In this document: piece after piece, positions 1-45,358 of the stretch
Position numbering within the stretch: the first letter of the stretch is position 1
How the letters are laid out: each line of letters opens with the position of its first letter
Source: Paludibacteraceae bacterium
GTDB lineage: Bacteria > Bacteroidota > Bacteroidia > Bacteroidales > Paludibacteraceae
NCBI GenBank assembly: GCA_029974315.1
Contig: JARKSE010000159.1
Coordinates: 1-45,358, forward strand
DNA: 45,358 nt
Direction: 5' to 3'
Translations under genes and position numbers: made by a program
Notes under the pieces: generated by a model
What the model was told of the DNA's origin: nothing
The model's input: the letters and a program-made list of their open reading frames with translations, nothing else
Database searches by the model: none

Positions 1-87
1 ACTAGTACCATTCACCGACAAATAATCCTCACAGGAAACCAAGGAAAGCATGGCTAAACCTGTTACTATTAATTTATTTATTTTCAT
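1..87 (-). CDS. SusD/RagB-like lipoprotein, N-terminus only (cut by window edge)
   Basis: Only the first 29 codons lie in the window. They begin MKINKLIVTGLAML and run into a lipobox (LVSC at residues 16-19), so the protein should be a lipoprotein. It starts 19 nt after the stop of the SusC-like gene on the same strand. By position and lipoprotein start it is the SusD partner, the surface lid that hands glycan or peptide ligands to the SusC channel. The SusD fold itself cannot be seen from this fragment, so the call rests on the strict pairing of SusD with SusC in Bacteroidota. Confidence 0.75.
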   Translation of the reverse strand, partial: MKINKLIVTGLAMLSLVSCEDYLSVNGTS

Positions 88-106
88 AAGAGTTAAATTT
101 TAAAAA

Positions 107-3100
107 TTAGAAACCTAATGTAATACCACCTGACACAGTAGTCATGGCTGAATAAGAGTAGCCTGTTGCACCACTAAAACTCTGACGTGGATCTAATCCC
201 TTACGAGCAGAAACCAAAGCCAAATTATCACCTACTAGATAAACACGGAACGTTCTAATTTTGGCTTTATTCAACCACTTTTTAGGGAATGTATAACCAA
301 ATGTTATATTACGTAAGCTAAAATAGCTTGCGGAGGTCAACCAACGGTCAGCACCTTCACTAATAGATTGAGATGATGCTTGTACACGTGGCACATTGGT
401 ATCTGTATTCGTTGGCGTCCAACGCTTAAAAATATCTTTATGCCAGTTTTGACCGTATTCACCACCATGCATTAAGCTAGCATAGTAAGAATCATCCACA
501 TAGCCTCCCAATTGGAAAGCAGTCTGCACACTTAAATCAAAACCATAAGCGTCTAAATTGGTTGATAAACCACCATACAAATTAGGTAACGCACTTTTAC
601 CCGTTTCTAAACGAGAGGCATAACTTGTTTGAGATACAAAATAAGTACCATCAGCTAATTGTCCGTGTTCTAGACCTCCTACCGCATTGAAATCGTCAGC
701 ATTATAATCTTCGTTTTTTACAGTGTACATAGGAGAACCTGTTTCGGCATTCACTCCTAGGTAATGATAATCATAAAAATCATACAAAGAACCACCAACT
801 GAACGCCAGTAACCTCCAACAGCATAACCGCCATCTTCGGCAATAGCATCAGCTTTGTCCGAAGGTAAACGCGTTAATGAATTTTTATAGGTTGTCAAGT
901 TCAAATCAACATCCCATTTAACGTTACGAGTTTTTACAATGGTTGCACCTAATTCAATTTCAACACCTACATTACGCATATCCATTTCATTGGTATACAT
1001 CCATGAAGGAGAACCTATTGATGGAGGTAACGGTTTCGCATAAAGCATATCATTGGTTTCTTTAATAAAGAAATCAGCTTCCAAATCAAAACGATCAAAC
1101 AACCCTAATTCAAAACCTACGTTAAAGTTATTACTCTTTTCCCATGTTAAATTAGGATTTCCACGATAAGCAAAAGATGGAGAAGGCATACCATCAACAC
1201 GGCTCAAGCTATATTGATCTAAATAAGGAGTAGCACCCGCTCCAAGTGCGTCATTACCTTGAGTACCATAACTCGTTTTCAATTTCAAATCATGAATAGC
1301 ACTTATATCTTGTAAAAAGCTCTCTTCTTTCATACGCCAAGAAGCTCCAACAGACCAAAAATTACCCCAACGAACATCAGGATGAAAATAAGAAGAACCA
1401 TCGCGGCGGAATGACGCTGACAAATAATATTTATCAGAATAATCATATTCCACACGGCTCAAGAGACCTTGTATATTGTAACCAGAAGTATATGACGATA
1501 AATCGGTAATAGTTCCTGCATTAGCAAATTCAGGATTTGTAGGGTCATAAAATTGTTGCATAGAACCAGATAAAACCTCTGTCTCATCCATTTTTAATTC
1601 ATGACCAAGCAATACATTAATGCTATGGCCATCAAAATCATGTTCATATGTCAGCAATTGGTTAGTATTAAAGGCTGCGTAACGTTGCATTGCCTTAGAA
1701 CCTGTACCTCCATTTTCAATGGCATTACCATTCGTTGGCGACATAAATTCCGTCGATGAAAAATTAAATACATCATAACTTGCATTAACCGTGAATTTAA
1801 AATCTTTCAAGAATGAAAATTCTAAATAACCACGCAAGCTCAAGTTATCAGCAATATAACGATAAATATCACTACCTAAATAAGACAATGGATTTTGTTT
1901 AGACGCATAAGGACGACCATTTTCATCACCAAAGTCATACTTTTTATTACCATTTTCATCCAAAATAGCATCACCAGTGGTTTGGTCATACAAATAAATT
2001 GGATAAATAGGTGCAATGCTTTGCGAGAACATAAACAAGTTACTATAATCTGATCCTCCTGCACTTGGGGCATCTTGACTGGTTTGTGTATAAGCAATAT
2101 TAGCACCTGCTTTGAACCATTTTGTAACTTCTTGATCCACTTTTACACGAGAATTAAATCGTTGAAAACCAGACCCTTGAATATATCCATTATCTTCAAG
2201 ATACCCAGCAGAAATATAATATGAAGATTTATCTGAACCACCACTAATATTCACATTGTATTCTTGGCGTAATCCCGTTTGAAAAGGATCTGTTGCCCAA
2301 TTGTCATTCCATTTTTTCTGGGTAGCATTTGGATTAATTTGACCCGTAACAGGATCTACCAACTGATTATTAGCAATACCTTTATAAATATTATATTTCA
2401 AGTATTTGTCAACTAATTCATTTGAAGCAGCAATACCTGAAGCTAAATAGGTGCTACCTGAAGCCAAATACATATTACGAATAGATTCCCACGACATTTC
2501 ATAATAGTCTGCAGGGTTCGAAATAATATCATACGTTGGTACGCCACGCATGTTTCCACCCACACGAGCCTCGAAATTCACTTTGGCATTGCCATCTGAT
2601 CCTTTTTTGGTTGTAATCAAAATTACACCATTAGACCCACGCGCACCATACATAGAGTTTGCAGCAGCATCCTTCAATACGGTTAATGAAGCAATATCCT
2701 GAGTAGGAATAGAATTCAAAGAACCTTCGTAAGGAATACCATCGACAACTATCAACGGGCTTTGTGATGCTGAAATTGATCCCACACCACGAATACGGAT
2801 AGAAGCTGACTCGCCAGGCTGACCTGAACTTGAAGACACTTGCACACCCGACATGGCACCATCTAACGATTTAGAAACGTCAGACACCTGCATTTTTGCC
2901 AATTCTTCACCTGTCTTAGTTTGCGCAGAACCTGTAAATGCTTTTTTAGTTGAGGTACCATAAGCTACAGCAATAACCTCATCAAGCACAATAGCATCTG
3001 CTTCCATTTCTATTACCATTCCGTTTTTAGCCGGAACTTCTAAGGTTTTCATACCCATATACGAAACAACCAAAATAGCATTGTCTGGTACTTGAAGTTC

Positions 3101-3283
3101 AAATTTACCGTCATAATCGGAAATAGTTCCGTTTGTTGTACCTTTTACCAAAATAGAAGCACCAATTACTGGTTCATTATCCTCCAGCGATACAACAGTA
3201 CCAGAGACAGTTCTACTTTGGCCATACACTGCACTTGCGCACAACATGAACAAGCCAGCTACCAATAGTGTTAATTTTCTCAT
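107..3283 (-). CDS. SusC/RagA-family TonB-linked outer membrane receptor
   Basis: A 1058-residue TonB-dependent transporter of the SusC type, which imports large nutrients such as oligosaccharides across the outer membrane. It has a signal peptide (residues 1-22, ending AVYGQ), a carboxypeptidase-regulatory-like domain (about 25-105, with GASILVKGT), a plug domain (about 110-230, with IRIRGVGS, PLIVVDG and YGARGSNGVILITTKKG) and a long barrel ending in aromatic F (GGITLGF). The ATG at 3281-3283 is preferred over an in-frame GTG three codons upstream because AAGGTG sits about 7 nt before it. It is followed by the SusD-like gene. No glycanase or regulator lies in the window, so the substrate is unknown. 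Confidence 0.95.
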   Translation of the reverse strand: MRKLTLLVAGLFMLCASAVYGQSRTVSGTVVSLEDNEPVIGASILVKGTTNGTISDYDGKFELQVPDNAILVVSYMGMKTLEVPAKNGMVIEMEADAIVLDEVIAVAYGTSTKKAFTGSAQTKTGEELAKMQVSDVSKSLDGAMSGVQVSSSSGQPGESASIRIRGVGSISASQSPLIVVDGIPYEGSLNSIPTQDIASLTVLKDAAANSMYGARGSNGVILITTKKGSDGNAKVNFEARVGGNMRGVPTYDIISNPADYYEMSWESIRNMYLASGSTYLASGIAASNELVDKYLKYNIYKGIANNQLVDPVTGQINPNATQKKWNDNWATDPFQTGLRQEYNVNISGGSDKSSYYISAGYLEDNGYIQGSGFQRFNSRVKVDQEVTKWFKAGANIAYTQTSQDAPSAGGSDYSNLFMFSQSIAPIYPIYLYDQTTGDAILDENGNKKYDFGDENGRPYASKQNPLSYLGSDIYRYIADNLSLRGYLEFSFLKDFKFTVNASYDVFNFSSTEFMSPTNGNAIENGGTGSKAMQRYAAFNTNQLLTYEHDFDGHSINVLLGHELKMDETEVLSGSMQQFYDPTNPEFANAGTITDLSSYTSGYNIQGLLSRVEYDYSDKYYLSASFRRDGSSYFHPDVRWGNFWSVGASWRMKEESFLQDISAIHDLKLKTSYGTQGNDALGAGATPYLDQYSLSRVDGMPSPSFAYRGNPNLTWEKSNNFNVGFELGLFDRFDLEADFFIKETNDMLYAKPLPPSIGSPSWMYTNEMDMRNVGVEIELGATIVKTRNVKWDVDLNLTTYKNSLTRLPSDKADAIAEDGGYAVGGYWRSVGGSLYDFYDYHYLGVNAETGSPMYTVKNEDYNADDFNAVGGLEHGQLADGTYFVSQTSYASRLETGKSALPNLYGGLSTNLDAYGFDLSVQTAFQLGGYVDDSYYASLMHGGEYGQNWHKDIFKRWTPTNTDTNVPRVQASSQSISEGADRWLTSASYFSLRNITFGYTFPKKWLNKAKIRTFRVYLVGDNLALVSARKGLDPRQSFSGATGYSYSAMTTVSGGITLGF

Positions 3284-3301
3284 AGATTTCACCTTTTGTA
3301 G

Positions 3302-3755
3302 AATAAATAACTGTTTAAATTAAAAAAAAATTAAAATCAATCTGTAATTACAATTCGTAACCTAACAATTTGAAAGGAACGCTTTTAACCTGACAAAGTT
3401 AAACTATTATCGCTTATAAAACAAGAAATTAAAAGAAAGAAGTTGAAGAAAATCACTTTTTTTTATTTGTATCACAAAAAATGGCTTTTAATTTTATTAT
3501 AAAACGATAAATCGTTTCCAATAAAATTTTAAAAATCAGTTAGTTATAAAAAACAACAAAAAATGGTCATTTTTGATGTCAAAGGAGCAAAAAAATGATT
3601 TTTAAGCCTATTTCTTATGCTAAAAAACATATTTTTAAAATAAATAAACTAAGTAAAAGGTCATTTTTAACACTTTTTTTACCTCAAAAAAAGCATAAAA
3701 AACATATTTTTTATGTTGTTGAGCAATAAAAAAGAAGGTCATTTTGAAGAAAATG
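3302..3755. other. AT-rich non-coding region with repeats and a dyad
   Basis: About 450 bp without a credible gene between the HAD gene and the SusC-like gene. It holds the SusC promoter, a hyphenated dyad at 3491-3527 (ATTTTATT/AATAAAAT outer arms, AAACGAT/ATCGTTT inner arms), three same-strand copies of GGTCATTTT (from 3565, 3659 and 3737), two copies of the 16-mer TAAAAAACATATTTTT (3621-3636 and 3696-3711), and an AT-only hairpin at 3694-3715. The pattern suggests a degenerate repeat of about 75-78 bp, or clustered binding sites. Confidence 0.6.
3394..3424 (-). promoter_or_regulatory. Bacteroidota-type promoter for the SusC-like gene
   Basis: On the minus strand TAACTTTG (3394-3401) fits the -7 consensus TAnnTTTG, and TTG (3422-3424) lies 20 nt upstream as the -33 element. 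Transcription would start near 3387, giving a leader of about 105 nt. Seen in sequence; function inferred from the consensus. Confidence 0.55.
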
Positions 3756-4448
3756 TTATAAAAACGCAAAAATCTCTTTCAAATTGATAATAGTTTGTGA
3801 TTTTTTATCCATTAACGAGCCATTCCTATTAAAGTGGAGAGCATCAATACCGCATTGGTAGGCGCCTACAATGTCAACTTCGTAATTATCACCAACGAGT
3901 AGAACGTCACTTGCTTTTGCCCCACTTTTCTCGAGTGCATATTGAAAAAATCGAGGATCGGGTTTCTGAACGCCCACCTCTTCCGATAACACAATGGTAT
4001 CAAAATAGTGAATCAAACCGCTATTACGTAGTTTGTCATATTGCACATCACAAAATCCATTCGATACAATCGTTAAATGATAATGCTGAGCACGTAATTC
4101 GTCAAGCACTTCTTGAGCATGAGGAATTAACTTTGTTTTAGTAGCCATGATAGCTAAATAATCGTCATTTAACAAACGAGCAAAAGAGTTATTATTAACT
4201 CCTACCATACGCAGTGGATAGCTAAAACGCTCGAGCGTTAAAAATAGTTTACTAATCTCCCCTGTTTCATACAAAGCCCACAACTCCAAATTTTTAGGCT
4301 CATACAAGTGGTAAAAATTGTCGAAAGAGCAAAAATAACGCTCTAACTGATGTTTTTCAAACAAGTCAACGAGTGCTTCATGTCCATTGGAACGAAAATC
4401 CCATAAGGTATCATCTAAATCGAAAAACAGGTGTGTATAATGTGCCAT
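3756..4448 (-). CDS. HAD-family nucleotidase, YjjG type
   Basis: A 230-residue haloacid dehalogenase hydrolase resembling the YjjG branch, which dephosphorylates (often non-canonical) pyrimidine nucleoside monophosphates. Visible motifs are FFDLDDTLWDF with nucleophile Asp10 and Asp12, motif II TIVSNGF, the motif III lysine in VGVQKPDPRFF, and motif IV VLLVGDNYEVD. The start at 4446-4448 (MAHYTHLFF) is chosen because the family begins just before motif I; an upstream in-frame start would add nine residues and overlap the preceding hairpin. It is last in the rsmI transcription unit, and a terminator-like hairpin lies only 13 nt upstream of its start. Exact substrate is inference. Confidence 0.85.
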   Translation of the reverse strand: MAHYTHLFFDLDDTLWDFRSNGHEALVDLFEKHQLERYFCSFDNFYHLYEPKNLELWALYETGEISKLFLTLERFSYPLRMVGVNNNSFARLLNDDYLAIMATKTKLIPHAQEVLDELRAQHYHLTIVSNGFCDVQYDKLRNSGLIHYFDTIVLSEEVGVQKPDPRFFQYALEKSGAKASDVLLVGDNYEVDIVGAYQCGIDALHFNRNGSLMDKKSQTIINLKEIFAFL

Positions 4449-4461
4449 AAACTCTATAAAT

Positions 4462-4500
4462 AAAAAAGCAGGCAAAGCGTGTAAACTACTTTGTCTGCTT
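4462..4500 (-). terminator. Rho-independent terminator-like hairpin before the HAD gene
   Basis: On the minus strand a 12-bp stem (arms 4489-4500 and 4466-4477, one G-U pair, 11-nt loop) is followed directly by six T. It lies just after the coiled-coil lipoprotein gene and ends 13 nt before the HAD start codon, so it may act as an attenuator instead of an operon end. Confidence 0.7.
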
Positions 4501-4524
4501 ATATGTGTAATCTAACAAGTTTTT

Positions 4525-5385
4525 TTAATCAACTTCAACAACTAAATATTTAGATACACTCCAAAACGCTTTGGTATCAGTAATAAACAACGTATATTGT
4601 CCATCTTGTTTTTCTAAACGATAAGCCGTTTTAGGGTGATTGGTCAACATTTTTACACGCTTGGCATAAAGCGGAATCTCTTTTACCTCACGCGAATCAA
4701 TTTTTACAAAATAATCTTTGTTAAAATCACTTTGCAACACCTTAGAAACCAAACCGTCCATTGAAATTATCTTTTGTGCTTTCAACTCCTTGCGCGTTCC
4801 AAAAACGTACCAAGCCGCATGCAAAGCCTCATCTTGACGACTAATAGTTTGTTGACGCTGCTCATTTTCACTACGTAAAGCTGATACGTCACCATGAAGC
4901 CCCTTTATAGAAACCTGCTGTTGAGCTATCAGGGAGTCTTTTTGTGATATGTGTAATAACAACGTATCAATCGTAACACGCTGTTGTTCAACCAAAAGCG
5001 TTAAACGTTTTACTGACGATTCAAGTTCTTTAATTTTCAAGCCACTACGCTTCAAATCTTTATTTAAACGATCTATCTCAGCCTGATTTTTTTGAACAAT
5101 TTCAGTCACTAAAGCTATATTTTTATTGATACGTTCTGTTTGATCAATTTCAACACCTTCTTTATTGCTTTGCAAGGAAAGATAACCCTCAAGCTCTTTT
5201 ACACGGTCTAAATTTTGTTCGATTTCGTTCATCGTTTTCAAATACATATTCACCTCTCGCTCTATTTGCGATTTAACTAAACGCAACGAATCATTTTCAG
5301 AACGTAATTCCTGCACCTCCGAAGTCATAAATGAACATGCCGTAAATAGTGGCAAAATCATAAAAGCAATCAACAGCTTTTTCAT
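4525..5385 (-). CDS. Coiled-coil lipoprotein, possibly Cbp1-like
   Basis: A 286-residue lipoprotein: signal peptide with lipobox FTAC (Cys17), then a long heptad-rich coiled coil (about 22-185, ELRSENDSLRLVKSQ and following), then a conserved-looking globular tail (about 190-286) with AAWYVFGTRKELKAQKII, a HPKTAYRL segment and a final FWSVSKYLVVEVD. The layout matches a widespread Bacteroidales family that some databases call Cbp1-family collagen-binding adhesin. I recall that name but cannot verify it here, and an envelope structural role is equally possible. It lies 42 nt downstream of rsmI and is followed by a terminator-like hairpin. Confidence 0.65.
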   Translation of the reverse strand: MKKLLIAFMILPLFTACSFMTSEVQELRSENDSLRLVKSQIEREVNMYLKTMNEIEQNLDRVKELEGYLSLQSNKEGVEIDQTERINKNIALVTEIVQKNQAEIDRLNKDLKRSGLKIKELESSVKRLTLLVEQQRVTIDTLLLHISQKDSLIAQQQVSIKGLHGDVSALRSENEQRQQTISRQDEALHAAWYVFGTRKELKAQKIISMDGLVSKVLQSDFNKDYFVKIDSREVKEIPLYAKRVKMLTNHPKTAYRLEKQDGQYTLFITDTKAFWSVSKYLVVEVD

Positions 5386-5427
5386 ACTATAAAATTATTA
5401 TTAAAAGTGATAAATTTAATTTTTATT

Positions 5428-6102
5428 TTATTTGGTGTAACCCTCAACCACCAGTACAAATTCGCCTTTGGGTGGATTTTTTGTAAAATGTACAATCAAT
5501 TCGGCTAATGTGCCTCGTACGGTTTCTTCAAATTTTTTGGAAATTTCACGCGACACCGATGCTTTACGCTCTGCACCCCAATATTCGACCATTTGCTCCA
5601 ATGTTTTTACTACACGAAAAGGGGATTCATAAAAAATCATGGTACGCTCCTCTTGTGCCAACTCTTGAAATTTCGTCTGACGTCCTTTTTTTTGAGGTAA
5701 AAAACCCTCAAAGCAAAACCGATCGTTTGGTAAACCTGAATTCACCAAAGCAGGAACAAACGCTGTCGCTCCGGGCAAGCATTCTACCTCAACATCATGA
5801 GTCACACAGGCACGAACCAATAAAAAACCAGGATCAGAAATCGCTGGTGTTCCTGCATCAGACACTAAAGCTACAGTTATACCCTGCTGAATGCGCGCCA
5901 CCACTTGTTCAACTGTTTTATGCTCATTGAATTTGTGATGCGACGACATCGGCGTATGTATATCAAAATGTTTGAGTAATACAGAGGTAGTACGCGTATC
6001 TTCAGCCAAAATAAGATCGGCTTCTTTAAGTACACGAACGGCACGCATGGTCATATCTTCCAAATTACCGACTGGAGTTGGCACAACATACAGTTTACTC
6101 AA
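5428..6102 (-). CDS. rsmI: 16S rRNA (cytidine(1402)-2'-O)-methyltransferase
   Basis: A 224-residue SAM-dependent tetrapyrrole-methylase-fold enzyme that 2'-O-methylates C1402 in the 16S rRNA decoding centre. Diagnostic segments are LYVVPTPVGNLEDMT at the N-terminus, LAEDTRTTSVLLKHF, HEHKTVEQ-like helix, VALVSDAGTPAISDPG in the middle and EFVLVVEG at the end. Somewhat shorter than E. coli RsmI, lacking the C-terminal extension, as is common in Bacteroidota. It lies 24 nt after the upstream hypothetical gene and 42 nt before the coiled-coil lipoprotein, in one transcription unit. Confidence 0.95.
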   Translation of the reverse strand: MSKLYVVPTPVGNLEDMTMRAVRVLKEADLILAEDTRTTSVLLKHFDIHTPMSSHHKFNEHKTVEQVVARIQQGITVALVSDAGTPAISDPGFLLVRACVTHDVEVECLPGATAFVPALVNSGLPNDRFCFEGFLPQKKGRQTKFQELAQEERTMIFYESPFRVVKTLEQMVEYWGAERKASVSREISKKFEETVRGTLAELIVHFTKNPPKGEFVLVVEGYTK

Positions 6103-6126
6103 AATACTCTACTGTTTAAAACGTAA

Positions 6127-6822
6127 TTAATTATTATAACGACGTTGCAATAACGTCATAAAATCTATCACATTCTCATCATCTGTAACCCAATTAAACT
6201 GTTTCGACAGATAATCTTGAGCTTTTTCTAACGTATCCAATTGATTCAAATCGCTCAACACTTGGTTCATTTTTTCGCCGTTACCACCAAATAGTTCGCG
6301 TTGAAAACGAAAACGGTCGGCAATGCTAATAGCTTGTTTAATATCAGCGATAGGTTGTTTTGCTATGGTTGAACCTACTGAATCATCAGATTTTAAAAGA
6401 GAATCGCTTACCGTTGCTCCCTTTTGAATCGTTTCAGCTACTATATGTGTCGCAGTTTGTTCCACAACCACAGCTTTTACCTCTTCTTCTGCTTTAATAG
6501 CCACTTCTTTAGGCTGACTTTCCTCTACAACCGTTTCAGTAACCACTACAGGCTCTTCAATAACCTCTGCTGGCTCTGGTTGCTCATCTTTTTTTGCCAC
6601 CTTAGAAATTGGTTCTGCTTTTTTCTGAGCAGCTTTCTCCTCACGTGTAGGCTGTGTTGATTGGGGCAACTTCAACAAACAATCACGTAAGTTATCGGTT
6701 TTAGCTACCGCTAAATCAAGTAATGACTTGGGGAATTCAGGCATTTCTGAAAAGCCTTTAGTAAGCGTTTGCAACTCATTGATTTCCTTTTCAATAAGTA
6801 CAATTAACGTTTCTCTTGTCAT
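6127..6822 (-). CDS. Conserved Bacteroidales hypothetical protein
   Basis: A 231-residue soluble protein without a recognised domain name. It has an N-terminal helical segment (MTRETLIVLIEKEINELQ), a long acidic and Val/Glu/Lys-rich low-complexity linker (about 60-150), and a conserved-looking C-terminal helical domain (about 160-231) containing ISIADRFRFQRELFGGN and YLSKQFNWVTDDENVIDF. I recall this C-terminal pattern from other Bacteroidetes proteins annotated only as hypothetical. The ATG at 6820-6822 is chosen; an upstream in-frame start at 6891 would put the start within promoter-like sequence (TAATTTTG at 6877-6884 minus). It heads the rsmI unit. Function unknown. Confidence 0.8.
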   Translation of the reverse strand: MTRETLIVLIEKEINELQTLTKGFSEMPEFPKSLLDLAVAKTDNLRDCLLKLPQSTQPTREEKAAQKKAEPISKVAKKDEQPEPAEVIEEPVVVTETVVEESQPKEVAIKAEEEVKAVVVEQTATHIVAETIQKGATVSDSLLKSDDSVGSTIAKQPIADIKQAISIADRFRFQRELFGGNGEKMNQVLSDLNQLDTLEKAQDYLSKQFNWVTDDENVIDFMTLLQRRYNN

Positions 6823-6861
6823 AATTCCTGTGAATTTTAATAAAGAAATAGTGAATTTTAC

Positions 6862-6898
6862 TATCTTTGCAAATAACAAAATTAGTGCCACAAAGATA
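6862..6898. promoter_or_regulatory. Divergent -7 boxes between the rsmI unit and tdk
   Basis: Plus strand TATCTTTG (6862-6869) could serve tdk. Minus strand TATCTTTG (6891-6898) and TAATTTTG (6877-6884) could serve the rsmI unit. All fit TAnnTTTG but none has a convincing TTTG 19-20 nt upstream, so which is used is uncertain. Confidence 0.4.
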
Positions 6899-6979
6899 CT
6901 ACTTTTCGAGACAAATTTAAAACATTGAAAAGAAGATTTTTAACGCTTAATAGTTTTTTAATTTCACTCCTCTAAACAG

Positions 6980-7567
6980 ATGAATTTTTTCGAATCAAAT
7001 GTCCATTCTGGGAAAAAACGCGGCAGCATTGAAGTCGTTTGCGGTTCTATGTTTTCAGGTAAAACCGAAGAACTTATCCGTCGCTTAAAACGTGCCAAAA
7101 TTGCAAAACTTCGTGTTGACATTTTCAAGCCGTGCATTGACACACGTTACTCTGACACAGAAGTTGTTAGCCACGACCATACAACAATTAACTCTACACC
7201 TGTAGATTCGTCACAAAATATTTTGCTGATGACTGGTGATGTGGATGTTATTGGTATCGACGAAGCACAATTTTTCGATGATGGTTTAGTCGATGTATGC
7301 AATACACTTGCCAATCAGGGTTTTAGAGTAATCGTAGCTGGACTCGATATGGATTTTAGGGGCATTCCGTTTGGCCCAATGCCTGCACTCATGGCTATTG
7401 CCGACGATGTAACAAAAGTACACGCTATCTGCGTGCGTTGTGGATCTCCCGCATACGTTTCACACCGTTTAGTAGCTGGTAAAAGTCAGGTTTTACTAGG
7501 TGAGACTGATAAGTATGAACCTATTTGTCGCCAATGCCACAACCAATTGAATAAAGAAGAAAAATAA
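6980..7567 (+). CDS. tdk: Thymidine kinase, type II
   Basis: A 195-residue cytosolic enzyme that phosphorylates thymidine to dTMP for nucleotide salvage. It shows the P-loop [11 protein letters not shown] (residues 22-32), the Walker B/catalytic segment IDEAQFF (Glu95), and a lid zinc site made by Cys151, Cys154, Cys183 and Cys186 (CVRCG and CRQCH). Length is normal for the retroviral/bacterial TK1-like class. It is monocistronic on the plus strand, opposite to both neighbours, and ends in a strong hairpin terminator at 7586-7614. Confidence 0.96.
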
Positions 7568-7585
7568 CAAACTGAAATAAAAAAT

Positions 7586-7614
7586 AAAGAGGTTGATTAA
7601 ATCAACCTCTTTTT
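7586..7614. terminator. Bidirectional terminator between tdk and the PIF1-like helicase
   Basis: A 12-bp perfect stem (7586-7597 with 7601-7612, 3-nt loop) with Ts on the plus strand after it and A-rich sequence before it, so it can work both ways. The stop codon of the helicase gene (7602-7604) lies inside the stem. Confidence 0.85.
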
Positions 7615-10079
7615 GCTTGACAGTGAGCTTGAACAAATCGCAAATGCGTATAGGAGATTTGTTCATTAAAAGCGTTATACGCTTCGGTAAGTGTTTTTGT
7701 TGTGGCTATTTTTGCCACAATGTCATCCACTACCGTTTCCTCAATAAAATCATATACTGAAAGTGAACCTTCTGCAATTAATTTTACCACATGCGATTCA
7801 ATAGTAGACAATGCCATTTTACGCTCTTGTGCTATTTCTTGTAATGATTTTCCCTCGCGACACATACGCTCTGTAATCTTATAAGTTGCGCCCTTCTCTG
7901 CTTTTGGTTTCTGCTCTATTTTGTTTTTTGATTTCTTTGTTTGAGGCTTGGTTACTTCTATATCGTCAAAATCGAGCCCTTCTTGCATACCGTGAGCCAA
8001 GCCATTTTCTTTACAATAAGTGCGAACCACTTCTAAAAAACGGAAGCCGTAACGTTGTACTTTTATTTTACCAAAACCTTTTATACCGGCTAATTCTTCT
8101 GGTGTTTGAGGTAATGTATTGCTCACTTCAACTAACATTTTTGTATTCGCAACCATATATACCGGCAAATTCAAATCTTGACACAGTTCATTGCGTAACG
8201 TAGCCAATTCGTGATACAAACGAGCATGTTTTATCGGTAATTTCTGTTTTGCTTTTTTGTTGCCAGCATATGCATGCACGTTGAGTTTTGGCACTTTAAA
8301 TGTAGCCTTCAATTCAAAATAACGAGTAACTGAAAAATCATCTCGGATACCAGCTAACAGATGTTTTTTGGCTGCTAATAGTTCGTAAATGTTCGTTAAT
8401 CGTGCGGTATAATCAAGTGCTTCGGTTCTACTATCGGTTACTGCTGGAGATTGTTCTGCTAAATCCATAATTTCAGTAATAGCTGGGACAAAAAAATCAG
8501 ACGCAGCTTCTAAACGTTGCTGTAGTTTTTCCGTATCATTCGCTGCACAAAGTGTGGCTAACTGATATTGAAATTTATCAGACACCCCATATAAATCGTA
8601 CACGTGGGTTTGTAAGGAGTCCAAAAACGGTTGGGTTTCTTCATTAAAATCAAGAATGAGTGACCCAACATAGTTAACAAACGAACGGGTAATGCCCGTT
8701 ATCATAGCAAAATCGAAAGCTGTTCGCAAAATCTCTGCATTATACTGCGATTTAAACAAATCAACTTGTCGTTCCAATTCGGTCGTTGCTATTTTTTTTT
8801 CAGAAAAGTTCAGCACGTGTTCATCGACCACTAAACTGCGTTGATTTATAGGCGTGGTAAGCACAATGCCGTCCAACGATCGACAACGGCTCAACGCCAC
8901 ATACACTTGACCCGAAGCAAAAGCAGCACCTGCATCAATCACCACTTTGTCGAACGTTAAGCCCTGACTTTTATGTATGGTAATAGCCCACGCTAAACGC
9001 AACGGGAATTGCGTATAAGAACCCAACTCTTCCTCTTCTATTTGATTAGTTTCTTGGTTTACACTATAACGAATATTTTGCCACGTTTCTTGATTTACCA
9101 ACAAAGGTTCGGTTTCTCCATTGCACGTTACAAAAATCTCAGTTTCAGAAAGCGATGTCACTACACCCAATTTCCCATTGAAATATTTGCGATCAACGCC
9201 CACATCATTGGCTATAAACATCACTTTTGCGCCTACTTTGAGCGATAACAAGGCATCATTGGGATAACTTTTATCAGAAAAATCACCTTGTATTTTGGCT
9301 TCGTAGGTAAAAACAGCTGTATCGATTTTAGCCATTTCCTCCGCATTGATAGCGTCTGCTTTCCGATTGTGCGTAGTTAATGTGATGTAACCTTCATCTT
9401 CGTGCGGACGAAAATCAGGATCGTAGCGTGAGTTCAACAATTCCAAACCATTGGTAGAGAGTTGATCATTGCGCACTTCGTTAAGTAACTGAATAAATTG
9501 CTGATTGGTTTGACGAAAAATATGATCAAGTTCTATGTAAACAGGCGTTTGTTGCATAATAACCTGACTGTGAAAGAAATAGGGGCTAGCGTAAAATTGC
9601 GATAATAGATCCCACTCGTCGCCAACTACCACAGGTGATAGTTGATACATATCGCCAATAAATATAACTTGAACGCCACCAAATGGTTCATGATAACGAT
9701 AGCGATAATGACGTAAAACAGCATCCATGGCGTCGAGTACATCGGCGCGCACCATACTAATTTCATCAATAATGAGCAATTCTAACTCTTGGAATACTTT
9801 ACGCCTTACAGATGTAACTTGCTGTTTACTAATAAGATTAGCACGACCTTCGTTGGTAGGCACAAATGGTGTAAAAGGCAATTGAAAAAACGAGTGAATA
9901 GTAACGCCGCCAGCATTGATAGCCGCTACGCCCGTAGGAGCCACCACCGCCATTTGTTTATGCGTTTGTTCACGCATACGACGTAGAAATGTGGTTTTTC
10001 CAGTACCAGCTTTACCAGTAAGAAAAACCGAACGCCCCGTAAATTGCACAAACTCCTCCGCTATATCGTAAACAGACAT
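7602..10079 (-). CDS. PIF1/RecD-like DNA helicase with HRDC and HTH domains
   Basis: An 825-residue superfamily 1 helicase. Walker A is GKAGTGKTT (22-30), followed by APTGVAAINAGG, Walker B LLIIDEISMVR (about 100-110), a DHIFRQ segment, the motif V-like TIHKSQGLTFDKVV (about 370) and the motif VI-like VYVALSRCRSLDG (about 395). After a helical middle region comes an HRDC-like domain (about 620-700; LAGIKGFGKIKVQRYG) and a C-terminal helix-turn-helix of the HTH_40 type (about 730-790; GKSLQEIAQERKMALSTIESHV). The HRDC plus HTH tail resembles that of RecQ. It lies 31 nt after der. A role in replication or repair is inferred; no exact orthologue name is known to me. Confidence 0.88.
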   Translation of the reverse strand: MSVYDIAEEFVQFTGRSVFLTGKAGTGKTTFLRRMREQTHKQMAVVAPTGVAAINAGGVTIHSFFQLPFTPFVPTNEGRANLISKQQVTSVRRKVFQELELLIIDEISMVRADVLDAMDAVLRHYRYRYHEPFGGVQVIFIGDMYQLSPVVVGDEWDLLSQFYASPYFFHSQVIMQQTPVYIELDHIFRQTNQQFIQLLNEVRNDQLSTNGLELLNSRYDPDFRPHEDEGYITLTTHNRKADAINAEEMAKIDTAVFTYEAKIQGDFSDKSYPNDALLSLKVGAKVMFIANDVGVDRKYFNGKLGVVTSLSETEIFVTCNGETEPLLVNQETWQNIRYSVNQETNQIEEEELGSYTQFPLRLAWAITIHKSQGLTFDKVVIDAGAAFASGQVYVALSRCRSLDGIVLTTPINQRSLVVDEHVLNFSEKKIATTELERQVDLFKSQYNAEILRTAFDFAMITGITRSFVNYVGSLILDFNEETQPFLDSLQTHVYDLYGVSDKFQYQLATLCAANDTEKLQQRLEAASDFFVPAITEIMDLAEQSPAVTDSRTEALDYTARLTNIYELLAAKKHLLAGIRDDFSVTRYFELKATFKVPKLNVHAYAGNKKAKQKLPIKHARLYHELATLRNELCQDLNLPVYMVANTKMLVEVSNTLPQTPEELAGIKGFGKIKVQRYGFRFLEVVRTYCKENGLAHGMQEGLDFDDIEVTKPQTKKSKNKIEQKPKAEKGATYKITERMCREGKSLQEIAQERKMALSTIESHVVKLIAEGSLSVYDFIEETVVDDIVAKIATTKTLTEAYNAFNEQISYTHLRFVQAHCQAKRG

Positions 10080-10110
10080 TTTCTACGTTTGATGGAATTT
10101 AACAAATATC

Positions 10111-11421
10111 TTATTTCTGTCGTGGGAATAATAGAATCGGCGTACCCGTAAAGTTCCAATGTTCACGAATCTTATTTTCCAAGAAACGCAAATATGGTGA
10201 TTTTATATATTGTGGCAAATTGGCAAAAAACACGAATGTAGGCACTTGTGTATTAGGGAGTTGTGCTACATATTTTACTTTTATATATTTCCCCTTGTAA
10301 GCGGGAGGAGGATAATTTTCAATCAATGGTAAAAACAAATCGTTCAATTTGGCTGTAGGCACTTTACGATTTTTATTTTCGTACACCTGCATAGCAGTTT
10401 CTATCACTTTGAAAATACGCTGTTTAGTTACTGCCGAAGTAAATATAATGGGAAAATCTTTGAAAGGTGCCAAACGTTCGCGAATAGCATTTTCAAACGC
10501 TTTGATGTCTTTGTTTTCTTTATTTTCAATCAAATCCCACTTATTAACACAGACTACCAAACCTTTACGATTCTTTTGAATCAATGAAAAGATATTCAAA
10601 TCTTGGCTTTCGATGCCACGTGTAGCGTCAATCATCAAAATACAAACATCAGAATTTTCAATCGCTCTGATGGCACGAATTACCGAATAGTATTCAATAT
10701 CTTCATTCACTTTTGATTTTTTACGAATACCAGCAGTATCTACCAAATAGAACGAATGACCAAATTTATCGTATTTTGTATAGATTGAGTCGCGTGTAGT
10801 ACCAGCAATATCGGTTACAATGTGACGTTCTTCTCCAATAAAGGCATTGACAAGTGATGATTTTCCTGCGTTTGGACGACCAACTACTGCAAAACGTGGC
10901 AACTCTTCTAACTCTTCTTTTACATCAGGTTTAAAATATGTTAACAGTTCATCAAGCAAGTCGCCACTACCAAGCCCATTGATAGCCGACAAAATAAACG
11001 GTTCACCCAATCCTAATGTGTAAAACTCGGTGGCTTGAAATTGCAAATCGAACGTATCTACTTTGTTTGCCACCAACATCACTTTTTTATTGCTACGGCG
11101 TAAAATATTTGCTACACTCATGTCCAAATCAGTTACACCGTTAAGAACGTCTACAACAAACAGAATAACATCCGCCTCTTCGATAGCAATAGCCACTTGG
11201 CGATTGATCTCTTCTTCAAAAATATCATCAGAATTAACAACCCAACCACCAGTATCGACTAGTGAAAATTCACGTCCGTTCCACTCACACAAGCCATACT
11301 GACGATCGCGCGTAGTACCAGCTTCTTCATTCACAATAGCCCGACGTGATTTGGTCAAGCGATTAAACAAGGTCGATTTTCCCACATTAGGGCGACCAAC
11401 AATGGCTACTAAATTTCCCAT
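10111..11421 (-). CDS. der: Ribosome biogenesis GTPase Der (EngA)
   Basis: A 436-residue protein with two tandem GTPase domains and a KH-like tail, acting in 50S subunit maturation. Domain 1 opens with [14 protein letters not shown] (8-21) and has DTGGW and NKVD; domain 2 opens near residue 180 with [14 protein letters not shown] and has [10 protein letters not shown] and NKWD. The KH-like domain occupies about 350-436 and ends [12 protein letters not shown]. Length is normal. It follows era with a 103-nt gap that holds an unusual structured element (11449-11509) and precedes the helicase gene. Confidence 0.97.
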
Positions 11422-11448
11422 TTCTTTTTTTATTAGTGTTTATACTGA

Positions 11449-11509
11449 GATGCCTATCACTTTCCCAAGCAATTCCGTGACTCGCAATCAACACGAGCGG
11501 AAAGGCATC
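11449..11509 (-). other. Candidate structured RNA element between era and der
   Basis: Three nested complementary pairs share one axis: GATGCCT 11449-11455 with AGGCATC 11503-11509, TTCCG 11473-11477 with CGGAA 11498-11502, and CTCG 11481-11484 with CGAG 11494-11497. On one side the arms are contiguous; the other side has 17-nt and 3-nt bulges. CTTTCC at 11460-11465 can instead pair with GGAAAG at 11499-11504. No T-run follows, so it is not a standard terminator. Function unknown. Confidence 0.45.
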
Positions 11510-11524
11510 GATTAACAACTGTGT

Positions 11525-12424
11525 TTAGTCGTTTTTATGCTCTATTTGATAACCGAAATTGCGCAATTTACGTTCGCGATTACGCCAATCTTTTTCTACT
11601 TTTACAAAAAGTTGCAAAAAAACTTTTTTATCAAAAAAGGCTTCTATGTCTTTACGGGCTTGCGTGCCAACCGTACGAAGAGCTGCGCCTTGTTTTCCTA
11701 TGAGTATGCCCTTCTGCGAATCGCGTTCGCAAAAAATGACCGCACTGATACGTAATAAATTTCCTTCTTCTTTAAACTCCTCCACTGCAACCTCTACAGA
11801 ATAAGGAATTTCCTTATCGTAGTTCATCAAAATTTTCTCACGAATGATTTCGGTCACAAAAAAACGTTCCGATTTATCAGTCAACGCGTCTTTATCAAAA
11901 AACGGAGGCGACTCGGGCAATAAGTCTTTAATGTGGTTGAACAGCGTTTCGATATTGAATTTTTCCAATGCCGATATTGGGAAAATTTCAGCTTTAGGCA
12001 ATTCCTTATGCCAGAAATCGACCAGTGCTTCTAATTTTTCTTGATCTATTAAATCTATTTTATTGACAATGAGAATAATTTTAGTCGTATCCTGCATCCG
12101 TTGCACTTTTTCGAGGAAAAACGCATTTTTATCAGGAGAATCAAGTACATCGGTCACATACAACAGAATATCGGCATCGGTAAGCGCCGAGTTAGAAAAT
12201 CCTAACATCGACTCTTGTAATTTGTAATTAGGTTTTAATACACCCGGCGTGTCTGAATAGACAATTTGAAAATCATCACCATTAACGATACCCAAAATAC
12301 GATGACGTGTAGTTTGCGCTTTAGACGTAATAATAGAGATACGCTCGCCCACTAACGCATTCATTAAAGTCGATTTTCCCACATTGGGATTTCCAACAAT
12401 ATTGACAAAACCTGCTCTATGCAT
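11525..12424 (-). CDS. era: GTPase Era
   Basis: A 299-residue GTPase that binds the 3' end of 16S rRNA and supports 30S maturation. The G domain opens [24 protein letters not shown], with SDTPG (G3) and NKID (G4); the C-terminal KH domain (about 200-290) contains ILIGKQGAALRTVGTQARKDIE and ends in KVEKDWRNRERKLRNFGY. The start at 12422-12424 is chosen because it matches the family's N-terminus; an upstream in-frame start at 12523 would lie upstream of the -7 box TATCTTTG (12474-12481 minus). First gene of the era-der-helicase unit. Confidence 0.97.
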   Translation of the reverse strand: MHRAGFVNIVGNPNVGKSTLMNALVGERISIITSKAQTTRHRILGIVNGDDFQIVYSDTPGVLKPNYKLQESMLGFSNSALTDADILLYVTDVLDSPDKNAFFLEKVQRMQDTTKIILIVNKIDLIDQEKLEALVDFWHKELPKAEIFPISALEKFNIETLFNHIKDLLPESPPFFDKDALTDKSERFFVTEIIREKILMNYDKEIPYSVEVAVEEFKEEGNLLRISAVIFCERDSQKGILIGKQGAALRTVGTQARKDIEAFFDKKVFLQLFVKVEKDWRNRERKLRNFGYQIEHKND

Positions 12425-12473
12425 AGCAATCGGAATAATTATGGATTTGATTTCCTCATCACAAATTGAGCGA

Positions 12474-12481
12474 CAAAGATA
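12474..12481 (-). promoter_or_regulatory. -7 box for era
   Basis: TATCTTTG on the minus strand matches TAnnTTTG and lies about 50 nt upstream of the chosen era start. No clear TTTG is seen 19-20 nt upstream, so support is moderate. Confidence 0.4.
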
Positions 12482-12547
12482 CAAAAAATCTGTCAGTTGT
12501 ATACTATGCAGTTCGTAAAACACTGATAGACATTTTTATAAATTCTC

Positions 12548-12578
12548 TTGTGTTACTCCACTTTTTTCATTACTTTTG
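12548..12578 (+). promoter_or_regulatory. Promoter of the small plus-strand gene
   Basis: TTG (12548-12550), a 20-nt spacer, then TACTTTTG (12571-12578) fit the Bacteroidota -33/-7 consensus. Transcription should begin near 12585, about 34 nt before the ATG at 12619, which excludes the longer open frame that begins at 12576 inside the -7 box. Confidence 0.65.
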
Positions 12579-12618
12579 TGTAAAAGTTTATCACTCACTT
12601 TTATAACGCAACCACATC

Positions 12619-12815
12619 ATGGATATAGAAGATATTTTAGTCAACGGGCAGGTTTTTGGGGGCACTGGTGGCTCATCAAAAAAAACACTAGCAAATGGCC
12701 CAAAAAGAAACTGTCGGGTGCACAGCAAATGCGAGCCGATTACAAAAAACGTATCGCAGCAAAGGCGGCTTTACGGGCTAAGAACAAAGGGACTGATGGA
12801 AAATCAACAACATAA
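12619..12815 (+). CDS. Small basic protein, readable only with a -1 shift
   Basis: A candidate 65-residue protein. The ATG at 12619 follows a good promoter and opens MDIEDILVNGQVFGGTGGSS, but that frame runs on through the terminator and into sequence antisense to the next gene. The -1 frame instead encodes a Lys/Arg/Ala-rich helical tail (MRADYKKRIAAKAALRAKN) and stops at 12813-12815, exactly where the terminator begins. The switch point is a run of eight A (12678-12685) that forms the heptamer A_AAA_AAA in the correct phase. Either programmed -1 frameshifting, an inactivating indel, or a homopolymer sequencing error would explain it. I do not recognise the family. Confidence 0.5.
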
Positions 12816-12852
12816 AAAGAGGGCTGCAAATAATATTTGCAGCCCTCTTTTT
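12814..12852. terminator. Bidirectional terminator between the small gene and the GH57-like gene
   Basis: A perfect 19-bp inverted repeat around one central base, GC-rich in the middle of each arm (GAGGGCTGC) with A5 and T5 at the outer ends. It overlaps the small gene's stop codon by two bases and ends 12 nt from the stop of the convergent GH57-like gene. Confidence 0.9.
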
Positions 12853-12864
12853 GAATGCTTACCT

Positions 12865-14286
12865 CTATTTTTTAGCTGGCTTAGTTTTAGGTTCTATTTT
12901 TGTTGACACCTTAACGACTTTTGTCGGTTTTGTAACTTTGACAGGCTTTGTCGTTTTTTGTTCCGCTTTTACTTTAGGCGTCGCCTGTTTCTCTGTTTTT
13001 CCCTTGCAAGCATGCAATTGTTCTTCTAAATCGGCAATCTTTTGCTCTTGATTGTAAATAGTTTGAAGCAAAGGATTTAATTCTTCATTTTCAATGCTCG
13101 TAGGATACTGGGCTTTGACACGTTCCATAAAATCGCTCAATACATTCATATAATTCATAAATGCATCGTAAGGCGATTCGTAAGGAATAGCTTCAGCATA
13201 GATCATTCCGTTGGAATAGTGTTTTGTTGTCATAAAGAAAAAATGTGATGTGTCTTGCAAACGCTGCCAATCAATTTTTAACAACAAATCAGAACATAAA
13301 TGAACACGTTTTGTTAAACTGTATAATTTATTCAGAGCTTCGTTCTGTAATTCATTGCCACACCACGCACTTAAATCTTTCTCCTCATCAGCCCACGACA
13401 TAGGGTGCAACACCGAAATTGTATCTACGGGTTTTATTTTAGACGCTACTTCACTCGGCGTTGAAAACGCCACTCCATTTTCAATAGCGTGATAAGGCAA
13501 TGCTTTGAAAAATTCAAAAATACCACTATCGCGATGATTTAATGCGCCAAGAGCCTCGTAGCCTAAGAATAGGTTAAAAATTTCCTCTTCTGCAGGTGAA
13601 GCTTTTATCCAGCCGATGAATTTTTCTGCAGTTAATGGAAATTCATTCCAATTCCACTGCGAAAAGCGATAGTTAATATCATCACTTAATTTATTATCGC
13701 GTACCAACAACTTAACCTTATTATTGTAAGCATGATTATAGACATAATGCGTGCTTTTCCAACCCATAATGTGTTTTGCCCCTTCAATCATAATGGTTTT
13801 ATAACCCATTTTGGCTATTGAATCACCAATCTCGTCAGAATAAATCAAAGCTGTGTTAGCATATACTGTTGGTGTTTTACCAAACAACTGCTTGATTTTA
13901 TTAGTTTGTAGTTTAGTTTGGATAACAAATTCATCTTCGTCATAAATGGAGGCTAACGAATGCCCATTTGGTGTAGCCAAAAACTCAACACTGCCCGTTT
14001 TTGCTAATTCTTGGAAACTTTCAATTACCTCTGGCGCATAGCGTTCAAATTGTTCCAAAGCTAAACCTGAAATAGCAAAAGAGACTTTGAATTTACCATT
14101 AGAACTACGAATCATCTCCAGCAATGTGCGATTTGCCTCCAAATAACACTGATCTGTTAGTTGTCTGACAGCAGTTTCATCGGCATAATCATCATAATAA
14201 TAGTGATCGTTGCCAATTTCAAAAAAACGATAGCGTTTCAAATTCGGCCTCTGGTGTACACGAAAAATAAAATTAATTGTTTTCAT
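12865..14286 (-). CDS. GH57 alpha-amylase-like protein, catalytic residues apparently replaced
   Basis: A 473-residue member of glycoside hydrolase family 57, the Bacteroidetes alpha-amylase-like branch. The start at 14284-14286 gives the normal opening MKTINFIFRVHQRPNLKRY. Visible family regions are ATPNGHSLA (104-112), VYANTALIYSDEIG (141-154) and FLGYEALGALNH (240-251). From the canonical motifs I recall (nucleophile Glu before LIY; Asp in DYETFGEH), Ala146 and Gly242 occupy the two catalytic positions, so starch hydrolysis is doubtful. The tail (about 430-473) is Lys/Thr/Val-rich and disordered-looking. It is last in the glycogen unit, where its relatives often sit beside a GT and a debranching enzyme. 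Confidence 0.88.
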   Translation of the reverse strand: MKTINFIFRVHQRPNLKRYRFFEIGNDHYYYDDYADETAVRQLTDQCYLEANRTLLEMIRSSNGKFKVSFAISGLALEQFERYAPEVIESFQELAKTGSVEFLATPNGHSLASIYDEDEFVIQTKLQTNKIKQLFGKTPTVYANTALIYSDEIGDSIAKMGYKTIMIEGAKHIMGWKSTHYVYNHAYNNKVKLLVRDNKLSDDINYRFSQWNWNEFPLTAEKFIGWIKASPAEEEIFNLFLGYEALGALNHRDSGIFEFFKALPYHAIENGVAFSTPSEVASKIKPVDTISVLHPMSWADEEKDLSAWCGNELQNEALNKLYSLTKRVHLCSDLLLKIDWQRLQDTSHFFFMTTKHYSNGMIYAEAIPYESPYDAFMNYMNVLSDFMERVKAQYPTSIENEELNPLLQTIYNQEQKIADLEEQLHACKGKTEKQATPKVKAEQKTTKPVKVTKPTKVVKVSTKIEPKTKPAKK

Positions 14287-14348
14287 ATTTAATAAGTTGT
14301 TTGTCCTGTTATAATTTGTATTGATTAAAGTCAATATGTCGAATAATC

Positions 14349-14837
14349 TCAATTGATTTGCCAAATGCCTCTGGAGTTTTTTTCATGATGCCACTGCACT
14401 TGCCAACAGCGTCCATCTATACGATCGAGGAGTATAAAATTATAAGTATTTTCTGTTTCATATAACTCAAATCGCCCAGATACAGGCAAATCATACGAGT
14501 AGAGTTTGGAATAATCATCCAAAACTGTTCTAAATCTGTAATGCGAACCTTCTACACTAAATTGTACTTGCCAAAGCTGACCTGTTTGGGTATCTAATTC
14601 AAGAAAAGTCCATTTGTTTTTGGTTTTATACAATTTATATCGACCTAACTCATTGTACTGACTTTCTTTTACCGAGTCTCTAAACTGCTGCAAATCAGCA
14701 TCATTTTGAACCCAACATTTTGTTTTTTCCAATGACTCTTTGTTTGCCTTTGTAGTTGAATCAGTAGTTCCAGATGATTTCGCTACTGCAACACCCACAA
14801 TAAAAGACACCACTAAAAGTAAAGTTAATTTTCTCAT
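14349..14837 (-). CDS. Small exported protein with a duplicated WQVQ motif
   Basis: A 162-residue protein with a signal peptide (MRKLTLLLVVSFIVGVAVA) and two copies of a 29-residue motif, at 65-93 and 121-149. Each begins GR(Y/F)xLYxTxN and ends Gx(L/C)WQVQ(F/W), suggesting two beta-hairpins or blades. A linker rich in Ser/Thr/Lys precedes them. It sits between the glycosyltransferase (33 nt) and the GH57-like gene (62 nt), so it belongs to the alpha-glucan unit by position, although an exported protein is unexpected in a cytosolic storage pathway. Related sequences occur in Bacteroides as hypothetical proteins, from memory. Function unknown. Confidence 0.8.
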   Translation of the reverse strand: MRKLTLLLVVSFIVGVAVAKSSGTTDSTTKANKESLEKTKCWVQNDADLQQFRDSVKESQYNELGRYKLYKTKNKWTFLELDTQTGQLWQVQFSVEGSHYRFRTVLDDYSKLYSYDLPVSGRFELYETENTYNFILLDRIDGRCWQVQWHHEKNSRGIWQIN

Positions 14838-14870
14838 GTGTAATAATTGTTCTGCTTTTGAGTTTTGTTT

Positions 14871-16127
14871 CTATCTACCGCAAACCATGTCGTATATTTT
14901 ACGCACTTTTTGTCCTGCAATTTCCCATGTAATAGCATTCACCTCATCCAAACCATTTTGGCGTAAAGCCTCATGCATAGCAGGATATTTAACTATGGCA
15001 TGAATGTAATCTGCCATTGCCTCAATATCCCAATAATCAGTTTTTATAGCGTGATCCAAAATTTCAGCGCAGCCCGATTGTTTAGAAATAATACTTGGAG
15101 TACCACATTGCATCGCCTCCAACGGTGAAATACCAAATGGTTCAGACACTGAAGGCATCATATAAACATCACTTTCTGCTAACATTTCGTACACGGCACG
15201 ACCTTTCAAAAAACCTGTAAAATGGAATCGGTCGGCAATACCACGTTGTGCTACCAAACGAATCATTTTATCCATCATGTCGCCGCTACCAGCCATCACA
15301 AAACGAACACCATCAGTGTGTTGTAATACACGAGAAGCAACTTCCACAAAATACTCAGGTCCTTTTTGCATAGTAATACGACCAAGAAAAGTGACTAATT
15401 TATCTTGTCGTTCACTTTTTTTCAATTCATCGACAAACTCCAATGGTTCTACTGCATTGTGTACGGTTGTCACTTTATCGGGATGTTGATGGTATTTTTC
15501 AATTACCGTGTTGCGTGTCAAATTAGAAACTGTAATGATATGATCAGCCGCATCCATGCCCTCTTTTTCAATACGATATACATCGGGATTTACCTGCCCA
15601 CGACTACGGTCATAATCAGTGGCGTGCACATGAATAACCATAGGTTTCCCACTAATTTGTTTTGCAAATCGCCCAGCAGGATAAGTCAACCAGTCGTGCG
15701 CATGAATAACATCAAAATCACGGCTGTGAGCAATAACGCTCGCCACTGCTTCGTAATTAGATATTTCCTCTAATAAATTATCAGGATAACGACCGGAAAA
15801 ATTGATACAACCCAACTCATTCGTCCAAATACGTGTAAAATCATACTTGATACCGTTGCGCAAATGAAAATATTCATCTGGGTGCATGAGTGAACCAATG
15901 CGGTCGTTCACATAGTGCCAGTCGACATTTTTCCACACCACAGGCACATTGCTTGCACCAATAAGGTGAAGAAAACTTTTGTCCTCATCGCCCCACGGTT
16001 TAGGAATAACAAATGTAATATCCATATCTGGTTGCAAGGACATACCACGAGTTAACCCATAACTTGCGGTGCCTAGACCACCCAAAATATGAGGAGGGAA
16101 TTCCCACCCAAACATTAATGCTTTCAT
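14871..16127 (-). CDS. GT4-family glycosyltransferase, glycogen synthase-like
   Basis: A 418-residue GT-B glycosyltransferase. It opens MKALMFGWEFPPHILGGLGTA, which carries the glycine-rich donor-side loop typical of starch/glycogen synthase-like and GT4 enzymes, then DVIHAHDWLTYPAG (acceptor side), VTFLGRITMQKGPEYF at the domain junction, and the EX7E motif EPFGISPLEAMQCG. Given its neighbours (debranching-enzyme-like upstream, GH57-like downstream) its likely job is alpha-glucan chain elongation from a nucleotide sugar in the cytosol. Annotated relatives are called either glycogen synthase or plain glycosyltransferase; the donor is not determined by sequence. Confidence 0.88.
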   Translation of the reverse strand: MKALMFGWEFPPHILGGLGTASYGLTRGMSLQPDMDITFVIPKPWGDEDKSFLHLIGASNVPVVWKNVDWHYVNDRIGSLMHPDEYFHLRNGIKYDFTRIWTNELGCINFSGRYPDNLLEEISNYEAVASVIAHSRDFDVIHAHDWLTYPAGRFAKQISGKPMVIHVHATDYDRSRGQVNPDVYRIEKEGMDAADHIITVSNLTRNTVIEKYHQHPDKVTTVHNAVEPLEFVDELKKSERQDKLVTFLGRITMQKGPEYFVEVASRVLQHTDGVRFVMAGSGDMMDKMIRLVAQRGIADRFHFTGFLKGRAVYEMLAESDVYMMPSVSEPFGISPLEAMQCGTPSIISKQSGCAEILDHAIKTDYWDIEAMADYIHAIVKYPAMHEALRQNGLDEVNAITWEIAGQKVRKIYDMVCGR

Positions 16128-16170
16128 ATATAATCTAACTTTCTATTTTTTAAAGTATAAATCTGATGCT

Positions 16171-18165
16171 TTATTTACCATCAACCAACACACCAATACC
16201 ATATTCCTTCACTTGTTGTTCTGATAGCGTGGCTATAAATTCTTCCATCAATTTTTGGGCACGTAACACTTCTGCTACAGTAGGCGCATAACTCATCGCA
16301 CCGTGCCCACGGAATGGTGGATTACCATCATATAATTCTGATAAACAACCTATTGTTAATTCTTTTAAATCGCTTTCAAAACCAGCTAACAGGCGCATCA
16401 ACATAGCCACACCACTCATTTTGTAAACTTTCAAATACGCTTCGGCAAAAGCAGCTGTAGTCCAAGGCCATACAGGACCATTATGATAATTACGGTCACG
16501 ATCCAACTGTCCTCCCATATAGTTGGGACGATACATCCCACTTTTGGGACTTAAACTACGTAAACCTTTTACAGTAAGCAATTCACGTGTAACAATATCT
16601 ACAATAGATTTTTGTTGGCTTTTCTCCAAAGGTGAATATGGTAACGATACGGCAAATATCATATTCGGACGCACTTCACGATTGTGATAGTCTCCATCTA
16701 CATAATCGTCGAGATAAACACCATTCCAAAACGTCTGCACAAACGATTGGCGCATAATTTCAGCTTGATAATTCAATACGTCAGCAATGTTTTCCTGAGC
16801 TAACTGATTGGCTACGTCCGATGAAAACTTGAGTGCATTATACCACAAAGCATTAATTTCTACAACATAACCTGTACGAGGCGTAATAGGATAGCCATTT
16901 TCCATGGCATTCATCCATGTCGCTGGCTTATAACGACCATCTGTATAAAGCAATCCGTTATCATGCACAAATAGGTTATTATGCTTTTGTTTACGAATAA
17001 AGTTGATAATATCTAGCACAACATCACCGTATTTTTCCGTAGCTTGTTTAAGCGAAGTTACTTGTGCATATTGCTGGATATTCCAAATAAACCACAAAAG
17101 TACATCGGGCGAACTCACCTCTTTAAGTTGCGTAGTCTTTGGTTTCCCGTCGATATAATCACGCACAGCAACCACGCCAGTTTTCATCATGTTTTCAAAC
17201 ATCTCTACGTCGCCAACAGCTAACGTGGCTCCAGGTAGAGCAATGAATTTATCGCGAGCACGATATTTAAACCACGGATAACCCGCTAATAAATAATAGC
17301 CATCCTCTTTTTTATTATAAAACTGCTGTGCCGCATTTTTCAGACAAGTAAAAAAATTGGCACGTCCAGTGCGATTTTCTTTTTCTTCTTCAAACAACGC
17401 TTTCAATTTGCGAACGCTAATCGGTTCTGTGCCTGCTGAAAAAATAATTGTTTCACCTTTTTTGATAGGCAATTCAAAATAACCTGGCACATATAAATCC
17501 TCACGAAAATCGTAACCGCGCTCTTGTTCTTTATAGTATTCGATACCCCGATACCAATCTGGTTGCGGAACAAACACATTCTGTTTGTTGGTTTGTAGCA
17601 CCAAATTAGGATAAGATTCGTACAAACACCAAGACATTCCATTTTCAACTTCTTGATACGTTTTGTTAATCGTATAATTTTCTTGTGTCAATTCGTTGAC
17701 GTTACGAAATGCCAAAAATGGACGCAAACGCAATGTTGTAGGAGAGTGCGCATCAAGCAAAGTATAACGAATCAAAATGCGGTTTTCGCCTGAAACAAAC
17801 ACACGTTCTTTCTGAAGAATTACTCCGCCCACACGATAAACGGTAGTGGCAACAGAGTCAATCTGAAATTCACGAATATACTTATGCCCACGTGGACTAT
17901 AGTGATCGCCTTGGTATTTATGAATCCCCAAATTGAACTCAGCTCCATGTTGAATTACTGTTTCGTCACACGAAGAGAGCAAAACGTGATTATCACGATC
18001 TAGTTCAGGCACAGGAACCACTAATAAACCATGATATTTACGCGTATTGCAATCAATAATGGTTGTACTAGAATAAGCGCCCGCCTTATTTGTACGCAAC
18101 ATCTCCTTATCCAACGATTTTTCGAGATTGGTAAGTAATGTTCTATCAAATTTCAAGTAACTCAT
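16171..18165 (-). CDS. Glycogen debranching enzyme-like protein (GH133 type)
   Basis: A 664-residue protein with the bacterial debranching N-terminal domain (about 15-240; RTNKAGAYSSTTIIDCNTRKYHGLLV) and an (alpha/alpha)6 amylo-alpha-1,6-glucosidase domain (about 265-655). Landmarks are GYPWFKYRARDKFIALPG (295-312), SSPDVLLWFIWNIQQY (351-366), ATWMNAMENGYPITPR (415-430), VEINALWYNAL and YHNGPVWPWTTAAFAEAYL. Usual family forms of two motifs, from memory, are GRDTFIALPG and TWMDA, so Arg-Ala-Arg-Asp-Lys and Asn419 are departures. It begins the alpha-glucan operon. Removal of alpha-1,6 branches in storage glycogen is the expected role if it is active. Confidence 0.88.
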   Translation of the reverse strand: MSYLKFDRTLLTNLEKSLDKEMLRTNKAGAYSSTTIIDCNTRKYHGLLVVPVPELDRDNHVLLSSCDETVIQHGAEFNLGIHKYQGDHYSPRGHKYIREFQIDSVATTVYRVGGVILQKERVFVSGENRILIRYTLLDAHSPTTLRLRPFLAFRNVNELTQENYTINKTYQEVENGMSWCLYESYPNLVLQTNKQNVFVPQPDWYRGIEYYKEQERGYDFREDLYVPGYFELPIKKGETIIFSAGTEPISVRKLKALFEEEKENRTGRANFFTCLKNAAQQFYNKKEDGYYLLAGYPWFKYRARDKFIALPGATLAVGDVEMFENMMKTGVVAVRDYIDGKPKTTQLKEVSSPDVLLWFIWNIQQYAQVTSLKQATEKYGDVVLDIINFIRKQKHNNLFVHDNGLLYTDGRYKPATWMNAMENGYPITPRTGYVVEINALWYNALKFSSDVANQLAQENIADVLNYQAEIMRQSFVQTFWNGVYLDDYVDGDYHNREVRPNMIFAVSLPYSPLEKSQQKSIVDIVTRELLTVKGLRSLSPKSGMYRPNYMGGQLDRDRNYHNGPVWPWTTAAFAEAYLKVYKMSGVAMLMRLLAGFESDLKELTIGCLSELYDGNPPFRGHGAMSYAPTVAEVLRAQKLMEEFIATLSEQQVKEYGIGVLVDGK

Positions 18166-18250
18166 ATATAATCTATTATATTAATCTCTAAGCGCGTTAA
18201 AATTTACTAAAAAATAAAGGGGTAATTTACAACTTTATTTTTATATTAAC

Positions 18251-18281
18251 AAAAAAAAATAGCTGTTTTATAACAGCTATT
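18251..18281 (-). terminator. Terminator of the Plug-protein gene
   Basis: On the minus strand a 10-bp stem (AATAGCTGTT with AACAGCTATT, 4-nt loop TTAT-type) is followed by nine T. It separates the Plug gene from the alpha-glucan operon, so that operon needs its own promoter in 18166-18250, where I see no clear match. Confidence 0.88.
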
Positions 18282-18320
18282 GCATCTATCAAAAATGACA
18301 TTTTTTCAAGCAAACATAAG

Positions 18321-19571
18321 CTATTGCGACACCAATTTAACGGCCACCAATTTGTCATATCGCTCACCCCAAGGACGATGATAAACATAGATAGCATATT
18401 CGTTTTCAGTTTGCCAATAACTCCCTTCAATGGGCTGCAAAGTTCCTCTTGTAGAGCGATTTTCAACAAATAGATGTTGAAAATTATAACCACCTTGCTT
18501 TAAGAAAAGAGATTTAACATAAGCCTTCTCGGCAAAATCATACACCATACGTGATTGCTCATCGATTTGATTATTGAACAACTGACCAACCAAATGCAAT
18601 GCACCATTCAAATAGGGCTCTGGAGTTGGCACAGCAAAATGCACCCACATATAATCAGCTTCTACATCCACATTATTTGCGCGTTGTCGATTGACCAAAA
18701 ACTGTCCATTAACATCATACCCTTGTTCTACACCACGCCCTGCACGATGTTCGCTCGGATACAACCATACATGATAAAAAGTACGATCAAATGTGATGCG
18801 ATCAATACCTCCACCATACGTATATTCAGAAGAAAAATCTATGCTGCGATATTGATTTCCTCCTTCAAAAATTAATCGCTTATTATTTTTGTATGACTGC
18901 ACATGGGACGACGTGTAAGTAGGTGTTAAGTTAGTAACCATATTATCCAAACGCCGATTTTGCTGAACTGTGACTTTAAGTTCTGAAAAGGGATCACGCA
19001 CCTCGTAACCACTTGTCTCCACTTCAAAATCAACCTGTTGGTAGCGCCCCGACAACTCAACATCAGTATTACCACGTACCGTTCCTTTTACAGATACACG
19101 TGACTGAACCACTGCAAAACAAGCCACAGCAACTGGTTTTGAAAAATCATTATCTTGAGCAATAACAACGGCATAATTACCAGATACTTTCAATCGTAAA
19201 TCTTCGTTAGGTACGTCAAACTGATAATGAACATAAAGTGTCGTGGTATTTGTAGAAAAAGCGTAATCATCAATGATTCCACTAGAAAAGCCTTCTAAGT
19301 AATCCACTTCTGACAGCGAGGAACGTGTCCAGTCGGCATTACAATGCACTACAACATAAGTATAATTTTTGGGCTCATAAGACATTTCGTCAAATGAAAT
19401 ACGCACTAACTGATCAGAACCTAATTCAATAACAGGAATAGCTAATGGATTGTCAGCCACACGCACCTGTAATGTACGAATATTGTTGACTTTTACATGC
19501 GTAAAAAACGGCTCTGCCCAAAGGCTTGAAACCATCAACAGAAAGGCTATATATAAGATATTTCTTTTCAT
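18321..19571 (-). CDS. Type IX secretion Plug-like protein (DUF5103)
   Basis: A 416-residue exported protein with signal peptide MKRNILYIAFLLMVSSLWA. It matches the DUF5103 pattern: an N-terminal all-beta domain with YEPKNYTYVVVHCNADWT and EVDYLEGFSSGIIDDY, and a second beta domain ending YHRPWGERYDKLVAVK. In Flavobacterium the family member Plug blocks the periplasmic end of the SprA translocon of the type IX secretion system; homologues also occur in species without that system. The start at 19569-19571 fits the signal peptide, and the -7 box TACCTTTG (19582-19589 minus) lies just upstream, implying a very short leader. No other type IX genes are in the window. Confidence 0.85.
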   Translation of the reverse strand: MKRNILYIAFLLMVSSLWAEPFFTHVKVNNIRTLQVRVADNPLAIPVIELGSDQLVRISFDEMSYEPKNYTYVVVHCNADWTRSSLSEVDYLEGFSSGIIDDYAFSTNTTTLYVHYQFDVPNEDLRLKVSGNYAVVIAQDNDFSKPVAVACFAVVQSRVSVKGTVRGNTDVELSGRYQQVDFEVETSGYEVRDPFSELKVTVQQNRRLDNMVTNLTPTYTSSHVQSYKNNKRLIFEGGNQYRSIDFSSEYTYGGGIDRITFDRTFYHVWLYPSEHRAGRGVEQGYDVNGQFLVNRQRANNVDVEADYMWVHFAVPTPEPYLNGALHLVGQLFNNQIDEQSRMVYDFAEKAYVKSLFLKQGGYNFQHLFVENRSTRGTLQPIEGSYWQTENEYAIYVYHRPWGERYDKLVAVKLVSQ

Positions 19572-19640
19572 AATATCAGAACAAAGGTACAAAAACAATT
19601 TTAGAACGTAAAATTACTGCTTTTTATAGAAAAAAACATG

Positions 19641-19648
19641 TATCTTTG
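19641..19648 (+). promoter_or_regulatory. -7 box for the carboxynorspermidine dehydrogenase gene
   Basis: TATCTTTG matches TAnnTTTG about 70 nt before the start codon. No clear -33 TTTG at 19-20 nt. The minus strand carries TACCTTTG at 19582-19589 for the divergent Plug gene. Confidence 0.4.
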
Positions 19649-19718
19649 TAATCTAATTGTATAGATAGCTAAATCCTTAATACAGATAAATATAAACTTT
19701 TTAGAACCAACCAACCAC

Positions 19719-20921
19719 ATGGGAAAAGTATTGATTATTGGAGCTGGTGGTGTAGCTACTGTTGCTGCACATAAGTTAGCACAAAACGCAGACGTATTTA
19801 CTGACATTATGATCGCCAGCCGAACTAAATCGAAATGTGATGCTATTGCAGCTGATCTTAAAGCGCGTTATGGCGTAACCGTAGCTACGGCTCAAGTTGA
19901 TGCAGATAACGTGCCAGAATTAGTGAAATTACTAAAAAAGTTCCAACCAAAATTGGTGATGAACTTAGCGCTCCCGTATCAAGACTTGCACATTATGGAT
20001 GCTTGTTTGGAAGCCGGTTGTAATTACTTAGATACAGCAAATTACGAGCCTCTAGATAAAGCTAAATATGAATATTCATGGCAATGGGCTTATCACGATC
20101 GTTTCAAAGAAGCAGGTCTGATGGCTATTCTCGGTTGTGGCTTCGACCCTGGATGCACAAATGTTTATACAGCCTATGCAGCTAAACACCATTTTGATGA
20201 AATTCACGAATTAGATATTGTGGACTGCAATGCTGGTGATCATCACAAAGCCTTTGCAACCAATTTTAATCCTGAAATCAACATTCGTGAAATTACCCAA
20301 AAAGGTCGTTATTATTTAGACGGTAAATGGATAGAAACAAAACCTTTGGAAATTCACCAACCGATTACCTATCCGGAAATAGGTCCTCGTGAATCTTATT
20401 TAATGTATCATGAAGAGTTGGAATCATTGGTCAAAAACTTCCCAACATTAAGACGCGCACGTTTTTGGATGACTTTTGGACAAGAGTATTTAACCCACCT
20501 GCGTGTTATTCAAAATATCGGTATGGCAAGTATCGAACCTATTGATTATAACGGACAAAAAATTGTACCAATTCAATTTTTAAAAGCAGTATTACCAGCT
20601 CCTGAAGAATTAGGTTCAGATTATACAGGTTGGACTTCAATTGGTTGTCGCATTAAAGGCATGAAAGATGGCAAAGCAAAAACTTACTACATCTATAACA
20701 ATTGTAGCCACGAAGCCGCTTACAAAGAAACTGGTACACAAGCCGTAAGTTACACAACCGGAGTCCCAGCAATGACTGGTGCTTATCTCTTTATGACAGG
20801 CAAATGGAACAAACCAGGCGTAGTTAATCTTGAAGAGTTAGATCCCGATCCATTTATGAAAAAAGTTGCCGAGAGCGGTTTACCTTGGAATGAAATTATA
20901 AATGGAGATTTAGAAGTGTAA
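19719..20921 (+). CDS. Carboxynorspermidine dehydrogenase (saccharopine dehydrogenase family)
   Basis: A 400-residue NAD(P)-dependent enzyme of the saccharopine-dehydrogenase family. It has a Rossmann fold opening MGKVLIIGAGGVATVAAHKLA (GAGGVA at 8-13), then MNLALPYQDLHIMDACLEAG, ILGCGFDPGCTNVYTAYAAKH, and the substrate domain with DGKWIETKPL and NNCSHEAAYKETGTQAVSYTTGVP. This full set matches carboxynorspermidine dehydrogenase, which with carboxynorspermidine decarboxylase makes spermidine by the alternative route used by gut Bacteroidales; the partner decarboxylase gene is not here. Some databases label relatives lys1. It is monocistronic and ends in a clear terminator. Confidence 0.92.
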   Translation: MGKVLIIGAGGVATVAAHKLAQNADVFTDIMIASRTKSKCDAIAADLKARYGVTVATAQVDADNVPELVKLLKKFQPKLVMNLALPYQDLHIMDACLEAGCNYLDTANYEPLDKAKYEYSWQWAYHDRFKEAGLMAILGCGFDPGCTNVYTAYAAKHHFDEIHELDIVDCNAGDHHKAFATNFNPEINIREITQKGRYYLDGKWIETKPLEIHQPITYPEIGPRESYLMYHEELESLVKNFPTLRRARFWMTFGQEYLTHLRVIQNIGMASIEPIDYNGQKIVPIQFLKAVLPAPEELGSDYTGWTSIGCRIKGMKDGKAKTYYIYNNCSHEAAYKETGTQAVSYTTGVPAMTGAYLFMTGKWNKPGVVNLEELDPDPFMKKVAESGLPWNEIINGDLEV

Positions 20922-20950
20922 CATTATGACACACAAAATATTCAGTAACA

Positions 20951-20980
20951 AAAAGGCGAAACGTAGGTTTCGCCTTTTGT
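20951..20980. terminator. Bidirectional terminator
   Basis: A 12-bp perfect stem (20951-20962 with 20967-20978, loop GTAG) with GC-rich core GGCGAAAC, T-rich on the plus strand and A-rich before it. It ends the dehydrogenase transcript and, 15 nt from the convergent stop at 20995, the long envelope operon. Confidence 0.88.
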
Positions 20981-20994
20981 ATTTTGAAAGTTTT

Positions 20995-21648
20995 TTAACG
21001 CCGCCCTACATTAAATAATATCCCTAAACAAACAGATAAATTTTGATTACTTGAACGACGATAATCATCAGTAGCACTATTGGCAAACATATCGCCTAAG
21101 CCAAATGAATAGCGAGCCTCTAACTGATAAATACCTGCTCGCTTAGTATTAAACTCAAAACCAGTTCCTACTGCAATGGCGTAATCCAGACGATTAGTGA
21201 CATCCATTATATGACGTGACTGCTGTTGTGATAAAGAGAGTGTAGACTCTTTCTTATCAGAAACTTGGTAACTTACCGATGGACCTAAATTAAAAACCCA
21301 ACGAAACGTTTTATTGCCAAAATGAATGTGTGATAACAACGGAACTTCTACATAGTTCAGTTGGCGTATATAGTTATACTCTGATGACTGTTCTGTCCAA
21401 CCTCGCTGTGTAAAATTGGCTTCAACTTGTATTCCAAAATATTTTGATGAAATATAGCGAAATACCCCTCCTGCCTGAAAACCATACGTTGGATTTTGTG
21501 GAATCGCTGGCAAAAATGACACCCATGAAACAGTTGCACCACTACGTACACCTACAGCATGTTCAGAAGTACAATAATAGATCTGTCCTGATACTTTAGG
21601 TAAAAAGACAAAAAGTGCTATAATAATGATTAGTTGTCTCCAATTCAT
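20995..21648 (-). CDS. Outer membrane beta-barrel protein (PorT-like fold)
   Basis: A 217-residue exported protein: signal peptide MNWRQLIIIIALFVFLPKVSGQ, then alternating amphipathic strands typical of an eight-stranded outer-membrane barrel (GVRSGATVSWVSF, GFQAGGVFRYISSKYFGIQVEANFTQRGW, LNYVEVPLLSHIHFG, WVFNLGPSVSYQVS, YAIAVGTGFEF, YQLEARYSFGLGDMF, NLSVCLGILFNVG). The family is the Bacteroidota OMP_b-brl_2/PorT-like group; I cannot tell true PorT of type IX secretion from other members. Its ATG overlaps the upstream stop codon by 4 nt, so it is translationally coupled to the LysM protein gene. Last gene of the operon. Confidence 0.8.
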   Translation of the reverse strand: MNWRQLIIIIALFVFLPKVSGQIYYCTSEHAVGVRSGATVSWVSFLPAIPQNPTYGFQAGGVFRYISSKYFGIQVEANFTQRGWTEQSSEYNYIRQLNYVEVPLLSHIHFGNKTFRWVFNLGPSVSYQVSDKKESTLSLSQQQSRHIMDVTNRLDYAIAVGTGFEFNTKRAGIYQLEARYSFGLGDMFANSATDDYRRSSNQNLSVCLGILFNVGRR

Positions 21649-23459
21649 TTTATTTCCATTAATTTACCGTTATAATAACCAAACAGAGACCAGCTCATAT
21701 TTACCCAATGGGTACCATATTTCCCTTTTTGGAATTTAAAATCTGACTGCAACAACTCGCACTCAACATTTCCCAAAGCGGAAGATGTATTCTTCCGTTT
21801 TGCTTTCAAGGCAGCTGTCGTGTAATTGATAATATCATAACCAATTAAATCGTACATCGGAATATTTATGGGACTTAATTCTCCATACCATTTTTTATAA
21901 TTTGCCTGATAAGCGCTCGTATCTTTTTTCTTGAAGAGCGAATAATAATAAGTTCCTTCATGAAAATTAGTCCATTGTTTCCACTCTTCAAAGCCCCAAA
22001 TTTGTAAAGCAGGCAAACCTAATGCTTCTATTTGTGGCAATAATGACGAAACCACATCTAAACGTGTTGTAGCTAGAAATAACAATGTTTTATTGCGTCC
22101 AACAAGCGTCCTTAACGTATCAACTCCGCCATTGCCTAGCTGAATTTCACGATACGTTTTACGTTTAGCCGATAGTGCTTTCATCACCTCATCGGCTAGT
22201 AGATTGGCTTTATCGTGTTTCCCCGTAAAACGTGCTATAATTACATTTGATGAAGAAAAACGATCTGCTATAGTTTGCGCTACCATGGGCAACAGAGCAT
22301 CTTGCGAAGGATTAAACTGCAATACATACTCATGCGAATCGCGTGCTTCTATTTTAGACGTAAACGGCACAATCATGTGAATGCGATTATCTCTTGAAAA
22401 TTTAGATACTGCAGCCACTTGATTAGAATAGGCTGGTCCAATAATCAAATCCATTGATTTTAATATTGGCAATCGCAATATAGAATCGAGTGTTGGCTGA
22501 TTTTTCTCAATATCAAACGTGTATAAATCAACAGAGATTCCAGATTTTTTAACCTCGTTTAAGCCCAATAAAACACCACGATAGAAGTCCCAAAAATAGT
22601 TTACAGACGCATCAATATAAGGAGTTTCAAGCATAAAAGGTAATAACACAGCAATGCGCAATGTATTAGGATCTTGTGTAGAAGAAGCAATTGGCTGATG
22701 GTTTTCAATCAAATCCAAATCCGCTTTATTGATAGCCAGAACAGGACTTTCTACTACTACAATAGAGGCTTCTTCAATTGTAGTATCTGGTTTTTGTGGC
22801 TCAGGAATTATCAACTCCTGCCCTACTTTGATAGAAGTAATTTTATTTGCTTGCACCAAATCATCTACAGTTACATTATATTGACGACTGATGCTGTACA
22901 ATGTCTCTTTGCGCTGTACAACATGAGTTTTTTTCATAGTCGTCTTTTTTTCCTCCTTCTCTATTTTCGCAGTCGGTTTACTTATAACTGGAAGTGGTGG
23001 AGCTGGTGCTTTTGCAGTTTGTTTCGTAGCAATTGGCACTTTTACCGGAATTTTCAGTTGCATACCAATCTTTAATCCCGACGCTACTTCTGGATTGTTA
23101 GCGACCAACTCATCTATTGACATCCCATATTGACGCGACAGTGAATATAAGGTTTGTTTTGGCAACACTTCGTGCGTAATGAAACCACTTGTAGGATTTT
23201 CTTGAGCTACAGGTCCCACAACTGGCACCAAAATAATCTGTCCAATTTTCAAACCACTTTCCAACCCTTTATTACAAGCGTGTAAATCGGCTTGTGATAC
23301 ACCAAACTTGCGCGAAATCGCATATAAACCGTCTTTAGGCTCAACAGTATACGAATAGTAATTTTTACCATCAACCTGCACAATAGGATAATTTAGTGTT
23401 TGAGCTGACATAGTCACGCTAACTAACAACACTATCGCACACAGTAAAATTCTTTTCAT
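21645..23459 (-). CDS. Triple-LysM plus periplasmic-binding-protein-like fusion
   Basis: A 604-residue exported protein with a signal peptide (MKRILLCAIVLLVSVTMSAQ), three LysM domains (about 35-80, 92-138 and 175-220; each has a YSxSRQY or YAISRKFG core and ends in ILVP, LKIP or IIP), a Pro/Lys linker, and a C-terminal type 1 periplasmic-binding-protein-like domain (about 265-604; LRIAVLLPFMLETPYIDAS, MDLIIGPAYSNQVAAVS). LysM binds peptidoglycan; the C-terminal domain resembles LpoA or amino-acid ABC binding proteins. A role as peptidoglycan-anchored sensor or activator of cell-wall synthesis is inference. The start at 23457-23459 is chosen for the signal peptide. Confidence 0.85.
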   Translation of the reverse strand: MKRILLCAIVLLVSVTMSAQTLNYPIVQVDGKNYYSYTVEPKDGLYAISRKFGVSQADLHACNKGLESGLKIGQIILVPVVGPVAQENPTSGFITHEVLPKQTLYSLSRQYGMSIDELVANNPEVASGLKIGMQLKIPVKVPIATKQTAKAPAPPLPVISKPTAKIEKEEKKTTMKKTHVVQRKETLYSISRQYNVTVDDLVQANKITSIKVGQELIIPEPQKPDTTIEEASIVVVESPVLAINKADLDLIENHQPIASSTQDPNTLRIAVLLPFMLETPYIDASVNYFWDFYRGVLLGLNEVKKSGISVDLYTFDIEKNQPTLDSILRLPILKSMDLIIGPAYSNQVAAVSKFSRDNRIHMIVPFTSKIEARDSHEYVLQFNPSQDALLPMVAQTIADRFSSSNVIIARFTGKHDKANLLADEVMKALSAKRKTYREIQLGNGGVDTLRTLVGRNKTLLFLATTRLDVVSSLLPQIEALGLPALQIWGFEEWKQWTNFHEGTYYYSLFKKKDTSAYQANYKKWYGELSPINIPMYDLIGYDIINYTTAALKAKRKNTSSALGNVECELLQSDFKFQKGKYGTHWVNMSWSLFGYYNGKLMEIK

Positions 23460-23478
23460 AGCTATATTTTTTACAAAA

Positions 23479-24174
23479 TTAATCACATAAAGCATACAAA
23501 TCACCACGAGGATTTATGAGCAAAATAGGTACATTGACACGAGCAATTATTTTTCGCTCCTTGCTACCAAACAGCATGTCATCCAATCCATATTCACGTG
23601 AAGCCGAAATTATAACTAATCCCGCCTCACCTGTAGCTGCCCATTTAGCAGCTTCAAACTCTATACCACTACTATCTTTAGATGCTCTACGCACTTCATA
23701 GTTTAATTGAAAGGTGTCGAATAAAGTTTTGATCGCATCAATGTTCTGCAACGCTTTGCTTCCATAATCTTTAGGCTGAAAAATAATCAGTTGCGATTTT
23801 AAAAAGCGCCCAAATGCCGCTGCAAAAGGTCCTTTTTCTTTTTCTTCAATTAAAAAAGAGATAGGTAAAGCTATTTTTTCTAAATTAAATTGTTGTCCAT
23901 CTCGAACAAATAAATAGGGAATTCGTAAAATACGAAAAGCGTTCAAATAAGTTTGAATCGAAGTGAATTTATTTAATTCCACTACCAATAAAGAGGCATC
24001 TAACTCTTCTACAACAGTTGCAATATCATTTAATGTCACTGAATTGTCTTCAGTTTTACTCCCAACTTGCAACACTTGTAAGTCGTAACCAAAACCTGCA
24101 GCCAACTGCTCCCCAAAATAAAGAGAAGTTTGCTCCAATTTACCATATCTTAAAACAACTATTGGTCGTTTCAT
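23479..24174 (-). CDS. Universal stress protein-like cytosolic protein
   Basis: A 231-residue protein without signal peptide or membrane segment, with two weak UspA-like halves: residues 1-100 (RPIVVLRYGKLEQTSLYF, DASLLVVELN) and 105-231 (KIALPISFLIEEKEKGPFAAAFG, GLVIISASREYG, VNVPILLINPRGD). The final VPILLINP strand is typical of Usp proteins. The nucleotide-binding G-2X-G-9X-G motif is not clear. Its ATG overlaps the OstA stop codon by one base (TAATG), so it is translationally coupled to it, and it lies 19 nt before the LysM gene. It is the only likely cytosolic protein among the envelope genes after gpmI. Confidence 0.7.
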   Translation of the reverse strand: MKRPIVVLRYGKLEQTSLYFGEQLAAGFGYDLQVLQVGSKTEDNSVTLNDIATVVEELDASLLVVELNKFTSIQTYLNAFRILRIPYLFVRDGQQFNLEKIALPISFLIEEKEKGPFAAAFGRFLKSQLIIFQPKDYGSKALQNIDAIKTLFDTFQLNYEVRRASKDSSGIEFEAAKWAATGEAGLVIISASREYGLDDMLFGSKERKIIARVNVPILLINPRGDLYALCD

Positions 24175-26024
24175 TACTTACCTCCTAATGCATTAGTTTT
24201 CAAAGTACTGGAAGAACTACCTATATTTGGCATTGCTGGGCGAGGTGACGAACCAGACGACATCGGAAGAGTTGTTTCTGTCGCCGACATTCTGTTTGTT
24301 TTAGCTTCAGATTTCGGTTCTTGTTCCTCTACCTCACTTATACGACGTCTTCGTTTAGTTGCCACAGTCACCGTTCTTTCGGGACGTAAAAATACATCTT
24401 CCCATTTTTGTGGACGAAGGCCCACTTGCCACGAATAATTGGGTAAATACATCATCTCTTTACTGACCTGATCGAGGGGTGTCATAATACCAGTAGGTGT
24501 AGGATAAAGTACAATACGATCAACTTTTTTTTCTTGAAAATAGACCGTTAAAAAACTACTTTCCGTTTCGTTCATTCCTATCATGGTACTATCGGCTTCA
24601 CGAGGGAAAAACAATGATTGCGCGTTGCCTCTCACATCGACACGATATAATTCGCCTTCTGCCACATAAGCCGTTAGTTCCTTACCCGACAATTGATTGA
24701 AACGGATAGAATCTTCTTGTTGACATACAAAAGCGGAATTAATAACCTGCAAACGTTCCACTTCGTTATTCAATGAAAAAATGCGAATAGTATCACCCGT
24801 CATCTGTTGGTTACCAGACCACAAAATAGGCATTTTCATGAGATGAAGCACAGAGTCACGCGTTTCGTAACGAGCCGAATCACAAACAGCTTGTACATCA
24901 TTTCTAAAAACACGAACATTATAAAACGCTTCAACCACTTTATCGACAGAGTCAACAGCGTACGAAAACAAGGTGTCGGCATTCAAATAAAGCGTATCTA
25001 TAGTTGAGTGATCGATCATTAATGCCGAATCTTTTGCCAAGGCAACATCTCCCTCTTCTTTGTAATAAACATAATGACCTCGAAGTGACACTTTTTTTAC
25101 AGTATCGTCCAACTCCACATGATGATGCGCATGTCCAATACCATTTTTTTTATCATAAAAGATTGTATCGCCTTTCAACGTTTTACCATCTTGATGTGTC
25201 ACAAGAGAATTTAATAATAATTCAGACTGTTCAGTATTGGTGTCGTACCATCCTTTTTCTGAATAAATGGTAGTTTCCTTCTCATAAATCACTGTAGTTG
25301 GACCAAGGATTTGTGCTAAATTTGTTTCGGTAAAATATTTCAGCGTATCAGCATTCATTACAAATTTAGGATTAGTTAATTTCACTTTCTCTTTAAATAA
25401 AGCCATCTCTAATCCTGGGTAATAATAACCAAATTTAGAAGTTAATACATTGCTTGTATCTGTTAGTTTCCCACCAGTGAAATAGTACCCCACATTAGCT
25501 CCACGATCGTAATTTAAACTATCTGTGGTTAATCGAATTTGACGGTTGTGCATACGTACATTCTTACGCAAACGCGCCATTTTAGTATCGCCATCATAAT
25601 AAAGTACATCGCCATAGATAAAAAGCGTATCTCCTTGTACTATCCGTACGTGTCCATAGGCATTAAACGAGTTACGCTCTTCAAAAAAATAGGCACTATC
25701 GCAATACAAATATGCATCATCGTGGCGAAAACGCACATTACCTTTGAGTAATTGCCCGTCAGCCATCACATCTTTGTCGTAGCTGAAAATTTCAGCGTTT
25801 TCTAAAAAAACATTGGTTTTCTTTGTATTAGATGTTGGTTTTGAAGTTTCTGATTGTGCTGTTGGCGTAGTTACTGTTTTTACAGGTTTAGATTTTGGTT
25901 GGGACTTCGATGGGTTTCCAGACTTACCAGACACAGGACGTAACATGGTGTTTTGTGCAAATACACCCACGCTAAGCAACGTCAACATTAGCAATAACCT
26001 TATTTTTGATCGAACCACACCCAT
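24174..26024 (-). CDS. OstA-like protein (LptA/LptD-N family)
   Basis: A 616-residue exported protein with signal peptide MGVVRSKIRLLLMLTLLSVGVFAQ, a Ser/Pro/Lys/Thr-rich linker (about 28-68) and repeated OstA/LptA-type beta-jellyroll strands (about 70-480), with the recurring pattern LKGNVRFRHDDAYLYCDSA, AYGHVRIVQGDTLFIYGD, LKGDTIFYDKKNGIGHAHH. The C-terminal 80 residues are Ser/Thr-rich. OstA-family proteins form the periplasmic bridge that carries LPS to the outer membrane. Its position directly after surA recalls the lptD-surA pairing of Enterobacteria. It starts 7 nt after the surA stop. Confidence 0.88.
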   Translation of the reverse strand: MGVVRSKIRLLLMLTLLSVGVFAQNTMLRPVSGKSGNPSKSQPKSKPVKTVTTPTAQSETSKPTSNTKKTNVFLENAEIFSYDKDVMADGQLLKGNVRFRHDDAYLYCDSAYFFEERNSFNAYGHVRIVQGDTLFIYGDVLYYDGDTKMARLRKNVRMHNRQIRLTTDSLNYDRGANVGYYFTGGKLTDTSNVLTSKFGYYYPGLEMALFKEKVKLTNPKFVMNADTLKYFTETNLAQILGPTTVIYEKETTIYSEKGWYDTNTEQSELLLNSLVTHQDGKTLKGDTIFYDKKNGIGHAHHHVELDDTVKKVSLRGHYVYYKEEGDVALAKDSALMIDHSTIDTLYLNADTLFSYAVDSVDKVVEAFYNVRVFRNDVQAVCDSARYETRDSVLHLMKMPILWSGNQQMTGDTIRIFSLNNEVERLQVINSAFVCQQEDSIRFNQLSGKELTAYVAEGELYRVDVRGNAQSLFFPREADSTMIGMNETESSFLTVYFQEKKVDRIVLYPTPTGIMTPLDQVSKEMMYLPNYSWQVGLRPQKWEDVFLRPERTVTVATKRRRRISEVEEQEPKSEAKTNRMSATETTLPMSSGSSPRPAMPNIGSSSSTLKTNALGGK

Positions 26025-26031
26025 TCACATA

Positions 26032-27387
26032 TCATTTTTTAATCCAATTAGGATATTTAAAATCACAATTTTGCCAATCTGGAGCTATAAACACATAGGT
26101 TTCTTTTATTTTCTGCTCTATCCAATCTTGAATAATTTCCTGACTTTTAACAGCTTGATAGTACTGTTTTAACTGTTGATAATCGTCGGTTAAATTCGCT
26201 TTATGATTAGCTATCTTTGATTTTACTTTTACAAAAGCATACACTTCACGCCCAAGCTCTTGACTCATCATTGAAAATGGTTCCGAGATTTCACCCACAT
26301 TCAAATTATACACTGCTTTAGCAACCTCTTGTGGTAATTCTTGATATTCAAACTTTGTAGCTCCTGTTGCAGGATTTGTCATCAAGCCACCATTCATACG
26401 TGTGTTTTTATCAGATGAGTTTTGCGTTGCAACTGTTTCAAATGTCTGTTTTCCAGCACGAATAAGATTAGCTAAACTATCAAGTTGCATAAATGTTTTT
26501 ACTTTAATATCGCTTGAAACACGAGGACGTAACAAAATGTGTCGGCAATTAATTCTATCACCACGTTTTTCAATCAGCTGTACAATATGAAAACCAAACT
26601 CAGTTTCAAATACACGCGACACTTGCCCAGGTTCTTGTAAAGCAAAAGCAGCATTGGTAAACTCTGGAACCATAGTTCCTCGACCAAAAAAACCAAGCTC
26701 ACCACCTTTGCTGGCTGTACCGAGGTCATCAGAATAGAGCCGAGCTAATAGTGAAAAATCAGCACTACCACTATTAACCCGGTCAGCATATTCGCGCAAG
26801 CGTTTTTTTGTCGCTTCAATATCTTCTTGTGGAATAGGCGGTTCTATAGTCACGATTTGCACTTCAACCATTGCGGGAATCATTGGAAGACTATCGGCAG
26901 GAAGATTTTGATAAAAGTGACGCACTTCACCTGGTGTCAATTTGATATTGCTCACCAACTTTTGCTGCACCATTTGAATAGTCATTTGATCGTGAATAGT
27001 TTGGCGAAGCTCTTCTTTGATTTCTGAAGTTGTTTTTTTGAAGTATTCCTCCATTTTTTCCTTAGAACCAATTTCACGTAACATGTGATCTATACGCATA
27101 TTTAATTGCGCTTCAACCTGCGATGAACTTACCTCTATACTATCAATTTTAGCTTGATGTAAAAAGAGTTTTTGTACCGCTATTTGTTCGGGAATAACAC
27201 AATACGGATCACCTTGTATACGCGTACCTTCATATTGTGCACGAATGCGTTGTTCTTCTACTTCAGATCGTAAAATGGCGTTATCACCTACCACCCACAC
27301 CACACCATCAATCATATTAGATTGTGCTTGTAGTGAAAACAGTGAACAACTCAAAAACAGAACTCCATATATTTTTTTCAATTGCAT
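26032..27387 (-). CDS. surA: SurA-type periplasmic chaperone/peptidyl-prolyl isomerase
   Basis: A 451-residue exported protein: signal peptide MQLKKIYGVLFLSCSLFSLQAQ, SurA N-terminal chaperone domain (about 25-165), a parvulin (PpiC) domain (about 172-270; GGELGFFGRGTMVPEFTNAAFAL, EFGFHIVQLIEKRG) and a second, more divergent parvulin domain (about 275-385; CRHILLRPR, MNGGLMTNPATG). SurA helps outer-membrane proteins fold in the periplasm. It is the third of three SurA/PpiD-like genes in a row and lies 29 nt after the upstream lipoprotein gene. Length is close to E. coli SurA (about 430). Confidence 0.92.
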   Translation of the reverse strand: MQLKKIYGVLFLSCSLFSLQAQSNMIDGVVWVVGDNAILRSEVEEQRIRAQYEGTRIQGDPYCVIPEQIAVQKLFLHQAKIDSIEVSSSQVEAQLNMRIDHMLREIGSKEKMEEYFKKTTSEIKEELRQTIHDQMTIQMVQQKLVSNIKLTPGEVRHFYQNLPADSLPMIPAMVEVQIVTIEPPIPQEDIEATKKRLREYADRVNSGSADFSLLARLYSDDLGTASKGGELGFFGRGTMVPEFTNAAFALQEPGQVSRVFETEFGFHIVQLIEKRGDRINCRHILLRPRVSSDIKVKTFMQLDSLANLIRAGKQTFETVATQNSSDKNTRMNGGLMTNPATGATKFEYQELPQEVAKAVYNLNVGEISEPFSMMSQELGREVYAFVKVKSKIANHKANLTDDYQQLKQYYQAVKSQEIIQDWIEQKIKETYVFIAPDWQNCDFKYPNWIKK

Positions 27388-27416
27388 AACTTTCAGGATA
27401 TTGCGTATTTTCAGGG

Positions 27417-28274
27417 TTACTTTGTTTTAAAATAGATTACATCGCCATTTTTGTGAGCATCTTCGTAAAGTTCATTTTCAAACTTTTGGATATACTCTCT
27501 TTTGCGTTGATTATAAAGAATTGCACGAACTTTTTCTTGCACAAATTCTAAAGGTGCTGGTGTACCAGCTAACTGATAATCAGTGATGTTTAGCATGTAT
27601 GTATAAGCCGAATCTGTAGTTTCATAAAATTTTGTGTGTGATAAAAAAGCTCCCTGATCAGAAATACCCTCTGGCATTCTCTTAAGTAAATCATTAAAAT
27701 AAAGCCACTTATCTACAAAATAGTCATAACTCACAGCATGCTGAATACTGTATTGCTCTATCTGCTGAATCGACTTTTCGTCAAGTTTACGCATATAACC
27801 ACGTACCCGATCAATTTTAGGTGATGTTAAAGGTACTTTTAAATAGACACCGCGCAACAGATTTTCCGTTAATAGAAATTGATTTGCATGTTGTTCGTAA
27901 AACATCATCACTTCATCATCAGTTGGTTCAGCTAAACGCTGTGCCACTAAACGTTCTTGATAATAGTGAATAGTCAATGATTTACGGTATCCTTCTACCA
28001 ATTCTTCGACTACGTCCTCGTTGGCGATATTACGTTTTGCGTTTTGGTAAAGCAACACATCAGTAATCCATTTTCGAATATACGCATCGGCTAGATGCGT
28101 ACTATCTTCAAGCGAAGTTCCTTCTGGAATAATTTTATCTAGATCTTCACAATACAGAAATCGCCCTTCAACCTCCAAAATAGCATCATGCGAAGTGTCA
28201 GTTGCTTGCTGTTGACACGAGCCAACAACAAGCAACAAACAACCTCCTAAAATGATATGTTTTAAATTCAACAT
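27417..28274 (-). CDS. SurA-N-like lipoprotein without a catalytic parvulin domain
   Basis: A 285-residue lipoprotein: signal peptide with lipobox VGSC (Cys20), then a helical SurA/PpiC N-terminal-like chaperone region (about 30-130; DAYIRKWITDVLLYQNAKRN, YYQERLVAQRLAEPTDDEVMMFYEQH) and a C-terminal helical region (to 285). No complete parvulin core (GGELG...FGFHI) is visible, so it is likely a chaperone only. Its ATG overlaps the upstream stop codon by one base (TAATG). Its placement between two isomerase genes suggests a membrane-anchored partner of those proteins; this is inference. Confidence 0.82.
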   Translation of the reverse strand: MLNLKHIILGGCLLLVVGSCQQQATDTSHDAILEVEGRFLYCEDLDKIIPEGTSLEDSTHLADAYIRKWITDVLLYQNAKRNIANEDVVEELVEGYRKSLTIHYYQERLVAQRLAEPTDDEVMMFYEQHANQFLLTENLLRGVYLKVPLTSPKIDRVRGYMRKLDEKSIQQIEQYSIQHAVSYDYFVDKWLYFNDLLKRMPEGISDQGAFLSHTKFYETTDSAYTYMLNITDYQLAGTPAPLEFVQEKVRAILYNQRKREYIQKFENELYEDAHKNGDVIYFKTK

Positions 28275-30226
28275 TACTCTTTTATTGTTTTCAATACTGC
28301 TTGATTTACTTTTATTGGGTATTTTGCACGCAACTGTTCAATCCACAAGCGATCAAGTTCATTTTGATAATCAGATGTAACAGCTCCACGCACATCAGTA
28401 TAAGCTTCTGGACCTTTTTTGAGCATTTTCCCCACCACAAAAACCACAGGAAACTCTTCGTCAACAGTAACTTGTGTTTTTTTGGCTTTGAATGCGTATT
28501 TATCAACCACAGGATTGTCGCCTTGTTTCCAAATACCAACTTCTGTTTTCACCAATTTTACACTGTCATTATTAACACGCGTATTGAGATACGAGCCAAC
28601 AGAATCAGCAGGAAGTTTCTTTAATAATTTCTTCACTGTTTTAGCAGTAGCAGCATCTTTACAAGCCACTATACGCCCTTTGTAATGTGGTGTAGCCCAA
28701 GCATATTGATCTCTATGTTGTTCAAAGTAGGATTTTAAACCTTCCACATCTTTTGCAGCTTTTTCCCACACTTCGGCGTTGCTAACATCAAACAACAAAA
28801 TACCATCATGATATTCTTGCATCAAAAAACGGAACTCATCATATTTGTTTTCTAGCTGCGTATCTTCATAAGCCAATATTTGGTCTTGGATAAAAGGCTC
28901 CATTTTTTCGGCTAACATCAACATCGCTTCGCTATTTTCTGGGCTCGTTAATGCTATAAAGTTTATCAAATCATTTTGATACAATGTTTTATTTGCGTAT
29001 GTTGCTAACGGTTTATTCAGTCCGGCAGCCTCTGCTTTAGAAACAAACTGTGCATCGATATATTGTGTTCTCATCATAAACGCAGTAACCTCTTTCATAG
29101 CTCTATCGTTCACTTGGTAGTTGTACTCTTTTTTCAAACGATTAACTAACACTGTCCGTCCCATTGACGAGCGTTCATCACGTTGCATAGCACGTAATAT
29201 TTCAGGTTTTTTCTTTTCGTATGGTTCCAAACCGCGTCTGTCATTTAATCTGATAATATGCCATCCAAATGCGGTTTTAACAGGTTCACTCACTTGCCCT
29301 TTAGTAGTCAATGCGAATGCGGCATCTTCGAATTCGCGCACCATACGCCCCACGCCAAACCAAGTTAATTCACCACCACGTCCCGCTGAACCCGAATCAT
29401 CAGACTCCAGACGTGCAATTTTTTCAAACTCTTCGCCCGCTTTCAAACGAGCAGATATCTCCTTAATTTCTTTATAAGCTTTTGCTTTGTCTGTTTCAGA
29501 AGCATCTTCTTTTACCATTTTAAAAATGTGAGATACTTGCACTTGTCCTCTTGTTGGACGACGGCTATGCACTTTTATAACATGATAACCATAAAATGTG
29601 CGTACCGGTTGCGAAATTTGACCTACGGGTAATTCATACATCGCTTTTTCAAAAGGATATACAAGCATTCCACCTGTAAAAAAACCTAAGTAACCTTTAT
29701 TTTGTGCTACTGATGGATCATCAGAAACATCGGGAGCAACTTTATCAAACCCTTCAGTCAATAAGCGCTTACGTGCTCGTAAGGCTTTTTGATACGCTGA
29801 CAACGTATCGGTTGAGCTCGGATTTTCTTTAATTTTAATCAAAATATGACTTACTTCTACATCATATTTTAAACGATCATAAGCTTCTCTACATAACTTA
29901 TCTTCAAGCGAAACATCAGTTAAATAAGGCTTTGCTAACTGAGTGCGATAACCACGCAACTCGTTCACAAAAGCTGGTAACGTATCTAAACCACGATGTT
30001 GCGCTTCCACAACCTTTAATTTAAAGTTTTTGAATAACTCTACATATTCGTCCAATGTTTTTTTATCAATTGCATTGTTGGTGTTATTCTTACGATAAAT
30101 ATACTCGAATTCAGCTTTAGTAACATCCTGACCATCAATGGTCATCAACACTGGACTTTTTTCAGCTCTCGCCACAAAACTCAGCCCAAGAAACAAGAAA
30201 CCGATAAAGAATTTTGTTGTTTTCAT
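28274..30226 (-). CDS. PpiD/SurA-like peptidyl-prolyl isomerase with two parvulin domains
   Basis: A 650-residue exported protein: signal peptide MKTTKFFIGFLFLGLSFVARA, an N-terminal helical chaperone segment (about 30-120), two parvulin domains (about 125-225 with NKGYLGFFTGGMLVYPFEKA and YGYHVIKVHSRRP; about 230-330 with GGELTWFGVGRMVREFEDAAFAL and FGWHIIRLNDRRG), then a long helical C-terminal part that may include a third degenerate domain (about 500-610). Periplasmic folding of outer-membrane proteins is the expected role. It lies 38 nt after gpmI and heads the chaperone trio. Confidence 0.88.
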   Translation of the reverse strand: MKTTKFFIGFLFLGLSFVARAEKSPVLMTIDGQDVTKAEFEYIYRKNNTNNAIDKKTLDEYVELFKNFKLKVVEAQHRGLDTLPAFVNELRGYRTQLAKPYLTDVSLEDKLCREAYDRLKYDVEVSHILIKIKENPSSTDTLSAYQKALRARKRLLTEGFDKVAPDVSDDPSVAQNKGYLGFFTGGMLVYPFEKAMYELPVGQISQPVRTFYGYHVIKVHSRRPTRGQVQVSHIFKMVKEDASETDKAKAYKEIKEISARLKAGEEFEKIARLESDDSGSAGRGGELTWFGVGRMVREFEDAAFALTTKGQVSEPVKTAFGWHIIRLNDRRGLEPYEKKKPEILRAMQRDERSSMGRTVLVNRLKKEYNYQVNDRAMKEVTAFMMRTQYIDAQFVSKAEAAGLNKPLATYANKTLYQNDLINFIALTSPENSEAMLMLAEKMEPFIQDQILAYEDTQLENKYDEFRFLMQEYHDGILLFDVSNAEVWEKAAKDVEGLKSYFEQHRDQYAWATPHYKGRIVACKDAATAKTVKKLLKKLPADSVGSYLNTRVNNDSVKLVKTEVGIWKQGDNPVVDKYAFKAKKTQVTVDEEFPVVFVVGKMLKKGPEAYTDVRGAVTSDYQNELDRLWIEQLRAKYPIKVNQAVLKTIKE

Positions 30227-30264
30227 AATAAAATAAGTTTTCGTTATTGGATTGATTTAAGAAT

Positions 30265-31788
30265 TTACTTAATAAGATTTTTGCCAGTCATTTCTGCTGG
30301 TTGTTTTATACCTAACAGATGACAAACTGATGGCGCAACGTCTGCCAAAATACCATTTTCAACCACAGCCGACTCATTTTTGCTCACATAAATAAACGGA
30401 ACTGGATTTAATGAATGGGCTGTATTTGGCGAACCATCTTTATTTAACGCATGATCAGCATTACCATGGTCAGCAATGATAATCAGTTCGTAATTGTTAC
30501 GTTTAGCCGTTTCAACCACTTTTTCGACACAAGCATCGATAGCTTTCACAGCTTTTTGAATAGCCTCATACACACCTGTATGACCAACCATATCGCCATT
30601 GGCAAAATTAACAACTACAAAATCGAAATTTTGTTTTTCCAATTCTGCCGTCAAAGCGTCCGCCACTTCGTAAGCACTCATTTCTGGTTTTAAATCGTAA
30701 GTAGCCACTTTGGGTGAAGGAATTAAAATTCGCTCTTCGCCCGGAAATGGTTCTTCACGACCGCCATTGAAAAAGAACGTAACGTGTGCATATTTTTCTG
30801 TTTCAGCTATGTGCAGCTGTTTTAATCCCGCCTTTGAAATGGTTTCGCCAAGCGTATTTTCTACATTTTCTTTATCAAATAACACATGCAATCCTTCAAA
30901 TGAAGAGTCGTATGGAGTCATAGTAAAGAACTGTAATGGTACAGTTTGCATGCCAAACTCAGGCATATCTTTTTGTGTTAACACCAAAGTTAACTCCTTA
31001 GCACGGTCGTTACGATAATTGAAGAAAATAACCACATCGTTTGCTTCTATTTTTGCTACAGGATTACCTTGCGCATCAACGTGCACAATGGGTTTAATAA
31101 ACTCATCGGTCACATCAGCATCGTACGATTTTTGAACAGCACCAACTAAATCTGTACTCTTTTCGCCAACACCATTCACCAATAAATCGTAAGCAATTTT
31201 GACACGTTCCCAACGTTTATCGCGGTCCATGGCATAATAACGTCCTATTATAGAAGCTATTTTCCCTCCTGTTTTTTGCAAATGATTTTCAAGCGACAGA
31301 ATAAAACCTTTTCCACTACGTGGGTCAGTATCGCGCCCATCCATAAAACAGTGTACATACGCATCAGCAATATCATATTGTTTAGCAATATCACACAGTT
31401 TGTACAGATGATCTAACGAACTGTGTACACCACCATCGGAGACCAAACCCATAAAATGCATTTTTACTCTATGTTTTTTGGCATATTCATAAGCACGAAT
31501 AATTTCCGGATTTTTCAAAATAGAATTATCACGACAAGCCATGTTAATTTTAACCAAATCTTGATAAACTATACGCCCAGCACCAATATTCAAGTGCCCC
31601 ACTTCTGAATTCCCCATTTGACCATCGGGCAAGCCTACATTTTCGCCCGAGGCTTGTAATTCCGAATGAGGATATTGCGCATTTAAAGAATCCCAATAAG
31701 GCGTGGGCGTTTGCGATATTACATCACCTTTAGATTTGTCCCCAATACCCCAGCCGTCTAATATCATTAAAACTACTTTTTTTGACAT
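30265..31788 (-). CDS. gpmI: 2,3-bisphosphoglycerate-independent phosphoglycerate mutase
   Basis: A 507-residue cytosolic metalloenzyme that interconverts 3- and 2-phosphoglycerate in glycolysis. Diagnostic segments are [11 protein letters not shown] (metal ligand Asp11), [15 protein letters not shown] with the phosphorylated Ser61, the [14 protein letters not shown] segment, [15 protein letters not shown], and the metal site [10 protein letters not shown] near residue 442. Length is normal. It is the first gene of the long minus-strand run and shares it with envelope genes downstream; the 38-nt gap has no terminator, so cotranscription is likely. Confidence 0.97.
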
Positions 31789-31841
31789 ACTATTTTGTTG
31801 TTATAAATTAATTATTTGATTGATTTTATTCTTTAATTTGA

Positions 31842-31872
31842 ATAGATAACATCTATCCAACTTGCAAAGATA
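31842..31872 (-). promoter_or_regulatory. gpmI promoter box with a dyad near the start site
   Basis: TATCTTTG on the minus strand (31865-31872) fits TAnnTTTG. A short dyad ATAGAT-AAC-ATCTAT (31842-31856) lies where transcription should start, about 55-70 nt upstream of the start codon, and could be an operator. No clear -33 TTTG. Confidence 0.4.
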
Positions 31873-32204
31873 CAAAGAATTCTCCTCGAAACAGCTTGAA
31901 AAACACCAATTTTTATTATTTTTTTCAAAAAGGAGAGAGAAAAGAAAGATTACTTAGGAAAAGAAAAGCAGTGAACACGATAGAATCTATCATTTTTGAA
32001 ATCGAACCTATGTTCGATTTCAAAAAAAGTTCGGCAATCATAGTTGAGCACAAAAACATTTTTTTATTTCAAAAACTACATCTGTATTTGCAACATTAAA
32101 TGGAATGCAAAAAACGCATCACCACACACCCTCCTCGCGTCAAAACGGGGGGGTAAATAATTAAAAATCAATTACTTATAAATCATTTAAAATTTATCAA
32201 TTTT
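31873..32204. other. Non-coding region upstream of the secreted-protein gene
   Basis: About 330 bp with no credible gene. It contains a perfect 14-bp inverted repeat with a 6-nt loop (arms 31993-32006 and 32013-32026, core GAAATCGAA) that lacks a T-run on either strand, and a GC-rich hairpin (ACCCTCC 32128-32134 with GGGGGGT 32148-32154) that includes a run of seven G, in otherwise very AT-rich sequence. I see no convincing promoter for the downstream gene. Confidence 0.5.
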
Positions 32205-33035
32205 ATGAAAAAACTTTTCTTTTTATTGGCAGCTTTTTGTTGCACGGCAGTTTTGTATGCTCAAACCGAAATAACAACGGTTGAATTTTCGCTTAATCGC
32301 AATGCTATTGACTTTTACATAGGCAATACAGAAGGCGCAGTGGACAACAAAATTGGGAGCAATACGTCTGTACCCGCTGAAGTTGGTTATACATACCGGT
32401 CTGCATATTTGATGTATGAACATTCCCCAAGTAATTTTTGGGGTGTTGGTAATGGTGAAGAAGCTATCTCCGGAACTAAAACGTATGCTGTGCGATTGGA
32501 TATTAGTGTAGTAGCCGATTATGCTTGGCCCGCCGACCTCAATACGCTGACTTTTATTTGGGATGGCGATACGGTTGTTCCTGCTCAAGTTAAAAATGCG
32601 AATCCTACCGTTATTGCTGCATATCTACTATTGGGCACGCCGGCTGAAGCACCTGCGCCTACTTATACACTCACTTTAGTCAATGCAGATAAACATGGAT
32701 ATTCAAATCAGACATTTACCGGTGGCAACTATGTTGAGGGAGCATCAATTACTTTCCAATATAAAGCTCCGAAAAGTGGCAAAGTATTTGACAAATGGGT
32801 GTCCGAAGGATTGACACTCACCACAGAGCAAGAAACTGATAACCCATTGACCATTGTGATGCCTGCCAATGCCGTAACCATAACGGCTACTTACACAACT
32901 GCAACCGCCATCAATAACGTGAAACTCGAAGCGCCAAAATCGAAAAAAATAATAGTAGATGGTGTGGTTTACATTCTCCGTAACGAAAAGGTTTACAACC
33001 TTCAAGGCATGGAATGCGAATTACCGATGAAGTAA
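32205..33035 (+). CDS. Secreted protein with a bacterial-repeat (InlB-like) domain and conserved C-terminal tail
   Basis: A 276-residue exported protein: signal peptide MKKLFFLLAAFCCTAVLYAQ; an N-terminal beta domain (about 22-140; GTKTYAVRLDISVVADYAWP) resembling Listeria-Bacteroides repeat modules; a Pro/Ala linker (APAPTY); a divergent InlB B-repeat-like domain (about 152-230; FDKWVSEGLTL and VMPANAVTITATY); and a C-terminal tail (about 247-276) with KKIIVDGVVYILRNEKVYNLQG. That tail resembles ends seen on many exported Bacteroidales proteins (from memory), so it could be a sorting or anchoring signal. It stands alone and ends in a terminator. Ligand unknown. Confidence 0.82.
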   Translation: MKKLFFLLAAFCCTAVLYAQTEITTVEFSLNRNAIDFYIGNTEGAVDNKIGSNTSVPAEVGYTYRSAYLMYEHSPSNFWGVGNGEEAISGTKTYAVRLDISVVADYAWPADLNTLTFIWDGDTVVPAQVKNANPTVIAAYLLLGTPAEAPAPTYTLTLVNADKHGYSNQTFTGGNYVEGASITFQYKAPKSGKVFDKWVSEGLTLTTEQETDNPLTIVMPANAVTITATYTTATAINNVKLEAPKSKKIIVDGVVYILRNEKVYNLQGMECELPMK

Positions 33036-33061
33036 AAATAATATCAAGTTTGAACGTTTAT

Positions 33062-33097
33062 AAAGTAGGGACATTATGTGTGTTCCTACTTTTTTTT
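33062..33097 (+). terminator. Terminator of the secreted-protein gene
   Basis: A 12-bp stem (AAAGTAGGGACA 33062-33073 with TGTTCCTACTTT 33081-33092, one G-U pair, loop TTATGTG) followed by a run of T to 33097. Confidence 0.85.
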
Positions 33098-33151
33098 ATA
33101 AAAACGATAATTGGTAGAAAACTAATTGGGGAAATAATTTAAGAAGCGACT

Positions 33152-33251
33152 AAAAAAGCTTGCTACACAAGTAACAAGCTTAAATGATAAGAAACTAACA
33201 GTACTGCACGCTTTGTTAGTTTTACAAAATGGAAACTCCCCATTTCAACTT
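33152..33251 (-). ncRNA. Candidate small regulatory RNA, about 100 nt
   Basis: A free-standing transcription unit without an open frame. A consensus promoter (33258-33288) should start transcription near 33251. The RNA would contain three hairpins: AAATGG with CCATTT near its 5' end; AAACTAACA (minus 33222-33214) with TGTTAGTTT (33200-33192); and a terminator stem AAGCTTG/CAAGCTT (33181-33175 and 33162-33156, with an extra TAC/GTA pair) followed by six T ending near 33152. I cannot match it to a named RNA. The 5' end is estimated to within a few bases. It lies between the tRNA-Lys hairpin and the terminator of the convergent secreted-protein gene. Confidence 0.55.
33156..33181 (-). terminator. 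Terminator of the candidate small RNA
   Basis: On the minus strand a 7-bp stem AAGCTTG/CAAGCTT, extended by TAC/GTA across one mismatch, loop of four, directly followed by T-rich sequence (GCTTTTTTA). Confidence 0.7.
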
Positions 33252-33257
33252 GCACAG

Positions 33258-33288
33258 CAAATATACAACACTTTTTTGTAAAAACAAA
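33258..33288 (-). promoter_or_regulatory. Consensus promoter of the candidate small RNA
   Basis: Minus strand TTTG (33285-33288), a 19-nt spacer, and TATATTTG (33258-33265) match both elements of the Bacteroidota promoter. No protein start lies downstream on this strand, which is what makes it notable. Confidence 0.65.
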
Positions 33289-33339
33289 AAAGCCACTAAT
33301 GAAGTGTAAATATTCCTATTTGACTAAATATTTTACATG

Positions 33340-33379
33340 CAAAGAGCTTGCAATCAATCGATTGATTGCAAGCTCTTTG
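33340..33379. terminator. Perfect 40-bp palindrome next to tRNA-Lys
   Basis: Two perfect 20-bp arms with no spacer (each holds CAAAGAGCTTGC; centre ATCGAT). It abuts the tRNA 3' end at 33380 with no gap. On the minus strand the 3' arm ends CTCTTTG, a short T-rich tail, so a tRNA terminator is the simplest reading. Confidence 0.65.
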
Positions 33380-33452
33380 TATACCCGGTGGGACTCGAAC
33401 CCACGACCCATTGATTAAGAGTCAATTGCTCTACCAACTGAGCTAAGGATAC
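33380..33452 (-). tRNA. tRNA-Lys (anticodon CUU)
   Basis: A 73-nt cloverleaf on the minus strand: acceptor GTATCCT/CGGGTAT with A73, D stem GCTC/GAGC, anticodon stem ATTGA/TCAAT with loop CTCTTAA (anticodon CTT at plus 33417-33419), variable loop GGGTC, T stem GTGGG/CCCAC with TTCGAGT. CCA is not encoded. The acceptor stem is weak: G1-U72 and U4-G69 wobbles and a U7/C66 mismatch. It lies 21 nt after the DegT gene stop on the same strand; a near-consensus box overlaps that stop, so it may be cotranscribed or separately started. Confidence 0.9.
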
Positions 33453-33473
33453 TTATTTACATCACTTCTAAAT

Positions 33474-34613
33474 TCAAATTTTACTCGCTTTTACAGCTGC
33501 CAGCACATGTTCTACAATGTAATGCAACTGTTCAGTATCTAATTCAGTGTGCATGGGCAATGACAGCACTGATGCCGATAACAGTTCCGCCACGGGGAAA
33601 TCGCCCGATTTATAGCGTGCATCTTGATACGCTTTTTGCAAATGTAACGGGACAGGATAATAAGTCATCGCTGGAATATCGTGGTCTGCTAAATATTGAC
33701 GCACTTTGTCGCGATCGACGTTTACTAATTTCAATGTATATTGATGAAAAACATGCGTTGTGTTAAGCGCTATCACTGGTGTAATCAAATTGGCACAACC
33801 TGCAAATGCTTCGTTATAATAACGAGCTGCGCTTTGGCGCGCTTTGGTATAAGTGTCCAAATGACGCAATTTCACATCTAAAACTGCGGCTTGAATGCTA
33901 TCAAGACGAGAGTTTACGCCAATCATATCGTGATAATAACGCACTTCCATACCGTGATTGGCAATAGCACGCATTTTTTTAGCTAGTACGTCATCATTGG
34001 TAAAAATAGCACCACCGTCGCCATAACAGCCCAAGTTTTTGGATGGAAAAAACGAAGTACAACCAATTTCGCCCATACAGCCCGACATCACCGAACGTCC
34101 GTCAGAAAATGTGTAACGAGCGCCAATAGATTGACACGCATCTTCAACCACGTACAAATGGTGTTTTTTTGCTAAAGCCAACAACGCTTCCATATTAGCA
34201 TTTTGCCCAAACAAATGAACGGGAACAATGGCTTTTGTTTTAGGTGTAATTGCTTTTTCTACAGCCTCAATATTGATGTTGAATGTGTCAAAATCAACAT
34301 CCACCAACACAGGCGTCAAACCCAAAAGCGCCACCACTTCGGCTGTGGCGATAAACGTAAATGTTGGCGTAATAACTTCGTCGCCCGGTTTCAACCCCAA
34401 CGCCATCAAGGCAATTTGTAAGGCATCGGTCCCGTTGCCAACAGGAATAACATGTTTTACCCCTAAGTAGGTTTCTAACTGTTTTTGAAAATCGTTTACT
34501 TTGCCGCCCTTTATATACGTAGTGGTATCCAAAACTTCTTGAATGCCAGCATCGACATCAGCTTTTATTTTGTCATACTGCGAGCGCAAATCAACCATTT
34601 GGATTTTTTTCAT
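33474..34613 (-). CDS. DegT/DnrJ/EryC1/StrS-family sugar aminotransferase
   Basis: A 379-residue PLP-dependent aminotransferase that aminates keto-sugar nucleotides for surface glycans. Visible landmarks are NGTDALQIALMALGL (60-74), GDEVITPTFTFIAT (77-90), VVEDACQSIGA (155-165) and the PLP lysine Lys192 in SFFPSKNLGCYGDGG. The start at 34611-34613 (MKKIQMVDLRSQY) has a good Shine-Dalgarno AGGAG about 7 nt before it, unusual here, and a -7 box TAACTTTG at 34637-34644, which rules out the longer frame from 34673. It resembles WbpE/WlbC-type enzymes, but no other sugar-nucleotide genes are near, so substrate is unknown. Confidence 0.93.
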   Translation of the reverse strand: MKKIQMVDLRSQYDKIKADVDAGIQEVLDTTTYIKGGKVNDFQKQLETYLGVKHVIPVGNGTDALQIALMALGLKPGDEVITPTFTFIATAEVVALLGLTPVLVDVDFDTFNINIEAVEKAITPKTKAIVPVHLFGQNANMEALLALAKKHHLYVVEDACQSIGARYTFSDGRSVMSGCMGEIGCTSFFPSKNLGCYGDGGAIFTNDDVLAKKMRAIANHGMEVRYYHDMIGVNSRLDSIQAAVLDVKLRHLDTYTKARQSAARYYNEAFAGCANLITPVIALNTTHVFHQYTLKLVNVDRDKVRQYLADHDIPAMTYYPVPLHLQKAYQDARYKSGDFPVAELLSASVLSLPMHTELDTEQLHYIVEHVLAAVKASKI

Positions 34614-34716
34614 AACTTCTCCTTTTTTTGAGACGACAAAGTTAATATATTTTTCTAAAAACCCGTACGTCACAATTAATTTTTATTTGTAACAAGAGAA
34701 AATAGTAAGTATAGAC

Positions 34717-34747
34717 TTTGCTATTTGATAGATAAAAGTTACATTTG
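34717..34747 (+). promoter_or_regulatory. Promoter of the DPP IV gene
   Basis: TTTG (34717-34720), a 19-nt spacer and TACATTTG (34740-34747) match the Bacteroidota consensus. The start site near 34753 favours the ATG at 34774 over the one at 34759. Confidence 0.65.
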
Positions 34748-34773
34748 CAAGATGTTTTATGAATTTTAGAATT

Positions 34774-36942
34774 ATGAAAATGGCTTTACAAAGATGGTTT
34801 ATACTTAGCTTTATGCTATCGAGCTATACTATAATAAGTGCGCAATCTTCCGACTATCTACAAGCTTTCACACAGGGCGACTACAAACCACAAAAACCTG
34901 CCGAAGTCTATCACATGAACGATGGCGAACGATACACGACACTCAGCAGCGATGGTAAATGTATTATCGCCTACGACTATAGCTCTGGTAAAGCTACAGA
35001 CACAATTTTAAATCTCGAAAAAATACCCGATTGCGAACTAACAGCAATAGCCGGTTACGAATTTTCACAAAACGAACAAAAAATTCTCATTCACACCGAA
35101 ATTACCAAAATTTACCGCCGTTCATTCACCACGACATACTACATTTACAACGTTAGACGCAACCGCATTGAGCCATTAACAACGACCAAAAACGACCAGC
35201 AAATAGCGCAATTTTCGCCAGACGGTCGTATTGTTGCATTTGCGCGTAATCAAAATTTATTTTTGAAAAAGCTCGATTTTAACAGCGAAATTGCTATTAC
35301 CGAAGATGGCGAATTTAATAAAATTATCAACGGAACTCCCGATTGGGTTTACGAAGAGGAATTTGGTGGTACACGCTATTTCGAGTGGAGTCCCGACAGC
35401 AAACTGTTGGCTTATGTGCGTTTCGACGAAACAGAAGTAAAAGAATTTTCGTTTCAACAATTTAACGACGATTATCCAACATTATATAGCTACAAATACC
35501 CACGTGCAGGACACACCAATTCAACAGCGACTTTACACGTTTACGATGTACAAAATCGTACTACGAAACAGATGCAATTAGGTGATGACACGGACAACTA
35601 TTTAAGCCAAATTCGTTGGTCGAATGATGAAAATGGGCTCACAGTTGTACAACTCAACCGTAACCAAACTACGTTACATTTGTTACAAGTAAATCCTCGT
35701 TCGGGTGTTGCTACGCGTCTATTGAGTGAAACCAGCAAAACATACGTCGATTATGAAAACCTGAAAACGCTCACGTTCAATAAAAACAACAGTTTTATAT
35801 GCATGAGCGAACGCGATGGCTATCGTCACCTATATCTCTTCAATGCCAATGGCACGTTAGCACGCCAACTAACTCATGGCGATTGGGACGTAACGGCATT
35901 TTACGGCTACGACGAATGCACTAAAACCGCCTATTTCCAAGCCGCCAAAGAATCGCCACTCGAACGACACATTTATAAAACCGATTCGAAAGGTAAAATC
36001 ACCTGTCTTGATGTACGTGCAGGAACACACCAAGCCTCCTTTGCTAAAAACTTCAAAGTGGCGATTGCACAATTCAACAACACCACCACCCCAAATTATT
36101 ACAGCGTGATTACAAACACAGGAAAGATCCTACGCATCATCGAAGACAACAAACTGTTGGCTGATAAAGTGGCTGCTTTAAATTTACCCAACAAAGAATT
36201 CTTCCAATTCAACACATCGGACAGTATAACCTTAAATGGCTGGATTGTAAAACCACAACATATGGAAGTGGACAAAGAATATCCATTGGTAATGGTGCAA
36301 TACAGCGGACCAAATTCGCAAGAAGTGCTCAACAAATGGAACCTCGATTGGGAATATTATTTGGCACAAGAAGGCTACGTAGTGGCTTGTGTCGATGGAC
36401 GTGGAACCGGCGCACGCGGTCGAGATTTCCGCAACTGCACCTATTGGCATTTGGGCGTTTTAGAAACCAAAGATCAAGTGGAAGCTGCCAACTATTTAGC
36501 AACACAAGATTTTATCGATGCCAACCGCATTGCTATTTGGGGCTGGAGTTATGGCGGTTTTATGACACTCAACTGTTTAACACACGGCAACGGTACGTTT
36601 AAGGCTGGAATTGCTATTGCTCCGGTTACTGATTGGCACTTGTACAATACTGCTTACACCGAGCGTTTTATGAGTCGCCCTCAAGAAAATTATCAAGGTT
36701 ACGAGCAAGTGAATCTACTCGATAAGGCAGATCAATTACAAGGAAACTTACTCATTGTTCATGGCACAGCGGACGACAACGTACATACACAACAGACGTT
36801 GTTATACATTGAAAAACTGGTAGAAGCTGGCAAACAATTTGAAATGCAACTTTACACCAATAAAAACCACAGTATTTTAGGGGCAAAAACACGTCTGCAT
36901 CTTTATACTCGTTTCAACGAATTCTTGAAGAAAAACTTGTAA
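34774..36942 (+). CDS. Dipeptidyl peptidase IV (S9B)
   Basis: A 722-residue exported serine peptidase that removes X-Pro or X-Ala dipeptides from peptide N-termini. After the signal peptide (MKMALQRWFILSFMLSSYTIISAQ) comes an eight-bladed propeller (about 40-470) with the substrate-N-terminus motif DWVYEEEF, then the alpha/beta hydrolase domain with nucleophile Ser592 in GWSYGGF, acid Asp667 in HGTADDNVH, and His699 in NKNHSI. YTERFMSRPQEN is also typical of DPP IV. The ATG at 34774 is chosen because the promoter start site leaves only about five bases before 34759. It is followed after 36 nt by the ROK kinase gene. Confidence 0.95.
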   Translation: MKMALQRWFILSFMLSSYTIISAQSSDYLQAFTQGDYKPQKPAEVYHMNDGERYTTLSSDGKCIIAYDYSSGKATDTILNLEKIPDCELTAIAGYEFSQNEQKILIHTEITKIYRRSFTTTYYIYNVRRNRIEPLTTTKNDQQIAQFSPDGRIVAFARNQNLFLKKLDFNSEIAITEDGEFNKIINGTPDWVYEEEFGGTRYFEWSPDSKLLAYVRFDETEVKEFSFQQFNDDYPTLYSYKYPRAGHTNSTATLHVYDVQNRTTKQMQLGDDTDNYLSQIRWSNDENGLTVVQLNRNQTTLHLLQVNPRSGVATRLLSETSKTYVDYENLKTLTFNKNNSFICMSERDGYRHLYLFNANGTLARQLTHGDWDVTAFYGYDECTKTAYFQAAKESPLERHIYKTDSKGKITCLDVRAGTHQASFAKNFKVAIAQFNNTTTPNYYSVITNTGKILRIIEDNKLLADKVAALNLPNKEFFQFNTSDSITLNGWIVKPQHMEVDKEYPLVMVQYSGPNSQEVLNKWNLDWEYYLAQEGYVVACVDGRGTGARGRDFRNCTYWHLGVLETKDQVEAANYLATQDFIDANRIAIWGWSYGGFMTLNCLTHGNGTFKAGIAIAPVTDWHLYNTAYTERFMSRPQENYQGYEQVNLLDKADQLQGNLLIVHGTADDNVHTQQTLLYIEKLVEAGKQFEMQLYTNKNHSILGAKTRLHLYTRFNEFLKKNL

Positions 36943-36978
36943 ATAATCGTCATCATTCAACTATAAAACATAAAAAAC

Positions 36979-37944
36979 ATGGAAAAATCGTATGTTGTTG
37001 GTATTGATATTGGTGGTCAAACGGCCAAAATTGGAGTGGTAGATATGCGCGGTAATGTGCTGGCTCAGTCGGCTATCAGAAGTAATGACACCACTGACCA
37101 CGAAGAATTTATTACTAAACTGTGTACAGCGGTTACCGAATTGGTCAATAAAAGCCTATCGATAGATCAGATACGCGGTATTGGTATAGGTGCACCCAAC
37201 GGCAATTATTACAAAGGGACTATTGAAAATGCCGTAAATTTAACATGGGGCGGCAATGCTACATCTATTCCTTTTGCCGAACTTATGAGCGAGCAAATAG
37301 GTGTCCCCGTTAAGCTTACCAATGACGCTAATGCAGCTGCAGTAGGTGAAATGACTTACGGGGTAGCGCGTGGCATGAAAAATTTTATTATGATCACGTT
37401 AGGTACGGGCGTTGGCAGTGGCATTGTTATAGACGGGCATGTACTTTATGGACATGATGGATTTGCAGGTGAACTTGGTCACGTAACAATGGTACGTAAC
37501 AATGGGCGTATTTGCGGATGCGGTAAAACAGGTTGTTTGGAATCTTACGCTTCAGCTACGGGCGTAGCACGCACAGCCCGTGAACTGATAGAAACCACCG
37601 ATAAAAAAAGCTTGTTGCGTAATATTCCTGCTGAAAACATCACTTCAAAAGACGTATTTGAAGCGGCACAACAAGATGACGAATTAGCAAAAGACATATT
37701 TGATTTCACTGGAAAAATGTTAGGTGAAGCTTTTGCCGACTTTGTAGCATTTAGTTCACCCGAAGCCATTATTTTGTTTGGTGGATTGACTAAATCGGGC
37801 GACTTAATTATGAAACCAATTGTCGAAAGTCTCAACCATAATTTGATGCCACTTTGGAAAGGTAAAGTCAAAGTACTTTTCTCGCAACTCAAGGAATCAG
37901 ATGCTGCTATTTTAGGTGCGAGTGCTTTAGCTTGGGAATTATAA
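36979..37944 (+). CDS. ROK-family glucokinase
   Basis: A 321-residue sugar kinase that phosphorylates glucose (or a related hexose) with ATP. It shows the phosphate motif GIDIGGQTAKIGVVD (8-22), NDANAAAVGEMTYG, ITLGTGVGSGIV, and the ROK signature with zinc site GELGHVTM...ICGCGKTGCLESYAS. No DNA-binding domain, so it is a kinase rather than a repressor. Starts 36 nt after the DPP IV gene and is followed in 16 nt by DUF695. Glucokinase is the family default; substrate is not proved by sequence. Confidence 0.9.
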   Translation: MEKSYVVGIDIGGQTAKIGVVDMRGNVLAQSAIRSNDTTDHEEFITKLCTAVTELVNKSLSIDQIRGIGIGAPNGNYYKGTIENAVNLTWGGNATSIPFAELMSEQIGVPVKLTNDANAAAVGEMTYGVARGMKNFIMITLGTGVGSGIVIDGHVLYGHDGFAGELGHVTMVRNNGRICGCGKTGCLESYASATGVARTARELIETTDKKSLLRNIPAENITSKDVFEAAQQDDELAKDIFDFTGKMLGEAFADFVAFSSPEAIILFGGLTKSGDLIMKPIVESLNHNLMPLWKGKVKVLFSQLKESDAAILGASALAWEL

Positions 37945-37960
37945 TCACAGATAATACACT

Positions 37961-38395
37961 ATGAAATTATCAAATAATTGGTTTAGCGGTGTAGCTGAAG
38001 CCGACAATCACTATCCTATTTTTATTACAGGCCGCGATGATATTGAAGAATTTCGTTTGTCGGGGAAATTAAAAGAACGTGTTGAAATCTACTGGAACTA
38101 CAAATCTACGCATAACGGCATGCCATCAGAAAACGAAGCAAGTTTAATGGAAGAAGTGCAAAATAGACTTCAAACCGTTATGGAAAAAGATAAGTTAGCT
38201 ATTTTGACAGGTGTTTATACGGGCAATAATGAACGCACTTGGGTATTTTACACACGCACATCACGCGTGTTGGGCGAACGACTCAATGAAGCACTCGCTA
38301 CTTTTGAACTTTTACCCATCACACTCTATGTTGAAAATGATGTAGAATGGAACGAATATCAAGAAATGTACGAAATCAAACCATTTGCAGAATAA
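37961..38395 (+). CDS. DUF695 domain protein
   Basis: A 144-residue cytosolic protein matching DUF695: early NWFSGVAEADNHYPIFITGRDD, then VEIYWNYKSTHNGMP, a WVFYTRTSRVLGERLNEAL segment, and LPITLYVENDVEWNEYQEMYE near the end. The family has no known function; related domains occur in small stress- or metabolism-linked proteins. It follows the glucokinase gene by 16 nt and ends at a bidirectional terminator. Confidence 0.85.
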   Translation: MKLSNNWFSGVAEADNHYPIFITGRDDIEEFRLSGKLKERVEIYWNYKSTHNGMPSENEASLMEEVQNRLQTVMEKDKLAILTGVYTGNNERTWVFYTRTSRVLGERLNEALATFELLPITLYVENDVEWNEYQEMYEIKPFAE

Positions 38396-38414
38396 CAGCT
38401 ATTGCATAAAAAAC

Positions 38415-38437
38415 GGTCGATAATTTATCGACCTTTT
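38415..38437. terminator. Bidirectional terminator between DUF695 and dnaX
   Basis: Stem GGTCGATAA/TTATCGACC (38415-38423 and 38425-38433, tight loop) followed by T-rich sequence on the plus strand and preceded by A6, so it serves both convergent genes. Confidence 0.8.
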
Positions 38438-38452
38438 GTTTGTATATAACAT

Positions 38453-40207
38453 TTACAATTCCAAACCTAATTGTTGTCTCAAATGTGTTAAATCGGGATT
38501 TTTCTCCTGCATTTTTACAAACTTTTCTTCGGGCGTAAATGCTGTACGTTCGGCAATAGTCGTGTCCACTTCTATTGCAAACGTCACAAAATCATTTTTC
38601 AATAGTTCTGCTAAGCGTGCCGTTATGGCAGGTTGATTTTCCAACAATGCTTTTTGTTGTAAATTATTTACCACCAACACTTTGTACTGCTCTTCCTTGA
38701 CTTGCTCAGGCAAAAAATTGAGCATTGTATTTGTAGTGTGAGCTTGATCAACAATCTCTTTAGCACATTGCTTCCACGCTGCTATAAATTGCGCTACGGT
38801 AAATAATTCACGCCGTTCAGGTGCGACAGGTTCAGATTCAGTAACAACGTTTTCAGTAGAAATTCGTGGTTGTTCCGCTTGCGAAATCGACAAATTCTGA
38901 GGTGCACGCACAGATATGGTCTTGGGTGTTAACAATGTTTCTGGAGTTGGTTTGACTATCGGAGTTGGAGTTGGTTCACTCACTTTCCGAGGTTCTAAAA
39001 CAGACTTTTCTGGCGCAGGTGAAACGGCGGGTTCCTCCTCTTGTACTACAGCCGATATAGGCACTGCTACCAACGGTTTAATTTCTATCTGTTCATCCTC
39101 TGGTTTAGGAACAATACCCGTCAATTGACACAAGCGAACCAGTGTTAATTCGACCAACAAACGTTTATTACGACTTGCTTTATAATTCAAATCGCACTCA
39201 TTAGCAATTTCTAACGCTTTATACAAAAACGACAAAGGACAACGCTTAGCTTGTTCCCCATACTGCTCAGCAATGGACGATCCCACTTCTAATAAAACCA
39301 ATGTTTCCGAATCGCGACTTACCAATAAATCACGGAAGTGAGACGCCAAACCATTGATGAAATGTTGTGCATCGAATCCTTTGTTCAAAATTTCATCAAA
39401 AAGCATAAAAGCATGATTCACACGCCCAGCCAAGAAATCTTCTACAAGGCGGAAATAGTAGTCGTAATCGAGCACATTTAAATTTTCAATCACGCCTTTG
39501 TAGGTTATACGTCCACCACCAAAACTCACCACCTGATCGAAAATAGACAACGCATCACGCATCGCACCATCAGCCTTTTGAGCAATCACGTTCAACGCTT
39601 CAGGCTCAGCCTCAACACCTTCATTAGTAGCTACATATTGCAAATGCTCTACAATATCAGCTACGCGAATACGATTAAAATCATAGATTTGACAACGCGA
39701 AAGAATAGTGGGAATAATTTTATGTTTTTCGGTTGTCGCCAATATAAAAATGGCGTGTGCAGGCGGTTCTTCTAATGTTTTCAAAAACGCATTAAATGCA
39801 GCTGTTGACAACATGTGAACCTCGTCGATGATATAAACACTATATTTGCCTATTTGTGGTGGAATACGCACCTGATCAACCAATGAACGAATGTCGTCCA
39901 CAGAGTTATTGGACGCCGCATCAAGTTCGTGAATGTTAAATGAGCGTTGCTCATTAAAACTACGACAAGATTCGCATTCATCGCACGCTTCTCCGTCTGG
40001 TTTTAAATTGAGACAATTGATTGTTTTGGCAAAAATACGCGCACACGTCGTTTTACCTACGCCACGCGGTCCACAAAACAGGTAAGCATGAGCTAAATGG
40101 TTGTTTGCAATAGCATTTTTTAGTGTTGTAGTAAGCGCTTGTTGTCCTACAACAGTTCGAAATGTGGCAGGACGATATTTCCGAGCGGATACAATATAGT
40201 GTTCCAT
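38453..40207 (-). CDS. dnaX: DNA polymerase III subunit gamma/tau
   Basis: A 584-residue clamp-loader ATPase. It opens MEHYIVSARKYRPATFRTVVGQ, with Walker A GPRGVGKTT (about 46-54), a four-cysteine zinc site (about 62-78; CLNLKPDGEACDECESC), Walker B VYIIDEVHML, and LKTLEEPPAHAIFILATTE plus SRCQ arginine finger. A Pro/Glu/Thr-rich linker (about 375-460) leads to a tau-type C-terminal domain (about 465-584). No slippery A-rich site near the middle was noticed, so one product is likely. The start at 40205-40207 is chosen; the -7 box TATATTTG (40228-40235 minus) lies between it and the longer in-frame start at 40240. Confidence 0.96.
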   Translation of the reverse strand: MEHYIVSARKYRPATFRTVVGQQALTTTLKNAIANNHLAHAYLFCGPRGVGKTTCARIFAKTINCLNLKPDGEACDECESCRSFNEQRSFNIHELDAASNNSVDDIRSLVDQVRIPPQIGKYSVYIIDEVHMLSTAAFNAFLKTLEEPPAHAIFILATTEKHKIIPTILSRCQIYDFNRIRVADIVEHLQYVATNEGVEAEPEALNVIAQKADGAMRDALSIFDQVVSFGGGRITYKGVIENLNVLDYDYYFRLVEDFLAGRVNHAFMLFDEILNKGFDAQHFINGLASHFRDLLVSRDSETLVLLEVGSSIAEQYGEQAKRCPLSFLYKALEIANECDLNYKASRNKRLLVELTLVRLCQLTGIVPKPEDEQIEIKPLVAVPISAVVQEEEPAVSPAPEKSVLEPRKVSEPTPTPIVKPTPETLLTPKTISVRAPQNLSISQAEQPRISTENVVTESEPVAPERRELFTVAQFIAAWKQCAKEIVDQAHTTNTMLNFLPEQVKEEQYKVLVVNNLQQKALLENQPAITARLAELLKNDFVTFAIEVDTTIAERTAFTPEEKFVKMQEKNPDLTHLRQQLGLEL

Positions 40208-40294
40208 AAGTTGATTTATTTTTAGTGCAAATATAGTCATTTTTCACTGATTTTTTCTATTAGCTAAGGACTATTTTTTCCCACAAAAAATGAT

Positions 40295-40302
40295 TATCTT
40301 TG
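40295..40302 (+). promoter_or_regulatory. -7 box of the divIC-to-trk operon
   Basis: TATCTTTG matches TAnnTTTG, 22 nt before the start codon. The -33 region is T-rich without a clear TTTG. On the minus strand TATATTTG (40228-40235) would serve dnaX. Confidence 0.45.
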
Positions 40303-40323
40303 CTTTCTTAAATTATTTGGATC

Positions 40324-40629
40324 ATGGCAACCAAATTCACACTTGAAAATATTAAATTTTTCCTCTCAAAATACAAATATGTCATCACTTTCGTGCTATT
40401 TGTACTATTTGTTACATTCTTCGATGAGAATAATTTAATTAAGCAGGTACAAGCCAAACGGGAAATTTCACACTTAAAAAAAGAGATAAAATTCTATCAA
40501 AAAGCTATACACCACGACCAAAATAAAATCAAAACCATAAACTCAAGTCTCGACAGTTTAGAAACATTCGCTCGTGAAGAATACCTCATGAAACGCGAAA
40601 ACGAAGAAATTTTCATTATTAAAGAGTAA
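40324..40629 (+). CDS. Septum formation initiator, DivIC/FtsB family
   Basis: A 101-residue single-pass membrane protein: short N-terminal cytosolic segment, one transmembrane helix (about 17-33; YVITFVLFVLFVTFF), then a periplasmic coiled coil (about 38-80) and the conserved end LETFAREEYLMKRENEEIFII. The REEYLMKRENEE segment is the family signature. It works with FtsL/FtsQ in the divisome. It is first in an operon with eight to 12 nt gaps. Confidence 0.92.
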   Translation: MATKFTLENIKFFLSKYKYVITFVLFVLFVTFFDENNLIKQVQAKREISHLKKEIKFYQKAIHHDQNKIKTINSSLDSLETFAREEYLMKRENEEIFIIKE

Positions 40630-40637
40630 TTACACGT

Positions 40638-41531
40638 ATGCGTAAAGCCTCCAATCCATACACTAAACGTAACAAAGAAACCAAGTTCCGCGTAAACACA
40701 CAAAATACACTGCTACCCTTTCTTATAGAAATGATGGCAGAAAAAAGTAGAAGTGCTATTAAATCGTACTTGGCACACCGACAAGTGGCTATAAATAGAC
40801 GTGTAACCACAGCGTTTGACGCACGACTCAATCCAGGCGACGAGGTTTCAATTCGCTCCGTTGGCGAACCTGTCCCAAATCCAAATCACCATGTACGCAT
40901 TATTTTTGAAGATGATGATATAATTGTAGTCGATAAAAAACCGGGCGTACTCACTATGTCAACAGGCATCGAAGGCGAACTGACGGCTTACAGCATTATG
41001 ATGGAGCATGTACGCCGTCGCCATAAAACAAATCGCGTTTTTATTGTCCATCGATTAGATAGAGAAACGTCAGGTTTATTACTGTTTGCAAAATCGAAAG
41101 AAGCACAAGAGCGTTTACAAAATGATTGGAATAATACGATTATTGATCGTCGCTATATTGCTGTCGTCGAAGGACAACTTGAAAAAAATGAAGGACGCAT
41201 AGTGAGCTGGCTTACCGACAATGTGAAATCGCTGAAAGTCATGTCGTCGCCAGTAGATAATGGAGGGAAAGAAGCTATTACAAACTATCGTGTTGTTAAA
41301 TCGGGCAAACACTATTCATTAGTTGAGTTACAGCTAGAAACTGGGAGAAAAAACCAAATACGTGTACACATGGCCGACTTAGGACATCCTATTGCTGGCG
41401 ACAAAAAATATGGAGCAAAAAACAATCCGTTAGGACGACTTTGCTTACATGCACAAACCTTATCATTTTATCATCCGTTCACCGGAGAGCCGATGACATT
41501 TGATACAGGTATTCCACCAAAATTTTTATAA
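40638..41531 (+). CDS. RluA-family 23S rRNA/tRNA pseudouridine synthase
   Basis: A 297-residue RNA-modifying enzyme: N-terminal S4-like RNA-binding domain (about 20-75; LLPFLIEMMAEKSRSAIKSYL), and a RluA catalytic domain with DDDIIVVDKKPGVLTM, the active site HRLDRETSGLLLFAKS (catalytic Asp near residue 140), and LETGRKNQIRVHMADLGHPIAGDKKYG. Subtype (RluA, RluC or RluD) cannot be fixed. It begins 8 nt after the divIC-like gene and is 12 nt before dxs. Confidence 0.92.
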   Translation: MRKASNPYTKRNKETKFRVNTQNTLLPFLIEMMAEKSRSAIKSYLAHRQVAINRRVTTAFDARLNPGDEVSIRSVGEPVPNPNHHVRIIFEDDDIIVVDKKPGVLTMSTGIEGELTAYSIMMEHVRRRHKTNRVFIVHRLDRETSGLLLFAKSKEAQERLQNDWNNTIIDRRYIAVVEGQLEKNEGRIVSWLTDNVKSLKVMSSPVDNGGKEAITNYRVVKSGKHYSLVELQLETGRKNQIRVHMADLGHPIAGDKKYGAKNNPLGRLCLHAQTLSFYHPFTGEPMTFDTGIPPKFL

Positions 41532-41543
41532 ACACCAACAATA

Positions 41544-43457
41544 ATGAAGAAAACCACAAACACTAAATTATTGCATACCATACAAACGCCTGCAGATTTG
41601 AAACGTTTGGCACCAGAGCAACTACCGTTGTTATGTGAAGAATTACGGACATTTATCATTGACGAACTTTCACAAAATCCAGGTCATCTTGGTGCTAACT
41701 TAGGTGTGATAGAGCTTACCGTAGCAATGCATTATGTATTTGATACGCCTTACGACCGTATTGTATGGGACGTCGGGCATCAAGCGTACGCACATAAAAT
41801 TTTAACAGGACGTCGTGAACAATTTCACACCAATCGTCAATTTAAAGGCATAAGCGGATTCCCTACGCCACAAGAGAGTGAGTACGACACTTTTGGTGTA
41901 GGACACGCATCAACCTCAATATCGGCGGCTTTAGGAATGTCTATAGCAGCTCAACTTCACAATGAAAACCGACAAGTTGTTGCCATCATTGGCGATGGGG
42001 CCTTAACAGGTGGATTAGCCTTTGAGGGATTAAATAACGCCTCAATAAATCCTAATAATCTACTCATCATTCTCAATGATAACAACATGGCTATCGACCC
42101 TATTCGAGGAGGATTTAGCCAATTTTTAGGACGCATACACACATCACCGACATACAATCGCTGGCGCTACAAAGTGTACAAATTACTCAAACACTGGCAT
42201 ATCATTGATGAAGGATGTAAAAACAAACTCATTCGACTCTCGAACTCTCTGAAATCATTACGCGCTAATACGGGCAACAATATTTTTGAAGGGTTAAACA
42301 TTCGTTACTTTGGACCTATCGATGGACATAATCTTGAAGTGTTGATCAACACGCTTCAAGAGTTGAAAAAATTTAAAGGTCCTAAGGTTCTTCATGTGCT
42401 TACAAAAAAAGGGAAGGGATACAAACCTGCCGAAGATGCTGTAACAGTTTGGCATGCTCCTGGTGAATTTGATGCAAAAACAGGGGAACGTATGGTAAAA
42501 AACGATGGTGAACAACCGCCACTTTTTCAAGATGTGTTTGGACATACACTCGTAGAATTGGCACAGAAAAATGAAAAAATCGTTGGTATTACACCTGCTA
42601 TGCCTACTGGATGCTCTATGAACTGTATGATGGACGTATTCCCAACACGTACGTTTGACGTGGGCATTGCAGAAGGTCACGCCGTGACATTTTCGGCTGG
42701 TTTAGCTAAAGATGGCCTTTTGCCATTCTGCAACATCTATTCGTCGTTCATGCAACGTGCTTACGACAACGTCATTCACGATGTAGCTATACAAAATTTG
42801 AATGTGGTTTTCTGCTTAGATCGTGCAGGAATTGTGGGTTCTGATGGTGCCACGCATCAAGGACAATTCGATTTAGCCTACTTCCGTTGCATACCAAATT
42901 TAACAATTTCATCGCCACTCAATGAACACGAATTACGTAATTTAATGTACACAGCTCAATTGCCCAATCAAGGTCCATTTGTTATCCGCTATCCACGCGG
43001 AAAGGGTGTATTACTTGACTGGAAAAATGAGATGAAAGCAGTAGAAATTGGTACAGGCGTTCAGTTAAAAGACGGGAAACATGCAGTAGTTTTGTCTCTT
43101 GGTCCAATTGGCAACGCAGTAAAACAAGCCATAGCCAGCGTAGAAAAGAGTTATAACATCACTCTCGCTCATTATGATATGCGATTTTTAAAACCTCTGG
43201 ATTTCAATGTTTTAAACAGTGTTGGAAAACAATTTCAACACATTTTTACTGCCGAAGATGGTGTGATTGCTGGCGGCTTAGGTAGTGCTGTTTTAGAATA
43301 CATGAGCGACAATAATTTACAACCAAAAGTAACGCGTATGGGCATTCCAGATCAATTTATTGAACACGGTACTCCGGCAGAATTATATCACATGCTTGGT
43401 TTAGATGCCGAAGGCATCGCTGCTACTATTATTCAAGAGTTAAAATTAAAACTTTAA
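41544..43457 (+). CDS. dxs: 1-deoxy-D-xylulose-5-phosphate synthase
   Basis: A 637-residue TPP-dependent enzyme making DXP from pyruvate and glyceraldehyde 3-phosphate, the entry step of the MEP isoprenoid pathway. Landmarks are the TPP motif [17 protein letters not shown] near residue 150 followed by ILNDNNMAI, the VLTKKGKGY segment, [21 protein letters not shown] near 425-445, and a transketolase C-terminal domain. Length is normal. Starts 12 nt after the pseudouridine synthase and 10 nt before trkA. Confidence 0.97.
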
Positions 43458-43467
43458 TGCGGGTATT

Positions 43468-44802
43468 ATGAAAATACTTATTGTAGGTGCGGGCGAAGTT
43501 GGTCGTCACCTCGCCAAAATGCTTTCGAGCGAAAATCAAGACATCGTACTGATGGATGACGATGAAAATCGCATAAAAGATTTGGAAGATAATTACGACC
43601 TTTTGACTAAAGTGGGATTACCAACTTCTATTAAAGATCTAGAAGAAGCTGGTGTAGCTGAGACCGATTTATTTATTGCTGTCACACCCGAAGAGAGCGT
43701 CAATATGACAGCTTGTATGCTCGCCACTAACTTAGGTGCACATCAAACATTGGCACGTATCGATAATCCCGAATATTTACAACCAAAAAACAAAGATTTT
43801 TTTGAAAAATTAGGCGTTGCACATCTTATCTACCCTGAAATGTTGGCAGCTCAAGAAATTGCCGAATCGCTTAGAACCAGCTGGTTACGTCAGCGAACCA
43901 GTTTTTGCAACGAAGCTTTAACGCTGTTGGTTATCAAAGTTAGAGAAAATTCAGAGATTATAAACAAAGAGTTTAGTACAGGTTATTTTAGCCACAAAAA
44001 ATATCGTATCGTTGCCATAAAACGCAATAACCGAACCATTATTCCTACAGGTTCCGACATGGTTTTAGCGGGCGATATAGTCTATTTCATTACCACCAAT
44101 GAATATTTAGAATTCGTACGTGAACAAGCCGGAAAAAGTGATTTCCCAATTCGTAACGTGATGTTTATGGGTGGAAGCCGTATTGCACAAAAAACAATTC
44201 AAATATTACCTTCACAAACTAATGTGAAAATCTTGGAACGTGATCGCGAAAAAAGTTTTAGCCTTGCTGAAGAACTAAATAACACGCTTATTATCAACTG
44301 CGATGGACGTAATGTAGAATTGCTGAAAGAAGAAGGAATCCATGACATGGATGCGTTTGTAGCCGTAACAGCCAATTCTGAAGCAAATATTTTGGCTTGT
44401 TTAGCAGCCAAACGACTTGGTGTTAAGAAGACGATAGCCGAAGTGGAAAATAACGACTATATAATGTTGGCAGAAAGCATGGATATTGGTACTGTTATCA
44501 ATAAAAAGATGATTGCCGCAAGCTATATTTATCAACTTACACTTGATGCTGACGTACTTAATGTACATAACCTTTCTGCAACAGATGCCGAAGTGGTAGA
44601 ATTTATTGCTACACCTGGAGCCAAAATCACCAAATCGAAAATTAAAGATTTACGACTGCCTGATCAAGTAAATATTGGGGGCTATGTACGCAACGGCGTT
44701 GGATATATTGTGGATGGTAATACAGTGATTGTGCCTAACGACCATGTCATTGTATTTTGTGTATCATCAGCTATTCGTAAAATGGAGCGATTTTTTAATT
44801 AG
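43468..44802 (+). CDS. trkA: Trk potassium system NAD-binding protein TrkA
   Basis: A 444-residue peripheral membrane protein that gates the TrkH potassium channel. It has two RCK halves: RCK_N at 1-120 (MKILIVGAGEVGRHLAKML), RCK_C to about 220, a second RCK_N from about 230 (VMFMGGSRIAQKTIQIL) and RCK_C to the end (IKDLRLPDQVNIGGYVRNG). The second glycine motif is GGSRIA rather than GxGxxG, as common in the second half. It lies 6 nt before trkH, its functional partner. Confidence 0.95.
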   Translation: MKILIVGAGEVGRHLAKMLSSENQDIVLMDDDENRIKDLEDNYDLLTKVGLPTSIKDLEEAGVAETDLFIAVTPEESVNMTACMLATNLGAHQTLARIDNPEYLQPKNKDFFEKLGVAHLIYPEMLAAQEIAESLRTSWLRQRTSFCNEALTLLVIKVRENSEIINKEFSTGYFSHKKYRIVAIKRNNRTIIPTGSDMVLAGDIVYFITTNEYLEFVREQAGKSDFPIRNVMFMGGSRIAQKTIQILPSQTNVKILERDREKSFSLAEELNNTLIINCDGRNVELLKEEGIHDMDAFVAVTANSEANILACLAAKRLGVKKTIAEVENNDYIMLAESMDIGTVINKKMIAASYIYQLTLDADVLNVHNLSATDAEVVEFIATPGAKITKSKIKDLRLPDQVNIGGYVRNGVGYIVDGNTVIVPNDHVIVFCVSSAIRKMERFFN

Positions 44803-44808
44803 CGCACT

Positions 44809-45358
44809 ATGGGAAAAGATTTTAATTTTCGCTTGGTTGCAAAAATCATTGGTACCTTACTCTTTATTGAGGGATTGTTACTGTGCTCTATAAGCATTAT
44901 TCCACTTATTTATCACGAAAATGACGTATATCATTTTTTAATAAGCGGAGGAGTTACTATAGCATTTGCTGTCCCTCTATTTTTATTGGGATTAAAAGCC
45001 CAACCGTTATTAGGTAAGCGAGAAGGTTCTGTGATAGTAACTTTTACTTGGATTCTATGTTCAGCATTTGGAATGTTACCATTTTTGCTCAGCGGGAGTA
45101 TTCCTTCGGTCACCGATGCCTATTTTGAAACCATGTCAGGTTTTACCACTACAGGAGCGTCTATACTGAATAATATCGAAGAATTATCGCACGGCATCCT
45201 GTTTTGGCGCAGTCTAACCCACTGGATTGGTGGATTGGGGATTATTGTTATTTCGCTGGCACTTTTACCACTTTTTGGCTATAATGGTATGCAATTGTTT
45301 GCAGCGGAATCATCGGGACCAACAAAAGACAAGATACACCCCAAAATAAACGAAACAG
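44809..45358 (+). CDS. trkH: Potassium uptake protein TrkH, N-terminal part (cut by window edge)
   Basis: 183 complete codons are in the window. It opens MGKDFNFRLVAKIIGTLLFI, with several hydrophobic membrane helices, and shows the first pore loop and selectivity filter region ETMSGFTTTGASIL followed by HWIGGLGIIVISLALLPL. This is the TrkH potassium channel subunit. It starts 6 nt after trkA. The ATG at 44809 fits the family and lies immediately after the trkA stop. Confidence 0.94.
   Translation, partial: MGKDFNFRLVAKIIGTLLFIEGLLLCSISIIPLIYHENDVYHFLISGGVTIAFAVPLFLLGLKAQPLLGKREGSVIVTFTWILCSAFGMLPFLLSGSIPSVTDAYFETMSGFTTTGASILNNIEELSHGILFWRSLTHWIGGLGIIVISLALLPLFGYNGMQLFAAESSGPTKDKIHPKINET

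What the first reader, a model, noticed from the sequence alone, without database searches (positions are those of the whole stretch)
33151..33288. Candidate new small RNA with its own promoter and terminator
In the 282 bp between the secreted-protein terminator and tRNA-Lys, the minus strand carries a full two-element promoter (TTTG, 19 nt, TATATTTG) that drives no gene. Downstream are three hairpins, the last followed by six T, giving an RNA of about 100 nt. An orphan promoter paired with an intrinsic terminator at a natural sRNA length is strong evidence by pattern alone. I know no named RNA that matches.
Basis: partly seen in the sequence, partly recalled or inferred. Interest (0 to 1): 0.7.

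Follow-up and report, generated by a model that had tools for sequence, protein, structure and literature searches.

The report
New small RNA paired with toxins
The spot holds a real, previously uncatalogued small RNA gene, and many of its relatives in other bacteria sit tail-to-tail with genes for RNA-cutting toxins, so it is probably an RNA antidote, here found without its toxin.

Summary
In detail: TTTG-N19-TATATTTG promoter (33288-33258, minus strand), an RNA of about 100 nt (33251-33152), intrinsic terminator. By pattern alone this is modest evidence; comparison makes it strong. A homolog in another genus keeps promoter, core and terminator with compensatory changes. Covariance searches gave 22 members with a shared fold: closing stem P0, P1, GUAAAA, P2 with a roughly 13-nt loop. 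No Rfam family matches above its threshold. Fourteen of 22 run against the 3' side of PBECR1, a predicted BECR-fold endoRNase domain; in genome scans 9 of 16, though PBECR1 occurs in 7 of 208 genomes of the order. In 7 of 11 pairs the toxin stop codon lies in or beside the RNA's terminator loop. Best reading: RNA antitoxins or immunity RNAs for PBECR1 RNases, the window copy being a toxin-less orphan, as are seven others. RNA family and linkage are well supported; the antitoxin role is inferred. Against it: no toxin-RNA co-variation, a very weak P0 in the window, no expression data.

The parts
33258..33288 (-). Bacteroidota-type promoter: TTTG (33288-33285), 19-nt spacer, TATATTTG (33265-33258)
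   Evidence: Sequence; a TAnnTTTG box precedes all 22 members. It was not in model R1 (the 6 members newly found with R1 have it) but was part of R2
33152..33251 (-). Small RNA, about 100 nt (5' end inferred from the promoter, 3' end from the terminator)
   Evidence: CM R1 match 33152-33251 and R2 match 33187-33265, both by construction; homolog L010 by DNA; fold z -4.13
33226..33246 (-). Hairpin P1 with GGGGAGUUUCC; compensatory A-U/U-A change against L010
33220..33225 (-). Conserved GUAAAA linker between P1 and P2 (its last AAA pairs in P2)
   Evidence: alignments A4/A5
33192..33222 (-). Hairpin P2 with 13-nt loop 33213-33201 (AAGCGUGCAGUAC); third loop base G nearly invariant
33152..33181 (-). 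Intrinsic terminator: hairpin 33181-33156 and T run
   Evidence: terminator just after P2 in 16 of 22 members vs 5.6% of 2000 random places
32205..33035 (+). Neighbour, tail-to-tail: secreted protein with divergent InlB B-repeat domain; no toxin domain found
   Evidence: own terminator 33062-33092
33379..33452 (-). Neighbour: tRNA-Lys (CTT), same strand, upstream of the RNA

Best explanation
The window encodes an orphan member of a new Bacteroidota small-RNA family. The RNA (about 65-nt core plus terminator) is transcribed from its own Bacteroidota-type promoter and folds into a three-way junction: P0 closing stem, P1 hairpin, GUAAAA, P2 hairpin with a ~13-nt loop. In many relatives it forms a compact two-gene unit with a PBECR1 gene, a predicted metal-independent BECR-fold endoRNase: the genes converge, and in most pairs the RNA's terminator is built from the toxin's last codons. 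I infer that the RNA neutralises the RNase, most simply by binding it as a pseudo-substrate, i.e. it is an RNA antitoxin or immunity RNA. The window copy, with no PBECR1 found in its (82% complete) genome, would be a leftover or acquired orphan that protects against incoming toxin-bearing mobile elements. Shown by computation: RNA family, structure, linkage. Inferred: expression, binding, neutralisation, protective role of orphans.
For: Homolog in another genus, E 3.5e-19, 91% over the core; all 52 pair cells kept, 4 of 26 pairs changed on both sides (with two sequences the shuffle control is weak, 33 of 500). Eleven-member alignment: 82.3% of cells paired vs 63.7% in shuffles (0 of 500); 46 cells changed on both sides vs 16.6 (0 of 500), slid controls 6-14. 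P0, in neither model: mean duplex energy -5.4 vs -1.9 (sd 0.44) for permuted partners, 0 of 5000. Terminator just after P2 in 16 of 22 vs 5.6% background; counting only the 14 members not found with R1, which contained the terminator, 9 of 14. PBECR1 by Pfam, E down to 1.6e-24. Model R1, made from two RNAs neither of which is beside PBECR1, gave 4 newly accepted places in genomes, 3 of them convergent with PBECR1. Over R1 and R2 scans 9 of 16 (8 of 15 without L162's second copy, first seen on a fetched locus), overall 14 of 22, against PBECR1 above cut-off in 7 of 208 genomes of the order and 1 of 325 of the class. Toxin stop codon 18-24 nt after P2, in or beside the terminator loop, in 7 of 11 pairs. 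L162, L168 and L193 carry two units each. Three of the 14 toxins are broken (L161, L162's second copy, L191 with an internal deletion) while the RNA core is kept. Apart from tandem PBECR1 copies and one PBECR-like ORF, no protein recurs within 900 bp of 9 intact toxins, so no protein antitoxin is evident. Toxin model pLDDT 86.6; top structural neighbours are CdiA toxin domains (Z 7.7, 4.8, 4.5), then BrnT, RelE, YafQ.
Against: No expression, binding or toxicity data. Eight of 22 members, the window among them, are not beside PBECR1, and no PBECR1 relics were found beside them. Toxin and RNA similarity do not co-vary: rho 0.005, p 0.47, 12 pairs, C-terminal pieces, one partly out of frame; rho 0.18, p 0.18, 9 pairs. 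The window's own P0 has duplex energy 0.0, the weakest of 22. R2 was trained partly on RNAs beside toxins, so its scans may favour those. Single-sequence folds of L164, L160 and L193 do not give the consensus P2. PBECR1 domains inside very large ORFs (L207, L209) have no such RNA; in L208 the toxin ORF reads on across the RNA. The best fold match is Z 7.7, under the tool's own caution of 8; Foldseek gives nothing under E 0.39 and the sequence search of solved structures nothing under E 0.22.
Confidence: 0.58

Rival explanations
1. The RNA is an antisense (type I-like) regulator: transcribed against the 3' end of the toxin mRNA, it lowers toxin translation or stability by base pairing or by transcription collision.
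For: The genes converge and overlap at the terminator in most pairs examined, so a read-through toxin mRNA would be fully complementary to the RNA.
Against: Structure is conserved by covariation at stems that antisense action does not need; 8 of 22 members have no convergent PBECR1; pairing of the RNA with its own toxin's 5' region is no better than with others' (-24.1 vs -24.6, p 0.64, 9 pairs).
Confidence: 0.15
2. An ordinary trans-acting regulatory sRNA family that mobile elements carry; linkage to PBECR1 reflects shared mobile cargo and not a partnership.
For: Eight of 22 members have no PBECR1 beside them, the window included; no toxin-RNA co-variation.
Against: The overlap of stop codon and terminator and the repeated one-to-one unit, also in tandem and in differing chromosomal places, are unlikely for passengers.
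Confidence: 0.15
3. The RNA is a natural substrate or cofactor (for example a guide or activator) of PBECR1 rather than its inhibitor.
For: PBECR1 is a predicted RNase and the RNA is next to it.
Against: No precedent in the section read; three broken toxins still have their RNA.
Confidence: 0.06
4. Decayed or non-transcribed remnant in the window only.
For: Weak P0 and no toxin nearby; R2 finds no copy in 80 loci fetched through the neighbouring DegT gene.
Against: Full promoter, P1, P2 and terminator are present and the core is 91% identical across genera.
Confidence: 0.06

Closest known systems
Type III toxin-antitoxin systems (ToxIN, CptIN, TenpIN)
   Same: Structured RNA proposed to neutralise an endoRNase encoded next to it
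   Different: Here the RNA lies downstream on the opposite strand with its own promoter, is a three-way junction and not a tandem-repeat pseudoknot, and the toxin is PBECR1, not ToxN (features of type III recalled)
Type I toxin-antitoxin systems with nuclease toxins (SymE-SymR, RalR-RalA; recalled)
   Same: sRNA on the opposite strand of a nuclease toxin gene
   Different: Overlap is mostly limited to the terminator and last codons; the RNA has a conserved fold and exists as orphans
MuF / polyvalent-protein PBECR toxins of phages
   Same: Same RNase domain family (PBECR1, PF18809)
   Different: Described solo or in large injected proteins; the section and passages I read mention no RNA partner (PMC5512222 passages and section 19); MuF toxin genes are described as mostly followed by small protein-coding ORFs (PMC5576092 passages)

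Membership tests
Rfam families (release 15) | Covariance-model match above gathering score | tested here: not met
   No match to the RNA in the window at E<=1; over the RNAs of L124, L125, L131-L133 only ncr1015 (34.2 bits, cut-off 60, E 0.086) and rnk_pseudo (27.5, cut-off 55) on L132; none over the RNAs of 8 further loci
6S-Flavo RNA (RF01685) | Match at the window locus | tested here: not met
   No hit here; own-genome best hit is elsewhere, C120, 30.1 bits, below the cut-off of 85
New three-way-junction RNA family (this report) | TAnnTTTG box, P1, GUAAAA, P2 with ~13-nt loop | tested here: met
   R2 76.6 bits, E 1.1e-10 in 260 kb, but the window is one of the 11 sequences that made R2; the independent support is the DNA match to G003 and the R1-based discovery of L131-L133 and L125
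New three-way-junction RNA family (this report) | P0 closing stem in the window copy | tested here: inconclusive
   Window duplex energy 0.0
New three-way-junction RNA family (this report) | Convergent PBECR1 gene in the window (present in 14 of 22 members) | tested here: not met
   No PBECR1 in G000, no relic; genome 82% complete
PBECR1 (PF18809), partner protein | Pfam match above cut-off | tested here: met
   38-87 bits vs cut-off 27.6 for 7 proteins
BECR-fold endoRNases | Fold similarity to CdiA-CT/RelE/colicin-type RNases | tested here: inconclusive
   Best Z 7.7 (CdiA domain 7m5f), 80 of 959 chains Z>=2, top rows mostly CdiA and RelE-type toxins; Foldseek E>=0.39
Type III TA | RNA repeats upstream in the toxin operon; ToxN-family toxin | tested here: not met
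   RNA is 3', opposite strand, unrepeated in all but L190; toxin is PBECR1
Type III TA | RNA binds and inhibits the toxin protein | not testable with these tools
   needs biochemistry
Type I TA | Antisense complementarity to toxin mRNA | tested here: inconclusive
   Overlap at terminator and last codons; no 5' pairing signal

The most novel reading that the evidence does not exclude
A new type of toxin-antitoxin or phage-immunity module: a solo BECR-fold RNase encoded tail-to-tail with, and overlapping the terminator of, a three-way-junction RNA that binds and inhibits it, with variable P1 and P2 loops setting specificity; orphan RNAs such as the window's serve as immunity against elements that deliver the toxin.
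Probability: 0.42. Interest if true: 0.86.

Novelty: new variant of a known kind. Interest (0 to 1): 0.72.

Why it matters
PBECR RNases were predicted in 2017 as phage and mobile-element weapons, and the section on them that I read names no antidote (PMC5512222 section 19). A conserved RNA partner would supply one, add an RNA-antitoxin architecture unlike type I or III, and explain orphan sRNAs in Bacteroidales as immunity RNAs. It is directly testable with two short genes.

Tried and rejected
Rejected: known Rfam RNA. Conserved small protein: longest ATG frames are none to 32 codons in differing frames, none at all in 6 of 22. Phage or plasmid copies of the window RNA: only 21-47 base matches at E 0.07-0.9; three pattern scans of viral contigs gave 0 hits; an sRNA of L193 has no match in phages. 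Syntenic conservation beside tRNA-Lys/DegT: the closest named relative (L043, 92% DegT) has another terminator and gene there, and R2 finds nothing convincing in the 80 loci fetched through DegT, many of them distant (best E 0.8).

Covariance hits set aside. R1: 8 rows, 3 accepted (window, L124, L125), 5 rejected, 31 rows, 4 accepted (window, L131, L132, L133), 27 rejected. Of the rejected rows I looked at L134-L137, L140-L142 and L126 (mainly terminator matches); the rest were dropped on score without inspection. R2: 17 rows, 14 accepted, L180-L182 rejected by eye. The DNA search matched 64 of 300 genomes, mostly over the promoter; G003 alone covers the core; short matches to other parts (G196, G043, G048, G209) were seen, of which two were looked at and left.

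Toxin-to-RNA direction: proteins found by toxin search were L165, two in G1006, and four new above the cut-off (L207-L210) plus L211 below it. L165 and the two of G1006 have the RNA by eye and were then put into R2 (R1 had missed L165); L208 was found by R2 independently, E 0.001; L210 and the second toxin of L191 have a differently folded convergent RNA candidate by eye only; L207, L209 (domains inside giant ORFs) and L211 have none by R2. In phages 111 records match PBECR1; of these I opened 3 (Campylobacter, Helicobacter, Pseudomonas), where the match lies in large genes or across genes of the other strand; their flanks were not searched for RNA. Plasmids: no PBECR1 match. A second viral scan by protein found no relative. 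PADLOC: no family for 3 toxins. Co-variation of toxin and RNA: negative twice. A 'KKP' antisense peptide beside orphans is explained by terminator sequence alone. Two of the 16 terminators counted (both of L186) are weak and overlap P2.

Paper searches for prior description; the listings show no such RNA, but supplementary tables (for example of PMC8040213, passages only) were not readable, so it may be listed there unnamed.

Full report
What is there. On the minus strand the sequence reads TTTG (33288-33285), 19 nt, TATATTTG (33265-33258), then about 100 nt with three hairpins and a T run ending at 33152. Upstream on the same strand is tRNA-Lys (33379-33452); convergent on the plus strand is a secreted protein with an InlB-type repeat (32205-33035). 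The fold is more stable than shuffles (z -4.13). The promoter pattern alone is expected about three times in a window like this, promoter plus terminator 0.065 times, so comparison was needed.

Homologs. A DNA search of 300 genomes of the family (all unnamed) found one copy of the core in another genus: G003, E 3.5e-19, 91% over 33254-33190 (locus L010 = L124). There the -7 box is TACTTTTG, the P1 stem has a compensatory A-U/U-A change, and the terminator is different in sequence but present. A covariance model of these two (R1) found further members in genomes of this and other families: L131, L132, L133 (two copies) and L125, besides a second copy in L124. Adding these and three recognised by eye next to toxins (L165, two in L168) gave alignment A4 and model R2. 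R2 in 374 genomes of the order gave 17 rows in 14 genomes, 14 rows accepted. With L193's second copy and L208 I count 22 members. Large loci L160-L164 and L186-L193 are wider stretches around the loci named first.

Structure. In A4, 82.3% of cells pair (shuffled 63.7%), 13 of 17 pairs have changes on both sides (7 of 500 shuffles reach this), and 46 cells do, against 16.6 expected (0 of 500); sliding the partner by 1-3 columns drops this to 6-14 cells. A closing stem P0, in neither model, is supported: mean duplex energy -5.4 against -1.9 for permuted partners, 0 of 5000; the window's P0 is the weakest of 22 (0.0). A terminator follows P2 in 16 of 22 members against 5.6% of 2000 random places. 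R2 does not contain the terminator but R1 did; among the 14 members not found with R1 it is 9 of 14, two of these (L186) weak. In L168 (two) and L208 the closing stem itself is followed by a T run. The P2 loop is mostly 13 nt with G at position 3 and is otherwise variable. Single-sequence minimum-energy folds of L164, L160 and L193 do not show this P2, so the structure rests on covariation. There is no conserved reading frame.

The toxin link. In L131-L133 the RNA runs convergently into a PBECR1 gene (PF18809, E 2.7e-22 to 2.6e-9). PBECR1 is a predicted BECR-fold RNase (PMC5512222, section 19 read). R1 was built from two RNAs that are not beside PBECR1; of its 4 newly accepted places in the genome scans 3 are. 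With R2 the arrangement appeared in L190, L192, L193 (two units), L191 (toxin with an internal deletion) and L189 (contig end: the last 94 bases encode a PBECR1 C terminus, and a PBECR1 gene cut by a contig end lies elsewhere in that genome). In all, 14 of 22 members: L160, L161, L162 x2, L165, L168 x2, L189, L190, L191, L192, L193 x2, L208. In L208 the RNA is antisense directly behind the PBECR1 domain and the ORF reads on across it. In L161, in the second copy of L162 and in L191 the toxin is broken. Counting only placements from genome scans, 9 of 16 (8 of 15 without L162's second copy). PBECR1 is rare: above the cut-off in 7 of 208 genomes of the order and 1 of 325 of the class, but in 7 of 13 genomes chosen for the RNA. 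Not beside PBECR1: window, L163, L164 x2 (near a sub-threshold Phage_Mu_F gene), L186 x2, L187, L188; no relics there.

Anatomy of the unit. In 7 of 11 pairs examined the toxin stop codon begins 18-24 nt after P2, in or next to the terminator loop, so the RNA's terminator is made of the toxin's last codons; L168 x2 overlap even more, L190 and L165 are about 70 nt apart (for L191 I corrected the printed 21 to 24, as its end coordinate included the stop). L162, L168 and L193 carry two units each. In L168 the two toxin genes are 83-100% identical per 30-column block up to the last part, which falls to 67-80%, as do the RNA hairpins (67-83%), while the promoter block is 97%. No protein other than tandem PBECR1 copies and one PBECR-like ORF recurs within 900 bp of nine intact toxins (ATG ORFs of 40-400 codons, blastp E 1e-3).

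The toxin. The AlphaFold2 model (10-row alignment) has pLDDT 86.6. Foldseek gives nothing below E 0.39 and a sequence profile nothing below E 0.22 (7m5f, CdiA); VIA-align ranks CdiA toxin domains first (7m5f Z 7.7, 91 residues, 3.6 A; 6cp9 4.8; 5i4q 4.5), then BrnT, RelE and YafQ. This fits the BECR assignment but is below the tool's caution level. A histidine (GxGLxHI) and a C-terminal T/S are conserved in the 10 aligned toxins, the active-site pattern given for PBECR.

Mechanism. An RNase gene closely coupled to a structured RNA, no recurring protein partner, broken toxins with the RNA kept, and orphan RNAs are what an RNA antitoxin or immunity RNA would leave. Direct binding is preferred over antisense because the fold is conserved and orphans exist, and because pairing with the toxin's 5' region is no better than chance (p 0.64). 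Against: toxin and RNA similarities do not co-vary in 12 or 9 pairs, and nothing shows expression or binding.

The window copy. It is single in its genome, which has no detectable PBECR1 but is only 82% complete and 6% contaminated. It was not found in the one other genome of the genus nor in 80 loci fetched through the DegT gene, so it looks lineage-specific, as cargo would be. The closest named relatives of that DegT gene are Paludibacteraceae MAGs.

Known or new. No Rfam family matches above threshold, and the listings of the paper searches show no such RNA; PBECR1 is named in one paper of the library. Unlike type III systems (recalled) the RNA is 3', convergent, mostly unrepeated and paired with a different toxin family; unlike type I, it is structured and overlaps mainly at the terminator.

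Noticed in passing
window 33340-33379: Perfect 40-nt palindrome directly at the 3' end of tRNA-Lys, without a T run; possibly tRNA 3' processing/termination or an insertion scar.
   Followed up: no
L191 9473-10020 and the 3' flank of the toxin in L210: Divergent solo PBECR1 genes also face a TATCTTTGC promoter and hairpin-rich RNA, but of another fold: perhaps a second class of partner RNA (by eye).
   Followed up: partly
L190 8803-8948 (minus strand RNA): Two RNA units appear fused in one transcript opposite a PBECR1 gene; R2 aligns it poorly.
   Followed up: partly
L124 1015-1105 (+) and about 170-350 (-): Further promoter-hairpin-terminator candidates near a Phage_Mu_F-like gene, beside two family members (by eye).
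   Followed up: no
L186 1634-1719 and 12401-12486: Two near-identical orphan RNAs 10.7 kb apart, near a type I restriction specificity gene and a WD40-like protein (by eye): perhaps a defence island.
   Followed up: no
L168 6149-6750 and 7280-7886: Tandem toxin-RNA units alike in promoter but diverged in RNA hairpins and toxin C terminus, reminiscent of polymorphic toxin-immunity pairs.
   Followed up: partly
G000 C120:21067-21172 (L039): Weak 6S-Flavo match (30 bits, E 0.013): possible diverged 6S RNA of this lineage.
   Followed up: no
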